Shown: positions 1 through 64,000 of the stretch, one piece after another
Position numbering within the stretch: the stretch's first letter is position 1
How the letters are laid out: each line of letters begins with the position of its first letter
NCBI GenBank assembly: GCA_024860875.1
Contig: JACPSZ010000007.1
Coordinates: 1 to 64,000, forward strand
Source of the DNA: Nitrososphaerota archaeon
Lineage (GTDB): Archaea; Thermoproteota; Nitrososphaeria; Nitrososphaerales; UBA57
DNA: 64,000 nt
Reading direction: 5' to 3'
Program-made: the position numbers and the translations under genes
Notes under the pieces: model-generated
Databases searched by the model: none
Seen by the model: only the letters and a program-made list of their open reading frames with translations
Told to the model about the DNA's origin: nothing

Positions 1-185
1 AGATACTTGTAGCCGTCCTCGGATCCGTGCCTTCTGAACATCCTACCACCAACGTCGATCTCATAGCTCAGTTTAGCACTTTCAGCAAGAAATGCCAAAG
101 CGGGATTTGTTGGCATCGTGCCCGGAGTAGTTTCCTCCATGTACTCGAGCTGATTAACGATTAGACTTGCATGGGTAGAACTCAT
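1..185 (-). CDS. tail tube (major tail) protein, N-terminal part, runs off window
   Basis: The first 61 codons of a minus-strand gene whose remainder lies left of the window. The N-terminus contains a Glu-Glu-Thr-Thr-Pro-Gly-Thr-Met-Pro-Thr-Asn-Pro run (from about residue 17), the pattern seen near the start of siphovirus tail tube proteins, which polymerise into the tail shaft. It starts with ATG overlapping the stop of the upstream 48-residue gene (ATGA), so the two are translationally coupled. It lies downstream of capsid, connector and tail-terminator genes, where a tail tube gene is expected. The identity rests on a short N-terminal segment and gene order. Confidence 0.55.
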   Translation of the reverse strand, partial: MSSTHASLIVNQLEYMEETTPGTMPTNPALAFLAESAKLSYEIDVGGRMFRRHGSEDGYKY

Positions 186-328
186 TTCTTAAGCCCCCAA
201 TATCCGCATGCAGCACAGTGCTCGTGCTTTCCTGCAGAATCAGAATACTCTATGACAGGAATTCCTTCGCAAGATTCCCCTGCTGGAGTATTATGGCTAA
301 CTTTAGGCTCCTCGCCTTTTTTCGGCAT
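182..328 (-). CDS. 48-residue Cys/His-containing small viral protein
   Basis: Small gene too short for usual ORF cut-offs. The protein starts MPKKGEEP and ends with a His-Glu-His-Cys-Ala-Ala-Cys-Gly-Tyr-Trp stretch, a CxxC with nearby histidines that could bind zinc. A further Cys lies at residue 20. Its stop overlaps the ATG of the tail tube gene by one base step (ATGA), which argues that it is really translated. A copy of the viral promoter-like element lies at 368-378, 40 bases before the ATG, farther than for the other copies. No better start exists upstream before the stop at 368-370. Function unknown; perhaps a tail chaperone or structural adaptor. Confidence 0.5.
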   Translation of the reverse strand: MPKKGEEPKVSHNTPAGESCEGIPVIEYSDSAGKHEHCAACGYWGLKK

Positions 329-367
329 ATCTGGCTCCTCGCCAGCAAGGGAAGAATCGATTTGGCG

Positions 368-378
368 TTAAGAGAACT
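368..378 (-). promoter_or_regulatory. viral promoter-like element, copy 1
   Basis: Minus-strand AGTTCTCTTAA, 40 bases upstream of the ATG at 328. It shares the extended flank GGCGTTAAGAGAACT (plus strand) with the copy at 11108. See the finding on the repeated element. Confidence 0.5.
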
Positions 379-661
379 ATCTGGGATAGACAAATTGTAA
401 ATGTACCATTACCATGATTGCGTCCAATTTGGGACATTGTCAAGTCTTCGGCGGGTGGAACCTGATCCGAGAGCACGAATCCGACGATAACTTTACAGAG
501 CCATCTTTGCCCACTGCGGAGGAGGGTACCTGAAGTGGCTCAAGACCTATCGAACAGGTTCATATCAGACCCGTGCCCCTATTGGGCGGGCGAGAGATCT
601 GGAGTCAGATAAAGTAATCAAAGAGATTACTTACGCAAATCCGTACGAGTATCTTGACCCG
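379..661. other. gap before plus-strand ATPase; open frame without a normal start
   Basis: Between the viral element at 368 and the ATPase. The ATPase frame is already open from 491, after a TAA at 488-490, with no ATG, GTG or TTG before 662. The open stretch encodes plausible protein (His-Cys-Gly-Gly-Gly-Tyr, then Asn-Pro-Tyr-Glu-Tyr-Leu-Asp-Pro leading into the ATPase). The ATPase may therefore have lost its true 5' end or use a rare start. No RNA gene or clear repeat seen. Confidence 0.4.
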
Positions 662-2344
662 TTGAGCAGCAGCAAACTTTTCATTGATCGGAAGCTAGAG
701 ATGGAACAGGCGCTAATCGTTTGCGAACAAATCATCAGAGGAAAGAAGGGTGGCGTGCTAGTCTTGGGAGGAAGGGCTAGTGGCAAGACCAGTTTCTTGG
801 ATGAGCTTCGTAAACAGCTGACTGACCGGCAAATAGCAAGCTGTAAAATTCCTCTCAACATTGGTTTAGTTCAACCAGGGAATGAGCTCCAATTCATCAG
901 TACTGTGCTTTCAGAGTTGCTAAAGGCAACCGACGAGGCAGGGTTAATGGACAAAGGCCTTCTGAGAAGCGTGAGGGACCTCTTGGGGGGGATCAAGATT
1001 GGCGAGATCGGAATAGATATTCCCGGGATCAGCTTCGTCGCAAAAGCCTCCGAGATGGGGAAGCTGACCCGTGCACCTTTCGTCGTACTGCGGGACGGTC
1101 TAGATGACTTTGTGAAGATGCTCGACAAAGAGGGGAAGAAAGGTACAAAGCCTGGAGTGATCCTCACAATTGATGAAGGGGATGCTCTCACAACTAACAA
1201 GGACTTGCTTCAGATAATCAGAAATGTTTTCCAGGACTTCACCCGAGTTGGTCTAGTGGTTGCTGGATCCGTCAAGTTGCTTACCCAAGTTAGCGACGTC
1301 TACTCACCTTGGGCTCGAGGGTTTAGGAAAGTATTGTTAGGGCCCTACTCCACAAACTCAGATGTCGACCAAGCGATAGGAGTTCCTCTGGAACTTGTAA
1401 GGGAGGAATTGAAAGCTCAAGGAGTTGAGATGGATGTAGTACACAGAAGTTTCGATTCCTTGTTGAGAGTTGTGAGTAGTAAGGAGCCCATGGCAATAAA
1501 CGTACTTTGCCATTACGCCTACGAGCTTGCCACCAAGCGTCCAAAAGTGGAGAACGGACGATACATTCTCTATTTGCGGATAGACAGAGAACTGATGGAC
1601 GAGGTGATTAACCAGCTGAGGGGTTCAGGAGAATACGACCAATTCCTTTCTGAGCTCAAACCGGAGGAATCTGCTCTGCTACGGATCCTTTCAAGGTGCC
1701 AGCGAGGGGCGAATGTTGACGAGTTAAGCACATTGCTTAAGCTGAATGAATTCGACAAGAGGCTTCAACAGCTTCCGATGGAGAAGGTGACGGACCGCAT
1801 TAGGGTTTCACCGAACTTCAGGTTACAGACAAAGAACATTCTTGATTCCCTCTCCACGAAAGGGGAGAGCCATCAGCTGTCCGTGGTTACAACTCGTCTG
1901 ACAGGGATGTCTTTGTACGAGATAGAAGACCAATGGATCAAGGCATACTTCACATACGGCTGGGATTATGAAGACGTAAATCTAGAACTCGGAATAAGTC
2001 CCGAGTTCAATGGCATTCGAGTGTTCGGCGATCCAGTCTCTACATTGATCCATAGCACAGTATTTCCACGAATGGCCTCTTGGCTCTCACCAAAGACTGG
2101 GTTCAGAGCCCACACGGGGCCCAAGGACGGCATGGAACTCAAGGTTGAGGAGGGCAGAGCGATTGTGGGTCTGAACTATCAGCGCACAGCCGACGGGATC
2201 TCATACCACCTTGCGTTCCAACCTTCACAAGAAGCAGACGTCGAATTCTGGAAGGGCGAAATAGTCAGCCTTGCATCTTCACTGAATCACATCGGCCTAA
2301 TTGACGCTTTCAAAGTCTTCGTCAAGTACTCGAGAGCAAAGTAG
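662..2344 (+). CDS. AAA/STAND-type P-loop ATPase, viral cargo gene
   Basis: 560-residue P-loop ATPase on the strand opposite to the surrounding virus genes. Walker A is GGRASGKTS near residue 37, preceded by a hydrophobic strand (GVLVL). Walker B is VILTIDEGDAL near residue 170, and a sensor-like strand (GLVVAGS) lies near residue 200, in the layout of ORC/Cdc6-like or STAND ATPases. Residues 320-400 look like a winged-helix region (LLRILSRCQRGANVDELSTLL). The last 150 residues are not recognised and could be an effector. TTG at 662 is the only ordinary start, but the upstream frame is open to 491. It splits the tail genes from the tail-terminator gene, so it is likely a moron with its own transcription. 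Defence or exclusion is possible but not shown. Confidence 0.7.
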   Translation: MSSSKLFIDRKLEMEQALIVCEQIIRGKKGGVLVLGGRASGKTSFLDELRKQLTDRQIASCKIPLNIGLVQPGNELQFISTVLSELLKATDEAGLMDKGLLRSVRDLLGGIKIGEIGIDIPGISFVAKASEMGKLTRAPFVVLRDGLDDFVKMLDKEGKKGTKPGVILTIDEGDALTTNKDLLQIIRNVFQDFTRVGLVVAGSVKLLTQVSDVYSPWARGFRKVLLGPYSTNSDVDQAIGVPLELVREELKAQGVEMDVVHRSFDSLLRVVSSKEPMAINVLCHYAYELATKRPKVENGRYILYLRIDRELMDEVINQLRGSGEYDQFLSELKPEESALLRILSRCQRGANVDELSTLLKLNEFDKRLQQLPMEKVTDRIRVSPNFRLQTKNILDSLSTKGESHQLSVVTTRLTGMSLYEIEDQWIKAYFTYGWDYEDVNLELGISPEFNGIRVFGDPVSTLIHSTVFPRMASWLSPKTGFRAHTGPKDGMELKVEEGRAIVGLNYQRTADGISYHLAFQPSQEADVEFWKGEIVSLASSLNHIGLIDAFKVFVKYSRAK

Positions 2345-2573
2345 CATCTCCGTAGCCGTAGCGAGCTCTTCCAGGCCCTTCGGACAAAATATTGACTCTT
2401 CTCCGGGAGACTACGTACCTGTAACCCAAGCCCCAGAGCAGTTGACAGACGATTCCCGAAGTTTTTCTCGGAAAGTTTCTCCCAAAACTAAAACGTACGC
2501 GCGCGCTATATACGAATGGATTGCCGGAGGCGGAACCGGCCCGTGATTCAGATTAGCTTAGATAGAAATCCAC

Positions 2574-3080
2574 CTATGATACTACCTTGTGATAATAGAG
2601 CAGAACATTGTACCTAGAATGCTCAACCTTGCTCATAGGATCCTCTTCTGGCAGATTTACGGGACCATCCACCACGCTGAAGCTTACGCCAGTTATAGGA
2701 TTCCCCACCCTAGTATTGAGAATATTTTCAATTTCCTTCTCCATCTTCCATTTCTTATCCTTCGCATTGCTACCCTTCGCAAAGACGTGGATCTGGTGAA
2801 AATCTGAATATGCGAATCTCGTCCCGCCAAGCGTCCTGGGCTTCTGGCTAACCGTTGAAGGTTTTACGTGGATCTGGTAATAGGGATTCCCCGAAAACCA
2901 AGCGGTTCCGAATTTAACGCCTGAAAGAGTTCCATCACCAGCTTGCGCCATTACAACAAGATCTGAATCGCCAGAAGCTCCGCCTGCAGGCCAGTTATTC
3001 TTTAACAAATTGAGCAAGCTAATATTTGGATCAACCGTAAAATCGGAGGACTCTCCAGCCACCTTCAGAGTTGTAGGCAT
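2574..3080 (-). CDS. putative tail terminator / tail completion protein
   Basis: 168 residues, directly after the connector-like gene; its ATG overlaps the end of that gene at 3080. An N-terminal segment followed by alternating beta strands and one helix (KDKKWKMEKEIENIL) and a C-terminal beta strand (SRYNVLLYYHKV) fits the small alpha/beta proteins that cap tailed-virus tails, such as the DUF3168-like and gpU-like families. Evidence is gene order (connector, then this, then tail tube) plus predicted fold, not a signature motif. Between it and the tail tube the order is broken by the plus-strand ATPase. Confidence 0.45.
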   Translation of the reverse strand: MPTTLKVAGESSDFTVDPNISLLNLLKNNWPAGGASGDSDLVVMAQAGDGTLSGVKFGTAWFSGNPYYQIHVKPSTVSQKPRTLGGTRFAYSDFHQIHVFAKGSNAKDKKWKMEKEIENILNTRVGNPITGVSFSVVDGPVNLPEEDPMSKVEHSRYNVLLYYHKVVS

Positions 3081-3430
3081 TACTCTTCACTCCCAGCGGT
3101 TTTCAGCATGATATTTTCTGGCGGCGCTGCCTGCTTGGATGAAGTCTTGAGGCTCTTTATGATCTTCCAGAATTCTTCCCGATATGAGTTTGCTACCTCT
3201 GTCTTTGTCTGGTCAAAGATATTCAGAATTGCCGCAGCAGCGTAGAAGTTGCTCGCTCTCCTTATTGCATTGAAATCCACGTCGGAACTTGCCCAATTGC
3301 TCTTCCCAGTCTCCACGTTGATCAAAGCATCAGCATTTGCAATCTCATCGTTTATCGTAGTGTCATTGACTTCGCTGGATGGAGGATTGCCAGACAGCTT
3401 GCGAACGTCGGCAGTTTGCCCATAAGCCAT
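3080..3430 (-). CDS. head-tail connector (gp6-like adaptor)
   Basis: 116 residues. The N-terminal half has the pattern of the HK97 gp6/SPP1 gp15 adaptor family: a short DVRKLSG segment, an acidic helix (TINDEIANADALINVETG), then a long helix rich in Ala (FYAAAAILNIF). Such proteins form a ring under the portal and link the head to the tail. Position after the capsid gene and immediately before a tail-completion candidate supports this. Start ATG at 3430; its stop overlaps the next start, so the pair is coupled. Two small membrane protein genes intervene between capsid and this gene, which is unusual. Confidence 0.55.
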   Translation of the reverse strand: MAYGQTADVRKLSGNPPSSEVNDTTINDEIANADALINVETGKSNWASSDVDFNAIRRASNFYAAAAILNIFDQTKTEVANSYREEFWKIIKSLKTSSKQAAPPENIMLKTAGSEE

Positions 3431-3452
3431 GCTTGCCTACGCCTATAATGAC

Positions 3453-3647
3453 TCAATCACTCAGGTAATATGCAGCAATGCCAGCGATGAAGATGACAAG
3501 GTTAGGAATTAGGGCAGCGGCTAGGACTTCCGAGATCTTTCCGAAAGCTGTCATTGTAATTGCCGTTATGAGACCTGCAGATAGAGCTATGAGTGCGAAG
3601 AGAGTAATGACAACATAGTGATGGTTATCCTCTTGAACTGTTGACAT
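3453..3647 (-). CDS. small two-TM membrane protein
   Basis: 64 residues with two hydrophobic spans (residues about 12-32 and 40-61) separated by a short Gly/Lys turn. A viral promoter-like element lies at 3671-3681, 24 bases before the ATG, so this gene heads a transcript covering the connector and tail-terminator genes. Small paired-TM proteins in tailed viruses can be holins or membrane-associated lysis factors, but no family is recognised and no lysin is visible in the window. Confidence 0.5.
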   Translation of the reverse strand: MSTVQEDNHHYVVITLFALIALSAGLITAITMTAFGKISEVLAAALIPNLVIFIAGIAAYYLSD

Positions 3648-3670
3648 GATAGTTTCTGCATTTACAGGCC

Positions 3671-3681
3671 TTAAGAGAACT
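3671..3681 (-). promoter_or_regulatory. viral promoter-like element, copy 2
   Basis: Minus-strand AGTTCTCTTAA ending 24 bases before the ATG at 3647, where an archaeal TATA box for a leaderless message would sit. Confidence 0.6.
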
Positions 3682-3701
3682 TCTTACAGCTAAGATGCTT
3701 A

Positions 3702-3953
3702 TCAGTCACCATTCAAGAATGCATCCAGCACATCGGTTTCGCCCTTGCCTCCATCTCTAATTAGCTGAATGTTATCACCAAGGTCGTCGGCATTGAGAAC
3801 GCCGTGCTTGAAAAGTGCTCTAATTATTACTGCTGTTGTCTCCCGAGCTCGTGCCTGCCTCTTTTCTATCCTGTGAACCCTCCAAAGTAAAATCACTAGG
3901 AGAAAGTTGCTACTTGCCGATGCCAGAGGAACGAGTTCAGGGAGGAGCTCCAT
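3702..3953 (-). CDS. small membrane-anchored protein with basic juxtamembrane segment
   Basis: 83 residues. One hydrophobic span near the N-terminus (about residues 6-24) is followed by an Arg/Lys-rich stretch (RVHRIEKRQARARE) and a C-terminal soluble domain with a helix and an acidic tail. The layout of one TM plus a basic coiled segment resembles some holin-like or membrane-tethered phage proteins. No family recognised. It lies between the capsid block and the two-TM protein. Confidence 0.45.
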   Translation of the reverse strand: MELLPELVPLASASSNFLLVILLWRVHRIEKRQARARETTAVIIRALFKHGVLNADDLGDNIQLIRDGGKGETDVLDAFLNGD

Positions 3954-3964
3954 TCAGAAGCTCC

Positions 3965-4111
3965 CTACTTTGCTTTAGTTACGGTGATCCAATCCTGCCA
4001 GTGCGATAGATCGTTATTGCAACCATTGTTATGAATTATGTAAGTTACTGCCTGGCTCTCTGTTTCGGCCTTGTTCTGAGCTCCGCATTTGCATCTTGCT
4101 ACGTATGGCAA
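3965..4111 (-). CDS. 48-residue putative zinc-binding viral protein
   Basis: Short gene in the gap between the capsid gene and the 83-residue membrane protein. It starts with TTG at 4111 (in-frame stop three codons upstream; GGTGA lies about 11 bases before the start) and encodes a compact protein with Cys-Lys-Cys-Gly near residue 7, a His at 27, a Cys at 31 and a final TVTKAK. The CxC...H...C spacing could bind zinc, and the Trp-rich C-terminus (HWQDWI) looks folded. The stop lies 12 bases before the next gene, a spacing typical of this dense cluster. Function unknown. Confidence 0.45.
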   Translation of the reverse strand: MPYVARCKCGAQNKAETESQAVTYIIHNNGCNNDLSHWQDWITVTKAK

Positions 4112-4126
4112 TTCTACTTATTCACC

Positions 4127-5149
4127 TTACACTAGCGCACCTTTACCGTTTGCATTAGCAAAGCCCTTCTTGAGGTCGAACTGCATCGTAATTACGGCAT
4201 GATGCAATCCATTCAAAACGGTATCATCGACTTCTCTGATAGTCATATCTTCTGCCAAACCTAAGACCTGTGCCTTCGCAGTTTCTACTGCTAGAATGTT
4301 CGTAATGTCAGTATCGACTCCATTCCACTTGACCAAGAAGACAGGAGCAAAGAGCTCTCCGATCTGACCCTTGGCAACATTCCTTCCCTGCCTGTCCAAT
4401 TGGTTAGCATCGATGAACTTCTGAATGTTCATCAGATCTGCATTTGGGCCTGGACCGACGATGAACTTGTCAAAGTCGAACCCATTCCTCTGAGCATTCC
4501 TCCTCAGATAGAGAACAGTTTTGTAAAGATCTGTATCAAACGCTTGAGTAGTTCCAGCATCTGTTTGAATTTGCTTGACTATGGTCTTCAGCATGTAGTA
4601 GCTGAAGGCATCTCCAGCTGCTCTAAGCACCTCTTCAATTACTCCCCATCTCTTGAACTTGATATCCTGATACTTTATCCCGCAGTGCATGTATCTTATG
4701 GTATTCTCCTTGCTAACGTCTAAGCTGACAGTGCCAAACTGCCCTCCAGAATATTCTCGTCCAGCTCCATCATGGTAACCTTCCTTCACCACAAAGTCAT
4801 TGGGCGTTATCGTTGGCCATTCCACCTTTTCTGTGTCGGTCATATCCACAATGTTCGCGAATTGCCTCCAAACGTCGGCTCCAGAGTATTCCGCACCTCT
4901 CATAACCGTATCCCAAACCTTGACCTTCAGAAGGCTCGCGCTGACGGAGACAGTTTCCTTGATCCCCTTGATGTGCGCAGCAGGCTTGCCTTGCTCTCCG
5001 TCGACAAGTTGCGCCAATCGGAGATCTCTGATGTTGATGCCGAGCTTCTCCCTGATCTCAACTACATGAGGGTCATAGTAAAGCTCCCTTCCTATCTTCT
5101 GTGTAAGTGCCTTGGGCGGCCTTCCAGTCTTGACTTCTAAAGAACTCAT
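4127..5149 (-). CDS. major capsid protein, HK97 fold
   Basis: 340 residues, the usual length for an HK97-fold capsid protein without a long delta domain. No catalytic motif is expected. The call rests on its place directly after protease/scaffold and decoration genes, and on the internal pattern: an N-terminal helical region, a Gly-rich beta segment (EYSGGQFGTVSLDV), a spine-like long helix (VIEEVLRAAGDAF), then a C-terminal A-domain of alternating strands. ATG at 5149 has GGTGA just upstream. No promoter-like element precedes it, so it is probably cotranscribed from the element at 5673. It builds the icosahedral head shell. Confidence 0.7.
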   Translation of the reverse strand: MSSLEVKTGRPPKALTQKIGRELYYDPHVVEIREKLGINIRDLRLAQLVDGEQGKPAAHIKGIKETVSVSASLLKVKVWDTVMRGAEYSGADVWRQFANIVDMTDTEKVEWPTITPNDFVVKEGYHDGAGREYSGGQFGTVSLDVSKENTIRYMHCGIKYQDIKFKRWGVIEEVLRAAGDAFSYYMLKTIVKQIQTDAGTTQAFDTDLYKTVLYLRRNAQRNGFDFDKFIVGPGPNADLMNIQKFIDANQLDRQGRNVAKGQIGELFAPVFLVKWNGVDTDITNILAVETAKAQVLGLAEDMTIREVDDTVLNGLHHAVITMQFDLKKGFANANGKGALV

Positions 5150-5160
5150 TTCTCATTCAC

Positions 5161-5646
5161 CTAAGTATCCAGAGAAGAGGGATTCACCTCAACGGCAACG
5201 ATGTCTCCATCTGCAGCTCCCGTATTTGTTAGAACTTTAGCTAAAACAGCAGCATTTTCGTCCTGAATAGTTTCAGCGGTTGCAGACGCATATGTCCCAG
5301 GCCATGCAGTATGGGCTAACTTCTTTGCCTTCCCCGCAGATGTAGATGTAGCTAGACTGTCCCCTCTCGAAACTGCACCATTTACTTTGCACTTTGCCCT
5401 TCCTTTCTTGCGGATTAGGCATATGTCGCCAGCCACGAGCGTCTTGTTAGGTCCTATCTTCATTCCAGCCTTTGCTCTGTCTTCGGCCACAGTGGTCGTT
5501 CCAACTCTTGGAAAAGTTTCACCAGTAGCAGGTGCCACGATGACTACGGGAGACCATTGAGGAATTGCTCCGTTTGCTATGGCATAGAAGTCCTCTCCTA
5601 ACGTATCTAGTGGACCTTCAAGAATTTCAGGAAAGTCTTCAGCCAT
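5161..5646 (-). CDS. head decoration protein
   Basis: 161 residues, nearly all beta strand, with the pattern of small capsid-stabilising decoration proteins (DUF2190-like family): an N-terminal extension, then a barrel with AGDICLIRKKG, a strand-turn NGAVSRGDSLATS, and a C-terminal ADGDIVAVEV. Position immediately before the capsid gene fits. It carries its own viral promoter-like element at 5673-5683, 27 bases before the ATG, so decoration and capsid proteins, needed in large amounts, share a transcript start. Confidence 0.65.
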   Translation of the reverse strand: MAEDFPEILEGPLDTLGEDFYAIANGAIPQWSPVVIVAPATGETFPRVGTTTVAEDRAKAGMKIGPNKTLVAGDICLIRKKGRAKCKVNGAVSRGDSLATSTSAGKAKKLAHTAWPGTYASATAETIQDENAAVLAKVLTNTGAADGDIVAVEVNPSSLDT

Positions 5647-5672
5647 TTCTGTTTAGTTTGACTTGGATTTGG

Positions 5673-5683
5673 ATAAGAGAACT
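5673..5683 (-). promoter_or_regulatory. viral promoter-like element, copy 3
   Basis: Minus-strand AGTTCTCTTAT, one change from consensus, 27 bases before the ATG at 5646. It overlaps the end of the protease/scaffold gene. Confidence 0.55.
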
Positions 5684-6104
5684 ATTCTGGAGAAGTTCCA
5701 GTCATTTCCACGATGTCTTTCAGGGGAGTGTTCCTGACAGCTATCTGGAGGGCTACCTTCTTTGCCCCTTCGGAGAGAGTTTCCTGAGTAACAGGCAGCT
5801 GTGCTGATTTTGCGCTCGTCCTTAGCTCGTTAATTTGCTTTAGGAGATCTTGCTGCCCAGAGCCCAAGTTCTTGATATCCTCCAAGATCTTGCCAATCTG
5901 CTGCATCTGCTCATTCAGGTTAGATGGAACCCTTCTTAACGATTCTGCAAGTTTCTTGATCTCCCCTACCTGACCATAAAGCTGCTTTGCCAAGGATGCT
6001 AACTGCATCTTGATCTCGGGAGGCATGTCTCCAATAGTCTCCAGAGCGGCAAGGAAGGCATCCAGATTTTCAAAGACCTTTATCGAATTCTGATCTATCG
6101 GCAT
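5682..6104 (-). CDS. nested scaffold protein, in frame with the protease gene
   Basis: Predicted separate product of 140 residues starting at ATG 6104 (MPIDQNSIKVF), in the same frame as the protease gene and sharing its C-terminus. A perfect viral promoter-like element lies at 6130-6140, 26 bases upstream, the same spacing as at gene starts. The product is helical (KMQLASLAKQLYGQVGEI and EQMQQIGKILEDIKNL). The lambda C/Nu3 pair is the known precedent for a scaffold nested in a protease gene. Internal initiation here is inference from the element and spacing. Confidence 0.5.
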   Translation of the reverse strand: MPIDQNSIKVFENLDAFLAALETIGDMPPEIKMQLASLAKQLYGQVGEIKKLAESLRRVPSNLNEQMQQIGKILEDIKNLGSGQQDLLKQINELRTSAKSAQLPVTQETLSEGAKKVALQIAVRNTPLKDIVEMTGTSPE

Positions 6105-6704
6105 CCTTGAAGTTGATCGATGTTCTTGATTAAGAGAACTTTTCTTGTTAATCTCTATTAGGCGAATAGAAGATTTGGGATCTCCTGGCAGGTTTTCTTT
6201 GGTGACTAATGCCAATCCATCGAAGAATATTCCAGCAGGTACTAGAGTGCCATCATTCAATATTTGGGCCGCTCTTGGCGGAGGACCTTGCACAGAAACA
6301 TGCTGAATGTCACCATTAGAAATCTCCTGCTGAGCCCAAGGATCCTCGATGTAAACGATTGCTTCGATGACCTTCTCCTTTGCATCCCATTCAGCATCCA
6401 CAACAACATTATTGCCAGATTTCAGAGAGTCCTTGTGGTTGATGTTCAGGTATCTGCCTATGAGGGTGCGAGCTGCCATCTTCAGCTCCTCTTCGGTATA
6501 CTGCCTTCGTCCATGCCCGACGTTGTTAGGATCGGTTATTCCTTCATGGAGAGCCTTGACAGCGTAGAATTTGCCCGTCTTGCCCTCTTTGTTGAGCTGC
6601 TTGATTCTCTCCATGTTTGGAACCCATTCAAAGGCTTCCTTGATCTCCTTCTCGGAAGCTAACAGCCTAATCTCTGCAAGATTTCTCCCAGCACCCTCGG
6701 GCAT
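5682..6704 (-). CDS. prohead serine protease (XkdF/U35-like) fused to scaffold
   Basis: 340 residues in two parts. Residues 1-200 match the XkdF/U35-type prohead protease layout: a beta-rich core with a candidate catalytic His in NINHKD (near residue 94) and a candidate Ser in QHVSVQG (near 138), then FFDGLALVTKENLPGDP, which closes the protease domain in this family. Residues 201-340 are helical and rich in Gln, Lys and Leu, as expected for a scaffold. The protease matures the head and the scaffold guides capsid assembly. Start ATG at 6704 is 25 bases after a viral promoter-like element (6729-6739). An internal Met with its own element suggests the scaffold is also made alone. Confidence 0.65.
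   Translation of the reverse strand: MPEGAGRNLAEIRLLASEKEIKEAFEWVPNMERIKQLNKEGKTGKFYAVKALHEGITDPNNVGHGRRQYTEEELKMAARTLIGRYLNINHKDSLKSGNNVVVDAEWDAKEKVIEAIVYIEDPWAQQEISNGDIQHVSVQGPPPRAAQILNDGTLVPAGIFFDGLALVTKENLPGDPKSSIRLIEINKKSSLNQEHRSTSRMPIDQNSIKVFENLDAFLAALETIGDMPPEIKMQLASLAKQLYGQVGEIKKLAESLRRVPSNLNEQMQQIGKILEDIKNLGSGQQDLLKQINELRTSAKSAQLPVTQETLSEGAKKVALQIAVRNTPLKDIVEMTGTSPE
6130..6140 (-). promoter_or_regulatory. viral promoter-like element, copy 4 (internal)
   Basis: Perfect minus-strand AGTTCTCTTAA inside the protease coding sequence, 26 bases before the nested scaffold ATG at 6104. Confidence 0.6.
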
Positions 6705-6728
6705 AAATTGAGATCCTTGCGAATTCCA

Positions 6729-6739
6729 TTAAGAGAACC
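6729..6739 (-). promoter_or_regulatory. viral promoter-like element, copy 5
   Basis: Minus-strand GGTTCTCTTAA, 25 bases before the protease ATG at 6704. Confidence 0.6.
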
Positions 6740-6914
6740 TTCGGTCGCTGATCCAGCTCATCTGCCAGGATGAGGATGTCGACCAATTACCGGGCATGCA
6801 AGTAAAAAGAGTTCGGTTTCTGACACCAGTAATTCTTAGGCCTATTTTCTATGTTTTCAACCTCGGCTGATAGGGTGTTAACTCGGGCCAATGATAGTTA
6901 AAGCGATCAGCTAA

Positions 6915-7280
6915 TTACCTAGCGCCTCTTCTTCTAAAATCTGGTTGGGTAGGCTCTCTAGGGATGCGTTTGGGTTGAAGGTTATCAAACTTGGAGGCAA
7001 TTGTATAATAGTCCTTGTGTATTGCATTGGCAAATACGTTCAATTCACTTCGGATGATTTCGATCGCTATATTCCAGAAGTTTACATGCTCTTTATACCT
7101 AGCTAAAATCCTAGTTATGTCATCATCGGTCAGGCGATAGATCCAACCATCACGTACACCCTCATTTGAAATAATAGCCATACAAGCAGGCATACGAAAA
7201 TCTCCTAATATTCCCTCAGACCTCCAAATGAGCCAGTCTCCAAGGTTTCTAAATCTTGGGGTTCCATAAGTAGTACTCAT
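6915..7280 (-). CDS. hypothetical protein, 121 aa, in small insert
   Basis: 121 residues, soluble, with an N-terminal Gly/Trp-rich region (RNLGDWLIWRSEGILGDF) and a long helical middle (ITRILARYKEHVNFWNIAIE) ending in a basic Arg-rich tail. No family recognised. It follows the four-TM gene by three bases, so the two form an operon. The pair sits between a structural gene and the protease, lacks the viral promoter element and is more AT-rich than its neighbours, which suggests later acquisition. Confidence 0.5.
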   Translation of the reverse strand: MSTTYGTPRFRNLGDWLIWRSEGILGDFRMPACMAIISNEGVRDGWIYRLTDDDITRILARYKEHVNFWNIAIEIIRSELNVFANAIHKDYYTIASKFDNLQPKRIPREPTQPDFRRRGAR

Positions 7281-7283
7281 AAT

Positions 7284-7760
7284 CTACACCTTATCTGCTA
7301 TTTGTGGTAGCTCACCTTTTCGTTTGAATCCAAGGAGGTCGATGATTACTGTGACGCTAAACGCAACCATTGAAAGTACGCCGACTGATGCCAAAGACTT
7401 CACTTCAAAACTCAAGTGTGTCAGGTTAATACTGGAAAGAGGTTCGAGCAGGAGAAAGTATCCTAACGCAAAGAGCCCGATTGACGCAACAACTTCACTT
7501 ATTAGGCGATAGATGCTCAGACCTAACCTAGACAAATCAATGGAGTGATTACGCCATTCGGTTCTAACATCTCCGACTGCTAGAACGATCAATATGATCA
7601 GAGTGGAGAGATATGAAGATTTGATCGGCAGAACTAGGTCTATCCCTCCAATATATAGGGAATAAAGAACTACAAAGACATATACATAAATCTGAAACAG
7701 AGCGGAAGAGGTCAAAATTATCCGAAACGGAAGACCAACACTTGAGTTCACAGTAACCAA
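7284..7760 (-). CDS. four-TM membrane protein in small insert
   Basis: 158 residues with four hydrophobic spans (roughly residues 14-35, 50-65, 85-105 and 122-145) and short loops, ending in a charged cytoplasmic-type tail (GFKRKGELPQIADKV). No motif identifies a family. It is cotranscribed with the following 121-residue gene. Morons with this layout can act in superinfection exclusion at the membrane, but there is no direct evidence here. A perfect 10-bp inverted repeat (7820-7865) lies just upstream. Confidence 0.5.
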   Translation of the reverse strand: MVTVNSSVGLPFRIILTSSALFQIYVYVFVVLYSLYIGGIDLVLPIKSSYLSTLIILIVLAVGDVRTEWRNHSIDLSRLGLSIYRLISEVVASIGLFALGYFLLLEPLSSINLTHLSFEVKSLASVGVLSMVAFSVTVIIDLLGFKRKGELPQIADKV

Positions 7761-7819
7761 TAGTTTCGCTCTGGTTTGCCCTTTTCCTCAAGCCTTTATT
7801 TTCTTTGCTAGCTGGGGTT

Positions 7820-7865
7820 GGGTCAACTTATCTGCTCATTGGGCTTATGCAGTTCAAGTTGACCC
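7820..7865. repeat. 10-bp perfect inverted repeat
   Basis: GGGTCAACTT at 7820-7829 pairs with AAGTTGACCC at 7856-7865 across a 26-base spacer. It lies between the 156-residue gene (upstream on the minus strand) and the two-gene insert, so it could end one transcript or regulate the next. Confidence 0.55.
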
Positions 7866-7887
7866 TGAAGTTTGACCACAGCTTTTG

Positions 7888-8358
7888 TTAATAAGACGCT
7901 TCTGAATCAAGTTCATCGATCAGGATGAGAATATAGAATGCTTCCTGAATTGTCAGAATAGCCTTGCCCTTTGCATACTCCATGATAGCCCTCAATGGCT
8001 GACCGTGCAAAACAAATTCGATTAACTCATTGTCGGATCCCATTATACCATACTCTGCTTTCAAAACTTGGGAGCCAAATATTACCGTCAAAGCAGATCG
8101 AGAAAGAACTCCGCCGACTTCAATCTCTCGAACTCTTTTGACTGGAACTCTAACCAATGGCGATTCATGCCATACTGGATATCCAACAGCACTGAGCTGA
8201 AATGCTCTGACAAGATCTCCTATCGCTACGAAGATGTAAGACTCTGGCTTAGGAACTATCTGCTTCGGAGCTATTCTGGGCTTGCGTCCTGCTGGTAGCT
8301 GTTGGATGTCTTGAGCTTTCTTTCTCTTTACATTCCAGAAAACAGGAACAAAGACCAT
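7888..8358 (-). CDS. hypothetical viral protein, 156 aa
   Basis: 156 residues. Basic N-terminus (NVKRKKAQ) followed by a Pro/Lys-rich linker, a beta-rich middle (RVPVKRVREIEVGG) and a C-terminal helix rich in Ile/Leu (AFYILILIDELDSEAS). One base separates its start from the stop of the preceding head-fibre-like gene, so it is in the structural operon, but it lacks recognisable virion motifs. A sequence like its 3' end (encoding DILILADELD) recurs at about 6745-6775, after the two-gene insert, suggesting duplication or scarring around that insertion. Confidence 0.5.
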   Translation of the reverse strand: MVFVPVFWNVKRKKAQDIQQLPAGRKPRIAPKQIVPKPESYIFVAIGDLVRAFQLSAVGYPVWHESPLVRVPVKRVREIEVGGVLSRSALTVIFGSQVLKAEYGIMGSDNELIEFVLHGQPLRAIMEYAKGKAILTIQEAFYILILIDELDSEASY

Positions 8359-8359
8359 T

Positions 8360-9295
8360 TTACTCTAGCGTGAAAAGAATTTCGATGCTCCAAGTTCCTA
8401 CCGTTGAAGAAGTTATCTGCTTTACCGTAATTCCCTTTCCTTCCCTGCACACCAAAGGCCTCAAGCCATCTCTCTTTTGAAAAATGGGGAACATTGTCGT
8501 AAAGGCTCCTGCATGGCCTGTAGTTTCCATAAGACCTTCTGTCGCAGTGAAGAAATCCCTTATGATATCCTGTTCCGTCGGAGCCGTCGTTGGAACTTGC
8601 AGGGCCGTTACCTGTGCTGGAATGGCAGGATCATTTTCATCGTAGAGTCTTGGGGTCAGTGTTGTCCCACCTGACCCTTGAGCTGTCGTCCTCTTGACGT
8701 TCATATTAAAGCCCACGCCTGTAACTGCAGCTGCTTGCGTATATCGAGCCCATATTTCATGTATCTTCATTATCTTCCCTGAGCCAGTTGCATTGAATAA
8801 TGAGATGAAGTGCTTGTTTGCTGCAGAAGCCTGTGCTGCAGTGTTCATTACAACGTAGGTTGCCAGCTCTGTAGATCCGCCTGCTGAAACTGTCTTTAGG
8901 TTATTCGATGCGTCAAAGGCAAGCTTGTCAGTCTGAGCCTTTATCGCTGCAAGAGTGATCTCCGTTGCTCTTGTAGAAAGTGCAGCATCGAGGTTATCTG
9001 TCTTGGCCTTGATAAGCCCAAGAGTTGTTTCAGTTGCCAGACCACTTTCGAGTTTATTCCAGAGATCAGCTAGAGTCTTCGCAGGCGTCCCTAGAATAGC
9101 ATCCCTTAGAGCTGAATGAGCAATATCGAATTTGGCATCGAAATCTGCCTTTTCAAGAAGATCTAATAATGAAGATGCAGAGCCTTTAGCTATCTTGACA
9201 ACAGGAGTGTATCTGTTCTGGCCGCTTATGCTCTCTAAAATTGCCCTGACAGCCTTCTGATTCCCTTCGTCTACCTTGACAAAATCTTCGCTCAT
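8360..9295 (-). CDS. head-fibre or decoration-like structural protein with helical repeats
   Basis: 311 residues. Residues about 88-125 hold two imperfect repeats of the type ATETTLGLIKAKTDNLDAAL and ATEITLAAIKAQTDKL, common in phage fibre and adsorption proteins as trimeric coiled coils. The C-terminal 190 residues are beta-rich and resemble virion-surface domains seen in many phages (ISLFNATGSGKIMKIHEIW, then GGTTLTPRLYDENDPAIPAQ). This suggests a trimer with a helical stalk and a beta head displayed on the capsid. It overlaps the previous gene by four bases. Receptor binding is possible; the assignment is by sequence texture and position. Confidence 0.5.
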   Translation of the reverse strand: MSEDFVKVDEGNQKAVRAILESISGQNRYTPVVKIAKGSASSLLDLLEKADFDAKFDIAHSALRDAILGTPAKTLADLWNKLESGLATETTLGLIKAKTDNLDAALSTRATEITLAAIKAQTDKLAFDASNNLKTVSAGGSTELATYVVMNTAAQASAANKHFISLFNATGSGKIMKIHEIWARYTQAAAVTGVGFNMNVKRTTAQGSGGTTLTPRLYDENDPAIPAQVTALQVPTTAPTEQDIIRDFFTATEGLMETTGHAGAFTTMFPIFQKRDGLRPLVCREGKGITVKQITSSTVGTWSIEILFTLE

Positions 9296-9603
9296 TCAAT
9301 AGACCTCGGTAGCCATGTAATTTCGAGAAGCCACTTTGATTCCAAAGGCTCCTCTCTATCGATAGGAACATTCCAAGCGAAGACAATTTTGCCAGACTCT
9401 CCGGGCTCTAATCTGCCAGGATACGATATCTCCAATGCTTTGCTCTGTGCGCTTATGAATAACTCAACGGGGAAGACATTCTCATTCCTTACGAAGAGCT
9501 CCTTTCTCGCTAGGTCGCCAGCTCTTGCCCTTCCAAAATCTACTTGTGGCTCTACAGGCAGAGTAAAATTCTCGTCAGAGTAGAATCTTAGCTTTGACTG
9601 CAT
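9292..9603 (-). CDS. Ig-like small structural protein
   Basis: 103 residues, all beta. The pattern of VDFGRARAGDLARKELFVRN followed by GESGKIVFAWNVP is that of Ig-fold ASPM/MSP-like or DUF1573-like domains, with strands separated by Gly/Pro turns. It lies between portal and the head-fibre-like gene, overlapping the latter by four bases, so it is probably a capsid or fibre accessory protein. No catalytic residues are apparent. Confidence 0.5.
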   Translation of the reverse strand: MQSKLRFYSDENFTLPVEPQVDFGRARAGDLARKELFVRNENVFPVELFISAQSKALEISYPGRLEPGESGKIVFAWNVPIDREEPLESKWLLEITWLPRSIE

Positions 9604-9609
9604 TTGTGA

Positions 9610-11082
9610 TCAAGAAAGCCTTCTTTCCATCTTCCTGAGGACGCTTAATTTGCTCTGCCTTATGCTCTGTTCGAGTTCTCTGATCCTATTAGCTTCTTCA
9701 TCGTTAGCCTCGGAAACCATCATCCTTCGAAGGTCGAACCCGAACCTGTCCCAATTGGAAGCCTTTGCGAGCTTTGCCTTCCTGCTAGATTCTACTTGTC
9801 CGCCCTCTGTTCCGAGTTCCCAGACCTTGTAGCCCAGATTCTTGAGATTCTCTCTTGCTTCGTCAATTCGCATCAGAGGCTGCCCGCTTATGATTGTGCT
9901 CGCAGCTTGCAGAACCACCATAGGATCTAATTCTGGAACTTCTGGGATTCCCCAATTCACTCTAACTCTTGCTTCAGACCAAGGAACAGGTACACCATTG
10001 GCATTGATCCATGGATGGGCAGAATACCAAGGACGCAACAAAAGATTCTCAACATCCCTTTTGAGATCCCTCTGGAACATCATTATCTTGCGTTCGGCAG
10101 CTTCCAGAATGGCGTCAACGCTTGCGTAGGTAAAGCCCGGGGTAGAGAATAATCTTCCAACTGGATTCTGTATTCCTTGAATGATCAAGCTTTGGACAAC
10201 ATCGATGTAGCCATCAATGTCGTAAGATCTTTGACCTCCGATTTCCTGAGCTTGTGCGTTTGTGCCAACAAAATCTTCCTCTGGGTTTAGAACCTTCAGT
10301 GTTGACTTGTTCTGATTGATTACGTCTGAAGAAGCTCCTGGAAAGTTGTATATTGTCCTCCGCAGATAGCGGTGGAGGATCTTTCGAATGTCATCGATCG
10401 CTTGGCTATCAATATCGACAATGCTGGGCATCTTCTTTGTCTTCAGCTCCCCATTCTCCTTGACATTGTAAGTGCGCTCTACCAATAGCTGATGAATCAA
10501 ACCTAGTCCAAAGGGCGAAGCATTGCTTCTCCTGAAGGTGAAATGAATAAGGTCGGATGCGTTAATCTGTCTATAACCTGCAGCACCAAGGAATTCGTAT
10601 GATCTTGGCTCTTTGTTCGCATCCCAGTAGATCTTCCTCAAAGTGCTAATAGGCAGCCATTTTAGATCGAAGCCATCGCCCTTTTCAAATATTGAATTAC
10701 CATAGGCAAGTTTTTCCTGAGTAACTATTGCGTTGAAGGAATCTAATCGAATCTCTTCCACATAGCTGGAGATGTAGTCCTTGATGTTTTCGTTTGACGC
10801 AGAGACGTAGAAACCAGGCCCTACGATAGCTTCTGTCAAAAAGTCTATCCCAAACGAAATGCTGACAACAGTTTCATACGCCTCTACCATCTTCGACAAG
10901 GGTATCTTTGGGCTGCTCCATTGAGCAGAATCAGTCAGCGGCTTCTCCAAGAGATGGGCTTCAAAGAATAGATCAAAATCCGTCTTGGAGATCTTTCTGC
11001 TTGCCTGTTCCCTGATGGGGTATATCATACCCCTTTGATTGCCTTCCTTTGAACCTGATTTTGACCACGGGAAAAGACGCAT
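9610..11082 (-). CDS. portal protein
   Basis: 490 residues, the usual portal length. It follows the terminase genes (after the cargo pair) and precedes the head genes, the standard place. The N-terminal part has an alpha/beta wing (SISFGIDFLTEAIVGPGFYV), the middle has EKGDGFDLKWLPISTLRKIYWD and HFTFRRSNASPFGLGLIH, typical of portal wing and clip regions, and a long C-terminal helix carries many Arg/Lys/Glu residues. The portal forms a 12-mer ring for DNA entry and exit and binds the terminase. ATG at 11082 is 26 bases after a perfect viral promoter-like element. Confidence 0.75.
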   Translation of the reverse strand: MRLFPWSKSGSKEGNQRGMIYPIREQASRKISKTDFDLFFEAHLLEKPLTDSAQWSSPKIPLSKMVEAYETVVSISFGIDFLTEAIVGPGFYVSASNENIKDYISSYVEEIRLDSFNAIVTQEKLAYGNSIFEKGDGFDLKWLPISTLRKIYWDANKEPRSYEFLGAAGYRQINASDLIHFTFRRSNASPFGLGLIHQLLVERTYNVKENGELKTKKMPSIVDIDSQAIDDIRKILHRYLRRTIYNFPGASSDVINQNKSTLKVLNPEEDFVGTNAQAQEIGGQRSYDIDGYIDVVQSLIIQGIQNPVGRLFSTPGFTYASVDAILEAAERKIMMFQRDLKRDVENLLLRPWYSAHPWINANGVPVPWSEARVRVNWGIPEVPELDPMVVLQAASTIISGQPLMRIDEARENLKNLGYKVWELGTEGGQVESSRKAKLAKASNWDRFGFDLRRMMVSEANDEEANRIRELEQSIRQSKLSVLRKMERRLS

Positions 11083-11107
11083 TCAATATGAGATTTTTCT
11101 GACGGCG

Positions 11108-11118
11108 TTAAGAGAACT
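11108..11118 (-). promoter_or_regulatory. viral promoter-like element, copy 6
   Basis: Perfect minus-strand AGTTCTCTTAA, 26 bases before the portal ATG at 11082, in the divergent gap facing the NYN gene. Confidence 0.65.
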
Positions 11119-11252
11119 GTTTAGCGTAGTCGATGTTAAGTCGTAGGGGACATGGAAGGAGTTTCGCGCATATCAACCGAAGAGCTAACAGCGCCATCTA
11201 AGAAATCGTAAGAAGTGAAAAGCTTGATGGCATCGTTTATTTAGTAAATACG

Positions 11253-12044
11253 TTGTACGGAAGTAGTTTGTCGGGAAATAGGCCTGCGGATAATAAAGAA
11301 GAGCTCGATTCCAAACTAGCAATTCTGATTGATGCAGATAATACCCCATACGGGTCGATTAAGCAGATTCTTGACGCTTGCGCAAGATTCGGCCGAGCCA
11401 TAATCAAGAGGGCATATGGAGATTGGACAACATCATATCTCCAAAGTTGGAATGAGGTTTTCAAGGAATACGCCATCAAACCCATGCAACAATTTCAGTA
11501 TACCACAGGCAAGAATGTATCTGATTCTGCACTGATCATAGATGCAATGGACATACTGCATCAAAAAAGCGTTGATACATTCATTCTTGTCACAAGTGAC
11601 AGTGATTTTACGGGACTAGCAACACGGATTAGAGAAGAGGGCCTTACGGTTATCGGTATAGGCAGAATGACTACCCCCGCCTCGTTCGTCAAGGGTTGTG
11701 ATCAGTTCCTTCTAATTGAAAACCTGACTGGAACGCCCGTTGGAGCTGGAAGCGAGGGGGCGTCTGCAAAAGCAGCGGTCACACCCGTAGCAGTACCCAA
11801 GAACATACCAATTAAGAATGACGGGAAGGAATTGCTGATTAGGGCAGTTGAGCAAGCAAAAGATGAAAACGGTTTTGTGAAAGGTGCAAAACTTGGTGTC
11901 ATTCTAAAGAGGTTGGATCCTACATTCTCACCAGCTAATTACGGTGCCCGAAAATTAGCCGACTTTGTAGATCGTCACCCTGATGTCGTAAAGTTGGTTG
12001 GCAAGCGTACAGCAACCGACCCAACTTATCAAGTTGTCAAATAG
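11253..12044 (+). CDS. NYN/LabA-like PIN-fold nuclease with OST-HTH domain
   Basis: 263 residues. Residues 17-150 are a NYN (LabA/DUF88) domain: AILIDADNTPYGSI near residue 26 carries the first metal-binding Asp pair, IIDAMDIL the middle acidic residue, and FILVTSDSDFTGLATRIRE the conserved TSDSDF. NYN domains are PIN-fold RNases. After a Pro/Ala linker, residues 190-263 match an OST-HTH/LOTUS RNA-binding domain (GAKLGVILKRLDPTFSPANYG). It lies between portal and terminase, on the opposite strand, and convergent with an HhH gene. TTG at 11253 is the first usable start; the fold begins about 16 residues later. Likely a cargo gene; a role in RNA-targeting defence or counter-defence is inference. 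Confidence 0.8.
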   Translation: MYGSSLSGNRPADNKEELDSKLAILIDADNTPYGSIKQILDACARFGRAIIKRAYGDWTTSYLQSWNEVFKEYAIKPMQQFQYTTGKNVSDSALIIDAMDILHQKSVDTFILVTSDSDFTGLATRIREEGLTVIGIGRMTTPASFVKGCDQFLLIENLTGTPVGAGSEGASAKAAVTPVAVPKNIPIKNDGKELLIRAVEQAKDENGFVKGAKLGVILKRLDPTFSPANYGARKLADFVDRHPDVVKLVGKRTATDPTYQVVK

Positions 12045-12127
12045 ATGATGTCTGTTGCGATTAGCGCGTAGGTTGGAGCACGAATGCGTCATCTGGTTCA
12101 CCGGGATGCACTTAGCCTCTGTGGTTC

Positions 12128-13147
12128 CTACTTGCGAGGCTCCGAGTATATTCGTTCCAACTCTTCCTTGACATCCAGTAGACTCAATCTACCTAGCGCT
12201 CTTATTTTGATATCCATTGGGGAAGCCTTCGTGGTCATATTGTAAACCATCTGCATGATATCGCCGGGCGTTTTGCATTTTTTCAATCCGAGCTCTAATT
12301 TATCCACAGAATGCTGCAACCACGATTGCCTAACCCTTCTGTTGTCAATGACGACGCGCATTACTATTTCAGTCATCTTCTGGCGTTTAACATCTTCGTA
12401 GCTATCCTTTGATTGACTTAGAACTTCATTATCCTTTACGAACATGGTAGCGGACAGAGGCTTGATCTCATCGGAGAACGCAAATAACGCCATATCAATA
12501 TCGGCTGGGCGTAGGAGATTTTGATCTGCCATAGTCCTAACGACCTTAAGGTATTGCAAATACATCGCGGTATCGACGGGTTTGTCTCTGGTTCCTTCAA
12601 AGGTTTCAGCCAGGGGTTCCAACATTTTTAACTCGAAATAACGACCGCCGGTGTTCGAGAGAATAGCCCAATTTCTATAGTCTACGACGGCGTATTTGTT
12701 AGGGTCGAGGAATCGCAAGACTGCTGACGCAATCTTCCTACTGCCCCCTATTCCAAAACCTCTGAGCGAACCGATTGCATCGATTGCTTCCATATCTGAA
12801 CCCTTATCGAGTGCACTCCAAACACGACTAAACGCGGACTTTATCCCATCGTAGTTGTTCGTGATCACTTGCGCTATCATGTCCTTGGCCTGGAGTTCGT
12901 ATGGTTCTTTCCAAACCGCTACGTCTACAAGAAAAAGCAGTAGGGTCACATCATCGGTGATTTCCCTTAATGCTATGCTCCTCCCAAGCGCTTCTAGTCG
13001 TTGCGTAAGGCTCCACTGTCCAGGATAATACTTGTCGAATCTCTCTCTTGCAAGACCGAGATACCTCCTGAAGAATTCTTGATGACCAAGTTCTCTTGGA
13101 GAGTTGCCTGACCAAGCCAAGTTATTCGGGATCCTCCCACTGCGCAT
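12128..13147 (-). CDS. HhH-containing protein of unknown function, viral cargo
   Basis: 339 residues. Residues about 125-165 carry a helix-hairpin-helix pattern, LRGFGIGGSRKIASAVLRF followed by DPNKYAVVDYR, close to the HhH-GPD arrangement of base-excision glycosylases (Gly-x-Gly, then a conserved Asp further on). The rest is helical with a charged C-terminus and is not recognised. It is convergent with the NYN gene (83 bases between stops) and separates portal from terminase, so it forms a cargo pair with that gene. DNA binding is likely from the HhH; glycosylase activity is only possible. Confidence 0.5.
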   Translation of the reverse strand: MRSGRIPNNLAWSGNSPRELGHQEFFRRYLGLARERFDKYYPGQWSLTQRLEALGRSIALREITDDVTLLLFLVDVAVWKEPYELQAKDMIAQVITNNYDGIKSAFSRVWSALDKGSDMEAIDAIGSLRGFGIGGSRKIASAVLRFLDPNKYAVVDYRNWAILSNTGGRYFELKMLEPLAETFEGTRDKPVDTAMYLQYLKVVRTMADQNLLRPADIDMALFAFSDEIKPLSATMFVKDNEVLSQSKDSYEDVKRQKMTEIVMRVVIDNRRVRQSWLQHSVDKLELGLKKCKTPGDIMQMVYNMTTKASPMDIKIRALGRLSLLDVKEELERIYSEPRK

Positions 13148-13227
13148 CGGTTTACTTTACTTAATCCTTACTGGTGCATAACTCATGTGAGGAATTTCGG
13201 GTTCCAAGGTATCCAATTCGTTTGAGG

Positions 13228-13761
13228 CTAGTCATTGATGGGATAGATCCTGTTATCGATCCCTAATAGTTGAGGTCTGGCTGCATGCACGGCCATGGCA
13301 AAGGCCCAGAACAAATCATCGTGCCTTCCCTGAGGATGTTCATACCGAATCGTACCAGCTTGTGAGATGGTTCGCTCCTGCTCTCTTGTTTGTGTTAACA
13401 GCTCTTCGGCTCCCTTTCTTGGCAGGAGCACTTTCCCGTTGGTCAAGAACAAAACAACATCGCTGACCATCTCATGTTTTGATGCTGCTGAGAATCTTAA
13501 TGAGTTAATGGGAAAGCCAAGAGCCTTCAACCTTTCTGAGAAGCTTATTTCGTTGGTAGCATCGACTGCCAATTCCATCATCCCATAGCGATTCATGTAC
13601 TGAAGGAGGTCCTGCTCAATAACGCTGTACTGCACATGGGGCCAGAGCTTCAGGGCTCGGAGCTCAGCCCTTTGTACCGATCCTTCTAAAATCCTGAGCA
13701 GTATGAATGCTGAATGGTCTCTATACCTTGCTAGATCCAAACCTGCATAGTGCATTACCAT
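13228..13761 (-). CDS. terL: terminase large subunit, nuclease part (TerL C-terminal)
   Basis: 177 residues with the RNase H-like nuclease fold of TerL. The first metal-binding Asp is in AGLDLARYRDHSAF (near residue 9), the second region is MELAVDATNE (near 65), and the last is GRHDDLFWAFAMA near residue 150. This part makes the packaging cuts at headful or cos sites. Its ATG directly follows, in the same frame, the TAA that ends the ATPase part, so TerL is broken by one codon. No good ribosome-binding site precedes the ATG. Readthrough, reinitiation, separate subunits or a disabling mutation are all possible. Confidence 0.75.
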   Translation of the reverse strand: MVMHYAGLDLARYRDHSAFILLRILEGSVQRAELRALKLWPHVQYSVIEQDLLQYMNRYGMMELAVDATNEISFSERLKALGFPINSLRFSAASKHEMVSDVVLFLTNGKVLLPRKGAEELLTQTREQERTISQAGTIRYEHPQGRHDDLFWAFAMAVHAARPQLLGIDNRIYPIND

Positions 13762-14625
13762 TTACAATTCATCCATTTCATAATCTCTTAGCGAAGAATC
13801 TATGATGCTTTCAGGAACTGCTGCCTGCTGTGAAGATATGAACATGCATTCGAATTCTTGAGGGAATAAAGGCCCAAGCCTGCTCTTTGCATCATCGATA
13901 AACCCTTGCGTCATCAGACCAGCTGCAAGCCCTGCATTATAGTCATATGTGAAAGCCTTCATCGAAATTTCCCCAGCGATAGCAGCCTTGTAAACTCTCC
14001 AGAAATATCCCCTTTGCCCTCTAGGAGTGCTGACAACATCAAGGTAGCCCTGAGTGTTCGCAAGTCTAGAATAAGTCGCTGCAAGGAATTCTTCATCGTC
14101 CAATAAACCGTAATGAGCCGCTTCATCAAGAAAAGCGTATTTCAATCTTGGCCATCCTCTAATCATTGCTGCTCTCCTTGGCATTACAAAGAATGTTGTT
14201 CCATCGATCAGCATCAGACGTTTTGCGGTAGGCTCTCCACGAATCAGTCTGCTAAGTATATCTGAGTTGGTAAAGATCTGCTGAAGCCTCCGCATGTTCT
14301 CCATTGCCAATTCGAGGGCCTGTGCTCCTAGCATGAGTTGATAGCCTCTGCAATCTCCAACAACAGCTTTCGTTATCATCCTTCGCAGAATAGCTTCTGT
14401 AATTCCTATCTTGTTGGATTTGTTGACTATGATCTCCTTGCCTGGATACGAAATGATGCCGAACTGATATTGTGTGAGTTGGGATGGTTGGTTCGTAAGA
14501 GGATGCTTTGGCAGTCCTATGGTTTCATTGAATAAGCGTGGGTCATCTGGCAGTGTCGCAGGCGATTCAAAAGTATTGCCGTAAACCTCTGCGAGTCTCT
14601 GAAATCCTTTAAACCGTCGATTCAA
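13762..14625 (-). CDS. terL: terminase large subunit, ATPase part (TerL N-terminal)
   Basis: 287 residues with the packaging ATPase motifs: a Walker A-like NKSNKIGIT near residue 68, Walker B YAFLDEAA near 167 with the catalytic Glu, and a coupling motif STPRGQRGYF near 200. It powers DNA translocation into the prohead through the portal. Its start overlaps the small terminase gene by 17 bases. It ends in Asp-Glu-Leu-TAA, immediately followed in frame by the nuclease part; together the two would be about 465 residues, a normal TerL length. Confidence 0.8.
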   Translation of the reverse strand: MNRRFKGFQRLAEVYGNTFESPATLPDDPRLFNETIGLPKHPLTNQPSQLTQYQFGIISYPGKEIIVNKSNKIGITEAILRRMITKAVVGDCRGYQLMLGAQALELAMENMRRLQQIFTNSDILSRLIRGEPTAKRLMLIDGTTFFVMPRRAAMIRGWPRLKYAFLDEAAHYGLLDDEEFLAATYSRLANTQGYLDVVSTPRGQRGYFWRVYKAAIAGEISMKAFTYDYNAGLAAGLMTQGFIDDAKSRLGPLFPQEFECMFISSQQAAVPESIIDSSLRDYEMDEL

Positions 14626-15076
14626 ACTCTCTCGCTTTCATCCTATTTTGAAGTCTATTCTTCAATGAGTAGTTCCAGAGAGTAGGAACAGAAGTCAGAA
14701 CATCGACCTTATCGAGCTCGATTTCCTTGATCAGTTCAAATGCCTTAAGGCGTGCTTCTGGCGAAACTTCCTGGTTGAGGGATAATTTCTCAGCTTCTCG
14801 CTGCTGTTCTTGCAGGATGTCGATCGCATTTCTAATCGCTGAAACTAGGGCTCCCTTTGCCTGCTCATCGAGCCACTTCTGATCTTCTTTAGTTATTGCC
14901 GCCATGTCCCTGGCGAATGTGGTTCTAGGAATGTTCAACTGCTGTCTAATCTCAGCGGGCCTGTATAGCAGATAGAGATTTTCACGTATGCGCTGCCTTC
15001 GTAGCTTTGCTGCCTCGCTTACACCTAGCCTTCTTCTAGGCTGATCGCTCAGTTTAGAATCGTCAGACAGCTCCAA
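14609..15076 (-). CDS. terS: terminase small subunit
   Basis: 155 residues. An N-terminal helix-turn-helix (YRPAEIRQQLNIPRTTFARD, about residues 38-57) is followed by a long Gln/Glu-rich helical stretch (AIDILQEQQREAEKLSLNQE), the usual TerS layout of DNA-recognition plus oligomerisation domains. TerS marks viral DNA and hands it to TerL. It overlaps TerL by 17 bases. It lies just downstream of the ParB-like gene with a 59-base gap and no promoter-like element of the AGTTCTCTTAA type. Confidence 0.7.
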   Translation of the reverse strand: MELSDDSKLSDQPRRRLGVSEAAKLRRQRIRENLYLLYRPAEIRQQLNIPRTTFARDMAAITKEDQKWLDEQAKGALVSAIRNAIDILQEQQREAEKLSLNQEVSPEARLKAFELIKEIELDKVDVLTSVPTLWNYSLKNRLQNRMKAREFESTV

Positions 15077-15135
15077 ACAGCTCCATCATTGAGATGATAA
15101 TAGGCATGCCCAGAAATATTCGCATTTATGACCAG

Positions 15136-15783
15136 CTAAGGCTTGACAGAGCCGTATTCAGAAAAGATTTTGACCATTGCATACCCCTTGTCGCACTGCT
15201 CCTTCTTCATGACATCCTCCAGAGTCTGCATAATCATGTCGTACTGCTGCTTTGATGGGATTGACGCCGATACTGTGAAGGATTGTCTTCTGCCCTGAAA
15301 TTCTACCTTTTTGATTGGCTCTGCCTTAGCACTGACTGGATTTAGAATGAGTGAGAACTCTTTGTCCGGTATCATCATACGGTTTTTTATACTCTCAAGA
15401 GGTAGCTTGAAGCTATCCTTCAGTTCCGTGACAAGTTTAGCAAACTTTTCTTTTACGAGCTCTCCATGCTCCCTATTCCTTGTTACAGTTTCAATTCTGG
15501 CAGAAATATCATCTCTCTCTACAACATAGCATTGAATCTCCTTCATGTCTAGCCTTCTATCCTGACAAGCTAACCATCTGTGCTCCCCGTCGATTATTTC
15601 GTAGTGATGACCATCAACATTCTTGCATAAGCACGTTCTAACCAGTATCGCTCCAAGAAACCCATTCTGCTTTATGTCCTGAACCAGAGCGTCAAAGATC
15701 TCTGGCTTCATCGAGTTAGGGTTCCATGTATTAGGATGAATTCTCTCGATTGATACTGCTGTCAGAGCTGTTACTTTCTTCAT
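15136..15783 (-). CDS. ParB/Srx-like nuclease domain protein
   Basis: ParB N-terminal-type domain: IHPNTWNPNSM near the start, a middle strand/helix pair (ILVRTCLC), then the hallmark DGEHRWLACQD. ParB-superfamily proteins bind DNA, use CTP, or act as nucleases in phage and conflict contexts. I prefer ATG 15783 (MKKVTAL), which overlaps the end of the ABC/GNAT gene; an upstream ATG at 15801 would add six residues. The C-terminal third is not recognised. It forms a run with the ABC/GNAT and ASCH genes directly before the terminase, a set reminiscent of viral nucleic-acid modification or partition cassettes. Confidence 0.7.
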   Translation of the reverse strand: MKKVTALTAVSIERIHPNTWNPNSMKPEIFDALVQDIKQNGFLGAILVRTCLCKNVDGHHYEIIDGEHRWLACQDRRLDMKEIQCYVVERDDISARIETVTRNREHGELVKEKFAKLVTELKDSFKLPLESIKNRMMIPDKEFSLILNPVSAKAEPIKKVEFQGRRQSFTVSASIPSKQQYDMIMQTLEDVMKKEQCDKGYAMVKIFSEYGSVKP

Positions 15784-17141
15784 AATGCTGAATTCCTCCA
15801 AATGAAATACGCCTTCTCCTCAGATTCTATTGCCAGCTCGGCAAGAACCCTCTTGGTGAACGACCTATCTTGCAGATCCTTCAGCAGTCCCTCCTTGGAG
15901 AGCTTATGCTCATGCCCATAGACAGAGGCTAGAGCAAAATGTGGACGCGCTTTGGCTAATTCTTCCACAACTCTTCCATATTCCTTATCGCTCAGCTGAT
16001 TAACACTTCTGAAATCTACACCTACTCTTTGCAGGATAGCCCGTGCCTGCTGCACCGAGTCGCTTTCGTATTCTACTCTGGTCATTCCTCCATGCTCGAA
16101 GAACGGGTTGAACCTTGCCATGACGGCAAAGGTCTCCACATGTCTTGATCTGCAGAGGGGAAGAGTTTCTCTGACAAGCCTTGCCCCTAGTCCCAAGCTC
16201 CGATACTTTGGATGAATTACGACCCTCGATATCCTAAGAAAATCTCTGTTCACTTCTACTGATGATGGGGCATATCCTAGAAACTTTGATCTCCCTGAAG
16301 ATGCGAGCGGACTTGCACTGTACGCTATGATGCCTATGATTCTCCCGTTTCTTTGCATGGCAAAGATCTTTCTGGTAGTTGAAGGAAGCCCAGCTCGATA
16401 ATGAAACTCGGATAACTGCTCATAAGCTTCTCTTCCTGATTCTGTAATCGTTATCCCTTCAGTTAGGCTGCAGCGATGTTTGAGTGCCGGTGTAGGATTT
16501 CTGTACTCTATCCTAGCAGCTGAGCCGAATTCCTTCCTGATTGCTATGCTGGGATTAAGATCTTCAAGCAGATCTTCATGAGTAGTAGCAACAAGGAGGG
16601 TCTTCCGTTCACGCCTTGCAATCTTTTGAAGGCAGTATGCTACTGCTTTTGCAGTATCTCTATCCAATGTACTTAGGAATTCATCGAAGACCATGACTTT
16701 GGCTCCCGAATGAAACATCTTGGCTATGCGGTATCTGTACCTCTGACCGTCGCTCAGCTCGCTGAATTTCCTGATGAAAAGGTAGGCATCGCCAAGTCCT
16801 GCCTGACAAAGATTTGAGAGAGCTTCTTCGAAAGTGTCTCCAGCACCCTCAATCAGTATTTCTTCTTCAGAGATTGCTAGCGATTTTTCATCGATGACTT
16901 CTCCGAATATTCCTGCCTTGCGGATCTGCTCCTGAAGTAGTCTGAGAAGAGTGCTTTTGCCACCACCAGAATCACCAACGACATAGCATACATCACCAGG
17001 CCTTAAATCGACCTGCAAGTTATTAAGAACCTGAAATCTCCTTTCTGCATCTAATCCAAGACCGAAGGCTTCCGCAACAAGAACTGTTCTTTCACTCTGT
17101 TTCGATAGAGTGGTATACGACTTGTCCAAGACAAATTTCAC
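15780..17141 (-). CDS. ABC-type ATPase fused to GNAT acetyltransferase (COG2401-like)
   Basis: 453 residues in two domains. Residues 35-215 are an ABC ATPase: Walker A GDSGGGKST near residue 57, signature-like ELSDGQRYRYRI near 138, Walker B KVMVFDEFLSTLD near 158, and an H-loop ATTHEDLL. Residues 240-400 are a GNAT fold with the acetyl-CoA loop PKYRSLGLGARLV near 318. This ABC-GNAT architecture is known in archaea (COG2401). The phage Mom DNA-modification enzyme is also a GNAT relative, so a nucleic-acid-modifying role is conceivable. It overlaps ASCH and ParB-like genes by a few bases, so the three are one operon. Confidence 0.75.
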   Translation of the reverse strand: MKFVLDKSYTTLSKQSERTVLVAEAFGLGLDAERRFQVLNNLQVDLRPGDVCYVVGDSGGGKSTLLRLLQEQIRKAGIFGEVIDEKSLAISEEEILIEGAGDTFEEALSNLCQAGLGDAYLFIRKFSELSDGQRYRYRIAKMFHSGAKVMVFDEFLSTLDRDTAKAVAYCLQKIARRERKTLLVATTHEDLLEDLNPSIAIRKEFGSAARIEYRNPTPALKHRCSLTEGITITESGREAYEQLSEFHYRAGLPSTTRKIFAMQRNGRIIGIIAYSASPLASSGRSKFLGYAPSSVEVNRDFLRISRVVIHPKYRSLGLGARLVRETLPLCRSRHVETFAVMARFNPFFEHGGMTRVEYESDSVQQARAILQRVGVDFRSVNQLSDKEYGRVVEELAKARPHFALASVYGHEHKLSKEGLLKDLQDRSFTKRVLAELAIESEEKAYFIWRNSAL

Positions 17142-17482
17142 GCTGATTCACTAATGCCCAAAACCTTGAACCAATTCCTGTACATTATCGGAGGGAGTGA
17201 GCCGTACCAGTTTGTGAATAGTTCCCTCAGCTTCTGGGCTGATTCTACACCTGCTAGTTTTGCATCCTTGTTCGTTAGGCTCGTAGGATCTACTTCCTCA
17301 GACCTGTAGCAATGTATCTTGCAGGAAGCATCCTTTGAAGGTTTGAACCTTGAATCAAGGACTAGGAACTTTCCAAGTTTTGGAGTCTTCCGATATGTGC
17401 AGTTAACCTTACCATCGAGTATCTTTTGGACCAATTCACGGGTGAAGGTGATCCTTTTCCATGTCGCATGTTCTAGCTCCAT
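17138..17482 (-). CDS. ASCH/PUA-like domain protein
   Basis: 114 residues matching the ASCH layout: a first strand and helix (TFTRELVQKILDGKVNCTYR), a Lys-x-Gly-Lys beta core (TPKLGKFLVLDSRFKP), then the helical end HYxxEEVDPxSLTxKDA-type segment and NWYGSLPPIMYRNWF. ASCH proteins bind or hydrolyse modified nucleosides or RNA. A viral promoter-like element at 17508-17518 lies 26 bases before the ATG, so this gene heads the ASCH, ABC-GNAT, ParB transcript, and possibly the terminase genes too. Confidence 0.7.
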   Translation of the reverse strand: MELEHATWKRITFTRELVQKILDGKVNCTYRKTPKLGKFLVLDSRFKPSKDASCKIHCYRSEEVDPTSLTNKDAKLAGVESAQKLRELFTNWYGSLPPIMYRNWFKVLGISESA

Positions 17483-17507
17483 CCCACGGAAGTAACGAAG
17501 AGTTCCG

Positions 17508-17518
17508 TTTAGAGAACT
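17508..17518 (-). promoter_or_regulatory. viral promoter-like element, copy 7
   Basis: Minus-strand AGTTCTCTAAA, one change from consensus, 26 bases before the ASCH ATG at 17482. The right-most copy; none is found to the right. Confidence 0.5.
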
Positions 17519-18164
17519 ATTCCGCTTTCACAATCTTACTGATAATCTTCGTAGAAACAGGCCCGTGCAGTTCTTGCTTTAGGTCATGATAATGGTTAGC
17601 AATCTGCCTCAAACTATGCGTCTGTGCCAACATCTTCACCTGAGTACGTTCTAGTGCATTGATGACTAATCTGTCGTCTTCGAGTTCAGCAATTTCTGCC
17701 AATCCTTTTTGTATTTCCGCATCAGTCTCTTGAACCTCCTTTATGAGGTTCGCACTTACTTTTTGCTGCAAGCCGGTGAGCTTCTCCTTGTCAGCCATGA
17801 GTTTTCTGAGCAAGTTATTGCAGACTTCCTTCAGCAAATCTGCAGTCTTCACAACTGAATGAATTGCAGCCAATAGTGGACTTTCCAAGGTTGCGGGCTC
17901 CAATTGTCGCCTAAGCGACAATTGATATTCGCGCTTGTACTTCTCTGGTAGAACTTTGTAAACCGTAGCCCGATGATATGGCAAATCTTCGGTAAGCTTA
18001 GCTGCTATACCAATCGCGGGATGACCAAGTTCCTCAAGTATGAAGGCGCAACGTATGATGACCTCTCTGGCCTTCTGATGAGCCTCGTTCTTGAGTTTGT
18101 TGTATTCCGTATTTAACTCCCGCTCTGTCTCCGGGGCTAGTCTTGTTTGATACAACTGACCCAA
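17517..18164 (-). CDS. helical coiled-coil protein with possible HTH
   Basis: 215 residues, almost entirely helical. Residues about 50-75 (AIGIAAKLTEDLPYHRATVYK) look like a helix-turn-helix; residues 115-190 have a heptad-like charged pattern (LMADKEKLTGLQQKVSANL). No family recognised. TTG at 18164 is the first usable start. A TATA-like GCTATATATGC lies at about 18174-18184 on the minus strand, which would suit a leaderless message from TTG 18155. It may be a viral regulator or the last early gene of the provirus. Confidence 0.5.
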   Translation of the reverse strand: MGQLYQTRLAPETERELNTEYNKLKNEAHQKAREVIIRCAFILEELGHPAIGIAAKLTEDLPYHRATVYKVLPEKYKREYQLSLRRQLEPATLESPLLAAIHSVVKTADLLKEVCNNLLRKLMADKEKLTGLQQKVSANLIKEVQETDAEIQKGLAEIAELEDDRLVINALERTQVKMLAQTHSLRQIANHYHDLKQELHGPVSTKIISKIVKAE

Positions 18165-18236
18165 CGCTTTTGTGCATATATAGCAAAGAATAAGAGTGGT
18201 ATAGGTAGAAAGTTGCAGAAATCTTCAGAATCAAGC

Positions 18237-18848
18237 TTAGATGATGTACTTGGAGTCATAAAGGTTCATAGCGACTACAAGATCAATGGGTCCTGCGACG
18301 TTACTCAGGTCAACGCTAAATGCAGAAAATATCTCTCTTTCTATTCCTTCTACTCGCATGAAAGCTATTATCCCGATTTTCTTTGGTTTCTCTAGTGACT
18401 CCTGTATCGGAAGTCTCACTATAACCGATCTGCTACTATTTGGTAGGACCTCTCCCAAAAAGTAAGAACTAGGTTCGGACGCATTAGCTTGAGCTCTACC
18501 ATTATCAACCATAGTCAGGTTGGCTACAAGAAAGGTTACGCGTGGGATCCTCACTGGGTTTTTGTTAGTATTCAAAACGTAGAACGCGCCCTCGAAATAC
18601 CACTTGTTTCCCATGAAACTGAGTTTAGAAGAATTAACCGATGTCTGAAGACCGTGTTCTTCAGGATGATCTCGCCGCTCGTCTCTCGAAACAGGATTAG
18701 ATCCAGCGCTAGGTCCACGCTGTTCAGGTTGCGAACCTGGCTGTGATTGGGTTAGAATGACAGCTACGAATGCAACCACAACTACCGAAGCTATAATCAA
18801 CGTCATCCAAGCCCTGGTTTGTGGCTTCTTACTTGGGGATCTGACCAT
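18237..18848 (-). CDS. membrane-anchored extracytoplasmic protein
   Basis: 203 residues. A basic N-terminus (SPSKKPQTRAW) precedes one hydrophobic span (about residues 15-33), then a polar Ser/Gly/Pro/Asp-rich linker and a beta-rich outer domain (residues 75-203; NKWYFEGAFYVLNTNKNPV, VIVRLPIQE). The fold could be an Ig- or FxLYD-like surface domain, but no motif is decisive. Its place between the coiled-coil gene and the protease operon leaves open whether it is host or viral. Confidence 0.5.
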   Translation of the reverse strand: MVRSPSKKPQTRAWMTLIIASVVVVAFVAVILTQSQPGSQPEQRGPSAGSNPVSRDERRDHPEEHGLQTSVNSSKLSFMGNKWYFEGAFYVLNTNKNPVRIPRVTFLVANLTMVDNGRAQANASEPSSYFLGEVLPNSSRSVIVRLPIQESLEKPKKIGIIAFMRVEGIEREIFSAFSVDLSNVAGPIDLVVAMNLYDSKYII

Positions 18849-18956
18849 GCCTAATAGCCGCAGTTTTGGTACTTAAGCCATAAGGGCTAGTGGACACATC
18901 CTTACTGAGGGAGGCGCAGATAGGTTGCAAGGATCCCCGGTGTTGACCAACGTACC

Positions 18957-19394
18957 CTAAGTCTCTTCATATATAGAAAGAATTCTTTGGGGACCGTGAA
19001 GTTCGGCTATCCATCGATTCAATAATTCCAACCCTATGAGATTGCCGCCCGATCCCATACACCCAACAACGCTCGGTATGGGGCTTGGGAAATTAAATTC
19101 AACCTCACCCTCTATCCTGAGAATCTCTACTCGGAACTTCCACACGGTTGCCCCGGTTCCATTCGCCAAGATCCAGGTATCTTGTATACCCTTAAGTCCC
19201 TCCTGAGCGAATACAATAGTCATCCCGCTCGGCATCTTCAAGGCCCCGTGGAACCCTGTATCTACATCGAATTCCTCGGTTACGGGTTGGGAGAATCCCG
19301 TTGATGAAACTGGACGAAAAGTAATCCTAATTGTTGGAACCGGTCTTCCCGATCTCGAGCTATATCTGTTCCTGAACCTCTGTTGCCGACTCAT
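18957..19394 (-). CDS. retropepsin-like (clan AA) aspartyl protease
   Basis: 145 residues with the clan AA pattern: VTEEFDVDTGFHGALKMP near residue 38 contains the Asp-Thr-Gly catalytic triad, a middle strand block with ILANGTGATVWKF, and a C-terminal GGNLIGLELLNRWIAELHG that matches the Leu-Gly-x-x-x-Leu closing segment of retropepsin-like proteins. Such proteases work as homodimers. Its ATG overlaps the end of the upstream DUF5678-like gene by four bases. Retropepsin and DUF5678 genes are often neighbours in archaeal and bacterial genomes, although the purpose of the pairing is not known. Confidence 0.7.
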   Translation of the reverse strand: MSRQQRFRNRYSSRSGRPVPTIRITFRPVSSTGFSQPVTEEFDVDTGFHGALKMPSGMTIVFAQEGLKGIQDTWILANGTGATVWKFRVEILRIEGEVEFNFPSPIPSVVGCMGSGGNLIGLELLNRWIAELHGPQRILSIYEET

Positions 19395-19801
19395 ATCCAG
19401 CCTTCAGGTGGTCGTCCAACTCGATGCATAAATATCTGAGAGCTCGGAATAGATAATACCTCAACCCTCTCAATTAGCTCGAAATCGGACTCTGCTGACG
19501 CGACAATCTTACCATCATATGTAATTGCAACGACCTGGTCGTTATAATTCTGGCTCAGATAGGAAGACAACCTCGATACAATGGATTCTCTAAGTGCAAG
19601 CTCACGCATTTCGTCAAGTTTTAGTCCTCTCGACTCTATGAATTGTTCTAGGGGTGATGTGGGGCCGGAGGGTGGAGTCACAGATGGCTCGATTATTCTA
19701 GTAGACTCTGCCGTCATGTCACCCGAAATTGCCCTATTGTTCTCAATCGAACGTCGACCATGAATCAACAGTGTTTGTCCGGTCAACTCCTCTTCACTCA
19801 T
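19391..19801 (-). CDS. DUF5678-like protein
   Basis: 136 residues. The C-terminal 55 residues match DUF5678 in texture: QNYNDQVVAITYDGKIVAS, then an acidic helix (DFELIERVEVL) and a final PSSQIFMHRVGRPPEGW. In this family a short strand-turn-strand states a kept lysine-rich core, then a helix and an edge strand follow. The N-terminal 80 residues are Ser/Thr/Pro-rich and not recognised. It overlaps the protease gene (ATGA) and follows a 214-residue gene by six bases, so the three form one operon. Confidence 0.55.
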   Translation of the reverse strand: MSEEELTGQTLLIHGRRSIENNRAISGDMTAESTRIIEPSVTPPSGPTSPLEQFIESRGLKLDEMRELALRESIVSRLSSYLSQNYNDQVVAITYDGKIVASAESDFELIERVEVLSIPSSQIFMHRVGRPPEGWI

Positions 19802-19807
19802 ATCTGA

Positions 19808-20452
19808 TCAACTCATGAATAGCCGAATTACTTGGTCTATTCTTTCTTCGAGGGAGGTTAAAAATGTGTCTACCTCGTCAACCGAACCTAATCTCTTTGT
19901 TAGCCTGAAGAGTAATCTGTTGTTAGGGCTATTGTGATCTGGAGTAAATTGAAGGCTAAGCCATTTATCATTAAGCGGCGTTTCAAGGTTGCTAATTCCA
20001 AAATTGTACACACCCAATTCCTCTCCGAAAACTCTCTTGATTTCACCGAACTTCCCGAGTGAAACCTCCTTCCTTACGGTCTTCACCAAATTGGGTATCT
20101 CAATTGGATGGTTCGGTATATTGACCTCAAAATAGCGGGCAACATCGCTGAAACTGTAATGGAACGCCTCAAATGCCTTACAAACTTTCTGAAATGAATC
20201 TCTGAGATCTGCCAGATTCGTATTCAGTCTCATCAGATATCGTTCTGGTACATAGTCGATTTCTGTGGTTTCTGATCTTGATAAGATAACGGTTGGAGGG
20301 CCAATAGAGATCTCGGAAGGGCTTACAACTGTTGGTTGCTGAGAGTCTGTCGTAGGGAAGCCGTGTGTCTTTAGAATAGTTTTTTGTACGGACTCGGCTA
20401 TGTTGAGGAATAAGAAAGTGGCCACCTGGCCCTTAAGTGGGCCAAACTGCAA
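19808..20452 (-). CDS. hypothetical protein heading the protease operon
   Basis: 214 residues. Resembles in texture the TIGR04255-type proteins (strand-rich N-terminus, helix with RDSFQKVCKAFEAFHYSF, then a beta sheet with LSLQFTPDHNSPNNRLLFRL and a final helix VDTFLTSLEERIDQVIRLF), but no motif secures this. First gene of a three-gene operon with the DUF5678-like and retropepsin-like genes. A TATA-like run (ATATATACATCCC on the minus strand) lies at about 20498-20510. Confidence 0.45.
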   Translation of the reverse strand: MQFGPLKGQVATFLFLNIAESVQKTILKTHGFPTTDSQQPTVVSPSEISIGPPTVILSRSETTEIDYVPERYLMRLNTNLADLRDSFQKVCKAFEAFHYSFSDVARYFEVNIPNHPIEIPNLVKTVRKEVSLGKFGEIKRVFGEELGVYNFGISNLETPLNDKWLSLQFTPDHNSPNNRLLFRLTKRLGSVDEVDTFLTSLEERIDQVIRLFMS

Positions 20453-21099
20453 GGTCGATATACCAACACACCTCCACTTATTACCACTAAGAATATGGGA
20501 TGTATATATGTCATGAAGGTTTGATGCTTAGCGCAATTATGGAGATTAGGGTGTAAAATAACTTGAACCATTCATTTATTCTCTCCTGAGGAGTGATACG
20601 TTAGTTTCAAAATATCTAAATAAACCATGCTGATAGGTCCAACAGGATCTTCAACCTATTCCTTGCCCGAGATAAAAATGGGGAGAAGAGGCATCATTAC
20701 CCCCTCCACAGGCGGACTCGCACCCTCCTAGGGTTCAGGCCCCACCGGGCCCGCCAACTTGTCAAAAAAGGTGGGAAGGGTAGGTTGGACAAGTCAACCT
20801 ACCCTAATTAAGTTAAAACCGTCTCAAACTTAACAAAAGTTGACTTGAGAGGTGCAGGAATTAATCTTAAAACAATTTAGCACACAACCAACATCACTTT
20901 AGCGCGTCCTCCCCGGTTTATGGTTTAGAATGGGATCTGTTTTGTTAGTAACCCTTACTCAATTACCCTAGTACTAGAGTACTCAACTTCGTATTCTGGC
21001 TTTATTATGGTAACCCCTCCCCCATCGTTGCGGTGGCGGGCAACAGTGTAAAACCCTACATAGTATAATAAATCAAGATAATGCAGGAGCTGTCAAAGC
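20453..21099. other. long gene-free gap with GC-rich island and several hairpins; likely provirus/host boundary
   Basis: 647 bases with no supportable gene. Contents: a GC-rich island (about 20700-20758) able to fold (GGCGGGC pairs with GTCCGCC on the minus strand across 31 bases); a perfect 10-bp hairpin (20778-20804); two further small hairpins (TTAAGTT/AACTTAA and TCTCAA/TTGAGA) in 20808-20850; an AGTACT pair (20970-20983); and, before uppP, a TATA-like AGTATAATAAATC at 21062-21074. The island could be a structured RNA or a decayed tRNA 3' end left by integration; neither is firm. Confidence 0.45.
20778..20804. repeat. 10-bp perfect hairpin, 7-base loop
   Basis: GGGTAGGTTG (20778-20787) pairs with CAACCTACCC (20795-20804). 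Flanking A777/T805 extends it to 11 bp. It is next to two alternative smaller hairpins, which could form mutually exclusive folds. Confidence 0.6.
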
Positions 21100-21897
21100 A
21101 TGATAATAGAGTTTGTTCAAGCTGCAATTCTTGGCATAATAGAGGGCTTGACAGAGTTCATCCCAGTTTCATCCACTGGACATCTTGTTGTGATAGGGAA
21201 CCTGATAGGGTTCAAAGGCCAAGCTGCATCGACGTTCGACATCTTTATTCAACTTGGAGCAATACTAGCCGTTGTTGCTCTATACAGGCAAAGATTTATC
21301 AGCATACTTTCTACAAACAAAACTGGGTTTGCAGGGCCAAAAGCATTAACACTTCTTCTGATAACAACAACTCCAGCAGGTATAGCTGGGTTCATCTTTC
21401 ACGATTTAATAATACAGTATTTGTTCAATTCAGTTTCTGTTAGCATAGGTCTTGTTGTTGGAGGGATAGGAATTTTGTTGGTCGAAAGATCCCTCCCCAA
21501 AATTAAGAAATCGCAGGTAGATCTTCTTGATCGGAGAGACGCATTAATTGTAGGAATATTTCAAATATTTTCTCTGTGGCCAGGAATTTCGAGGTCTGCA
21601 GCAACAATAATCGGAGGGATGTACGCAGGGATGGAAAGAAAGACGGCAGCAGAATACTCTTTCCTTGCTGCAGTGCCCATAATGCTTTCGGCAGCACTCT
21701 ATGATTTGTACAAGAGCATCCAATTCCTTAGCAGTTCTGACATGCTGATACTGGCTTTGGGTTTCACAGTTTCGTTTGTTTCTGCATCGTTGTCTGTAAA
21801 GTTCTTCCTTCGGTTCCTTGGGAAAAATACAATGAAAGTCTTCGGATATTACAGGCTGGTTTTAGCACCGCTGATATTACTGCTTTTGTTGGTTTGA
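21100..21897 (+). CDS. uppP: undecaprenyl/polyprenyl-diphosphatase UppP (BacA family)
   Basis: 265 residues, at least seven hydrophobic spans. The two signature motifs are present: EGLTEFIPVSSTGH near residue 15 (with the catalytic Glu and Ser) and WPGISRSAATI near residue 160. The family dephosphorylates polyprenyl diphosphate to recycle the lipid carrier; in archaea the likely substrate is dolichyl diphosphate used in N-glycosylation, consistent with the STT3 gene in this window. Plus strand, convergent with tfb, sharing 21 bases at the 3' ends. TATA-like AGTATAATAAATC lies about 26-38 bases before the ATG. Confidence 0.9.
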   Translation: MIIEFVQAAILGIIEGLTEFIPVSSTGHLVVIGNLIGFKGQAASTFDIFIQLGAILAVVALYRQRFISILSTNKTGFAGPKALTLLLITTTPAGIAGFIFHDLIIQYLFNSVSVSIGLVVGGIGILLVERSLPKIKKSQVDLLDRRDALIVGIFQIFSLWPGISRSAATIIGGMYAGMERKTAAEYSFLAAVPIMLSAALYDLYKSIQFLSSSDMLILALGFTVSFVSASLSVKFFLRFLGKNTMKVFGYYRLVLAPLILLLLLV

Positions 21898-22842
21898 TTT
21901 GTCTTTTTTGAGCCTCTGCTTTATCGTAAAGTTGTCAAGAATTTCCCTGCATCTATTTCGGACTGTTACTTCTGTAACTTCTGCAATCTCCGCAATCTCT
22001 CTTTGAGGAAGGTGTTGCCCCTCCATCACTGCCGATATGTAGATGTAAGCTGCAGCTAAACCCGCCGGTGCCTTGCCGCTGGAGATCTTCGTATCCTTCA
22101 TCTCCGTTGCCAAGTTAAGTGCAAGCCTTTCCACCTTAGGATCAATCTTTGCAGTATTCACAAGTTTGGAGATGTACTTCTGCACAGGATGCGGAGGAAC
22201 ATAATCATTTTCAGTTTCTCTGATGATCAGACGGTAATATTTTGCAACTGCACCTTTGTCTATACTTGCAGCTTTGGCAACCTCCTTGATGGTTCTGCCT
22301 ATCCCGCACTTCCTGCACGCCAGGTACACAGATGCAGCAGCCATTCCTATGATCGACTTGCTCTTAGCGAATTTCATTTTAGCAGAGGTTCTGTAAATAT
22401 GCGCCGCCGTTTCAGTAATGCTGTCAGGTAAACTCAAATTTTCAGAGATTTCCGAAATTCTTGACAGAACATCCGACAAACCTCTTTCCTGTGAGCTCGA
22501 TGTTCTGATGCGCCTCTGCCACTTCCGCATAGTTTCCAAACTTGCCTTCATGTACGGACTCATCGATCTCCCATTACCATGCGCCGATTCTCCAATTTCT
22601 GTAGTCAATCCAAAATCGTGCAGTGCCAAAGTCCTTGGTGCGCCGACTCTAACTCTCTTTAGCTTGTCCTCTGGATCGAGTGCCTTCCATTCTGGCGACA
22701 TGTCTTGTACATGGTCAACAATGACAAGCCCACATTTTGGGCATAGAACCTCTCCCTTGTCGTAATCTCCAATAAGAGGTCTTCTGCAGTTCGGGCACCT
22801 AAAAGGAGAGTCTTCGCTATTTCTTCTCCACATTGCTATCAC
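21877..22842 (-). CDS. tfb: transcription initiation factor TFB
   Basis: 321 residues. An N-terminal zinc ribbon has Cys pairs at 16/19 and 34/37, then the B-reader/linker region (SPEWKALDPEDKLKR), and two cyclin-like repeats, the second ending in ISAVMEGQHLPQREIAEIAE, the HTH that contacts the BRE. TFB binds TBP at the TATA box and recruits RNA polymerase. It overlaps the gar1 gene upstream by 26 bases, so the two are cotranscribed. Thaumarchaea usually have several tfb copies; only this one is in view. Confidence 0.95.
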   Translation of the reverse strand: MIAMWRRNSEDSPFRCPNCRRPLIGDYDKGEVLCPKCGLVIVDHVQDMSPEWKALDPEDKLKRVRVGAPRTLALHDFGLTTEIGESAHGNGRSMSPYMKASLETMRKWQRRIRTSSSQERGLSDVLSRISEISENLSLPDSITETAAHIYRTSAKMKFAKSKSIIGMAAASVYLACRKCGIGRTIKEVAKAASIDKGAVAKYYRLIIRETENDYVPPHPVQKYISKLVNTAKIDPKVERLALNLATEMKDTKISSGKAPAGLAAAYIYISAVMEGQHLPQREIAEIAEVTEVTVRNRCREILDNFTIKQRLKKDKSNQQKQ

Positions 22843-23059
22843 TAATGTAAACTTCTTTGGAGACTGCTCTTTTCACCCTGTCAGAAATTGGCACGGCGGA
22901 AATGTACGGAGATTTTACTGGCCCTATAGTTTCTGCAACTTTTGCAATTTTGTGCCCAGTCTGATCCACGATGAACTGGCCAGCGCGCACATCATGATCG
23001 GCTTTGATTATTAGCCTCCCACTCTTTGCAATGTGCAAGACTGTGCCTATTTTCTGCAA
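22817..23059 (-). CDS. gar1: H/ACA RNP component Gar1
   Basis: 80 residues, the archaeal Gar1 length: a single beta-barrel (GTVLHIAKSGRLIIKADHD, FIVDQTGHKIAKVAETIGPV, PYISAVPIS). Gar1 joins Cbf5, Nop10 and L7Ae in H/ACA guide RNPs that make pseudouridine in rRNA. TTG at 23059 follows a GGGAGG two bases away, which decides the start. Its 3' end overlaps the tfb gene; gar1-tfb linkage is common in archaea. Confidence 0.9.
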   Translation of the reverse strand: MQKIGTVLHIAKSGRLIIKADHDVRAGQFIVDQTGHKIAKVAETIGPVKSPYISAVPISDRVKRAVSKEVYISDSNVEKK

Positions 23060-23134
23060 TCCTCCCTAGTGCCAGATACCGGAGATTAAAACATATCTGC
23101 CAAGGGCACTGATTTTTGGCAATCCCGGAATTTT

Positions 23135-24976
23135 TTAGCTTGTCGCGTCTCTTGATTTCCCACTTTCTCTTCTGTATATGACTCTTTGGATTATTGCTAC
23201 TGCACTTGCAATTGCAGCTATGAACAGTAGGCCAAGGGTAAGGTAGCTATTAACAGTTGCCTGTTCTTGTGAAGGCAACCCCAAGGCTATAATTGCGCCG
23301 GGAATTTCAGCAGAGGGGCCTCCGCTTACAGGTACGAAGAGTAGCATCTCTCCCTTTAGGCTTGCACCGATAGAAGGAGGCGACGAAAATATTGCGTTGA
23401 ACCTACGCTCCCAGAGCAATATTCCGCTATCAGCATCCAGCGCATAAAGCCTGCCGTCGCGATCTCCAAAGTATACTACTCTTCCAGAGACCATGCAGCA
23501 CCCTCCTGCAATTGCAGTATTATCGATAAAGTACTTCCACTTTATTTTGCCAGTGCTTGCATCTACTGCATAGACAGTCGTGTTGATAGCTGCAGGAGCC
23601 ATTGTGATTTGGTCGGAGCCTGCAAATGTCTGATTGGGAGGAGGTCTTACAGAAACTGGCTGGGGCTTCACTCTAACGCACTCGTTCTTTATGGCAACAA
23701 AAATTGTATTGTAGGCGAAAGCGTTTGGCGTCTCTATCGCTCCAGTATGACCTGGGCACAGGGTAAACGATCCCGAACTGTCCCATTTTGACTTGTCTGC
23801 AGAGTATGCAGTCTTAACATCAGCAGCATTCCCCGCATTTGCATTTCGGTCATTCACTCTTGCAACGCCTGGTAGGTTCAAAGGCTCCCATACCGGCTTC
23901 CCGGTAAAAGCGTCAAGGGCATAGAGATATCCATTCTTGCACCCCTGTATTACGACCTTCCTTTCAGCATTGTTTATGCTTACTTTCGCAAGTATAGTAT
24001 TCCAACCACAATCATAGTCCGAAGTGTCGTGTGGGGTTGTCTGGTAATACCATACAAGGCTCCCATCATTGGCATTTAATGCAACAATAGAATCTGTAAA
24101 GAGGTTCGGACCTGAACGGTTTGTAGCGTTGAAGACTGGTGCGGGGTTCCCAGTTCCAAAATATATAATTCCAGACTCTTCATCTACGGAAAACCTGCTC
24201 CACACACCCCCTCCTCCAATCAGACTGCTCTTTCCCCAGTCTTCGCTCGCAGCAATGTTCCCCCTTCCCGCAGCCTCGGCAGCCCAATTCCCTTCGTATC
24301 CAGCAGGAGGCACAACGTACCATCGCCAAAGCTCCTCCTCCGTTTTAAGATCGTAGCCTGCAACAAAACCTCTGGCTGCGTATGCACTACCTGCGGGAGC
24401 AGCTATTAGGATTCCCTTCTTCCTGTACACTGTTGGAGGGTATGACGAACTGTAATAGCCCTCACTTCCTTCAGATTTATCACACATGTCCCCTATTGCT
24501 AACTTTACCTGGCCAGTCAAGGCATCAAGGCCGTAGATGGTGCAGTCTTTTGAAAGATGGTACAAAATACCATCAATGACTTCTATGCCATGCGTGTGTA
24601 TCAATCCGGTCGCTATTGCCCTATTTTTAGGGTTAAAGGGAGGACCGAAGCCCCAGATGAACCTTCCATCTTCAGCATTAAGAGCGACTATCTGCTCGCT
24701 TCCCTTTACAAAGTACACTATCCCGTCTATTACCAGAGGTGGGTGCTCTACGCCCTCTGCAACCCTTATCGCATCTGCAATACTAGGGTTCTTGAAAAGA
24801 GGAAATATCCACTTTATGTCTAGCGGTGCAACCGTATCCTTTGTTATCGAATTCTGAGGGCTGAAATTGGATCCAAAAGAGTCACCATAAAGCCTTGACC
24901 AGTTAGCTCCTTCAGGAGGTGGCTGAGCCTGAACGAAAGGTAGGATTAGCAAAAGCAGCAAAATGGCGCTCTTCAT
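23135..24976 (-). CDS. secreted PQQ-type beta-propeller dehydrogenase-like protein
   Basis: 613 residues. A signal peptide (MKSAILLLLLILPFVQAQ) is followed by a PQQ-dehydrogenase-type propeller with several tryptophan-docking repeats (ALNAEDGRFIWGFG, ALDALTGQVKLAIG, ALNANDGSLVWYYQ, ALDAFTGKPVWEP, AVDASTGKIKWKYF, ALDADSGILLWERR). A C-terminal TM span at residues 580-603 anchors it to the membrane. It has HDTSDYDCGWN near residue 313. Family members oxidise alcohols or sugars with PQQ, but not all propellers keep the cofactor; activity is not provable here. Its own promoter faces the plus-strand NTF2-like gene, 110 bases away. Confidence 0.8.
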   Translation of the reverse strand: MKSAILLLLLILPFVQAQPPPEGANWSRLYGDSFGSNFSPQNSITKDTVAPLDIKWIFPLFKNPSIADAIRVAEGVEHPPLVIDGIVYFVKGSEQIVALNAEDGRFIWGFGPPFNPKNRAIATGLIHTHGIEVIDGILYHLSKDCTIYGLDALTGQVKLAIGDMCDKSEGSEGYYSSSYPPTVYRKKGILIAAPAGSAYAARGFVAGYDLKTEEELWRWYVVPPAGYEGNWAAEAAGRGNIAASEDWGKSSLIGGGGVWSRFSVDEESGIIYFGTGNPAPVFNATNRSGPNLFTDSIVALNANDGSLVWYYQTTPHDTSDYDCGWNTILAKVSINNAERKVVIQGCKNGYLYALDAFTGKPVWEPLNLPGVARVNDRNANAGNAADVKTAYSADKSKWDSSGSFTLCPGHTGAIETPNAFAYNTIFVAIKNECVRVKPQPVSVRPPPNQTFAGSDQITMAPAAINTTVYAVDASTGKIKWKYFIDNTAIAGGCCMVSGRVVYFGDRDGRLYALDADSGILLWERRFNAIFSSPPSIGASLKGEMLLFVPVSGGPSAEIPGAIIALGLPSQEQATVNSYLTLGLLFIAAIASAVAIIQRVIYRRESGKSRDATS

Positions 24977-25107
24977 GAATTACAGGTTTGGCAGAACGAT
25001 GCAGTAAAAACTCTTTCTAATCTGGGCGGTGTTCTAACTCTAGATCATAGGAAATTGCCGTTGTCCAGACAGAAACTTTATAGATATTGCATATGAGAAT
25101 AAGTGTA

Positions 25108-25914
25108 ATGATGCGTTTAGATAGTAGCGGCGTCTCCAAGATTATAGCGGTCGTGGCAGCTGTCGTCATAGTTGTCGGCACTGCATCTGCATATTTCTTT
25201 GTATTCCAGTCTGGAGCACCTGCTCAACAGCAGGTTTCACCAGGACTACAGCCAGCACAACCGCCAGCACAGCCTCCAATACAGCCACAACAACCAGTTC
25301 AGCCTCCAGCTCAACAGCCTATACAACCTGCACAGCCAGCACAACCGCCAGCACAGCCTCCAATACAGCCACAACAACCAGTTCAGCCTCCAGCTGGAGG
25401 CGTTGACCCTGCAAAAGCTGATGCACTTAAAGCAGCCGTAGAGGGACACTTTAGCAAATTTGCAGCGAAGGATGTCATAGCTCTTATGGCAGACTATACA
25501 CAGACAGGTACGTACGCTGAATGGTCGGGCCAGGCCGGCGCGTTCGCCGGTAAGTATAATGGTTATCCAAGAATTCGGATTCTTTATGCTACGATAGCAG
25601 GAAACATTCAAGACATGAAGGTTAGCTTCCAAGACTACAAGGCTGAGGTATCTGGAGATACAGCGACAGTTACAATGAAGGTACTTGGGGAGGGGCGTGG
25701 AAAACTAATCGGTGCTTTCAACATGGAAGTTGATGCCACTCAAAAGTGGGTCTATCAAGGCGGAAAATGGCTCTTACAGGATGACAGGTGGAATTTTAAG
25801 CTGTTCAAGACCGAACTCGCTGCGGAAGGTACAGTGTTCCCAATAAACTGGAGAAAGATCGGAGACTTTAGCAGCTGGACCGACAGGTTGAAGTCACTGT
25901 TCGGCGGCAATTAG
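25108..25914 (+). CDS. exported protein with Pro/Gln repeat linker and NTF2-like domain
   Basis: About 268 residues from ATG 25108. N-terminal TM anchor (IIAVVAAVVIVVGTASAYFF), a linker of repeated PQQPVQPPAQ/IQPAQPAQPPAQ units, and a C-terminal NTF2/SnoaL-like domain (LKAAVEGHFSKFAAKD to QKWVYQGGKWLLQDDRW). The linker is encoded by a 64-bp exact repeat. A TATA-like ACTTTATAGAT at about 25075-25085 is 25-30 bases before this ATG, so I prefer it to ATG 25093 or TTG 25087. Surface or periplasm-like location; catalysis not predicted. It precedes three tandem paralogous membrane genes. Confidence 0.65.
   Translation: MMRLDSSGVSKIIAVVAAVVIVVGTASAYFFVFQSGAPAQQQVSPGLQPAQPPAQPPIQPQQPVQPPAQQPIQPAQPAQPPAQPPIQPQQPVQPPAGGVDPAKADALKAAVEGHFSKFAAKDVIALMADYTQTGTYAEWSGQAGAFAGKYNGYPRIRILYATIAGNIQDMKVSFQDYKAEVSGDTATVTMKVLGEGRGKLIGAFNMEVDATQKWVYQGGKWLLQDDRWNFKLFKTELAAEGTVFPINWRKIGDFSSWTDRLKSLFGGN
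25248..25395 (+). repeat. 64-bp exact direct repeat encoding Pro/Gln linker
   Basis: Bases 25248-25311 and 25332-25395 are identical, period 84 bases (a multiple of three, so the reading frame is kept). It codes for AQPPAQPPIQPQQPVQPP units. Confidence 0.8.
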
Positions 25915-25945
25915 GCAAGTCTAAAATACATAGTCTGCGTGTAGC

Positions 25946-26524
25946 TTGGGCATGCGAATAACCGTAGAGACGACTAAGGTAGCAAAACGCTTCGTCTACG
26001 GAGGCTTGTTCAATGCCCTCGTCGCCTGTATTTTTGCAATACCATTGGCAATAGCTAGCGATTCTTCTGTCATAGAACCTATAGATCAATCCATAGTGTA
26101 TGTTCTGCAGACATGGCCTGTAATGCCATTCCCAGTAGCTGCTGCAGATTTCCCGGGTACATGGCTCTTTTTGAGCTACACGCTCTTCTTGATTGTAGGT
26201 TGTTTGGGGTTCTTCTTCTGGGCGGCAGTATATTACATGCAATCGGCACTCTTGGGCAAGACTCACACCAGCAGAGTTCTGTCAGCACTACATTTCATAT
26301 TAGGATTTGCTGGAGTTTACGCTACAGTAATATTCTTGTTCACTGCGGGCTTTTTCGGAGGGGCTGCTAGGCTCAGCGGGATTCAGGGTGCAGCAATCAT
26401 AAATACCCTGATATCTTGGACTGTCATTCCAACTGCAATTGGCATGGTTTTGGGCGTGCTTGGAAACCTTCTTGGAGTCATTAACAATATAATGACGTTC
26501 TTCGGCAAACAGGTCTCCATCTAG
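25946..26524 (+). CDS. tandem membrane protein paralogue 1
   Basis: 192 residues, about five hydrophobic spans. It shares with the next two genes a start of the type VETTKVAKRFVYGGLFNAL, a mid FPGTW followed by a span and AVYYM, a Lys/Thr-Ser boundary, a His-containing span (SALHFILGFAGVYATV) and a C-terminal LGVLGNLLGVIN. The Gly-Gly-Ala-Ala-Arg segment recurs. The three are 48-51 bases apart on the same strand. Function unknown; conserved His and Tyr/Trp in TM spans make a cofactor possible. Confidence 0.6.
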   Translation: MGMRITVETTKVAKRFVYGGLFNALVACIFAIPLAIASDSSVIEPIDQSIVYVLQTWPVMPFPVAAADFPGTWLFLSYTLFLIVGCLGFFFWAAVYYMQSALLGKTHTSRVLSALHFILGFAGVYATVIFLFTAGFFGGAARLSGIQGAAIINTLISWTVIPTAIGMVLGVLGNLLGVINNIMTFFGKQVSI

Positions 26525-26571
26525 CCTGAAAACCTAAAGGATTTAAGAGCCGAAAGTTCGGGGTTTGTAAT

Positions 26572-27090
26572 ATGGTGGAGACAACAAGCGTCGCAAAATG
26601 GTTCCTCTATGTAGGCGTCTTTAATGCACTTTTTGCAGTTTTTATCACGATCCCAATGATAATACCAGACAATACTGCAAGCGAAGATATCTTGAGGATA
26701 GCCTTTGCCGTAGCCAACTTCCCTGGCCTGTACATCATTATGGGCTATCTTGGCTTCCTTGTTGTAGGAGTTGCAGGCTCGGTAGCTTGGGGAGCAGCCT
26801 ACTATATTTTGGGCAGCGCAGCGGGCAAAAATCAGACGAGCAAGGGATTGGCGATAACGCACCTTCTCTTGGCAACGATAGGAATCTACGGCGCTGCAAC
26901 GCTATTCTTTGTAGGAGGATATACTGGAGGCTATGCTAGGCTTACTGGAGTTGTAAAGACAGTTGAGGATGCTATGGTACTGATAACTTGGACCGTAATG
27001 CCCAGAATGCTTTCTATTGCGCTTGCAATAATAGGAAACCTGATAGGAGTAATCAACGTATTCAAGACTGCAAGGTCTAAGGCTGCTTAA
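26572..27090 (+). CDS. tandem membrane protein paralogue 2
   Basis: 172 residues, five hydrophobic spans. Same blocks as its neighbours: VETTSVAKWFLYVGVFNALFA, FPGLYIIMGYLGFLVVG, WGAAYYI, the His-containing TSKGLAITHLLLATIGIYG, then GGYARLTG and IGNLIGVIN. It is closest to paralogue 1 in the C-terminal block. Translation starts at ATG 26572. No known family is evident; I see no motif for transport or catalysis. Confidence 0.6.
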   Translation: MVETTSVAKWFLYVGVFNALFAVFITIPMIIPDNTASEDILRIAFAVANFPGLYIIMGYLGFLVVGVAGSVAWGAAYYILGSAAGKNQTSKGLAITHLLLATIGIYGAATLFFVGGYTGGYARLTGVVKTVEDAMVLITWTVMPRMLSIALAIIGNLIGVINVFKTARSKAA

Positions 27091-27140
27091 GCCCTAATAT
27101 CAGGAAACGATAATACAGGCTATTACGGAGTGCTCCACAA

Positions 27141-27653
27141 ATGGAGACCATAGAGACCGAGCGCATGGCACGCTATTTCATGTACATTGCGCTTGTAAAT
27201 GCTTTTGCAGCTGCTATCTTTACGACGCCCATACTCGTTCCCACATTTGGCATTCCCTTAATCGCGGGGATATTCCCGGGCACATGGATGCTCATAGCAT
27301 ATCTTGCCTTCCTTGCTGTTGGGGTTATGGGTATGGTCGGCTGGGCCGCCATGTACTATCTTGCTTCCCACCTTTTGGAGAAGAAGAAGACCTCGAAAAT
27401 ATTTGCCATCATGCACCTTGTCATTGTGGAAGTTTCTGTATACGGCTTTGCTGCGCTCATGAGCGCGGCTGGCTGGGTAGGAGGTCAGGCACTAAGGCAG
27501 GGCTTGGCAGTCGCTGCTGTAGGCTTTCTAATTGAATGGTTAATACTTCCGACGGGAGCCTTTGTCGCGCTTGTGGTTCTTGGTCAGGTTCTTGGGATAC
27601 TCAACATGCTCAGAACTATTAGATCTAAAACTGCTAAAACGATGCCAGCCTGA
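27141..27653 (+). CDS. tandem membrane protein paralogue 3
   Basis: 170 residues with five hydrophobic spans, starting METIETERMARYFMYI. It keeps the shared blocks FPGTWMLIAYLAFLAVGV, WAAMYYLASHLL, the His-containing TSKIFAIMHLVIVEVSVYG, and LGQVLGILNMLRT, but its third loop is Lys-rich (LEKKKTS). Last gene of the tandem set. The run suggests repeated duplication of one ancestral gene. Confidence 0.6.
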   Translation: METIETERMARYFMYIALVNAFAAAIFTTPILVPTFGIPLIAGIFPGTWMLIAYLAFLAVGVMGMVGWAAMYYLASHLLEKKKTSKIFAIMHLVIVEVSVYGFAALMSAAGWVGGQALRQGLAVAAVGFLIEWLILPTGAFVALVVLGQVLGILNMLRTIRSKTAKTMPA

Positions 27654-27833
27654 TTTGTTAGCCTGTACCTCTGCATGTGTTCAGACTCCCCGGGGGTAGT
27701 TGTGCATTTGTTGTATCAGCAATAGTTTATCGATGGAAGGATTGGGTATTTGTTTAAATTACTGATGGTGCATGAGCATGTCGGTTTTGCCCACATGATT
27801 CTACTGTAATAGCGCCGAGGAGTAGAGTGCTCT

Positions 27834-27847
27834 AGTACTTGAGTACT
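27834..27847. repeat. AGTACT direct/inverted repeats with 8-bp spacing
   Basis: AGTACTTGAGTACT, with a third near-copy (AGTGCT) at 27826-27831. A pair with the same spacing (AGTACTAGAGTACT) lies at 20970-20983. Possible operator; the flanking gene here ends at 27851. Confidence 0.4.
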
Positions 27848-27850
27848 TTA

Positions 27851-28201
27851 CTATGCTTTTACTAGTCCCTCGTAGCTCTTTTTCACGAAAGTTATGACCT
27901 TCTGAATATCTTCTGGTTTCTCCAATGACATCATTATCCAGCTCTTTGGAACCTTGGCCCCAGTCATTTCGAAAGATCTTCCCTTTCCATTCTTTGAAAG
28001 TTCTGCACGTTCAACCTCAGAAAGTTTGGTTATCACAATTCCTTTAGTTACCAGAAAGGCGAAGAATGATTTCTTGTGAAAGAAAGTTGGTGAGCCGAAC
28101 ATCTTTCTGGCAGTTGCATCCTTCCAAGTTAGAATTTCTTTTTCAAGTCTCTGCCTAATCTTTCCCATCTGTTCTTCGTCGTAATATTTCATTAAGCACA
28201 C
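27851..28201 (-). CDS. TfoX N-terminal domain family protein
   Basis: 116 residues matching the TfoX/Sxy N-terminal fold: an early helix, the KMFGSPTFFHKKSFFAFLVTKG segment containing the family's Met-Phe-Gly motif (near residue 40), then IVITKLSEVERAEL and a C-terminal helix. In bacteria TfoX regulates competence; in archaea its role is not known. It lies alone, with tRNA-Arg upstream on the same strand. ATG 28201. Confidence 0.7.
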   Translation of the reverse strand: MCLMKYYDEEQMGKIRQRLEKEILTWKDATARKMFGSPTFFHKKSFFAFLVTKGIVITKLSEVERAELSKNGKGRSFEMTGAKVPKSWIMMSLEKPEDIQKVITFVKKSYEGLVKA

Positions 28202-28267
28202 CCATTTGTTTAGGGTATGTTTGGCCTTTAAAGATGTTATTTTGTAGTTGCCTATTTGATATCAGAA

Positions 28268-28354
28268 CGGGCACGGTGGGATTTGAACCCACGACCTACA
28301 GCTCTCTTCAATGCTTAGGAGGCTGCCGCGCTGTCCATGCTGCGCTACGTGCCC
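28268..28354 (-). tRNA. tRNA-Arg (CCU) with a 12-base intron
   Basis: Minus strand. Acceptor GGGCACG pairs with CGTGCCC; D-stem GCGC/GCGC; anticodon stem GCAGC/GCTGT; anticodon loop CTCCTA-A gives CCU (Arg). The usual archaeal intron site, after the base 3' of the anticodon, holds AGCATTGAAGAG; T-arm GTGGG TTCAAAT CCCAC. No CCA is encoded. Confidence 0.9.
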
Positions 28355-28439
28355 ATAAGCTCAAGCCAATTCAGCAATCGAGTTTAAGCTTATCCTTGCA
28401 AGAATTCCTAAAACTGACTTATTTTAAGCACTTTTACGC

Positions 28440-28775
28440 TTAATCGTGTTCCTTTAGCCAGCTTAGAATCGCTTCGTTGGTTTCATCGGGTCTCTCCCAG
28501 AATATCCCGTGCCTTGCTCCCTTTATCATGACAAGTTTGGAATCAGGGATTTTATTTGCCATGGATTGACATTGCTTAACGAAATCTCTCGTTCCCTCTG
28601 CAAAGTGGTCATTTCCTCCTACCAAGATCAGCGTAGGCGTCTTGATCTTACCCAAAAGATCAGTAGTTTCATACGTCTTCCTAGCAATTACATGCCTTAT
28701 AGAATTTGATGGGGGTAGAATTGTACGTTGAACTTTCGCCGAATCATTGCGTAGTAATACAGAATTAAGTTTCTA
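28440..28775 (-). pseudogene. truncated alpha/beta-hydrolase (C-terminal remnant)
   Basis: Only the C-terminal part of an alpha/beta-hydrolase survives: KIKTPTLILVGGNDHF (with the acid residue in GGND) and the catalytic His in MIKGARHGIFWERP, ending IPDS/…LSWLKEHD. The frame continues upstream through plausible hydrolase sequence (SIRHVIARKTYETTDLLG) to a stop at about 28773-28778, with no start codon and no nucleophile elbow. The missing N-terminus coincides with the end of the dienelactone hydrolase gene. Likely a remnant of a deleted gene. Confidence 0.6.
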
Positions 28776-29492
28776 TTCTTTGAGGTGTTCAGAAAAGAAC
28801 GCAAGAGTTCTTTTCCAAGCATCCATCGCATCTCCGGCCCTATAGTTTGGCTTTGTTTCGTCGAAAAATGCATGTGCCGCTTCTGTGTAGATCTTTATGT
28901 CAAAGGTCTTGCGGTATTCTATCAGAGCCTCTTTCAATGTTTTGATATCGCTTCCCGGTATCCTCGGGTCCTTGCCTCCATATAGTCCGAGAAGAGGGCA
29001 GGAAAGGCTCCTCACTATATCAACTGGTTTCGGGTTATCTCCGTAGAACGATATGCAGGCAGAGATCTTCTCATGACATGCAATAAGAAGGGAAAGGTAT
29101 CCGCCCATGCAGAAACCCACCGAGCCTATTCTGTCTGACTTTATGTAATTCAGGCCCTTGAGATACCTTATCAGTCCCTTAAGATCTCCGAGGAACTTTT
29201 GTTCTGTGAAATTCTTCTTAATTTTTATGCCCTCTTCAATACTGGAAACTATCTTCCCATCAAAGAGGTCTGGTGCAGCTACCACGTATCCTTCCCTTGC
29301 AAGCCTAGCAGTGACACCTTTAAGCTGGTCAGCAAGTCCCCAAATTCCCTGAATGACTAGAACGCCGGGATACCTTCCTTTCTTGATGGGTCTTGAGACG
29401 AATGCGTTGCTATTTCTGCCTCTGCTTCCGCCAGCGAACTCGATCGCCGCCGAAGTGATTTCCATGCTATTCCTCCTGAATCTGAATGCCAT
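28773..29492 (-). CDS. dienelactone hydrolase family protein
   Basis: 239 residues. Alpha/beta-hydrolase of the dienelactone hydrolase family: nucleophile GFCMGGYLSL (Cys, near residue 134), acid residue in GLYGGKDPRIP (near 178), and catalytic His in EAAHAFFDE (near 212). The family hydrolyses dienelactones or related esters, but substrates vary. A second ATG at 29465 (MEITSAA) fits the family start better than 29492. The truncated hydrolase remnant follows directly. Confidence 0.8.
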   Translation of the reverse strand: MAFRFRRNSMEITSAAIEFAGGSRGRNSNAFVSRPIKKGRYPGVLVIQGIWGLADQLKGVTARLAREGYVVAAPDLFDGKIVSSIEEGIKIKKNFTEQKFLGDLKGLIRYLKGLNYIKSDRIGSVGFCMGGYLSLLIACHEKISACISFYGDNPKPVDIVRSLSCPLLGLYGGKDPRIPGSDIKTLKEALIEYRKTFDIKIYTEAAHAFFDETKPNYRAGDAMDAWKRTLAFFSEHLKE

Positions 29493-29684
29493 CCTTTAAG
29501 GTATTCCGAAGATCTTCTTCTCTCTGTCGAGGCACTTGTTATGATTCTTTAGAGCATCGGCATTATTGCCAAATACCGGATTTATGCTAGTAGGTTTCTA
29601 TACAAAGCTAACCTGACATTCTAGGTTTATTGGCTCTGAAAATGCCAGTAAGATTTACTAACTTAACAGTAAATATAGAAACAA

Positions 29685-30665
29685 TTGGAAAGATTTGGAT
29701 TTCAGCAACCCAATCATACGTTCGGAGTTCCCAACGATCAGGTTTACAATGTAGTCGAAAAGATAGCGTTAGAGGCGGAGCATTACGGCTTCGATTCATT
29801 CTACGTCATGGATCATCTGATGCAGATTTCAAGCGTCAATCCCCCGGAGGACCCCATACTCGAAGGCTGGATGACCATCGCTGCATTGGCAGTTGTGACC
29901 CAAAAGATGAAACTATCAACAATGGTTACATGCAACACTTTTAGAAACCCGGCATTATTGGCAAAGATGGCTGCAAGCGTTGACAACATCAGCAACGGAA
30001 GGCTGATCCTCGCGATTGGAGCCGGGTGGTATGAGTTGGAGCACAAAGCCTACGGAATCCATCTGGGTACAATGAGGGAAAGGTTCCAGCGCCTCATGGA
30101 AACCCTGCAGATTGTGAAAAAGATGTGGACTGAGGACAAAGCCACTTTTGAAGGGAAGTATTATCGCATCAAGAATGCGATCTGCAACCCCAAACCCATA
30201 CAAAAGCCGCATCCAATGATAATGGTCGGCGGAGACGGAGAGAAAGTAACCCTAAAGATTGTTGCTCAATATGCCAACGCATGCAATGTCTTTGGAGGGG
30301 CAGATTTGGAGAGGGTAAGCACGAAACTTTCCGCACTGAAACAGCATTGCAAAGACGTAGGGAGGGATTACAATTCCATATTCAAGACAGGCTTGGCAAG
30401 AGTCATCATAGGGAAGAATGAATCTAGTGTCAAAGAAAAGATCAAGAAGTGGGTTCCCCAAAAGCCAACTGCAGGTGCAACTGGTGTAACAACTCTTGAG
30501 GACAGGCTGAAAAGATTTGTAATCGGAACGCCAGAGCAGTGCGCAGAAACATTCAGGAAGATATTTGCGACAGGATTAGATTATGTCGTCGTGAACTTCC
30601 CGGACTCGCATAACCTTGAAACTGTCAAGCTCTTTGGAGAGGGAGTCCTTCCAAAATTCCACTAA
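29685..30665 (+). CDS. F420-dependent LLM-class oxidoreductase
   Basis: 326 residues with a TIM-barrel luciferase-like (LLM) layout: FGFQQPNHTFG at the start, a YVMDHLMQI segment, MKLSTMVTCNTFRNPALLAKM, ISNGRLILAIGAGWYELEH near residue 110, and the LQIVKKMWTEDKATFEGKYY block. In actinobacteria and archaea such enzymes use F420. The subfamily resembles TIGR03560. TTG at 29685 is the start with the best N-terminus. It is followed by a small protein and an HTH-like protein. Confidence 0.85.
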   Translation: MERFGFQQPNHTFGVPNDQVYNVVEKIALEAEHYGFDSFYVMDHLMQISSVNPPEDPILEGWMTIAALAVVTQKMKLSTMVTCNTFRNPALLAKMAASVDNISNGRLILAIGAGWYELEHKAYGIHLGTMRERFQRLMETLQIVKKMWTEDKATFEGKYYRIKNAICNPKPIQKPHPMIMVGGDGEKVTLKIVAQYANACNVFGGADLERVSTKLSALKQHCKDVGRDYNSIFKTGLARVIIGKNESSVKEKIKKWVPQKPTAGATGVTTLEDRLKRFVIGTPEQCAETFRKIFATGLDYVVVNFPDSHNLETVKLFGEGVLPKFH

Positions 30666-30697
30666 TCCTATTAGCCACTCCATATTGTCAAGAAACG

Positions 30698-30877
30698 ATG
30701 TCGATGAAATACAAGACTCCGCAGGAAATCCTCGAGAGCTTGGAGAAGATCGCAAAAGAGCTAAATGTTGAGCCGAAGAAGGCCGTAAGGTTCTATGTCA
30801 TGGGCTTGAGTCACGGGTTGCTGAATTTAGACCACAATAGCATATTGCAGGCTGCAAGGAAGTACATGGAGGAATAA
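30698..30877 (+). CDS. 59-residue conserved-type small protein
   Basis: Short gene following the oxidoreductase by 32 bases and preceding the next GTG by two. The protein MSMKYKTPQEILESLEKIAK and then ELNVEPKKAVRFYVMGLSHG is helical and amphipathic, ending in RKYMEE. It is probably one transcript with the next gene. No family recognised. The second ATG at 30704 is an alternative start. Confidence 0.6.
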   Translation: MSMKYKTPQEILESLEKIAKELNVEPKKAVRFYVMGLSHGLLNLDHNSILQAARKYMEE

Positions 30878-30879
30878 CG

Positions 30880-31341
30880 GTGGAGGATACGGAGTTAGCA
30901 GTAGAAGATGGTTGCTACTATTTGCGGGAGTTAGGTATGAATGTTGGAGAGATTAGCAAGCTATTTGAAATCAGCGAGGACGATGTCAGGAAAAAGTGTA
31001 AGGCATTTGCGAAGAAGTTGAAGAGCAGGCAGATCATTCAATCGGAATTCGACAAAAAGTTCTGGGAGGATGTTATGCAGGAAGCTAGAGGTAATGAAAA
31101 AATCACCTTGGTCGATAGCAAAGGAGAATTTTACCACGGGAGAAGAGTAGATTTGGAGAAAGCGGAAACAAAAGACCTGATGGCGCTTTTCGACTACGGC
31201 AAAGAGTATCTTAACAATGTACCTCCGATGGTTCTCGAAAGCCTTGACAAGAACAAACCCGGCTATAATCCTCTTTCGCCGATAAAACAGCTCAAAGATG
31301 GCCTCAAAATTGTAGAGGAGATTCTCTCGAAGAGGAATTAA
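30880..31341 (+). CDS. HTH-type protein, 153 aa
   Basis: GTG start two bases after the previous stop. N-terminal helix-turn-helix (LRELGMNVGEISKLFEISED, residues about 14-33), then a basic helix (RKKCKAFAKKLKSRQII) and a longer region of unknown fold, ending with an amphipathic helix (PIKQLKDGLKIVEEIL). It may be a DNA-binding partner of the 59-residue protein. It converges with lpd, overlapping by four bases. Confidence 0.55.
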   Translation: MEDTELAVEDGCYYLRELGMNVGEISKLFEISEDDVRKKCKAFAKKLKSRQIIQSEFDKKFWEDVMQEARGNEKITLVDSKGEFYHGRRVDLEKAETKDLMALFDYGKEYLNNVPPMVLESLDKNKPGYNPLSPIKQLKDGLKIVEEILSKRN

Positions 31342-32744
31342 GACTGCTTCTTGTTGACCGTGTGTATTGCCTTCCCGAGAATAGCCTCGGCAACCTCCAT
31401 TAACGATTCTGGAAGTGTTGGATGCGGATGTATGGTAAGAGCAATGTCTTCAGCAGTTGCACCCATTTCTATCGCAAGAGCACATTCGCTTATCAAATCC
31501 GATGCATTAGGGCCAACTATCTGAACGCCCAGAACCTGTTTGCTGCTTTTGTCAATTACCATTTTGACGAAACCTTCAGTCTCCATCACTGCCAATGCTC
31601 TTCCTAATGCTGCAAAGGGGAACCTTGCAGAAACTGCATCAAATCCCTGCTTCTTTGCTTCCTCTTCGGTCAAACCAACGCTGGCAACTTCTGGCTCACT
31701 GAATATAGTCGAAGGTAGTGCTTGAGGTTCGTATACACTTGCCAACCCTCCAATAACTTCTCCAGCGACTATGCCTTGCTTGGATGCTCTGTGTGCAAGG
31801 TACGGAGGGCCTGTAATATCGCCAACTGCATAGATTCCTTTAATGTTAGTCGTCATCTTTTCATCTACCTTGACGAAGCCCCTTTGGTCAAGTTGAATTC
31901 CTATTCCTTCAATATTCAAACCTGAAACATTAGCCTTTCTGCCTACAGCAACAAGAATCTTGTCCGCAATTTCATTAGTAGTTCCCTCTTCCGCCTTTAT
32001 CGAAACTTTCAGGCCTTCAGAGCTTCTGCTGAAACTCTGACACGAGGCTTTGAGATATACTTTGACGCCCAACTTCTCAAGTCCTCTTTGCACTACTGCA
32101 ACGATGTCCCTGTCTGTGCCGGCCAATAGAGATGGAGTGACTTCCACGACTGTAACCTTGCTCCCGAGCTTTGCAAACATCGTCCCGAGCTCGAGCCCTA
32201 TGGCCCCTCCTCCAATTACCAGAAGCCTGTTCGGAGGGTTTTCAAGCTCCATGACCTCCTTTGAGGAGATCACATCCTTTCCGTCTATGGGGAAGTTTGG
32301 GATAGACAGGGGGTAGGAGCCAGTAGCAATTACGAAGTTATCAGCTTCAAGAACTTCGGTCTTATCGCCTTTAACCTCGATCTGTTTCCTGCTCAGAAAC
32401 TTTACATGGCCGTAGGCTATCTCTACAGAGTTTGCCTTTAGCAGAAACCCAATCCCAGAAACGAGCTTATCAACAACGCCCTGCTTCCACTGTTGGAGCT
32501 TCTTGAAATCTATGCTGACATTATCAAATTGCAGTCCCATCTGCGAAGCATGCTTCGCCTTATCCAGAAACTTGCTAGCATTTATCAAAGCCTTTGAAGG
32601 TATGCAGCCATAGTTCAAACACTCGCCTCCAAGCTTATGTTTCTCGACAAGCACTACTTTCTTGCCCAGCTGCGCAAGCCTTATAGCTGCTACGTATCCC
32701 CCGGGTCCCGCCCCTATGACTACTGCGTCTGCATGTCGAGGCAT
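31338..32744 (-). CDS. lpdA: dihydrolipoamide dehydrogenase
   Basis: 468 residues. FAD-binding GAGPGGYVAAIRLAQLG at the start, redox-active GGECLNYGCIPSKA with the two Cys about residues 40-45, a second dinucleotide fold GGGAIGLELGTMFAKLG near 178, and the C-terminal HPHPTLPES that provides the catalytic His and Glu. It is the E3 component of 2-oxo acid dehydrogenase or glycine cleavage systems; no E1 or E2 gene is near. An alternative function is NAD-dependent disulfide reduction with lipoate. Confidence 0.9.
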   Translation of the reverse strand: MPRHADAVVIGAGPGGYVAAIRLAQLGKKVVLVEKHKLGGECLNYGCIPSKALINASKFLDKAKHASQMGLQFDNVSIDFKKLQQWKQGVVDKLVSGIGFLLKANSVEIAYGHVKFLSRKQIEVKGDKTEVLEADNFVIATGSYPLSIPNFPIDGKDVISSKEVMELENPPNRLLVIGGGAIGLELGTMFAKLGSKVTVVEVTPSLLAGTDRDIVAVVQRGLEKLGVKVYLKASCQSFSRSSEGLKVSIKAEEGTTNEIADKILVAVGRKANVSGLNIEGIGIQLDQRGFVKVDEKMTTNIKGIYAVGDITGPPYLAHRASKQGIVAGEVIGGLASVYEPQALPSTIFSEPEVASVGLTEEEAKKQGFDAVSARFPFAALGRALAVMETEGFVKMVIDKSSKQVLGVQIVGPNASDLISECALAIEMGATAEDIALTIHPHPTLPESLMEVAEAILGKAIHTVNKKQS

Positions 32745-32765
32745 AACCAGCCTAATTCCGAACTG

Positions 32766-34460
32766 CTAATAACGGTTTATTTGCTTCCGACTCTGCTGCG
32801 ATCTTACAGCAAGGATGATGAAGCCCGTAGTTGCTATTATCGTAGTGACTAATGCTGTAGAAGAATCAAAACGTAGCGATTCTGGAGGAGGGTTTATCGT
32901 CTGAGGCACCGATGCTAATGTCTTGTTTGCAAATTCGATTTCCTTGACGTAAGTTCTTCCCGTTAGAGGGTTCAGCAGGTTTTCTGCGGGTGCGTAGTTG
33001 TCTGTGAAGAGAGGTGCATCATCAGTGGAAGGGTTTTTCGAAAGCCTGCTAGCCAGATACTCGTTTATCCTTGGGAGTTTGACAATCGTTGCTGCTTTTT
33101 CCTGCAGAACGCTTATGGAAAATCTTTCAGGCGACTTTGTTGCTACGACTATGATGTTCTGAATTAATGGAGTTTCCCCAGAAACGGGGTAGACATCGGC
33201 GTTTGGGAAGACGGATTGCATAGTCTTCAGCATCGAATGAAATATTGCAGAAGAATCCCCGTCTATAGAGGCTATGACATTTGAGACTATTATCCCATCG
33301 TCGCTGAGCCTGTTGCTGACTAGCTCGAAAAATTCCTTGGTCATTAGGTGAAACGGTATGTAGGTCTTTGCATACGCATCAAGGACAACTAGATCGTAAT
33401 TCTTGTCAGTATTTGCCAAATATGTTCTGCCATCTTCGGTGAATATATTCAACCGTGAGCTTTCTTCTACAAAGAAGTACTGCTCTGCAGCTTTTACTAC
33501 ATCAGGGTCTATTTCGACTGCATCGACTTTGACATTCGGATAATCGTTCAGGAACCTCTTTGGAGTTGAGAACCCTCCTCCTCCAACGAAAAGCACGTTT
33601 TCTATGTTAGGGCTGTATGCCATTGCCATATGGAAGAATCCCGTGTAAGGGTATACAACCCTGTCCCTGTCCCTCAAGTCTATGGCGCTATGAAAATTGT
33701 TATCGAGTAGGAGCGTCCTTATGCCCGTTATGACATCGTCCTGAACGACGAGCTTATGGTACAACGTATCCTTACTGAATATCACTCCTCCGCTCGGTAT
33801 CTGGGGAGCAACTGCAAAGCCTACCGAAAGTGCAATGAGAAGAACTGCGAGCACCTTCAGTCGGGAAGCAAGGCCAAAGAGTGAAGCGAGAATCAAAATC
33901 GAACTTAGAATGTAGAGTATTGTATTGACTCCGAGTTCAGGTATGAGGACAAAAGTTGTCAAGAATGTTCCAGCTATGCTGCCAATTGTTGAAAGCGAAT
34001 AGAGGTTGCCCGAAGTCCTGCCTACTCTGTCAAGAGACCTCGTGCTCAGCTTTATTGCGTACGGAGCGACACCTCCAAGCATAAACGAAGGGAGCACTAG
34101 AATCAAGAGTGCTGCCGCAAGAGGACCATATCGCTCTCCAAGACGGAGTGAAAGCACGAACTGAAAGAGTAAAGGTGTTGCATAGGTTATGAACAGAGTA
34201 TAAACCCCTGTAAAGAAAATAAACAATGAAAACTGGCTGTAACTGGGGTTTACGTCAGCCTTCTTCCCTCCATAGTAATATCCACAGGCAAGGCCGAATA
34301 ACACTACTCCGATAAGACTGCCCCAGACGAATAACGTACTTCCATAGTAAGGTGCAAGCAATCTGCTGCTGAGGAGCTCAAGTACCATTACTGCCGCCCC
34401 AGCTATTATTACCTGTATTCTAAGAATAAGCGAGAACCTCTTCTCCGCGCCTTTTGCCAT
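32766..34460 (-). CDS. membrane-fused spermidine synthase-like protein
   Basis: 564 residues. The N-terminal half has about seven hydrophobic spans (from residue 10 to 230). The C-terminal half has the spermidine-synthase Rossmann fold: NVLFVGGGGFSTPKRFL near residue 288, VDAVEIDPDVVKAA, EDGRTYLAN and YDLVVLDAYAKTYIPFHL (near 345). Such fused proteins may transfer aminopropyl groups at the membrane, or lack that activity; the usual catalytic Asp is in the DAYA segment. A final TM span (residues 535-555) closes it. No other polyamine gene is near. Confidence 0.8.
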   Translation of the reverse strand: MAKGAEKRFSLILRIQVIIAGAAVMVLELLSSRLLAPYYGSTLFVWGSLIGVVLFGLACGYYYGGKKADVNPSYSQFSLFIFFTGVYTLFITYATPLLFQFVLSLRLGERYGPLAAALLILVLPSFMLGGVAPYAIKLSTRSLDRVGRTSGNLYSLSTIGSIAGTFLTTFVLIPELGVNTILYILSSILILASLFGLASRLKVLAVLLIALSVGFAVAPQIPSGGVIFSKDTLYHKLVVQDDVITGIRTLLLDNNFHSAIDLRDRDRVVYPYTGFFHMAMAYSPNIENVLFVGGGGFSTPKRFLNDYPNVKVDAVEIDPDVVKAAEQYFFVEESSRLNIFTEDGRTYLANTDKNYDLVVLDAYAKTYIPFHLMTKEFFELVSNRLSDDGIIVSNVIASIDGDSSAIFHSMLKTMQSVFPNADVYPVSGETPLIQNIIVVATKSPERFSISVLQEKAATIVKLPRINEYLASRLSKNPSTDDAPLFTDNYAPAENLLNPLTGRTYVKEIEFANKTLASVPQTINPPPESLRFDSSTALVTTIIATTGFIILAVRSQQSRKQINRY

Positions 34461-34501
34461 TATTCAGTATGATATTCAAGAAGTTTAACAACTTTCCTGA
34501 A

Positions 34502-34687
34502 TCATTCTTCGATTTCTTCTTCGTCCTTTACAGCGATGCTGTCTATGCCCCACGCATCATGTATCTGTGTTTTGTGCAGCTGCTCCCAGAGCTTAACTTC
34601 CCACTCTGAATTCGTCTTTGGGCTCTTCTTACCCTTCGGTTTTTTGGTTAAGATCAGCCTTACCGTGGCTACCTTCTGCTTTGCCAT
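34502..34687 (-). CDS. 61-residue basic/acidic small protein
   Basis: Starts MAKQKVATVRLILTKKPKG (ATG 34687; an upstream TTG at 34702 would add five residues) and ends in an acidic tail (VKDEEEIEE), with NSEWEVKLWEQLHKTQIHDAW in the middle. The layout of a Lys-rich start, one helix and an acidic tail suggests a nucleic-acid or ribosome-associated protein, but no family is recognised. The 41-base gap to the preceding spermidine-synthase-like gene leaves room for its own terminator. Confidence 0.6.
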   Translation of the reverse strand: MAKQKVATVRLILTKKPKGKKSPKTNSEWEVKLWEQLHKTQIHDAWGIDSIAVKDEEEIEE

Positions 34688-34729
34688 CTGCACTACAATC
34701 AAAAATCTGCTAATAAAAGCCTACTAATC

Positions 34730-35113
34730 TTAGGAGCTTGGCTTATCGCAAATATGACAAGAATCCACGTCATAATCCGGCTCCATCTCTCTATGAATGT
34801 CGCACAATAGCCTGTTCTTCCTGATAAAGTCGGTGGCCCTGTTGAACCTGTCCATAACGTCAATTTCGTCAGCCCCATTTGCTATCATCGAGGCTATGAC
34901 GTCGCAATGCATTTCTATCTCCCTCTCCCTCTGCCATTTCTCCCTCTTGCCTCTAGTCTGACGCATGTAATTGCTTATGGCTGCCTGCGTTACCCCTAAC
35001 TTTGCTGCTACCTGCTGCTGGTTCATGTCGTAAACTTCCATGAGCCTTTTAGCCACTATGGCCCTCAAGTACGGGATTACTGCTTTGGCCTCGATCTCGC
35101 TTGGTAGTAGCAT
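34730..35113 (-). CDS. XRE-like HTH regulator with C-terminal zinc-type Cys/His (COG2522-like)
   Basis: 127 residues. A helix-turn-helix (NQQQVAAKLGVTQAAISNYM, about residues 31-50) is followed by a basic helix and a C-terminal Cys-Asp-Ile-His ... Cys-His-Ile-Cys cluster likely to bind zinc. This layout matches the archaeal regulators of the COG2522 type. Its upstream promoter region faces the small membrane protein gene. Targets are unknown. Confidence 0.65.
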   Translation of the reverse strand: MLLPSEIEAKAVIPYLRAIVAKRLMEVYDMNQQQVAAKLGVTQAAISNYMRQTRGKREKWQREREIEMHCDVIASMIANGADEIDVMDRFNRATDFIRKNRLLCDIHREMEPDYDVDSCHICDKPSS

Positions 35114-35275
35114 TTGGCATGTTTTCTTCTAATGGTGCGTATTTATGGAATTCGCGAATAATTGGGATTGATTACTACTTACACGGTTAATGAGATTATT
35201 ATCTCAAATGACGACAATGTAAGGTTTCTTAACATGCAGGTCAGCAGTTAAGTACACTTTCAACTATATTGTGGA

Positions 35276-35500
35276 ATGATCTCTTATGCAAACATGGGGA
35301 GATTCGCCATAATTGCAGGGCTGTCCATGTTGGGCTTCCTTGTAGGGTTCGGATGCTATTTCTTAGTTGATGGCTTGGCATTCTACGCTGCAAAAATATT
35401 AGTCAATACGGAATCTGTTATGGCAATAGTTTCGGGCATGGCAGGCTCATTCCTTAGTGTATTTTCGCTAATGCTATGGGAGAAGCTGACCAGACGCTAA
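35276..35500 (+). CDS. small two-TM membrane protein
   Basis: 74 residues with two hydrophobic spans (about 12-31 and 44-66) and a short basic tail (KLTRR). ATG at 35276 is about 26 bases from an AT-rich stretch. It sits between the HTH regulator and the ABC-2 permease, facing the regulator. No family recognised. Confidence 0.55.
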   Translation: MISYANMGRFAIIAGLSMLGFLVGFGCYFLVDGLAFYAAKILVNTESVMAIVSGMAGSFLSVFSLMLWEKLTRR

Positions 35501-35502
35501 TC

Positions 35503-36267
35503 CTATACGCCCAGTTTCCTGAAAGCTAATGATGCAGCTGCCACAAAGAATGCCGTTGCAACTCCTATGCCGAGTATATCCATCGGGAGCGCAGAAAGGT
35601 TTCCCGTGATCATGAGCGCCCTTAACGCAGCAACAAAATATGTCATCGGATTCACAAGAGAGACGACCTGAAGCCAGACAGGCATCAGGTCTACAGGATA
35701 AAGGGCATTACTTGCGAAGAAAAGCGGCATCGAAATCAGCTGGACTATGCCCATTACCCTCTCTCTGGTCTTGAGTAGCACCGTGACAAGAATTGAAAGG
35801 CTTGAGAAGCAGATGCCGAATATCACGACGAGGACAATGACCGCAACCATGTAAGCAGGGTTGGAAATTATGCTGACTCCAAGCAAGAACGCTATAGCCA
35901 GTATTATGCCTGCCTGAAACAAGCTCTTGACACCTCCTGCTAGAGCCTTTCCCAGTACTATGGACGTTCTTGGTATCGGCGCAGATAGCAATCTATCGAG
36001 CTGCCCAAAATCCCTCTCCCAGACCAAGCTAACTCCCGTAAATATTGACATGAAAAGAACAGACTGAGCTAAGACACCGGGAGTGATATACGCAAGATAA
36101 GAAACCCCTGCAAGCGGAATCTGTCGAATCTGGCTGAATACCGAACCGAATATTGTAAGCCATAGAATTGGAGTTATAGCCCGTATTACGATGTCGCTTT
36201 GATCTCGCATCATCTTGCGAAGTTCCAGCTCAAGCACTATGCCAGACTTCTCTACGATTGGTAGCAA
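35503..36267 (-). CDS. ABC-2 type exporter permease
   Basis: 254 residues with six hydrophobic spans, typical of ABC-2 (DrrB-like) permeases: an N-terminal segment ending in ITPILWLTIFGSVF, then SYLAYITPGVLAQS and the large FASNALYPVDLMPVWLQ loop near residue 190. It starts four bases after its ATPase gene ends, so they form an exporter pair. The likely cargo is a lipid, drug or polysaccharide; sequence alone does not tell. Confidence 0.85.
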   Translation of the reverse strand: MLPIVEKSGIVLELELRKMMRDQSDIVIRAITPILWLTIFGSVFSQIRQIPLAGVSYLAYITPGVLAQSVLFMSIFTGVSLVWERDFGQLDRLLSAPIPRTSIVLGKALAGGVKSLFQAGIILAIAFLLGVSIISNPAYMVAVIVLVVIFGICFSSLSILVTVLLKTRERVMGIVQLISMPLFFASNALYPVDLMPVWLQVVSLVNPMTYFVAALRALMITGNLSALPMDILGIGVATAFFVAAASLAFRKLGV

Positions 36268-36271
36268 TAGA

Positions 36272-37270
36272 TCACCCCATCCGCCTGATGGTTCGCCGCA
36301 CCTGTCTTACCTGCTGCCATTCCCCTCCAGACTCGACCTCTCCCATGCGCGAGCCTACGTACTTTAGAAATACATCGTCCAATGTCGGCCTCTGCGCCGA
36401 GATTGATTCTATCTGAACTCCGCCATCCGCAAGACTTTCGACAAAACCTGCCAAGCGCCTTTCTGCACTTTCAACGACCATGCTAATCGACTTTTCATTT
36501 ATCATGTTAACCTTCACTCCCTGCTTTTCAAGCAGAGCAGCAGCCCTCTTTGCATTATCTTTAACCTCTATCGTCACGATGTCACCTCCAAGGCCGCGTT
36601 TTAGCTCTGCTGGGGTCCCTACAGCAACGATCTTTCCACGGTTCATAATAGCTATTCTTTGGCATAGAGCGTCGGCTTCTGCCATGTCGTGCGTTGTCAT
36701 GAATATCGTAATTCCATGCTCTTTTACCAGCATCCGCAGGAGCTCCCAGATGACCCTTCTTCCTTGAGGGTCGAGCCCTATCGTCGGTTCGTCCAAGATC
36801 AGGAGCTTCGGAGAATGTATCAGAGCAGTGCCTATCTCCAGCCTGCGCATCATGCCTCCAGAGTAATGGCGTACAACATCGTTAGCCCTTTCGCCGATCC
36901 CCAGAAGATTCAGCATCTGTTCAATTTTTTCCCTGCGCTTATCGCTCGAAACGCCGTGTATCTTAGCCGCTATGAGCAGGTTTTCGTATCCGCTGAGCTC
37001 GCTGGTGAGCGAGAGGCTTTGGGGAACATAGCCTATGCTCTTCCTTACATCATCAGGATTTTCAATGACGCTTGTACCAAAAATCTCTAACCTCCCTGCT
37101 GTTGGCCTTGTCAAGGTCGTCATGCACCTTATGGCCGTAGTCTTACCAGCACCATTTGGTCCTAGACATCCAAAAATTTCATTTTCTTCAACATCGAACG
37201 AAATGCTGTCGACGGCCTTCAGGCTGTTGTATTGTTTCACCAAGTTTGTGACGGCTATAGCTTTTGACAT
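36272..37270 (-). CDS. ABC-2 type exporter ATPase (DrrA-like)
   Basis: 332 residues. Walker A GPNGAGKTT near residue 38, Q-loop GYVPQSLSLT, signature HYSGGMMRRLEIG near 140, Walker B KLLILDEPTIGLDP near 162 and H-loop MTTHDM. The C-terminal DrrA-type region ends with ISAQRPTLDDVFLKYVG. It powers export by the adjacent permease. ATG 37270, with an AT-rich region before it, next to tRNA-Val on the other strand. Confidence 0.9.
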   Translation of the reverse strand: MSKAIAVTNLVKQYNSLKAVDSISFDVEENEIFGCLGPNGAGKTTAIRCMTTLTRPTAGRLEIFGTSVIENPDDVRKSIGYVPQSLSLTSELSGYENLLIAAKIHGVSSDKRREKIEQMLNLLGIGERANDVVRHYSGGMMRRLEIGTALIHSPKLLILDEPTIGLDPQGRRVIWELLRMLVKEHGITIFMTTHDMAEADALCQRIAIMNRGKIVAVGTPAELKRGLGGDIVTIEVKDNAKRAAALLEKQGVKVNMINEKSISMVVESAERRLAGFVESLADGGVQIESISAQRPTLDDVFLKYVGSRMGEVESGGEWQQVRQVRRTIRRMG

Positions 37271-37358
37271 CTAAAATGCGGTGCAATAGGTACAATAAAA
37301 CAGATACGGGAATGAAGTCTGCAAACGTATATTAGATATACGCTGAAGTGGCTTTTGA

Positions 37359-37447
37359 GGGCCGGTCGTCTAGCTTGGTTAGGACATCGCTCTGACAGTT
37401 CTTCCAGAAGACGGCGAAGGTCGGTGGTTCAAATCCGCCCCGGCCCA
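37359..37447 (+). tRNA. tRNA-Val (GAC) with a 14-base intron
   Basis: Acceptor GGGCCGG/CCGGCCC with A73; D-stem GTCT/GGAC; anticodon stem TCGCT/GGCGA; loop CT-GAC-A then an intron GTTCTTCCAGAAGA (37398-37411) then C. T-arm GGTGG TTCAAAT CCGCC. A TATA-like ATTAGATATA lies at 37331-37340, some 20-28 bases upstream. No CCA encoded. Confidence 0.9.
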
Positions 37448-37459
37448 CTAAATTCTGGT

Positions 37460-39655
37460 TTATGGGAACTTGTAGTCCTTGTTGATCTTGTATACCAGTA
37501 CGCCTGTGAATATTCCAGCCGGAGCGTCCTGCTTAATGCTTGACGACTCGAATGCTAATGCTAGAGGACCGTTACCGTCTGCAGGGTAATTCATCTGATA
37601 AGTGTACAGGGCGTTCCTACCCCTCTCCCAGTTCGCGCCGACCAGCCTCCCCTCTGCATCGATGTAATTGTTCAGCTTAAAGGGCATCATCTTTCCCAGC
37701 AGTGTATTGTCCCAGAAGGCTGTCTTTGGCGTGAATTCGTCTTCATATAAGAAGGTGTTTTGGTCGAACCCTCCGATCCTTATGAACCACTGCTTCTTGC
37801 TCTCCTCCCCTCCGCCTCCAAGGACGTGCACTTTGCCGAGGTTCTGATCTTCGACCTTCTGCCCTGCAATGAATATCAGTATGTAATCAGCTTGGAGATC
37901 CTTAGCAATTCTCACTCCTTCCTGCTCAGGCGACATAAACATCTGTGCAAGAGTGGCAATCCTCGTTGAGTTTATCGTTGCGTTATCGGCAAGGCTTGTC
38001 CTGTTGCCCATAACCGTGATCCAGTACCCATAGTCCCACCAAGCAGCCATTACGGCATTTTGAACGGTGTTTTCTTTCATCCATGAAAGTGCCTCGAACC
38101 AGTCAGGCCTCTGCGATCTGTATCCCGTGCCGGCGTTCACTATGCTAACAGGTGTGTCGGCAGCCTTTACCCAAGTTCCCCTTGTATCGTTTGCAGATGC
38201 AGGTGCTACAACAGGGAATGCTAGTATGGCTATCATGAATATTACGTAGAGGACCTTCATTTCAGATCTAACCGAGAATACGACAGACTTTTTCTTTCCA
38301 GCCCCTCCTACTGCAGGCCTGAATATTGCCGAGGTGACCTCTGCGAAGCCTACGCCTGCCAGCATTGCGTAAGCAAGCGACGAGAATACCAAGAGCCTTG
38401 AGAATGATGATGCTATGTAGATCGACGAGATTCCTAGTACAAGGGCGAATACGGAGTTCAGGTTTCTCCTTCTGAACAAGGTAATTACACCAAAGCCCCC
38501 AAGGAACAGAATGGCATAGTAAGCGTCAAAGTACTCTGCCCCCGTTGGAATGAAGTGCTCTGCGACGGATTCTACTAGCGGGTTCCCGGTCCTCTGGAAT
38601 GGGAATAATACAGTCTGATACCTTCCGCTTATGCCAGATACTAAACCGAAACTCATGAACGCTACAGCTCCAAGAACTACTGCCAAAACAGTTCTGGTCA
38701 GAGCCTTTCTGTACTCCTTTGGGTCAGTCACGCCTTTTACAATATAGGCTAGTATTGAAAACCCTAGCCCAGCAAGGAGTGCCAGACCAGATGGATTGGT
38801 AACTATGCTAGGCCCCGGTCGAGGGAACATGGCACTTGAAAGAAGGTTAATTGCTACGAATATCGTCCCTCCAATAACCGTTCTCCTCTGGTCTACGCCC
38901 AAGAACGGAGATAGCAATAACAGTAGTCCGAATACAGCTCCAAAGTAGAGAGAGCCACCCCACGCCGTGTTTGCGTAGCCGAGCAGGAAGCCAGAAAGGA
39001 CTGCCCTAATTAAGAAGCTTCTGAGGTTTATTTTAGAATCGTAAATTGTCAGGAATAGATAGGCTCCTGCAGTTGCCAGGAAGAGGGCGAAAGGCTCAGA
39101 CTTGAACCAGCCCAGGTTCCCTCTTGATATTATCGGCGTTGAAACTGCTATCACGAGAGCCGCCAAGAGTCCTCCTCCAGCACCTGCAACCCTCCTGACG
39201 AGAAGGAACATCGTCATCGTTGTGAGAGCACCGAAGACTGCGGGGAACATGACAAGGTAGTCGTATAAACTAACTGAAGAGGCGAATAAGTTTCTAAGTA
39301 CTAGATAGCTCAACGCTCCTCCAAAGTGCAATCCTACCTGCGATGTTCTTGCTACGGGCCTCCCTTCAGGGTACCATGTCTTGTTGTCGTTCCAAGTAAA
39401 ATAATCTGCAAAGCCTGCAAGGCCTTTTTGGTCGAAACTCTTTACAACATGGTCTGTTGCGTAATAGTCGAAGAATGGGTCAAATTCGTTTAGATAATAG
39501 CCGTATCTGGCAGGGTAAACTCTCATTATGAGTGCTGAGGCGAATATTGCCACGAGTGCTAGAGCTATGAGGATGTTCTTCCGTGAAATTTCTGGGCGCC
39601 TGAACAACCCTTTTGCTGTAACTTCTGCCTTCTTAGCTTCAGTTTCGCTAGCCAT
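37460..39655 (-). CDS. aglB: oligosaccharyltransferase AglB (STT3 family)
   Basis: 731 residues. Many N-terminal hydrophobic spans follow a cytoplasmic start; an early DPFFDYYAT supplies the conserved Asp near residue 60. The WWDYG motif with its flanking sequence (AAWWDYGYW) is near residue 538, and the C-terminal globular domain follows. It transfers glycan from dolichyl carriers to Asn in proteins, at the outer face of the membrane. UppP in this window would recycle the carrier. Upstream of it lies the orphan CRISPR-like repeat. Confidence 0.9.
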   Translation of the reverse strand: MASETEAKKAEVTAKGLFRRPEISRKNILIALALVAIFASALIMRVYPARYGYYLNEFDPFFDYYATDHVVKSFDQKGLAGFADYFTWNDNKTWYPEGRPVARTSQVGLHFGGALSYLVLRNLFASSVSLYDYLVMFPAVFGALTTMTMFLLVRRVAGAGGGLLAALVIAVSTPIISRGNLGWFKSEPFALFLATAGAYLFLTIYDSKINLRSFLIRAVLSGFLLGYANTAWGGSLYFGAVFGLLLLLSPFLGVDQRRTVIGGTIFVAINLLSSAMFPRPGPSIVTNPSGLALLAGLGFSILAYIVKGVTDPKEYRKALTRTVLAVVLGAVAFMSFGLVSGISGRYQTVLFPFQRTGNPLVESVAEHFIPTGAEYFDAYYAILFLGGFGVITLFRRRNLNSVFALVLGISSIYIASSFSRLLVFSSLAYAMLAGVGFAEVTSAIFRPAVGGAGKKKSVVFSVRSEMKVLYVIFMIAILAFPVVAPASANDTRGTWVKAADTPVSIVNAGTGYRSQRPDWFEALSWMKENTVQNAVMAAWWDYGYWITVMGNRTSLADNATINSTRIATLAQMFMSPEQEGVRIAKDLQADYILIFIAGQKVEDQNLGKVHVLGGGGEESKKQWFIRIGGFDQNTFLYEDEFTPKTAFWDNTLLGKMMPFKLNNYIDAEGRLVGANWERGRNALYTYQMNYPADGNGPLALAFESSSIKQDAPAGIFTGVLVYKINKDYKFP

Positions 39656-40004
39656 GTACGTTTGAGCGGTCTATTATGACCTCTTATTAACCCTTAACCA
39701 GAAATTAGATTTGGATTATTTGAAAGGGTTAGGTTGATTTGCCCAATTCACCCATTCTTCAAATTTTTTCGCCTAACATTGAAATTCTGAAAGTGCCAGT
39801 TCTAGGTTTAGAGGTTGAGTCTAAGTATCCAAACCTTATGGCCATCTATTCAATTCCCGCCCCTGCACAAAGGGGCCCGTATGGGGGGATGGTATTTAAA
39901 GTACTTTCAATCCTACAATAGTTCGATTCAAACTTGTGACCTACTTCGTTACAGGTACAGTTACAAAATGTACTATAGAGATCAAAAGGGTGGAAAAGTC
40001 ATGA
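39656..40004. other. gap after STT3 start; contains an orphan CRISPR-like repeat
   Basis: 349 bases without a supportable gene. Contents: an AT-rich segment likely to hold the aglB promoter (39661-39770); a GC-rich patch (about 39856-39892) with CCCGCCCC and GGGGCCCG runs; and the CRISPR-like 30-mer at 39904-39933. No second repeat, leader or cas gene is visible. Confidence 0.5.
39904..39933 (-). CRISPR. orphan CRISPR-repeat-like 30-mer
   Basis: On the minus strand it begins GTTTGAATCG and ends GTAGGATTGAAAG; on the plus strand it begins CTTTCAATCC and ends GATTCAAAC. The 30-base length and the CTTTCAATCC...GATTnnAAC frame match archaeal type I/III repeats. Only one copy is present and no spacer array follows, so it would be a remnant or an isolated repeat. 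Confidence 0.45.
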
Positions 40005-40664
40005 TTAGTACTTCATGCCATGCCTGAACGCTATCAGCCTTGCTGACCTCACATCTCTGACTGAACGTATGTTCGGCTTTATCGCTGCAGAAGTTCCGCT
40101 CTCATCAACTATCTCAATGTGAACATCATTTCCAGCTCTAATCCTCAATGTTTCGGCAAGTTCAGCAGCAAGTTTTGGATTGCCATTCCCAATTCTTACA
40201 ATTTTGCTCCTTCTTTGCCCCGATTTCAGCAATTTCAAAATTCTTTGAATAGCCTCTTCGGAAGAGCCGAGAACCTCTCCGTAGAGTTCAGAGTTGCCAT
40301 AATAACCTACGACCCCAATCCTTCTTCCTGGATCGACGCCAACTACCAGAGGCTCATCCCTGTCAACCTGCAACTGCTTCAGAATCTTCTGCTTTGCAAC
40401 GTCTTCATCGTTTTCAATATCCTCCAGCAAAACAACATCAATCCCAACAATCAGGTCTTTTTCTTTAGAAGTGGTAATTGCTAGTTTGACTCCCTCGGGA
40501 ATTTCGGTACCTGGAGCCATACTTGTAAACGGAACCTTGATCCTCCTCAAAATCGAAGTGATCTTGTAATATGCCCTCCCATCAAGAGTCGCTACTGCAA
40601 CAGGGAGGAGGACATCCTTGTTAGATCTTATCTCTATCACCGCTGAAATACGAACAAGTTTCAA
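40005..40664 (-). CDS. RuvC/YqgF-like RNase H-fold protein
   Basis: 219 residues. The C-terminal 130 residues have an RNase H/YqgF-like layout: VVGVDPGRRIGVVGYYG near residue 110 (first acidic residue in VDPG), a KIVRIGNGNPKLAAELAET segment near 155, and DESGTSAAIK near 190 for the later acidic residue. The N-terminal 80 residues are a separate alpha/beta domain. Related proteins act as Holliday-junction resolvases or in RNA maturation. It is divergent from the RecA-fold gene, a DNA-repair-like pairing. Confidence 0.55.
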   Translation of the reverse strand: MKLVRISAVIEIRSNKDVLLPVAVATLDGRAYYKITSILRRIKVPFTSMAPGTEIPEGVKLAITTSKEKDLIVGIDVVLLEDIENDEDVAKQKILKQLQVDRDEPLVVGVDPGRRIGVVGYYGNSELYGEVLGSSEEAIQRILKLLKSGQRRSKIVRIGNGNPKLAAELAETLRIRAGNDVHIEIVDESGTSAAIKPNIRSVRDVRSARLIAFRHGMKY

Positions 40665-40716
40665 TTCCCTTCTTAAATACTAGACGCCTGAAATCAGCGA
40701 AGGTCGCTCCATCAGA

Positions 40717-41328
40717 TTGCCCAAGCTTACAGCGCCTGAAGATCTCTATTCGATCCTGCAGAAGGGCTCGATTAATTCGCTATTGTGCAGCGAACCCTCC
40801 GTCAGAAACTACTTCGTAGATTCTGTAGTTTCGCATTTGCTAAAAAGGGGAAAATCTGTCATATATTTCGACATTGACTCGTACTTTACGGCTTCAACTA
40901 TGAAGAAGGGAACGATGCCTGAAAACCTCTCCCTCATCTATCCGAAGGGCGAAGAAATTGATGATGCATTTGTCACTCTATTGTCATGGACAAAGCCGAA
41001 GTTTGATATTCTCGTAGTCGATTCTCTGACGACTTTCTACCATGTTAGCCCTATAGCAAAATTTTCGTCAAAGAACAGAAAACTTGGCTTCTACCTTGCC
41101 ATGCTCAGGGAATTTGCCAAGAAGGCAGATGCTCCGGTATTGATAATTAGTCACCAAATATTTAGGAAGGTAGATGCTGATTGGACTGCTGTATATTCTG
41201 GAGGGAGAGTTCTTAACTATCACAGCTCTTTGATGATAAGAGCCTCGATTGCACAGGCAACCATGAAACTTAAAATTCTTGAAGGTAAGAGCGTCAAAAA
41301 CTTAGAACTGGCCCTGAAAAACTACTGA
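40717..41328 (+). CDS. RecA/KaiC-fold protein with degenerate P-loop
   Basis: 203 residues. Walker B FDILVVDSLTTF near residue 107 and a RadA-like APVLIISHQIF near 145 mark a RecA/KaiC fold. Where Walker A should be (near residue 20) it has NSLLCSEPSVRNYF, without Gly-Lys-Thr/Ser, so ATP hydrolysis is unlikely. It may be a RadB/RadA paralogue that regulates or scaffolds recombination. TTG at 40717. Divergent from the RuvC/YqgF-like gene (52 bases between starts), suggesting shared regulation. Confidence 0.6.
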   Translation: MPKLTAPEDLYSILQKGSINSLLCSEPSVRNYFVDSVVSHLLKRGKSVIYFDIDSYFTASTMKKGTMPENLSLIYPKGEEIDDAFVTLLSWTKPKFDILVVDSLTTFYHVSPIAKFSSKNRKLGFYLAMLREFAKKADAPVLIISHQIFRKVDADWTAVYSGGRVLNYHSSLMIRASIAQATMKLKILEGKSVKNLELALKNY

Positions 41329-41759
41329 AAGCCTTTTAATCGCAAAAGCGTTATGCCTACGATGAAACTGAGCAGCAGGAGAACTATGCCTCCTATAATA
41401 TACGAATTGCCAAGCCTTCTCCCCATCGTCTGCCTCCCGCCCCTGTACATTAAGTAAACAGCAGCCGTGCCCATAGTAAGCACGAAAGCGTTCAAAACAA
41501 CCTCCGTTGTGCTCTGCGCCGATCTATTAGGAATTACAGGTATGCCTCCCAGATTGGCCCTCGAACCCTCGAGCAGTCCATTTACCACGCCGCCAGAGTA
41601 GAGGAATATAACCAATAGGTACAATGCGGGAATTATGCCCGAAACGAAGACTACAACGAAGTCTCCAAGGCTCCTGCCTCCAATTTTGATGTACTTTATC
41701 CTCTGCGTAAGCCTGTTCATTATTCTGTCAGCGCTACTTTTGATTCCCAAATACATCAC
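41322..41759 (-). CDS. three- to four-TM membrane protein
   Basis: 145 residues. Hydrophobic spans at about 30-50, 85-105 and 118-140, with an N-terminal positively charged tail (MNRLTQRIKYIKIGGRS). No motif recognised. It overlaps the small Cys-rich gene's stop (four bases) and is in an operon with it and topA. Confidence 0.55.
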   Translation of the reverse strand: MMYLGIKSSADRIMNRLTQRIKYIKIGGRSLGDFVVVFVSGIIPALYLLVIFLYSGGVVNGLLEGSRANLGGIPVIPNRSAQSTTEVVLNAFVLTMGTAAVYLMYRGGRQTMGRRLGNSYIIGGIVLLLLSFIVGITLLRLKGFQ

Positions 41760-41995
41760 GATTCTAATTTTTGCAGCTCTGCACGGGCTATGTCTTTAAC
41801 CCATTCTCCAGTATCAGGCAACTCTGAGACCCTTCTTAAGTAGTTTGTCCATACCATTTCGCCCATGCGCTCCCTCCAAGTTTTGAAGCCTGTTTCTAAG
41901 CTTTCGTACGCCAAAATATGATAACGACACAACGAATATCCTTTGCTAGTCTTTATTGCTGGCCTTCCGCAAAATTGACAGGTTTCTTCAGACAT
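41756..41995 (-). CDS. small CxxC zinc-finger-type protein
   Basis: 79 residues from ATG 41995 (MSEETCQFCGRPAIKTSKGY), inside the end of topA. CQFC near residue 6 and LCRYH near 22 form a C-x2-C ... C-x2-H zinc site; the rest is helical (ERMGEMVWTNYLRRVSEL). The overlap with topA suggests coupled translation. Likely a nucleic-acid-binding partner; family not recognised. Confidence 0.6.
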   Translation of the reverse strand: MSEETCQFCGRPAIKTSKGYSLCRYHILAYESLETGFKTWRERMGEMVWTNYLRRVSELPDTGEWVKDIARAELQKLES

Positions 41996-44084
41996 TTTTT
42001 GCACCTTTCTTTGTCGGACACGAAACATTGATGCAGAACTTCATCCGGTATCTACCAAACCTTGCTACGATTATGGGCCATTTGCAAGTATTACATTCTT
42101 TCTTTAAAGGTTTGATTATTCCTTTTTGAGGGAGTGGCGCCGAGGCTCTGCAACCGTTTGAATAATTAGTGCATCCCGCAAACCGCTTCCCAGTAGACTT
42201 CGACTTTATGATTCTCAACTTTCCTTTTTTGCAGACGGGGCAGTTTCCGAGTACATATTCTGCAGCAATAGCAGTCTTTACTGCATAGCTTAGACGCTTC
42301 CCGATTTCTTTCTCTGAGCTCTTCATGGAGGATAGCGATTCATCAAGATCTGCAATCGCCTTTTCTATGACCTGCTCCCCGTGAATCTTGCCTGCTTCGA
42401 TATTCTCCAAAGAGCCTTCGATCTCTCTTGTCATTTCCACGGACAGAATTGCTGAGCTGTATGCCTGCATGGTCTCGACGACTGCAAAGCCTATCGGCGT
42501 AGCCATAATGGAAGAATCGGTTATGTACCCTCTGTCGTATAGCGTTCGGATTATCTCCGAGCGCGTAGCCTTTGTCCCGATTGACTCTTCTTCCATCTTT
42601 GCCAGAAGGCTGCTTTGATTGTACCTTGGAGGAGGTTGTTCAAGTTTGTCGTGCATGCTCACTTTGAGAACCTTTACCCTCTCGCCTTCAGTGAAATCTG
42701 GCAGAGCTCTATCCTCATGCATTATGTAATCTGAATAGAATTCTAGCCATCCAAGGCTGATCGTCGTTCGTCCGTTCAGCTTGAACTTGTATCCTGCAAT
42801 GTCGATTATTACGGAAATTCTTTCTCTAAGTGCTGCTTCGGCAAATACAGCTAAAAACCTATTTACGATCAAAGCATAAAGTTTGAACTCTTTTGCTTCG
42901 AGCTGCCTCTTCGGATGCTCTCCAGTTGGGTATATTGCAGGATGAGCTGGGTCGTCTTTTGGCCCTTCATGCGGCACTAATTTCCCAGCCAATGTTAACA
43001 TAGCATGCTGCCTGAATGCAGAAATCTCTGCGAGGTCCTGTAGAATCTTCTTGTAGTTTATCGATGGAGGGAGTTTTTGTGACGAAGTTCTTGGATATGA
43101 AATTAATGCGTCAAGGTATAAGCGCTCGGCAAGGGCAAGCGTTTGGCTCGGGGTTAATCCTATGCACCTGTACGCCTCTCTCTGCAGGTCGCCCAAATTG
43201 AAAGGTGTTGGAGGGGATTCTTTGAAGCGGCTTCTCTTAACTTCGTCAACAACTCCGTCCTTGCCTATGCAGTCATCGACGATCTTCTCTGCTAGTTTTA
43301 GTTCGAAAACCTTCTCTTTTTCATAATTTGCAGTTAATTTTTGACCGTCCTTTTCGACTAATGCATCTATGCTCCAGTATGGCAGGGGTACAAAGGTTCT
43401 GATTTCTACCTCCCTCCCAACTACAAAGGAAAGTGTAGGCCCCTGAACTCTCCCTATAGACATAGAACGAAAGCCCTTGCTTGCAGCGTAGATTGACTGC
43501 TGCAGCGCCCTTGAAAGATTAATTCCATAGATGAAGTCTATAACGTGCCTCGTCCTTCCAGCTTCAGCAAGGTTCCCTCCCAATCCGACTTTTGCAGTTG
43601 CTATCGCATATCTTAATTCATCGGCAGTGAGCGTAGAGAATTTTGCCCTTAGCGCCCAAGATTCCTTGCCGTTGCATGCATACTTGAGTATGTTGTAGCC
43701 TATCGTTTCTCCTTCGATGTCGAAGTCACACGAGTTGATGAATTTAGATGCGTTTTTCGATAATTCAGAAATTACCCTTATCCTCTCCGCAACGTATGAT
43801 TTCCCCTTCTGTGCTTGGTGCAACGGTACCCATTCAACGTCATATACAGGGTATACGGTCCTCTTCTTTGCCGTATCCGCAACTGTGTAAAGATGTCCTG
43901 CGGCAGAGCAGATGATGTACCTTTTCGTTTCTCTCTCGACCAAGAAGACTTCGGAATTTCCAACCCTTTTGCTCTCCAATTTCTGCATTTTCAGAGCGTC
44001 AGCGACCCTCCTTGCTGTATCTGGCTTCTCGCAGATTACAAGTGAGTATTCTCCTCTGTGCGTAAAATCTTCTAGAGCCGACAT
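41988..44084 (-). CDS. topA: type IA DNA topoisomerase
   Basis: 698 residues. Toprim N-terminus (LVICEKPDTARRVADAL near residue 14; acidic motif in NSCDFDIEGETIGY near 118), the active-site Tyr in LISYPRTSSQKL near residue 330, and domain with RIYMxxSIGRVQGPTL near 210 (SIGRVQGPTLSFVVGRE). C-terminal zinc clusters CPVCKKGKLR..CTNYSNGC and CNTCKWPI..CINVSC. It relaxes or decatenates DNA by single-strand passage. The small Cys-rich protein and a membrane protein follow in one operon. Confidence 0.95.
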   Translation of the reverse strand: MSALEDFTHRGEYSLVICEKPDTARRVADALKMQKLESKRVGNSEVFLVERETKRYIICSAAGHLYTVADTAKKRTVYPVYDVEWVPLHQAQKGKSYVAERIRVISELSKNASKFINSCDFDIEGETIGYNILKYACNGKESWALRAKFSTLTADELRYAIATAKVGLGGNLAEAGRTRHVIDFIYGINLSRALQQSIYAASKGFRSMSIGRVQGPTLSFVVGREVEIRTFVPLPYWSIDALVEKDGQKLTANYEKEKVFELKLAEKIVDDCIGKDGVVDEVKRSRFKESPPTPFNLGDLQREAYRCIGLTPSQTLALAERLYLDALISYPRTSSQKLPPSINYKKILQDLAEISAFRQHAMLTLAGKLVPHEGPKDDPAHPAIYPTGEHPKRQLEAKEFKLYALIVNRFLAVFAEAALRERISVIIDIAGYKFKLNGRTTISLGWLEFYSDYIMHEDRALPDFTEGERVKVLKVSMHDKLEQPPPRYNQSSLLAKMEEESIGTKATRSEIIRTLYDRGYITDSSIMATPIGFAVVETMQAYSSAILSVEMTREIEGSLENIEAGKIHGEQVIEKAIADLDESLSSMKSSEKEIGKRLSYAVKTAIAAEYVLGNCPVCKKGKLRIIKSKSTGKRFAGCTNYSNGCRASAPLPQKGIIKPLKKECNTCKWPIIVARFGRYRMKFCINVSCPTKKGAKNV

Positions 44085-44123
44085 CCAAACTCGCTGATTT
44101 GAGGAATTACTTAACCTTGAATC

Positions 44124-44873
44124 TTACAGTATGTACGGCAGAGCATCCTTGGTTCCAATTATGTCACCGTTTAGCGTCATTATCATAGCCTCTTGGACAT
44201 ATTCAGATACTCTCCTAATCGCTGGGGAAATTATCCTTCCCCTATTGGAAGTAAAGCCAAGAGCGCTGAGTTCCCTATTGAACGATGGCAAAACTATCAA
44301 ATCCACGTATCCTGTAGCCCTGTTTTCAAACATCGAAGACTTTTTGACCTTTAACATAAGCCATGTCTGACTCCCGCTCAACGGACTTCCTTTCCTACTG
44401 TAAGTCGGATGCAAGTGTCCCATGATCAACTTGTCGATCCTGCTGAAAGATGTTGGAGGCTTCATGTGTCCGTGAAACATTCCGATATTTCCAATTTTGA
44501 TGCCCTGAGGCTGCTCAAGAATCAAATCAGAAGGTACCAAAGGCTCCAAGCCTCCGTCATGGTTTCCAGGTATAATCGTCGTTGGAATCTCTGAAACTAC
44601 TTTTTCAAAGAACGGAGGGACCTCCTTCCATTCAGTGTTGGTAACTTCATTGACGCTATACTTTACGTCGCCGAGTATGACAAGGGAATTTGGCTTCTCC
44701 TTCTCTACCATCTGCATCAGTTCAGCGACAAGTTTGTACGTTGAGCTTGGAATTCTGACGCCTGACTTTATGAATCTCTCTTCAAAGCCTATGTGCAGGT
44801 CGCTTATTATGATGGTTCTTTTGCCCTTTTCTTCGACGAGCAGTGCTGGATGAGGGTACAGTATCTTTAGCAA
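44124..44873 (-). CDS. calcineurin-like metallophosphoesterase (archaeal SbcD-related)
   Basis: 249 residues with all the metallophosphoesterase motifs: ISDLHIGFE near residue 24, VILGDVKYS near 64, PGNHDGG near 98, MFHGHMKP near 132 and IMGHLHPTY near 150. This matches the short archaeal SbcD-related phosphoesterase family (TIGR00024 type). It probably hydrolyses phosphodiesters; the substrate is not known. It lies just after topA on the same strand. Confidence 0.85.
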   Translation of the reverse strand: MLKILYPHPALLVEEKGKRTIIISDLHIGFEERFIKSGVRIPSSTYKLVAELMQMVEKEKPNSLVILGDVKYSVNEVTNTEWKEVPPFFEKVVSEIPTTIIPGNHDGGLEPLVPSDLILEQPQGIKIGNIGMFHGHMKPPTSFSRIDKLIMGHLHPTYSRKGSPLSGSQTWLMLKVKKSSMFENRATGYVDLIVLPSFNRELSALGFTSNRGRIISPAIRRVSEYVQEAMIMTLNGDIIGTKDALPYIL

Positions 44874-44930
44874 CTTTTTGTTTCTAGACGTTCATCGGGT
44901 ATATTAATGAACGGAAACTTTCAATAATCG

Positions 44931-45254
44931 TTGCGCAGGCCTGCAAAAGAGATGGTCGAGGAGATTGTCAATGAAGGGAGGGTTAAGCTTCATAGATTCA
45001 ATCCGAGCGGGAGAGAGATATGGACTGTCGTCGGGAGCAGAGGAGATCAATTAGTCATAGAGTCTCAGCCGTATTGCACGTGCAAGCACTTCCATTTTGC
45101 AGTCCTCGGAGGTAGGGACGAAACCTGCTACCATCTGTCAGCCGTTAAGAAGGCTAAGCAGGCTTCAAAATTTGTCAAAATTGAGATAGACGATGAAGAG
45201 TACGGAAGGTTTCTTTCTATGTTGGCAAGCGATTTACCTCCAGACTTGGTTTAG
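44931..45254 (+). CDS. SWIM zinc-finger protein
   Basis: 107 residues. The SWIM motif CTCKHFHFAV followed by ETCYH (near residues 46-63) gives a C-x-C-xn-C-x-H zinc site. SWIM proteins bind DNA or protein partners, and in archaea they often lie near recombination genes. TTG at 44931. The rest is a small N-terminal beta domain. It is separate from the next gene by 38 bases. Confidence 0.75.
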   Translation: MRRPAKEMVEEIVNEGRVKLHRFNPSGREIWTVVGSRGDQLVIESQPYCTCKHFHFAVLGGRDETCYHLSAVKKAKQASKFVKIEIDDEEYGRFLSMLASDLPPDLV

Positions 45255-45292
45255 GACTATCTATATGAGGTACTGATTTTCTTCATCGCATA

Positions 45293-46234
45293 TTGGACAA
45301 AGCAATTACTTGGCTCCTCGACGAGAAACAGCCCTCAGTTAGATACTATGCGCTAAAAGATCTGCTTGATAGACCAGACAACGACCCCGATGTCAAAGAA
45401 GCATATAACATGATCCCAAAAAAGGGCTGGGCTGCTTCCATACTGAAGGAGCAACTCCCTGATGGGTACTGGGCATCGAATCAGAGCCTTTACCGCCCGA
45501 AATATTCTGGAACCAATTGGAAGCTGATAGTTCTTTCAGATTTAGGATTAACATCAAAAGACCCAAGAGTAAGAAAGACATGTGAGTTCTTCCTCAAGAC
45601 ATATCCTAAACCAGATGGAGGCTTTGGAGGCCCAAAGGCGGAAGGAGGACACTTTTGCATAACCGGCAACCTTGGTAGAGTATTGATCAAATTAGGCTAT
45701 TCAGAAAACAGGCATGTCAAAAATGCACTGAACTGGCTTGTCGAGCATCAAAAGGAAGATGGAGGGTGGCACTGCTTTAACTCTAAAAAGGGAACTCTTG
45801 ACTGCTGGGAAGCCCTAAGCGCGTTTGCTGCACTGCCAAAACAAAAATGGACGAAGAGCATCAAAAATTCTGTTGAGCATGGAGCGGAATTTTTCCTGCA
45901 GAGAGAGCTGCACAAGGAAGGCAAAAGATACGAGCCGTGGTTCCGCTTCCATTATCCCATACATTATTATTATGATATACTCGTTGGGCTCGACACAATA
46001 ACTGCCTTGGGCTATACAGATGACAAAAGGTTAGCATTTGCGTTAAAACATCTCCGCAAGAGACGTAAGGAAGGAAAATGGATTCTGGATGCAATACACC
46101 CAGACATATCTCCGAACGATCCATATCAATTAACACCTCCTTTTTACAGATTAGCGTTAGAGAGAGCGGGCAGGCCAAGCAGGTGGATTACTTTGATAGC
46201 CCTGAAAGTGCTGAAAAGAGTTGAAGATTCCTAG
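45293..46234 (+). CDS. prenyltransferase/squalene-cyclase-like alpha-alpha toroid protein
   Basis: 313 residues of alpha-alpha toroid repeats with DGGFGGPKAEGGHF near residue 110 and KEDGGWHCFNSKKG near 155 (QW-like repeats), and a final YxLTPPFYRLAL. The layout belongs to the terpene cyclase/prenyltransferase repeat superfamily, but no DxDD or DDxxD active site is apparent. Often misnamed as a nitrogen-fixation protein in other genomes. The next gene begins immediately after its stop, so they form an operon. Confidence 0.6.
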   Translation: MDKAITWLLDEKQPSVRYYALKDLLDRPDNDPDVKEAYNMIPKKGWAASILKEQLPDGYWASNQSLYRPKYSGTNWKLIVLSDLGLTSKDPRVRKTCEFFLKTYPKPDGGFGGPKAEGGHFCITGNLGRVLIKLGYSENRHVKNALNWLVEHQKEDGGWHCFNSKKGTLDCWEALSAFAALPKQKWTKSIKNSVEHGAEFFLQRELHKEGKRYEPWFRFHYPIHYYYDILVGLDTITALGYTDDKRLAFALKHLRKRRKEGKWILDAIHPDISPNDPYQLTPPFYRLALERAGRPSRWITLIALKVLKRVEDS

Positions 46235-46762
46235 ATGTCGCTTGAGATTGCCAAGCAGTACGAGGATTTTGTAAGGAAGGTTTCTCCTCAAGTTGCAGAG
46301 CTTTTAGGCGTAAAGAATCGCAAGATCAAAATAATATTTGCAAGCACAGTAGAGTATCCAGTTCTCGGGGTTACGAGTGGGAGGACAATATTTCTTAATA
46401 CAGAATGGTTTGGCAGGCATCCAAACGATCACGGGACAATAGTGCATGAAATTGCCCATGCAGTAATGGACATCAACGTAGCTCTTGAACTTGAGAGTTG
46501 GCTGATCGAGGGGCTTGCAGACTATGCAAGAGTTGCTCTGGGCTATCCCACCTTAACAGGACTTTCACCAGACTACGATCCAGAGAGGCTCTTTGAGGGC
46601 TATGAACCTACTGCCCACTTCTTCCTGTGGATGAAGAGCAAGTACGGAGACATGGAGATCAAGAATATTGCAAGGAGCATTTCGGAGATGCAGGTCTTTG
46701 ACGTTGAAAAATTGCGGAGGTTATTGCAAGAATACAAGAAGGATAACGAAAGATCACTCTAG
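46235..46762 (+). CDS. HExxH zinc peptidase, basic-secretory-like
   Basis: 175 residues. IVHEIAHAVMDINVALE near residue 70 has HExxH followed by a later Glu in the ESWLIEGLADYARV helix, as in zincin peptidases of the basic secretory protein or peptidase MA families. No signal peptide. It is directly abutted to the toroid gene (ATG after TAG), so the two are cotranscribed. Substrate unknown. Confidence 0.65.
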   Translation: MSLEIAKQYEDFVRKVSPQVAELLGVKNRKIKIIFASTVEYPVLGVTSGRTIFLNTEWFGRHPNDHGTIVHEIAHAVMDINVALELESWLIEGLADYARVALGYPTLTGLSPDYDPERLFEGYEPTAHFFLWMKSKYGDMEIKNIARSISEMQVFDVEKLRRLLQEYKKDNERSL

Positions 46763-47035
46763 CTCGAACTTTAGTACTGCTTCTTTGTCCTGTAGCTTCA
46801 CAGCGTCTGATACAATGTTCTTCTCATGCTCCGTAAGTTTCCTGTAACGCTGCCCTTTTACATTCTCGCCGTCTTTTGCTAAGCCGAGATACTTTCCAGC
46901 AACAAAGTAAGCATGCGAATTTGGAAATTTCCAGACCGTAGCCACATCTGTTGGAGATATTGCTATGTACAGAGGAGTTTTCTGGAATTGCCCCTTCTTG
47001 TCAAGAGGGATGATAATTTCTGCACCTGAAGACAT
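46754..47035 (-). CDS. hypothetical protein, 93 aa
   Basis: 93 residues with a short beta-rich start (GAEIIIPLDKKGQFQKT), a Trp/Phe/Tyr-containing middle (VATVWKFPNSHAYFVAG) and an acidic C-terminal helix. No family recognised. It lies 36 bases after the rhodanese gene on the same strand and overlaps the peptidase gene's 3' end, so it is the last gene of the tusA-rhodanese transcript or a separate one. Confidence 0.5.
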   Translation of the reverse strand: MSSGAEIIIPLDKKGQFQKTPLYIAISPTDVATVWKFPNSHAYFVAGKYLGLAKDGENVKGQRYRKLTEHEKNIVSDAVKLQDKEAVLKFELE

Positions 47036-47071
47036 CTGGCACCTTTGTTGGAAATGTGCCTAAAATATGCT

Positions 47072-47872
47072 TCATTGTTCTACGGGCAAGTCTTCCCTAG
47101 CACTCCACTCTGAAAACGATCTATCGTAGATTTTGACATTTGGATAGCCTGCAAGTCTCAATGCCAGAAAGGTGTGCGATGCTCTCTCTCCTACCTGACA
47201 ATAAGCGATAACCTCTTTGTCTTTTGTTATCCCTTTACTGCTGAATAATTTTTCTAATTCATTCTTGTCTTTGAAGAGTTTCTCCATGCTTGCACCCTCG
47301 AACCAAGGCAGGTTAACGCTGTTAGGAATCCTTCCCGGGCGAGGGGAAGAAGCTATCAGCCCTTCGTACTCTTCAGGATTTCTCGTATCTACAAGAATTA
47401 CATTAGGCTTTCCAAGATTAGAAGATATGTACTCTGCAGAAACCCTATAGTCATCGTTTGTCTTTGCAGTGAATTTTGCTGGCTGCGGCTTTGCAACATC
47501 TCTTGTAACGAGATAGCCCTTCATCCTCCATGCGCTAAAAGAAATTTCGAGCAAAGCGACATTGGCACCATAAAATTCGAGCACCCAGAACAGTTTCGAT
47601 GCGGAAGTTCCACCTCTGTCCCCATAAATTATGATCTTTGAATTATTGCTGACACCTTTTTCGGAGAGTAAAGCCTCAATTCTTTCTTTCGGAGCGATGT
47701 CAAAGAAGGGCTTTGAAGGGTCAAAGTCGACTATTTTTTCGTAATGTATCAAGACTGCATTTGGAATATGCCCCGTTGAATACTCTACTGGACTCCTCAT
47801 GTCGAATATTCTGACATTATTATCGTTGAGATGTTGCAGGACCCATTCCGCAGGAACCAGAATCTCTGGCAT
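47072..47872 (-). CDS. two-domain thiosulfate/3-mercaptopyruvate sulfurtransferase (rhodanese)
   Basis: 266 residues. N-terminal rhodanese domain without Cys (SKIIIYGDRGGTSASK), C-terminal domain with active-site EVIAYCQVGERASHT near residue 222, the usual two-domain layout in which the second domain carries the persulfide Cys. It moves sulfane sulfur. Its ATG overlaps the stop of the tusA-like gene by one base, forming a sulfur-relay operon that is divergent from the SelD-like gene. Confidence 0.85.
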   Translation of the reverse strand: MPEILVPAEWVLQHLNDNNVRIFDMRSPVEYSTGHIPNAVLIHYEKIVDFDPSKPFFDIAPKERIEALLSEKGVSNNSKIIIYGDRGGTSASKLFWVLEFYGANVALLEISFSAWRMKGYLVTRDVAKPQPAKFTAKTNDDYRVSAEYISSNLGKPNVILVDTRNPEEYEGLIASSPRPGRIPNSVNLPWFEGASMEKLFKDKNELEKLFSSKGITKDKEVIAYCQVGERASHTFLALRLAGYPNVKIYDRSFSEWSAREDLPVEQ

Positions 47873-48105
47873 TAGACTTTCCTCTTGACGTAGAATTTGA
47901 ACGTTTCATTTTCCTGCTGCATTGAGATTAGATCATGTCCAGCCCTCCTAACCCAAGCAGGTATGTCCTCCTTTGCAGCTGGATCAGTCGCTATTACCTC
48001 TAAAACTCCTCCCACGGGAACCTGCGATATGGCTTGCTTTGCTTTTATTACTGGCATGGGGCATAGCATTCCCTTGACATCGAGAGTCTTAGCTGTTGCG
48101 CTCAT
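47872..48105 (-). CDS. TusA-family sulfur carrier
   Basis: 77 residues. TusA/SirA fold with the motif LDVKGMLCPMPVIKAK, whose Cys (in CPxP) carries a persulfide. The remainder (GGVLEVIATDPAAKEDIPAW) fits the family's beta sheet and helix. It lies first in the minus-strand operon with the rhodanese. The gap to the SelD-like gene holds a copy of the shared palindrome. Likely passes sulfur from rhodanese to a downstream acceptor. Confidence 0.9.
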   Translation of the reverse strand: MSATAKTLDVKGMLCPMPVIKAKQAISQVPVGGVLEVIATDPAAKEDIPAWVRRAGHDLISMQQENETFKFYVKRKV

Positions 48106-48116
48106 CTATGGTACAT

Positions 48117-48131
48117 TAAAACGCCGTTATA
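48117..48131. promoter_or_regulatory. shared palindromic operator, copy A (imperfect)
   Basis: TAAAACGCCGTTATA, core AACG-C-CGTT. It lies in the 38-base gap between the divergent tusA-like (start 48105) and SelD-like genes and abuts a TATA-like run (GTTATATCTAAAT). Other copies at 50069 and 56423. Confidence 0.6.
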
Positions 48132-48143
48132 TCTAAATACTTA

Positions 48144-49607
48144 TTGTTATTTTTTCATGAAACGTTGCCTTCTGACACAGTCGCAATAGAAGAGTTCTGG
48201 GATCGAGTTGCTAGATATCGAGAGATGGGCATGGATCCTCTACGCTGGGTCGCTGGCTGTGCCGTAAAAGTTGATCTTACAACTGTAGTGTATCCAGCAT
48301 TGAGAAGGCTTAGACCGACTCTAAAGGGTTTGGGAGTTACGGTAGGGCATAGGGAGGATGCGGACATTTTCCCTCTAGGAAAGGAAGAGCCCGTAGTTAC
48401 TAGGAGAATATACGACCCAAAGAAGCCTTCTGTTGATTCAAAAGATCTAAAGAGGATAAACCCGAAGAGGGCCATTTCTTTGGTTCAGGTGCATCAAAGA
48501 GGTGCAGAGAACGAGAAGACGTTTGGAGACTTTTTACTCTCTGTCTATAACGAAATTGGAAAGTCAGGTATTAACTTCTTTGTGGGGAAAGGCCATTCAA
48601 TTATTACTGCTTATCCAGATGCTGAATTTACCCTGTTTGATTTTATTTCGCACAAAGAGGGAGGTGCAGAAGGATGGACTCTTGCCAACAACGATACAAT
48701 ACAAGTGATCGATCCTACATTGGATCCTGGTTCTGCAGAGCAGACGGAAGTAGGAGTGTGCAACTCTTTGAACGATCTGATAACCCTTGGCTGCTACGAG
48801 AATTTGCGGTTATTGCCCGTAATAGATGCTCCAAACGAAGAGCTTGCAAAGAAAGTATATGGTCACATGAAGGCTTTCGCCGCAAAAAATGGGATCAAGA
48901 TGGTTGATGCTGAATCTCCAAACAAAAGGAAATTGCTGATCGGCGCGACTTTCTTAGGAGACATGAGGAAGGAGCCTCCAATACACGAAGAGAACCTCGA
49001 AGAGGGGATGAAGGTACTTGTCAGCAGGCCATTAGGCGATTTAGCACCTATCAATACCTACCTTTCAGCACTTGCAGATGAAGCTTTCATGAAGGCTCTG
49101 GAGGAGCAGGGTAGCAGCTTGGAAGAAGTCCAAAAGGCGAAGAATCAGGTCATAGCCACGATGCGCCTGCCCAATCTAAAGATCGGAAAGATAATCAACG
49201 AATATTTGCCAGAATATTGGGAAGCCTTCGACCCTTCGGAGCATATTGTTTCTACAGGCGATGTTTCAGGCCCGGGGATTCTGATATTCCAAGAGCTTGC
49301 AGAGAAGGCTAAGGTCGATATTGCTCTTAATGAGATCCCTCTAGGCTTTCCAAAATTCGTCAAGTTCGTCACGGAGCACTTCCTTATGGACAACGCCACA
49401 GCAGGCACAAATGGCGCTGTAGCAATAATTGCAAGGGACAGCATAATTAATGAAGTTCAAGCAAAACTAAGGAAAGAGGGATATGAACCAAAGGTTATAG
49501 GCATGGTGTTGGGTAAAGGAGAGGGAGTTCTTAGGGTTGGCGAGGAGGTTACACAGATGATAGCGTCGCAGCCTCAACTGAATGAATTGGTGATAGAGAG
49601 GAAATGA
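48144..49607 (+). CDS. SelD-like protein of the AIR-synthase (PurM) family
   Basis: 487 residues. ATP-binding PurM/SelD architecture: near residue 30 the segment WVAGCAVKVDLTTVVYPAL resembles the SelD active site (AGCGCKI-type) with Cys and Lys kept; VGVCNSLNDLITLGCYENL near residue 208 and the C-terminal GTNGAVAIIARD near 420 fit the family. SelD makes selenophosphate from selenide and ATP; Sec machinery is not visible here, so thiophosphate or another substrate is possible. TTG at 48144 or TTG 48165 are candidate starts; the latter suits a leaderless message after the TATA. It is followed by a second TusA-like gene overlapping by four bases. Confidence 0.7.
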   Translation: MLFFHETLPSDTVAIEEFWDRVARYREMGMDPLRWVAGCAVKVDLTTVVYPALRRLRPTLKGLGVTVGHREDADIFPLGKEEPVVTRRIYDPKKPSVDSKDLKRINPKRAISLVQVHQRGAENEKTFGDFLLSVYNEIGKSGINFFVGKGHSIITAYPDAEFTLFDFISHKEGGAEGWTLANNDTIQVIDPTLDPGSAEQTEVGVCNSLNDLITLGCYENLRLLPVIDAPNEELAKKVYGHMKAFAAKNGIKMVDAESPNKRKLLIGATFLGDMRKEPPIHEENLEEGMKVLVSRPLGDLAPINTYLSALADEAFMKALEEQGSSLEEVQKAKNQVIATMRLPNLKIGKIINEYLPEYWEAFDPSEHIVSTGDVSGPGILIFQELAEKAKVDIALNEIPLGFPKFVKFVTEHFLMDNATAGTNGAVAIIARDSIINEVQAKLRKEGYEPKVIGMVLGKGEGVLRVGEEVTQMIASQPQLNELVIERK

Positions 49608-49843
49608 CCGAGCAGCAGATAGTTAAGAAACTCGATGTCACTGGTGAAATCTGCCCCTGGCCAGTAATATTCTCGACAAGGGAGATGAAGAAGATGCACT
49701 CTGGGGAGGTTTTAGAAGTAATTACAGATCACATGCCTTCTACTTTGAATGTTCCAGCGGCTGCTGCAAAAGAGGGACATAAGGTTTTAGGAACAGAGCG
49801 CATAGACGATGGCGTTTACAAGATCTCAATCAAAATAAGATAG
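49604..49843 (+). CDS. TusA/YedF-like sulfur carrier
   Basis: 79 residues. TusA-like fold with VTGEICPWPVIFSTREM near residue 14; Cys in CPWP would carry sulfur. Overlaps the SelD-like gene by four bases, so the two are coupled. In bacteria, YedF (TusA-type) genes are linked with selD, so the pairing is familiar although the chemistry here is open. Confidence 0.85.
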   Translation: MTEQQIVKKLDVTGEICPWPVIFSTREMKKMHSGEVLEVITDHMPSTLNVPAAAAKEGHKVLGTERIDDGVYKISIKIR

Positions 49844-49899
49844 GGTTTTTGGAATTATGTTCTGGTATCTCTTTGAGAGATCCGTTTATCCGCTTTTTA

Positions 49900-49943
49900 T
49901 ACCCTCCCCCCTAGGCCCTAGTCAAAACGGAGGGGAGGGGGTA
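49900..49943. repeat. strong GC-rich hairpin between the tusA-like and sulfite reductase genes
   Basis: TACCCTCCCCCCT (49900-49912) pairs with AGGGGAGGGGGTA (49931-49943) with two non-canonical positions, loop of 18 bases. CTTTTTATA precedes it. It could be a terminator or a small RNA. Confidence 0.5.
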
Positions 49944-50068
49944 TGCGTTCGCAGTACCTGTCTGTAGAAACTGTATGAACAACCTGCACAAAGAAACCTC
50001 CCGCAGAGTTACCAGAACCTGAGATTAAGCAGAAATCTTCTTCTTCGCGCCTTAACGGTGAGCCTAAA

Positions 50069-50083
50069 TATAACGGCGTTATA
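50069..50083. promoter_or_regulatory. shared palindromic operator, copy B (perfect 15-mer)
   Basis: TATAACGGCGTTATA, a perfect palindrome around the central base, overlapping the TATA-like AAATATAA and ending four bases before the sulfite reductase ATG. Confidence 0.7.
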
Positions 50084-50087
50084 ATAG

Positions 50088-52022
50088 ATGTTAGAGAACT
50101 TGGCCGAAATCAAGCCCAACCTTAAGACAAAGTTTGAAGACTTTTCCGGGCCAGAGAAGGCCAAACTAAGCACTCAAGGCCTTACACTGACGATAAAGTC
50201 TATTGAACACCCTGCAAACTTGCACCATCAATTAAGAGATCCTAGTTTCGAGGACATTTCCGATGTTGCGGAGAGTCTGGCCAAATCCTGCGGGATTTAC
50301 CTTGAGTTTGATAGAGCAAAGACTGGCGAAGAAAAAGACTGGAGATACATGCTAAGAATCTGCATACCCGGAGGAGGGCCAATTACAAGGAAGCAGTGGG
50401 AGATTCTCGATGATGTCACAAACAAATATTGCATTTCTGATAGGTATACGGGAGTAAACAAACCGTCGCTGAGGATAACCACAAGGCAGAACATTCAGCT
50501 GCACTGGGTCAAGAAGCAGAATGTTGTTGATGCTGTGCAGGCAATAGCAAAATCAGGCTTTTATTCGATTAACGGATGCGGGGACAACACTAGGAATGTC
50601 ATGGCTTGCCCACTTTCTCAATTCTCTGGGATTTACAATGCAAATGCCTGGGCTCAGAAATTAGGTAAGTACTTTGCACTCCCAACCGCTTCGTACATAG
50701 AGATTTTTGAAATTGATCCAAAATACATGCGCGAATTGAATGAGAGGAAGCCCGAAGAGAGGTTCGATTATGGAACTAATTTGCTGAATAGAAAGTTCAA
50801 GATTGGTTTTTCTGCAATTCATTATGATGAGCAAGCAAAGAAGTACGTTCCTGATAACTGCGTTGAATTGAGAACTGATGATATTGGAATCGCCCCAATT
50901 TTGGAGAATGGCAGTGCGAAAAGGTTTCAGGTTTACATCGGCGGGAGTCAAGGCGAGAAGAACGGTCAGCCAACCTTTGCAGCTCTTGGAGTTCCATTTG
51001 GAATATTTGATGAATCTAATTTGATGGAGGGACTAGATGCGATAGTAAAAGTGCACAAGGAGTGGGGAGACAGGCAGAACAGGTACTGGGCGAGGATGAA
51101 GTATGTAATTTACAAGATGGGTATCAAATGGTACAGAGAGCAGGTTCGTCAAATTAACAACATAGACTTTGATCCTCCAATAGAGAATTTTGATTATGGA
51201 GATAGGAAATTACATCATGGATGGATTAAGCAGCAATCCACTGGGCTATGGGCTTATGGCGCCTTTATTGAAAATGGTAGGGTAATTGATGGTCATAATG
51301 GACAGTTGAAGAGTATGGTGCGATACCTTATGGAAAATTATCCCATAACTCTATTCACAACTCCAAATCAGGATTTGATCTTTGCCAATATACCCGAAGA
51401 GGACAAGCATAGGTTTGAAAATGATATCAAGAAATTTGGCCACGGGCTGAGAAATGGCAAGCCGTATTCGAAATTGAGGATATTGTCTGGTGCGTGTGTT
51501 GGGAGAGATACATGCAGGTTGACGTATACCGATTCTGAAAAGTTTGAGCCTTTTCTTATTGATGAGTTAGAGACTAAATGGGGCAGTATGGCAGAGTCCA
51601 TAGGGATAACTGGTTGTGAGAGGCAGTGCTTCAGACCGGCAACGAAGACCATTGGCTGGGTAGGCTCCGGTTTTAATTTGTACACTTTGAAGATTGGAGG
51701 GACTGAGGATGCTAGGAATCAGGGCGAGCCTCTCGTTGATCCTGGGACAATGGAGATGTACTTGAGGAATGTTCCGAAGAGCGAGGTTGCAAAAGTTACC
51801 AATGCTCTATTTGAATTCTATCTTGCTAACAGACTTCCTGAAGAGGATGGGAGCGGAGGAATGGGCTACTTCTTTAGAAGGGTTGGCATAAAGAAGATTA
51901 TTGAATACTTTAAGAGCAATCCGAAGACGGTGCATTTGATGAAGCCAACAAAGAGCCCTCTGCCTCCAAGAAAATCGCCTACTGCAATTGAACCATTTAA
52001 GATAACCCAGCAGGCTAGCTAG
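50088..52022 (+). CDS. ferredoxin-type sulfite/nitrite reductase (siroheme)
   Basis: 644 residues. Siroheme/4Fe-4S ligands are present: CVGRDTC near residues 469-475 and CERQC near 509-513 (C-x5-C and C-x3-C), with the repeated NirA/CysI ferredoxin-like halves before them (RITTRQNIQLHW near residue 128; CGDNTRNVMACP near 165). It reduces sulfite to sulfide or nitrite to ammonia; the sulfur context favours sulfite. Longer than usual SiR by C-terminal residues ending KSPTAIEPF. It is preceded by the perfect palindrome and followed by tag. Confidence 0.85.
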   Translation: MLENLAEIKPNLKTKFEDFSGPEKAKLSTQGLTLTIKSIEHPANLHHQLRDPSFEDISDVAESLAKSCGIYLEFDRAKTGEEKDWRYMLRICIPGGGPITRKQWEILDDVTNKYCISDRYTGVNKPSLRITTRQNIQLHWVKKQNVVDAVQAIAKSGFYSINGCGDNTRNVMACPLSQFSGIYNANAWAQKLGKYFALPTASYIEIFEIDPKYMRELNERKPEERFDYGTNLLNRKFKIGFSAIHYDEQAKKYVPDNCVELRTDDIGIAPILENGSAKRFQVYIGGSQGEKNGQPTFAALGVPFGIFDESNLMEGLDAIVKVHKEWGDRQNRYWARMKYVIYKMGIKWYREQVRQINNIDFDPPIENFDYGDRKLHHGWIKQQSTGLWAYGAFIENGRVIDGHNGQLKSMVRYLMENYPITLFTTPNQDLIFANIPEEDKHRFENDIKKFGHGLRNGKPYSKLRILSGACVGRDTCRLTYTDSEKFEPFLIDELETKWGSMAESIGITGCERQCFRPATKTIGWVGSGFNLYTLKIGGTEDARNQGEPLVDPGTMEMYLRNVPKSEVAKVTNALFEFYLANRLPEEDGSGGMGYFFRRVGIKKIIEYFKSNPKTVHLMKPTKSPLPPRKSPTAIEPFKITQQAS

Positions 52023-52030
52023 TGAACTAA

Positions 52031-52606
52031 TTGGCAGAAAAAAGATGCTCTTGGCCAAATAGCAATCCGCTCATGCTGGATTACCACGATAAAGAGTGGG
52101 GAGTCCCTCTTCATGATGATAGGAAGTTATTCGAGTTTATCGTGCTTGATGGCATGCAGGCTGGTCTGAGTTGGGAGATTGTTCTGAAGAAGAGAGAGAA
52201 CATGCGCAGAGCCTTTAGGAATTTTGAGCCCAGAACAATTGCAAGATTTACGGACAAAGATATTAGCAGACTGCTCAGCGATGATGGTATCATAAGAAAC
52301 AGATTGAAAATCAATGCCGCTATAACTAATGCGCAAAGACTTTTGGAGGTGCAGAAACATTTTGGCTCGTTTGACAAGTACATTTGGCAATCTGTGGATT
52401 ACAAGCCCATAGTTCACAAATTCAAGAAACTTTCAGAGTTGCCTGCAAAGACGAGAGAATCAGATGCTATGAGCAAGGATTTGCAGAGGAGAGGCTTCAA
52501 GTTTGTTGGCCCGACGATATGTTATGCGTTCATGCAGGCTGCTGGGATGGTTAATGATCATTCTATGGATTGTTTCCGATACAATGAAATAAATGAAATT
52601 GGTTAG
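52031..52606 (+). CDS. tag: DNA-3-methyladenine glycosylase I
   Basis: 191 residues, the Tag family: N-terminal CSWPNSNPL, YHDKEWGVPLHDDRKLFE near residue 18, GLSWEIVLKKREN near 45, and C-terminal QAAGMVNDHSMDCF supplying the zinc ligands His and Cys with the N-terminal ones. It removes 3-methyladenine from alkylated DNA. TTG at 52031, nine bases after the sulfite reductase stop, so it may be cotranscribed with that operon. Confidence 0.9.
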   Translation: MAEKRCSWPNSNPLMLDYHDKEWGVPLHDDRKLFEFIVLDGMQAGLSWEIVLKKRENMRRAFRNFEPRTIARFTDKDISRLLSDDGIIRNRLKINAAITNAQRLLEVQKHFGSFDKYIWQSVDYKPIVHKFKKLSELPAKTRESDAMSKDLQRRGFKFVGPTICYAFMQAAGMVNDHSMDCFRYNEINEIG

Positions 52607-52619
52607 CATCGTTTTGAAG

Positions 52620-52754
52620 ATGGCTGATCTTAGGTGCTTCAAGTGCGGGAAACTGCTTGCGGTTGTGCAATATAGGTACGATGATGAAGATGAGAAGATG
52701 CTGCCCGTTTGTGACGAGCATAAAGCGGGTTCATATGTTTATACTGGCGAGTAA
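52620..52754 (+). CDS. 44-residue CxxC small protein
   Basis: Short gene 13 bases after tag. The protein MADLRCFKCGKLLAVVQYRY has CFKC near residue 6 and ends with PVCDEHKAGSYVYTGE, giving C-x2-C ... C-x2-H zinc ligands. Likely a small zinc-binding protein translated with tag. Family not recognised. Confidence 0.6.
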   Translation: MADLRCFKCGKLLAVVQYRYDDEDEKMLPVCDEHKAGSYVYTGE

Positions 52755-52928
52755 CTCAATTTTGCATCCTTCCCCTGCCCATATTCTAGACTCTTAGATC
52801 ATGCAACGTATTTCCTATATTTTTAGATTTCTTGCTAAATATCTGGATTTTTTAGGAACAACACCAACAGAAACTTCGCTCAACCAGCCCCACATGTCTA
52901 GCAGCGATGCGAGGGTCAGATTTTAGAC

Positions 52929-53426
52929 TTACAATACATAATGTATCTGAACCAACCCACTATCAAACGAAACAGATTTTTGCATTTTTAGCCAAACATC
53001 CTTCTGCACTTTCTTAAATAGCGTAATCCCTCTACCAAGAATTACAGGGTGTATTGAAAGTATTATTTCATCAATCAGACCTTCATTGAGAAATATCGAA
53101 ACTATCTCCGATCCTCCAACCAGCCAAATATCCTTACCTTTAGATCTAACAAGTTTCTTCATAAAACCAACAACATCAGAAACGAACTCCACACCTTTTT
53201 TCTTTGCACTTCTGCTGAAGACGTGAACCTTCTTCCCTCGAAAAGGACGCTCTTCAAACTCAAGGGACTTTTCATAGGTCTTCCTTCCCATGACTACAGT
53301 ATCTATAGAACCATAGAATTCGGAATAACCATAATCCGCATCCGAGAATAGCCAATCTACACTTCCATCTTCACGAGCAATATAGCCATCAAGGCTTGAA
53401 GCGATGAACAGCCTTACCTTTCTCAT
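52929..53426 (-). CDS. RibD C-terminal/dihydrofolate-reductase-like protein
   Basis: 165 residues from ATG 53426 (MRKVRLFIASSLDGYIA). DHFR-like fold: FIASSLDGYIAREDGSVDW at the N-terminus, DTVVMGRKTYEKSL near residue 46, IWLVGGSEIVSIFLNEG near 110 and HPVILGRGITLF near 130. Family members reduce pyrimidine or folate-like substrates with NADPH. A longer form starts with TTG at 53465 and adds 13 residues of doubtful homology. Isolated gene. Confidence 0.75.
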   Translation of the reverse strand: MRKVRLFIASSLDGYIAREDGSVDWLFSDADYGYSEFYGSIDTVVMGRKTYEKSLEFEERPFRGKKVHVFSRSAKKKGVEFVSDVVGFMKKLVRSKGKDIWLVGGSEIVSIFLNEGLIDEIILSIHPVILGRGITLFKKVQKDVWLKMQKSVSFDSGLVQIHYVL

Positions 53427-53707
53427 AAGATCAAATAATTCTGAAGACTCGATAAACCTTTGCACTTGAGAGGCAATTTACTGCAAAAAATCAGCGTCAC
53501 TTCATCAGCATGATTTTCTATCTTGCACTTTATTTATGCTTCACCTCATAGTTTAACATGGGCCTGTTTTGTCAGTAACTTTTTGAGTTTATATTGCAAA
53601 GGGGCAGAAGGATATACACACGCAAGAAACAGGATCTTTTACTAATCTACTCTATTACTATATAGTCCCGTCACATTGTACTCTCTGTTGCGCAGGGTCA
53701 CGCATTT

Positions 53708-54496
53708 CTATAGTCCTATCGGTTCTGTCGACAGGCCCCATCTCTGCGATATCTTGTTCTGAAGTTTTTCAAACAACAACCTATCGAATACTTGTCCTAC
53801 TGCAAAGATAGCTATCATCACTGCAAATACCAGTGATAGATCGTTCAATTCCCTTCCGTACATCAGAAGATGGCCAAGGCCGAGAGTAGCCATGATCATC
53901 TCCGCACCGATTAGAGAACGCCACGCAAAAGACCACCCGTGCCTTAATTCGCTAACAATTTTGGGAGAGGCTGCTGGCAGCATAACGAAGAAGAAGAGCC
54001 TAGCGCCTCTGGCTCCCATGTTTCTTGCCGCGTTGATGTAAGTTGGGGAAGTATTCCTTATTCCATCGTAAGTGCCCAGAGTTATAGAGAATAATGCGCC
54101 CATAACTGTAACAAAGATCATGGCATAGTCGTTGAACCCGAACCACAGTATTGCAGGCGAAACCCAAGCTATGCTCGGAAATGATTGTATTCCGACTCCA
54201 AACGGCCTTAAAGTCCTTCCCAGGTAGGCAGACTTTACCATCGCAAGCCCTATTGCAGCTCCAAAGACTATTGATAGTATGTAGCCTATCGCTAGCCTTG
54301 TCAGACTCGTCAATATCCCTATTTGCAGGAGGCCGTTGTTTATGCTTGCAAAAAGCGAAGAAGCTACCATCGCTGGTGAAGGGAAAAGGTAAGTTGGGTA
54401 AATGGCAAACCTGTAAACCAGCTCCCAGATTCCTAGCAGAACTGCTAAGAATAACACTGCGTCTGGTATTTCGTTTGTCCGACTTTTACCTGACAT
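53708..54496 (-). CDS. ssuC: nitrate/sulfonate/bicarbonate-type ABC permease
   Basis: 262 residues with about six TM spans of the SsuC/NrtB/TauC type: a start at PDAVLFLAVLLGIWE, FPSIAWVSPAILWFGF and the EAA-like loop RNMGARGARLFFFVMLPAASP near residue 165. It forms the membrane channel of the importer with the ATPase and binding protein that precede it on the same strand. The 11-base overlap with the ATPase gene shows coupling. Sulfonate rather than nitrate is inferred from the context. Confidence 0.8.
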   Translation of the reverse strand: MSGKSRTNEIPDAVLFLAVLLGIWELVYRFAIYPTYLFPSPAMVASSLFASINNGLLQIGILTSLTRLAIGYILSIVFGAAIGLAMVKSAYLGRTLRPFGVGIQSFPSIAWVSPAILWFGFNDYAMIFVTVMGALFSITLGTYDGIRNTSPTYINAARNMGARGARLFFFVMLPAASPKIVSELRHGWSFAWRSLIGAEMIMATLGLGHLLMYGRELNDLSLVFAVMIAIFAVGQVFDRLLFEKLQNKISQRWGLSTEPIGL

Positions 54497-55265
54497 TTTG
54501 CTCGCTCACCGCCCTCTGAACTTCATCCTTTATCTCTGCAAAAATCATCTTAGCAGTATCCACTACAAAGTGGTCTTCTATCTGCCTCGGTCTGGGGAAG
54601 TTTATCGGAAATTCTTTCTTTATCCTCGCAGGTCTGTAGGTAAGTGCCAGCACTCTGTCTGCCAAGCAAGCTGATTCTCTAACATTGTGCGTGACAAATA
54701 CTATAGTCTTTCTGGTCCTTGAATGTATGTTCTGAAGTTCGGCATGCAGCATGTCCCTTGTCTGCGCGTCAAGGGCAGCAAATGGCTCGTCCATCAAAAG
54801 CACTTGAGGATCCATGGCAAGTCCCCTTGCAATAGCAACCCTCTGTTTCATTCCCGTTGACAGTTGATGAACATAAGAATTCTCGAATTTTGACAGGTGC
54901 ATCATTTCGAGATACCGCCTTGTTATCTCCTGTCTCTTGCCTTTCTCAACACCTGCAGTCCTTAACCCGAATTCAACATTCTGCAGCACTGTCAACCATG
55001 GAAAAAGTGCCCCCTCCTGAAACACCATTAACCTGTCAGGTGAGGTGTCATTGACCTGCCGCCCATCCAGCAGTACTTCCCCCTCTTGAGGCTTTTCAAG
55101 CCCAGCGATTATGTTTAGCAGAGTAGTCTTTCCGCAGCCGGAAGGCCCGACGATGCAGACAAACTCTCCGTCCTTTACAGTCAAGCTGATGTTGTTAAGG
55201 GCAAGGAGCCTCCCGTTCCCAGTTTCATAGTATTTCGTTATGCCTCTTAGCTCAAGCTTAGACAT
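54486..55265 (-). CDS. ssuB: nitrate/sulfonate-type ABC ATPase
   Basis: 259 residues. Walker A GPSGCGKTT near residue 40, Q-loop VFQEGALFPWLTV near 80, signature HQLSTGMKQRVAIARGLA near 135, Walker B VLLMDEPFAALDAQTR near 160 and H-loop VTHNV. Pattern (PFAALDAQTR) fits the NrtCD/SsuB subfamily. It energises the importer. Four bases separate it from the binding protein gene. Confidence 0.85.
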   Translation of the reverse strand: MSKLELRGITKYYETGNGRLLALNNISLTVKDGEFVCIVGPSGCGKTTLLNIIAGLEKPQEGEVLLDGRQVNDTSPDRLMVFQEGALFPWLTVLQNVEFGLRTAGVEKGKRQEITRRYLEMMHLSKFENSYVHQLSTGMKQRVAIARGLAMDPQVLLMDEPFAALDAQTRDMLHAELQNIHSRTRKTIVFVTHNVRESACLADRVLALTYRPARIKKEFPINFPRPRQIEDHFVVDTAKMIFAEIKDEVQRAVSEQNVR

Positions 55266-55269
55266 TTTT

Positions 55270-56337
55270 CTACTCCTGAATCTGCTGGAGTTTCTTCTCC
55301 GCCAAGACCTTATTCAGCATTCGCAGGTCGTAAATATTTGCCAGATCAGGTTTTTTATCTCCAAGATATCCGAGCTTGTAAGCATCGTCTGCAGACTTTA
55401 AGAGCGACTGCTTAACAGGATCGTAGGTAATTTCTATTCTTGCCATGGCGTCTTTCAGCACGTCTTCATTGAGAGACTGGCCTGTCATCTTCTTTATTTC
55501 GCCGTTTAAGATTTTGGAGGCTTCTGCCTTGTTATCGTTTATCCATTGCACTGTGTCCACATGAACCTTGAGCCATTTTTCTACAAGGTCTGAATGTTCT
55601 TCAAGAAACTTTGTCCTAACAATCAGCAGCGTAGTGACGAACTTTCCTTCTGGCCAAAGTTGCCTTTCATCGAGGAATATTCTTCCGTTGGCTTCCCTTA
55701 CCAGCCTTGCACCCCAAGGCTCTGGCACCCACGCTCCGTCGAGCTCTTTCTTCAGAAACAGAGTGAGTATGTCGGGGTTTTGCACTGGAATTATTCTAAC
55801 ATTGCCTCCTTGCTCTGCGAACCTATACCCGTTGCCCAAAATGTACGCTCTGAGTGAAACGTCCTGCGTATTTCCTAGTTGGGGCGAGGCAAATGTCTTT
55901 CCAGCAAAATCTGCTTCCGAAATGATGCCAGAATCGTTTCTTATGACAAATACTGCACCACCGCTAGCCGCTCCCGCAATAACCTTTAGAGCTCCGCCAG
56001 ATTTTACGTAGCCGTTTATTGCTGGGTTAGGGCCAACATATGTAAGGTCGATTTGATCTGCAAAGAGGGATTCTATTGCAGATGGCCCAGCGTTGAATAT
56101 CGTAGTCTTGATTTCAATGTCAGGAAAGGCATCTTTGAACGAATTCCTTGCTATGCCTATTATCGGAATAGCATGATTAATGTTGGGGAAGTATCCGACC
56201 CTTATCGCGTCAGCTTTAGAATTCTGCATATTATCAACTACCTTTACTGGTTGTCCTAGTAGAGTAGCATCGGCTAGGACTGCAGCAATGATTACAGATG
56301 CGATTAGTATTTTCACTGATGAACGCAAATTAAGCAC
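55270..56337 (-). CDS. ssuA: nitrate/sulfonate-type substrate-binding protein
   Basis: 355 residues. N-terminal signal/anchor (ILIASVIIAAVLADATLL) then a periplasmic-binding fold: RVGYFPNINHAIPIIG near residue 45, LTYVGPNPAINGYVKSGG near 95, and EPWGARLVREANGRIF near 205. This fits the NrtA/SsuA/ThiY-like family, which binds nitrate, sulfonates or taurine. Substrate cannot be read from sequence; the divergent ComA-like gene and the sulfite reductase favour a sulfonate. First gene of the operon. Confidence 0.8.
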   Translation of the reverse strand: MLNLRSSVKILIASVIIAAVLADATLLGQPVKVVDNMQNSKADAIRVGYFPNINHAIPIIGIARNSFKDAFPDIEIKTTIFNAGPSAIESLFADQIDLTYVGPNPAINGYVKSGGALKVIAGAASGGAVFVIRNDSGIISEADFAGKTFASPQLGNTQDVSLRAYILGNGYRFAEQGGNVRIIPVQNPDILTLFLKKELDGAWVPEPWGARLVREANGRIFLDERQLWPEGKFVTTLLIVRTKFLEEHSDLVEKWLKVHVDTVQWINDNKAEASKILNGEIKKMTGQSLNEDVLKDAMARIEITYDPVKQSLLKSADDAYKLGYLGDKKPDLANIYDLRMLNKVLAEKKLQQIQE

Positions 56338-56422
56338 CCTTTTGCAGGTTTAACAGTAGAGCATTGCGGTCTTTCCATGAATGATATGTTTAGACGATGC
56401 TTGCATTACCTGTCGCGTGGCA

Positions 56423-56435
56423 ATAACGGCGTTAT
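56423..56435. promoter_or_regulatory. shared palindromic operator, copy C (perfect 13-mer)
   Basis: ATAACGGCGTTAT in the 110-base gap between the divergent substrate-binding protein and ComA-like genes, running into a TATA-like GTTATATTAATA. Confidence 0.7.
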
Positions 56436-56447
56436 ATTAATAAACTG

Positions 56448-57473
56448 ATGGAAACACGTCTAAATACGCTAGAAATGAGCAATATTGGCATACAAATAGG
56501 GCTATCAAGGTTCCTAATGGACATCTTTCCTGCGAGAGATAGCAAGCCCAGAGATAAGGGGGTTACGATGGTTTTGGATAGACTGCAGGGCATTGACAAA
56601 GAAGAATTTGAAGCCTTGGCAGATTATGTTGACATCGTAAAGATAGGCTGGGGTCTTTCGACGCTGTTAAGCGAGAATAAACTTGTATCAAGGATAGAGT
56701 TCTACCACAAGAATTCGGTAAAGGTTTCTACAGGAGGCACTCTCCTCGAAATAGCGCTTGCAAAAGGGAAGAGCAGCCAGATGATAAAGATGGCTCGCAA
56801 GGTTGGCTTTGACATCATAGAGGTAAGCGAGGGGATCACGGAGATAGGAGAAAGGAAGCAGAGCCTTATTGCAGAAATTACATCTAACGGCTTGGAATAT
56901 GTCATAGAGGTTGGGAAGAAGGATCCCAAAAACCAGCTCAGCATGGAGGAAACTGTTTCTGGTATTCAGAAGGCTATATCGCTCGGAAGTAAATACGTGA
57001 TTGTTGAAGGAAGAGAATCTGGCAAGTCGGTAGGGATTTACGACGAAGGTGGAGCCATTAAGTGGAACTGGGTAGAGGCCATTTCTGGCAGGTTTTCTCC
57101 AGACCAGCTGATGTTCGAAGCCCCTCTGGAGGAGCAACAGGCTGCGTTGATAGTCCATTTCGGCTCAAATGTAAATCTTGGTAACATAGCATTCAGGAGC
57201 ATAGGTGCATTGGAGACGCAGAGGCAGCAGCTAAGAGGGGACACGTTCGGGATGATAAAGGCCAGCGGGAACATTGCAGGCTCTCCAGCAACAAAATTTG
57301 TCTACTATCTTATACAGAGCAATAAGTCTCTGGATCAGACTGCAATAATACAGATGTCTGGACTACCCAGAAGAACAATACAGTCATCGCTTGATTCTCT
57401 GGTCAGTCAGAACGCCATAAGGGAGACTAGGGATCCTAACGACACAAGGCGGAAAGTGTACTCCCTTGCATAA
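56448..57473 (+). CDS. comA: ComA-like phosphosulfolactate synthase fused to a winged helix
   Basis: 341 residues. Residues 28-265 match ComA: FLMDIFPARDSKPRDKGVTM near residue 22, DIVKIGWGLSTLL near 62, STGGTLLEIAL near 94, IEVSEGITEI near 122 and a later YVIVEGRESGKSVG near 187. ComA adds sulfite to phosphoenolpyruvate, the first step to coenzyme M or sulfolactate. Residues 275-341 form a MarR-like winged helix (NKSLDQTAIIQMSGLPRRTI, SSLDSLVSQNAIRETR, RKVYSLA). Usual ComA is about 250 residues, so the C-terminal domain is extra and suggests regulation. A second ATG at 56475 is a possible start. It faces the importer operon. Confidence 0.8.
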   Translation: METRLNTLEMSNIGIQIGLSRFLMDIFPARDSKPRDKGVTMVLDRLQGIDKEEFEALADYVDIVKIGWGLSTLLSENKLVSRIEFYHKNSVKVSTGGTLLEIALAKGKSSQMIKMARKVGFDIIEVSEGITEIGERKQSLIAEITSNGLEYVIEVGKKDPKNQLSMEETVSGIQKAISLGSKYVIVEGRESGKSVGIYDEGGAIKWNWVEAISGRFSPDQLMFEAPLEEQQAALIVHFGSNVNLGNIAFRSIGALETQRQQLRGDTFGMIKASGNIAGSPATKFVYYLIQSNKSLDQTAIIQMSGLPRRTIQSSLDSLVSQNAIRETRDPNDTRRKVYSLA

Positions 57474-57623
57474 CTCCTTCCGTATGAGGGAGTGCGTGCT
57501 CCTGCACAACGTTGGAGAGGCTATCAGATAAAGTAACAATGTGAATGAGCAGAGTATCTTACTGAAAACATGCGAACCACATCAAATATCGTTAAATATC
57601 CTCCAGATAGTCCGAATCCATAA

Positions 57624-57782
57624 ATGGAGCAGGAGATTACTTTCCGCGTCAAGTTCAAGCCCAAGGCTAGATGGGTAGACCAGATATATCTAGGCAATAT
57701 CCTCGCAGAAGCTTTGGCAACGCTCTCAAAGCAGACAAATTCGTTTGATTTCGAAGTTCAAAGAGAGAAGGAACCTACTTAG
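57624..57782 (+). CDS. 52-residue conserved-type small protein
   Basis: Short gene 150 bases after ComA. The protein MEQEITFRVKFKPKARWVDQ (first 20) has an alternating charged/hydrophobic pattern, a helix, and an acidic-basic C-terminus (DFEVQREKEPT). No family recognised. Thaumarchaeal-type TATA (AAATATC) lies about 25-35 bases upstream. It ends 93 bases before queE. Confidence 0.5.
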   Translation: MEQEITFRVKFKPKARWVDQIYLGNILAEALATLSKQTNSFDFEVQREKEPT

Positions 57783-57811
57783 ACAACGATATATCATAGT
57801 ACTGTTAATCT

Positions 57812-57871
57812 AAGTGACAGCGGGTGAGGGGACCTCCCCCCGTTCCGCAAAACAAACCCCGGAGTGGGAGG
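57812..57871 (+). ncRNA. GC-rich leader hairpin before queE
   Basis: Between the 52-residue gene and queE. A stem GCGG/CCGC at its ends encloses an inner GGGG/CCCC stem (about 57819-57850), and a purine run GGGAGGAAG follows as the ribosome site for TTG 57875. A structured leader could sense preQ0 or another ligand, or be only a hairpin; no known riboswitch class is matched. Confidence 0.4.
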
Positions 57872-57874
57872 AAG

Positions 57875-58570
57875 TTGGAAGCGATAAAAGAACAAAGCTA
57901 TAGAGTCTGCGAGATATTCAAGAGTATACAGGGAGAGGGGAATGTAATTGGAAGACCCTCGATATTCGTAAGAATGTATGGCTGTAATCTTACATGCACT
58001 TGGTGCGATACAAAATACTCTTGGATGGGGCCGGAAAAGGCGAAAGAGGGAATAGATTATGTAAGGATGACTCCAAAGCAAATCCTTCATGAAATTTCAG
58101 AAGTTGACGCTTCTCTTGTGACGATAACTGGAGGAGAGCCACTTCTGCAACCCCTTGAACAACTAGTCAAAAGTCTAGTAGAGAAAGGGTACGAAGTTCT
58201 TATCGAAACCAATGGCACCATCAAGCCATCAGAAGAGCTGCAAGAACTTGTCAATATATGGTCAGTTTCACCTAAAACCTCCAATGCTGGTTTTTCGATA
58301 GAGTACGGCGAATTGGAATGGCTGCAGAATGTTAAAGACTATTATCTGAAGTTTGTGGTAGTAAATCCTAGAAAAGACACCAAAGAGATTCTTGCTTTCC
58401 TGCAGGAAAGAAACATAAACACTTCAAAAGTAATCCTCCAACCAGATGGTACGCGTGAAGACTACGTCAATGCTGTGAAAGAATTAATGGATTTTGCAAA
58501 AGAAGGGCTACAATTGAGAGTTCTTCCACAACTGCACAGGCTTGTTTGGGGCCACAAGAGGGCTGTCTAA
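57875..58570 (+). CDS. queE: 7-carboxy-7-deazaguanine synthase QueE
   Basis: 231 residues from TTG 57875 (SD GGGAGG four bases before), in preference to GTG 57824, which would read through the leader hairpin. Radical SAM: CNLTCTWC (C-x3-C-x2-C near residue 36), FKSIQGEGNVIG before it, and TGGEPLLQP near 88. It makes 7-carboxy-7-deazaguanine for preQ0 and archaeosine. The next gene starts two bases after the stop. Confidence 0.9.
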   Translation: MEAIKEQSYRVCEIFKSIQGEGNVIGRPSIFVRMYGCNLTCTWCDTKYSWMGPEKAKEGIDYVRMTPKQILHEISEVDASLVTITGGEPLLQPLEQLVKSLVEKGYEVLIETNGTIKPSEELQELVNIWSVSPKTSNAGFSIEYGELEWLQNVKDYYLKFVVVNPRKDTKEILAFLQERNINTSKVILQPDGTREDYVNAVKELMDFAKEGLQLRVLPQLHRLVWGHKRAV

Positions 58571-58572
58571 AA

Positions 58573-60012
58573 ATGGGCTGCAGCATAAGCGGATGCGTAA
58601 TTTTTCAGAAGAGCAGGAACCAAGAGGAGATTGAGAGGGTAGAGCGGAGGCTCAGGCAGATAGTTGTTATGGCTGAAGATAGAGGCAGAGATTCGTACGG
58701 CATAGTCGCATTCCAAAATGATGGCAAGTATATCGAAGCCAAAGAAATTGGGAAAGCCAGTGAGTCCTTAGCCAAAAAGCCCCGATTCATAGATTCCAAA
58801 ACATCTGTTGTGATTGTAAACAATAGGGCGGAACCGACTACAGAATACGTTCGCGACAAAATTGCAGAGGATATTCAGCCCTTCGGCAATTCGGTATTTG
58901 TCAGTCATAATGGCATAATCGCAAATGATTTCGATCTTGAAAAGCAGTTCAAATTAACAAGAAAAACAAAGATAGACAGCGCCATACTGCCTCCGCTTCT
59001 TGAAAAAATCTGGGACTCTTCCCTCGATGGTCTGCAGAAAATTTTGAGAGATACTATTCTTGGAAGTTTCGCACTGGCAATAGTCAGGAAGGATCAGCCA
59101 AATACTCTATACCTTGCGTGCAACTATAAGCCGATATTCCTTGAATACGATGCTGAGCTCGACGTATTATATTTCACATCGTTAGAATCTTACCTGCATC
59201 AAGATGCAAGGAAGATATGGGATGCAAACCCCACGATGCAGCTCAAGCCCTATTCCATTGCAAGGATAACTACATCTAAGCAGTTCGACGAAAAATCGCT
59301 CCTTGTTGATTCAAAGAGAAACAAGGCGCTGGTCGTTGCAAGTGCAGGACTAGACAGCACTACTGCTGCAAAATCTATGATAGTCAAGGGATACGAAGTT
59401 ACATTACTGCATTTCAAGTACAGGCACAGGGCAGAGGCGAGGGAACAGGAATCAATCGGGATGATCGCAGAGCATCTTAAATGCGAGTTGATGTTTGTAG
59501 ATACGACTCTCTTCAAAGATGTCATAGGCCATTCACGTCTCACGGAAACTTGGAGCGAGATAGCGAAAGAGAGGGATGGAGAGGCCGGAGCTGAATTCGC
59601 GCACGAATGGGTTCCTGCAAGAAATCTAATTTTCCTGTCAATCGCAACTGGTATAGCAGAAGCTCACGGCTACGATGTCATAGTGCCAGGCACAAACCTT
59701 GAGGAGAGCGGTGCATATCCAGATAACGAGATGATTTTCATCAACAAGCTAAACGAAGTGCTACCCTATGCGACAAACCTGCAGAGGCGTGTAAGTATAG
59801 AGATGCCCGTTGGAAACCTGATGAAGCACGAAATCGTGAAACTCGGCCTGCAGATTGGAGCTCCGTTGCACCTTACTTGGAGCTGCTACGAGGGAGGAGA
59901 AGCGCATTGCGGAAAATGCGGCCCCTGCTACATGAGGAGGAAGGCGTTCGAGATTAACGGTTTGAAGGATGTTGTTAATTATTTGGAAGAGCCGAAGATC
60001 AAGAGGGCTTAG
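58573..60012 (+). CDS. gat-queC: Gat-QueC: class II amidotransferase fused to QueC (archaeosine synthesis)
   Basis: 479 residues from ATG 58573 (M-Gly-Cys-Ser). The N-terminal 240 residues are a class II glutamine amidotransferase; the Ntn nucleophile would be Cys3 or Cys8 of MGCSISGCVIF, because the usual Met-Cys start is not seen. The C-terminal 240 are QueC with SAGLDSTTAAK near residue 260 and zinc ligands CYEGGEAHCGKCGPCYM near 445. In Crenarchaeota, Gat-QueC (Phillips et al.) forms archaeosine at position 15 of tRNA from preQ0. It shares an operon with queE. Confidence 0.85.
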   Translation: MGCSISGCVIFQKSRNQEEIERVERRLRQIVVMAEDRGRDSYGIVAFQNDGKYIEAKEIGKASESLAKKPRFIDSKTSVVIVNNRAEPTTEYVRDKIAEDIQPFGNSVFVSHNGIIANDFDLEKQFKLTRKTKIDSAILPPLLEKIWDSSLDGLQKILRDTILGSFALAIVRKDQPNTLYLACNYKPIFLEYDAELDVLYFTSLESYLHQDARKIWDANPTMQLKPYSIARITTSKQFDEKSLLVDSKRNKALVVASAGLDSTTAAKSMIVKGYEVTLLHFKYRHRAEAREQESIGMIAEHLKCELMFVDTTLFKDVIGHSRLTETWSEIAKERDGEAGAEFAHEWVPARNLIFLSIATGIAEAHGYDVIVPGTNLEESGAYPDNEMIFINKLNEVLPYATNLQRRVSIEMPVGNLMKHEIVKLGLQIGAPLHLTWSCYEGGEAHCGKCGPCYMRRKAFEINGLKDVVNYLEEPKIKRA

Positions 60013-60583
60013 TCCTTCTGCCGTAATAAGTGAGGAGTGCAAGCCAAGCAACTGTTATCACAGCAACTGTCAATAATACAGATATCCCCAAGCCAGTATT
60101 TGTAACATAAGGAGAAAGGTCAACGCCTGCTCTTTGAGCTCTGTCCACTGCAACCTGCGCCTCTACTGCAACTTTGTTGTCGTCAAGCCATTCCAATTGT
60201 TTTGGAGCTTCCTGATAAAACAGCCAGTAATACAGCAGGTCTGCAGGGCCGAGTTTCATCAAGCCTATACCCGTCCCCGCCAGCGCTATCGAAGCAAGTT
60301 TCATCCCCGAAGATATGAAGAAGATTAATCCGATAGAAACGAATGTTGCAGAGAAGCCAATCCCTAAAGCGTAATGGTAAATGTAGATAGCATCCCATGC
60401 TGATATCGGCCTGAAGGCAGCCTCGACTACGACCCTATCTACATAGACCCAAGTAAGGAAGGACGCTATGACTACCGAGAATGCCGCAACCAGCTTGGCG
60501 TTTTGCTGCACGACGACCTTCATGGCTCTTATCAAAAAATACTTCTGCATATTTAACGCCTTTGAAATTTGCAAGGAAATCAT
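59999..60583 (-). CDS. four-TM membrane protein
   Basis: 194 residues with four hydrophobic spans (about 30-50, 65-98, 104-125 and 164-187). The soluble segment near residue 140 is acidic (LEWLDDNKVAVEAQVAVDRA). Its 3' end overlaps the Gat-QueC 3' end by 14 bases. ATG 60583 or an internal ATG at 60523 may start. No family recognised. Confidence 0.55.
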   Translation of the reverse strand: MISLQISKALNMQKYFLIRAMKVVVQQNAKLVAAFSVVIASFLTWVYVDRVVVEAAFRPISAWDAIYIYHYALGIGFSATFVSIGLIFFISSGMKLASIALAGTGIGLMKLGPADLLYYWLFYQEAPKQLEWLDDNKVAVEAQVAVDRAQRAGVDLSPYVTNTGLGISVLLTVAVITVAWLALLTYYGRRTKPS

Positions 60584-60595
60584 AATCTGACCGAA

Positions 60596-60844
60596 TTAGC
60601 CCAAAGAGCGTATTCTCTGTGCAGCGAACCGCAAATACTCTTCATCTACCTCGAATCCTACACACGCCACTCCAAGCTTGGCACAGGCTATTGCAGTTGA
60701 GCCTATGCCCATCAAGGGATCCAAAATAAGTTTAGCATTTTTAATTCCATGCAGTTTAATGCACATTTCTGGTAGTTTGACTGGAAACGTAGAAGGATGG
60801 GGCCTCTGTTTCCTTTCGCGTATTGTTTCGAGGGGATGAACCAA
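60596..60844 (-). pseudogene. truncated DNA methyltransferase (C-terminal half)
   Basis: 82 residues: [19 protein letters not shown], then the SAM-binding [17 protein letters not shown] and [17 protein letters not shown], the C-terminal half of a beta-class (permuted) N4-C/N6-A methyltransferase. The catalytic Ser/Asp-Pro-Pro-Tyr half that should precede it is missing: the frame closes at a stop about four codons before the TTG. Likely a remnant at the edge of the defence-like cluster. Confidence 0.65.
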
Positions 60845-61029
60845 GTGTTCCCTCTACTCCTATTCTCTTTAGAGCTTCACCTTCCAACGGTGGACTTGTC
60901 CGGATCCGGCATCCCTATTGCAAGCCTGTCTATTATAATATTGCCAGTCTTGGAACTGTAGTCTTTGGTTGAGGGAACGTGAGATTCATTCGTCGTCAAC
61001 CGACAACCGTACAGAACCCTCTCGACCAA

Positions 61030-61041
61030 TTCTATATATTC
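61030..61041 (+). promoter_or_regulatory. TATA element for the ParB-like gene
   Basis: ATTCTATATATT, 23-34 bases before ATG 61064; spacing suits a leaderless archaeal transcript. Confidence 0.55.
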
Positions 61042-61063
61042 TTCTTCAGAATAAAAGTAGAAT

Positions 61064-62047
61064 ATGAGCGAAAATTCTGGGGAGAGTACCCTGATCTCGA
61101 TAGATCCATGGAAAATAGAGCCTAACCGAGATAATCCTAGAAGGCTCTTCGACGAGGAAGATCTTGAATATCTTAAACAATCCATCAAGGGTAGAGGAAT
61201 ACTAGTCCCGCTCATCGTGTACAAGAACAATGAAAAGGATGAACAGTATATTCTACTAGATGGCGAAAGGCGTCTTCGATGTGCCCAAGCCCTAAGTCTA
61301 CGCAGTGTGCCAGCCAACGTGATTGCCGCTCCTGATAGAAGTGAAAATATCCTCTTAATGTTCAATATCCACAACGTAAGAAAGGATTGGGAGTTAGTAC
61401 CTACAGCATTAAAACTAGAATTACTAGTGAGACTACTAACCAAAAAGAATGGCGAAGAGCCTACCAATAGAGAGCTATCAAAATTAACAGGATTGTCCAC
61501 AATCAGAATTGCAGACTGCAAGCGTGTACTAAAATACAAGAAGTATCATGAATTGACGCTTCATAAGGATCCTTCGCAGCGTATTGGGGGTGACTTCTTC
61601 TCTCAACTAGATCTGGCACTTGAGAAACTTGACGCTTACCCAGAGATTACAAAGGAGTTTTCCCGTGACAAGATTGTAGACCTCATCATAAAGAAAAGGC
61701 AAGAAGGTACAATCAAGACCTTCATGGAATTTAGAATGCTAAAGAAGGTGCTGATCTCCGAAAGTAAAGGTGTAAAGAAAGATCTTATCGTAAAACGGAT
61801 GAAGGAATTTCTACATTCCCAGCCTGTACGGGACACAGCAGGCACAATTGTAAAGCCCGCCATATCGATTGCCGAGCTTTACGAAAGTACATCAAGGTCT
61901 ACCTATGTGGAACAAGATATTATCAAGGAGAGTGATAAGCTGAGTGAGCTATTAGATCAGGTTAAGGGCAGCAAAATAAAAGATGAAAAGGTAAGAGACG
62001 CACTGTCATACCTTGCCGCACTTATCAATGAAGCTCTGAGATATTAG
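61064..62047 (+). CDS. ParB/Spo0J-like protein in defence-like cluster
   Basis: 327 residues. ParB N-terminal domain with NRDNPRRLFDEEDLEYLKQS near residue 20 and YILLDGERRLRCAQAL near 65, then a helix-turn-helix (REELSKLTGLSTIRIADCKR-like, near 140) and a C-terminal helical region. ParB-like proteins segregate DNA or act as regulators or nucleases in conflict systems. Leaderless promoter ahead. It is followed by the PRTase-like gene (16 bases), suggesting joint function. Confidence 0.8.
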   Translation: MSENSGESTLISIDPWKIEPNRDNPRRLFDEEDLEYLKQSIKGRGILVPLIVYKNNEKDEQYILLDGERRLRCAQALSLRSVPANVIAAPDRSENILLMFNIHNVRKDWELVPTALKLELLVRLLTKKNGEEPTNRELSKLTGLSTIRIADCKRVLKYKKYHELTLHKDPSQRIGGDFFSQLDLALEKLDAYPEITKEFSRDKIVDLIIKKRQEGTIKTFMEFRMLKKVLISESKGVKKDLIVKRMKEFLHSQPVRDTAGTIVKPAISIAELYESTSRSTYVEQDIIKESDKLSELLDQVKGSKIKDEKVRDALSYLAALINEALRY

Positions 62048-62063
62048 GGTAGGGCAGCTCAGA

Positions 62064-62900
62064 TTGAAAGACGAGAAATACAAATTTCTCATTGACAATC
62101 AAGAGAAGATCGAGGAGCTAGCAACTAGATTTGGATCTTATGTCACGAGGGTAGACAAGAATAACATCAATCGTTTCCTAACACAGTTCGAGATCGAACA
62201 TTTGCAGGTTGCATTGAAATTATTGGACAATGTTGATTATTATGATGGCACAAGGCGATTAAGTCTTCTAAAAGATTTGTGTGGCATGGTGCTTGCTGTG
62301 TCAAACACTTCTTTAGAAAATGTTGTATTTTGTCCCTTAAACCCCTTCTCTGCTGACAGCTCCGATCAAATTCATAGAATATTCCGTAATGTCATGAAGG
62401 GCAGGGCTAAGAACTGTAGAAATTATAATAAAAAATTTATTCATATGAATGACTTGGAAGATCTCAATGGCAAACCGTATACGGTATTCTTTGTAGATGA
62501 CTTCATAGGCTCAGGGCAGAGCGTGATCGAACATTGGGGTACAATTCAACATTACGAAGACAGAGATAATCACACCTATTATTTTGCGGTCATGGTTGCT
62601 TATAAGGAAGCGATAGATGAGATACGGAAACAGACATTCGAGCATTTTGAAATTATTACATCCAGAGAGCTAACCAACAGGAATAGAGCATTCCACAAAA
62701 AGAGCAAGATATTTACAGATAAAGAAAAGGAAATTCTGAAAGAATACTGCAAAAGGATCTCAAGTAGCGATAAGCATAGGTACGGCCATAATAACACACA
62801 ATCCCTAGTTGTTTTTCAGGATCGCGCTCCAAACAACGTCATACCTATTCTGAAACAAAACACGAATAATTGGTACCCATTATTTCCAAGATTTTACTAG
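62064..62900 (+). CDS. phosphoribosyltransferase-like (PRTase-CE type) protein
   Basis: 278 residues. The PRTase PRPP-loop pattern TVFFVDDFIGSGQSVIEHW (near residue 142) is kept with Asp-Asp, Gly and Ser; the N-terminal half has HLQVALKLLDNVDYYDGTRR and the C-terminal half YKEAIDEIRKQTFEHFEII. This resembles the PRTase domains described by Burroughs and Aravind in bacterial conflict systems. TTG at 62064. With ParB-like and DNA methyltransferase genes it forms a candidate defence set. Enzyme activity unverified. Confidence 0.65.
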   Translation: MKDEKYKFLIDNQEKIEELATRFGSYVTRVDKNNINRFLTQFEIEHLQVALKLLDNVDYYDGTRRLSLLKDLCGMVLAVSNTSLENVVFCPLNPFSADSSDQIHRIFRNVMKGRAKNCRNYNKKFIHMNDLEDLNGKPYTVFFVDDFIGSGQSVIEHWGTIQHYEDRDNHTYYFAVMVAYKEAIDEIRKQTFEHFEIITSRELTNRNRAFHKKSKIFTDKEKEILKEYCKRISSSDKHRYGHNNTQSLVVFQDRAPNNVIPILKQNTNNWYPLFPRFY

Positions 62901-62929
62901 AGTATAGGTTCAACCATATAGCGAATTAA

Positions 62930-64000
62930 TTAGTCCTTCTCGAAGAAGAGTACTCTCTCGTCGTTGATCGTATTATAGAGTCCAAAAATCTTCTTTGGCA
63001 GATCTTCCTTTAATGTAAACCCTATTCGTTCACAATACTCAATCGCGTTGTGCACATTTCTAGTATGTTCTCCATCGACTGTGGCTTCTCCAATCACCGC
63101 GACGCAGTAAGATCCGTGTCTCAGGACACGATACAACTCGTCGTAACACCTTCTCATGTCCTCATCGTAAAGATCTACCTTTTGTCTGCCCTTCCCTTTA
63201 ACTCCGATGCACTGTTCACCGAGCTCCGCAAGGTCTATGCCTAATTCTTCGAGAGCGTACCTGTCGTTATACACGTAGTTTAGAGCGATAGAATATGGTG
63301 GAGATGTTATTACTGCGTCAACACTATCGTCTCTAATTAGGTCCTTCAAGTTGCGGGCATCTCCCTCATGGATGGAGACCTCTCCTAAGGGCCTATCTGT
63401 TTTCAACTCCTTCTGAGTCTTTGCAAGATCTAGGGCCGATGCAATCATCGTTTGAATATTTTTCTCAAAGGATGCGAAGTCTCGTCTTCTCCTACCTAAA
63501 TCACTGGCAAAAATCAGTTGTGCCAATACAAAAAAGTCTTTCACTTTATCGTCCTTCAATGAGTCAAGGAATTGCTGGTAGGACGACCCATCTTTTTCAG
63601 AGTTGAAGGCTTCGGCCTTTCTAGTTGGTTCTATTTTTGTATACTCTGAAAAATCCTTTTTCATCGCGTCAACTGCTTTCTCCCTTAGGAGTGGTAATTT
63701 TTGTGCTATTTGGCCGGCGGTGACTTTGACTCTAGCAATAATCTGACATACCGGCGAAATGTCCACACCGATGGCGTTAAGTCCAAATAGGTGAGCTTCA
63801 AGCGAAGTCGTACCACTACCTACAAATGGATCAAGAACTGTCTGACCGTATTCCAAGCCAAGTATGTTGAATATTGACCTGACCAGTCTGGGATGATATT
63901 TGCCTTTGTATGGGTAATACCAGTGTGTTAGGAATTGGTTGTCAGATCTCTTCTGGTTACGCGAGACAATTCTTGAGTATTCAGTGATACGGTCACCCAC
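62930..64000 (-). CDS. DNA methyltransferase (partial, runs off window)
   Basis: At least 356 residues; GTG at base 64000 is the first codon in the window, so the true start may lie outside. Motif I-like TVLDPFVGSGTTSLEAHL (near residue 55) and catalytic AVITSPPYSIALNYVYND (near 235) define an SPPY-type N4-C/N6-A methyltransferase. Its C-terminus ends in IFGLYNTINDERVLFFEKD. Tail to tail with the PRTase-like gene (29 bases), it closes the cluster at the window edge. Confidence 0.85.
   Translation of the reverse strand: MGDRITEYSRIVSRNQKRSDNQFLTHWYYPYKGKYHPRLVRSIFNILGLEYGQTVLDPFVGSGTTSLEAHLFGLNAIGVDISPVCQIIARVKVTAGQIAQKLPLLREKAVDAMKKDFSEYTKIEPTRKAEAFNSEKDGSSYQQFLDSLKDDKVKDFFVLAQLIFASDLGRRRRDFASFEKNIQTMIASALDLAKTQKELKTDRPLGEVSIHEGDARNLKDLIRDDSVDAVITSPPYSIALNYVYNDRYALEELGIDLAELGEQCIGVKGKGRQKVDLYDEDMRRCYDELYRVLRHGSYCVAVIGEATVDGEHTRNVHNAIEYCERIGFTLKEDLPKKIFGLYNTINDERVLFFEKD

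Follow-up and report, generated by a model that had tools for sequence, protein, structure and literature searches.

The comA-wHTH gene of the window (the whole stretch of 64,000 nucleotides that was analysed) encodes a complete ComA (phosphosulfolactate synthase) barrel followed by a C-terminal MarR-type winged helix-turn-helix (wHTH) domain, and lies beside genes for an SsuABC sulfonate importer. The domain architecture, the orthologues, the linkage to ssu genes, the operator statistics, the absence of ComB from carrier genomes and the decay of active-site residues in one family together make it rather likely that the protein is a local regulator of ssuABC with an enzyme-derived (ComA) sensor, and that its own gene lies inside a sulfur regulon.

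Architecture and distribution of the ComA-wHTH fusion

The fusion ORF is present in a single copy in its genome. Its conserved start is probably M10, because the orthologue in genome G003 has an in-frame stop directly before the equivalent methionine (Table 1). Pfam PF02679 (ComA) matches residues 29-265 over profile positions 2-243 of 243, with an E-value of 3.2e-75 and 253.1 bits against a cut-off of 25.2. In the AlphaFold2 model the barrel (residues 36-262) is mostly of high confidence and is followed by a linker that is disordered at residues 263-274 (pLDDT below 50). Methanocaldococcus jannaschii ComA (1qwg) is the best Foldseek match (E 9e-23); it aligns end to end with residues 36-269 (E ~2e-50) and shares its motifs, but has 251 residues and no wHTH. 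The preliminary description had noted that standard ComA proteins are shorter than this one, and the lengths bear it out (251 aa for 1qwg and 276 aa for 1u83 versus 341 aa).

Table 1. Features of the window around the comA-wHTH gene; positions are those of the window.
Feature	Position	Strand	Basis or remark
ComA-wHTH fusion ORF	56448..57473	+	341 aa, or 332 aa if translation begins at M10 (56475), as is probable
ComA (phosphosulfolactate synthase) barrel, aa 29-265	56532..57242	+	Pfam, 1qwg signatures
Linker, aa 263-279	57234..57284	+	AlphaFold2; 263-274 pLDDT <50
MarR-type wHTH, aa 280-340 (61 residues)	57285..57467	+	AlphaFold2, MarR_2 profile, Foldseek
Putative DNA-recognition helix, aa 308-320	57369..57407	+	LPRRT[IV]Q near-invariant among orthologues
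Operator ATAACGGCGTTAT between divergent ssuA and comA-wHTH, then TATA-like TATATTAATAAA	56423..56435		Exact
ssuA-like sulfonate-binding protein, divergent from comA-wHTH	55270..56337	-	TIGR01728, above cut-off
ssuB-like ABC ATPase	54486..55265	-	Profile matches
ssuC-like permease	53708..54496	-	Profile matches
Sulfite/nitrite-reductase family hemoprotein, operator-linked	50088..52022	+	Profile matches
Operator ATAACGGCGTTAT, exact copy upstream of sulfite reductase	50070..50082		
TusA sulfurtransferase, overlaps SelD-like gene	49604..49843	+	
SelD-like protein, operator-linked	48144..49607	+	Name from sequence reading; no Pfam match
One-mismatch operator AAAACGCCGTTAT between divergent TusA and SelD-like genes	48118..48130		Identical variant in G003
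Second TusA-like protein, operator-linked	47872..48105	-	

The C-terminal 66 residues alone gave weak matches to MarR_2 (E 8.4e-5), HTH_43 and TrmB. MarR_2 was matched by all 16 aligned members of the wHTH domain, at scores of 19-23 bits that lie under the curated gathering cut-off of 27. The isolated domain was modelled by AlphaFold2 with a pLDDT of 95.8; in the model of the whole protein its helices span residues 280-292, 297-304 and 308-320, and the wing strands residues 324-329 and 332-340. A Foldseek search of the domain against the PDB gave 47 matches at E<=1e-3. Apart from one RNA polymerase III winged helix, all are MarR-type regulators, DNA-bound MarR, HpaR and CouR among them, and the core superposes on the MarR-DNA (5h3r) and CouR-DNA (6c2s) structures with a TM-score of ~0.88 and an rmsd of ~1.3 Å. 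The fusion differs from the MarR family in having only the 61-residue core, in Pfam MarR scores below the cut-off and in a sensor that is a separate barrel. The dimerisation helices of MarR are absent, as the AlphaFold2 model places no extra helices after the wHTH and a disordered linker before it. The preliminary description had proposed a complete ComA domain with a MarR-type wHTH behind it, and both parts of that architecture are confirmed. It had also named a non-DNA-binding helical tail as the alternative; because the winged-helix fold is confident and its PDB matches are nearly all of MarR type, this is excluded at the level of the fold.

The fusion is carried by certain archaea of soil and groundwater. 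Within the order of the present genome, three families have full-length orthologues (f1, to which that genome belongs, f8 and f9), at ~40-89% identity and in one or two copies each. Their putative recognition helix, with the motif LPRRT[IV]Q, is almost identical across the three families, though the candidate operators differ. In an even sample of 300 genomes across the phylum, the fusion was found only in members of f1 and f8; a further genome, G271, encodes a ComA-like protein that lacks the wHTH. A scan of genome contigs returned one relative. The remaining ComA relatives in the order are ~290 aa long and have no wHTH.

Gene neighbourhood and the sulfur operator

Genes for ssuABC adjoin comA-wHTH in 11 of the 15 loci examined. 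These are the window, L108 and L109, the f9 loci L140 and L142, and the f8 loci L144, L145, L147, L149, L150 and L151. In the f1 genomes (the window, G001 and G003) ssuABC is divergent from comA-wHTH. At L143 (G031) the place of ssu is taken by sat (ATP sulfurylase) and cysC (APS kinase). In the other three loci (L141, L146 and L148) neither ssu nor sulfate-activation genes were found nearby; L141 is close to a contig end. Conserved in three families, the ssu linkage upholds the earlier proposal of a sulfonate connection and is the strongest functional pointer, suggesting a local regulator of sulfonate import.

The palindrome ATAACGsCGTTAT stands at the fusion gene itself in all three f1 carriers. 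The site is invariant in G000 (the present genome), G001 and G003 except for its centre base. Joined with TATATTAATAAAC, it makes up a long invariant block, the sole one ahead of comA-wHTH in these three genomes. The present genome has six exact sites, five of which precede sulfur-metabolism genes: an SIR-type hemoprotein (window 50088), comA-wHTH/ssuA, cysH with sat, a second NIR/SIR hemoprotein and DsrE. Among the operator positions in this genome are C8:167263, C22:11942 and C25:26740, and 50070 and 48118 in the window. The sixth exact site, at G000:C13:3084 (L034:3084), lies between a DUF92 membrane-protein gene and an unassigned ORF, and is the one exact site here at which no sulfur gene could be recognised. 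The preliminary description had placed the gene beside a shared palindrome; the two exact copies in the window agree with this, and genome-wide the palindrome marks a sulfur regulon.

In the order as a whole, 49 exact sites were found in 24 of 61 genomes. The centre base is G or C in 44 of the 49, a start codon lies within 60 bp in 38, and only 3 lie inside long ORFs. The sites are found mainly at sulfur and Fe-S genes, which comprise SIR, cysH-sat, TusA, DsrE, rhodanese, sufB and comA-wHTH. Further operator-linked genes encode ABC-ATPases (which may be sufC), a Cys/Met-metabolism PLP enzyme and a luciferase-like monooxygenase, and sites with one mismatch stand at genes for a PALP-fold enzyme and NadA. 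The operator is also present in other families, among loci L071-L107. In both f17 genomes it stands in front of a gene for a small Cys-rich protein with a CxC...CxxC pattern (L078, site 3001, and L081, site 2928). Counts of exact sites are modestly above those of a reversed control (~49 versus 20) and counts with one mismatch are no better than the control, and the case for the operator therefore rests on position and gene context. By these a chance palindrome was rejected, and they indicate that ATAACGsCGTTAT is a genuine operator of sulfur and Fe-S genes throughout the order. At comA-wHTH in f1 it overlaps or adjoins a TATA-like element, a placement most simply explained by repression. The repressor role proposed in the preliminary description is read from this placement only.

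No copy of ATAACGsCGTTAT was found at comA-wHTH in the f8 and f9 loci. Another dyad, TATGC-N9-GCATA, is present upstream of comA-wHTH in 5 of 12 of these loci at no more than one mismatch; the expectation is ~0.008 per locus, an approximate figure because the dyad and its spacings were chosen after inspecting the sequences. The loci that bear it are L144, L151, L143, L141 and L147, and it is a candidate for an operator peculiar to f8 and f9. A wider regulon in f8 was not detected through it, since a search pattern derived from a pair of f8 sites matched little else in the f8 genomes. No SIR homologue was detectable in the f9 carriers and only a distant one in f8, at which neither dyad was found; the protein is therefore not simply a regulator of sulfite reductase everywhere.

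The ComA barrel and the reader of the palindrome

The f1 barrel keeps the motifs of 1qwg save for conservative changes (VKIGWG, GGTL, EVGKKxP, EGRESGK, FEAP and LRGDTFG). Against the NCBIfam arch_ComA equivalog TIGR03849 the protein of the window scores 235.7 bits, under the cut-off of 280. In f8 the Arg of EGRES is deleted, N246 is replaced by E and E154 by Lys, and the RGDT and GWG motifs are lost. In the proteins with these decayed ComA sites the wHTH and its LPRRT[IV]Q helix nevertheless persist, as does the linkage to ssu genes. This combination favours a sensor role. A further departure from M. jannaschii ComA is that ComB (PF04029), the next coenzyme M step, was absent in all 12 carrier genomes tested, in a search whose control was positive in 7 of 14 control genomes. 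Canonical coenzyme M biosynthesis was rejected on this ground. The absence of ComB and the decay in f8 beside a retained wHTH and ssu linkage make it most likely that the retained function is regulatory. For any ComA reaction that still takes place, no sink is known. With its signatures intact where checked, the f1 barrel may also still be an enzyme; the f8 barrel has probably become a sensor only. The idea of an enzyme acting as a sensor, put forward in the preliminary description, is favoured by the decayed f8 sites.

Several proteins could read the palindrome. In f4, stand-alone wHTH genes for 84-91 aa (L071:12459-12731, L072:4274-4525 and L099:666-917) encode homologues of the ComA tail that end in a Cys-containing tail (for example CLYCKDEC). 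The operator is upstream of each, exact in L071 and with one mismatch, ATAACTCCGTTAT, in L072 and L099, and the L071 gene is flanked by two operators within a sulfur gene cluster. A homologous wHTH also forms the C-terminus of an NAD kinase (L018:691-1707, with homologues at L124 and L126-L139), which is near-universal in the order, being present in most of its genomes. Like the fusion, it is an enzyme with this C-terminal domain; unlike the fusion, it has a different enzyme part, was not found in f1 and has no ATAACGsCGTTAT upstream in the copies checked. A small regulator of XRE type, which carries a CxxH...CxxC motif in its C-terminal part, is encoded at 34727-35113 (- strand) of the window, at C25:101762, at L173:1075-1488 and at L206, and is found in 58 of the 61 genomes of the order. 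The fusion, the stand-alone wHTH and the XRE regulator each miss some of the genomes that have the operator, and no single universal reader is fixed.

That a regulator other than ComA-wHTH reads ATAACGsCGTTAT has about an even chance. On this account, which is evenly balanced as a whole, the reader is order-wide and most plausibly the XRE protein, comA-wHTH is only one of its targets, and ComA-wHTH would regulate ssuABC through a site of its own. Many genomes have the operator but not ComA-wHTH, and four of them (G004, G006, G029 and G036) have no other close wHTH copy either, G004, G006 and G036 being only 70-84% complete. In G004 and G029 a one-mismatch operator directly precedes the XRE gene. 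Operators at suf and NadA genes would fit an Fe-S sensor, which the XRE protein with its Cys motif possibly is, and the different dyad of the f8 and f9 comA-wHTH genes points the same way. The XRE protein fits less well elsewhere: neither of its two close copies in the present genome bears the operator, the family also occurs where the operator does not (such as in f10 and f11), G025 has operators and only a weak XRE match, and in f4 it is a stand-alone homologue of the ComA tail that sits on the operator.

Those f4 genes, one with an exact and two with a one-mismatch operator, are among the observations that speak for ComA-wHTH itself as the reader, a possibility that we put somewhat below even. 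Another is that all three f1 carriers have an exact operator in front of the fusion gene, within the sole long invariant block of the divergent region, and a third is that other exact sites of the present genome precede two SIR-type reductases, cysH-sat and DsrE. The earlier claim that the protein reads the palindrome is favoured by these observations and weakened by the operator in lineages that lack both the protein and a close wHTH and by the different dyad in f8 and f9. The full scheme is a tentative one: ComA-wHTH would bind ATAACGsCGTTAT, repress the sulfite/sulfonate regulon and, as a trigger enzyme, sense PEP, sulfite or its product in an active site whose f1 signatures are intact. A more specific version, in which an active synthase represses its own gene, ssuABC, sulfite reductase and cysH-sat through ATAACGsCGTTAT according to occupancy by sulfite/PEP or product, and has decayed to a pure sensor in f8, appears unlikely. 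Intact f1 residues would also suit a plain ComA enzyme that makes phosphosulfolactate for an unknown purpose and whose wHTH serves protein contact or oligomerisation, and the NAD kinase-wHTH proteins, with no operator in the copies checked, indicate that enzyme-wHTH fusions in the order need not serve this regulon. We consider the plain enzyme improbable, as f8 members retain the LPRRT-bearing wHTH in spite of lost enzyme residues, the carriers tested lack ComB, and the linkage is to transporter genes and not to pathway enzymes.

Proposed mechanism and relation to known systems

The local regulator of ssuABC that we favour would be a one-component transcriptional regulator, with the ComA barrel as sensor and the C-terminal MarR-type wHTH as output. 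Its conserved job would be the control of the adjacent ssuABC importer and probably of its own gene. Sulfonates enter the cell via SsuABC and are then broken down to sulfite. ComA takes sulfite and PEP as substrates, and its barrel would report either sulfite together with PEP or phosphosulfolactate, which is the product. The signal would pass from the barrel through the flexible linker to the wHTH and adjust transcription of ssuABC and of the regulator's own gene. Since the wHTH has no dimerisation helices, dimerisation would have to be supplied by the barrel. This requirement speaks against the proposal, as do the three loci with neither ssu nor sulfate-activation genes nearby, a putative recognition helix that hardly varies between families with different candidate operators, and the SIR genes that were undetectable in f9 and only distant in f8. 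In f1, comA-wHTH would also be wired into the wider sulfur/Fe-S regulon through ATAACGsCGTTAT. We infer every step past a ComA barrel with a wHTH beside ssuABC, namely DNA binding, the ligand, the direction of regulation and the regulation of ssuABC itself.

Proteins that combine an enzyme and a DNA-binding domain in one chain are exemplified by BirA and PutA, in which activity and binding are both proven. By analogy the fusion would be of this kind, but its enzyme and domain order are different, and what is proven for BirA and PutA is for the fusion only predicted. MocR regulators join a GntR HTH to an aminotransferase-like sensor, and some control taurine metabolism (PMC5320631). They likewise have an enzyme-derived sensor fused to an HTH, and include a sulfonate-related case; unlike the fusion they are bacterial, and the enzyme fold, ligand, HTH family and domain order all differ. 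Enzyme-derived sensors on an HTH are thus already known from MocR, BirA and PutA, and the papers searched contained none built on ComA. A literature search with incomplete journal coverage yielded no paper on the ComA-wHTH fusion or on the operator, and a study of archaeal fusions (PMC11237513) does not mention ComA. A sulfur regulator or operator for this archaeal order, which includes ammonia oxidisers, was likewise not found described in the papers searched.

The fusion family contains an enzyme barrel that has seemingly turned sensor, and it can be seen both with its signatures intact (f1) and decayed (f8). The compact operator, which marks sulfur and Fe-S genes in many families, is a finding separate from the fusion. 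The absence of ComB from all tested carriers argues against annotating these genes as coenzyme M biosynthesis. If it is true that the ComA barrel senses sulfite, the protein would be a natural intracellular sulfite receptor.
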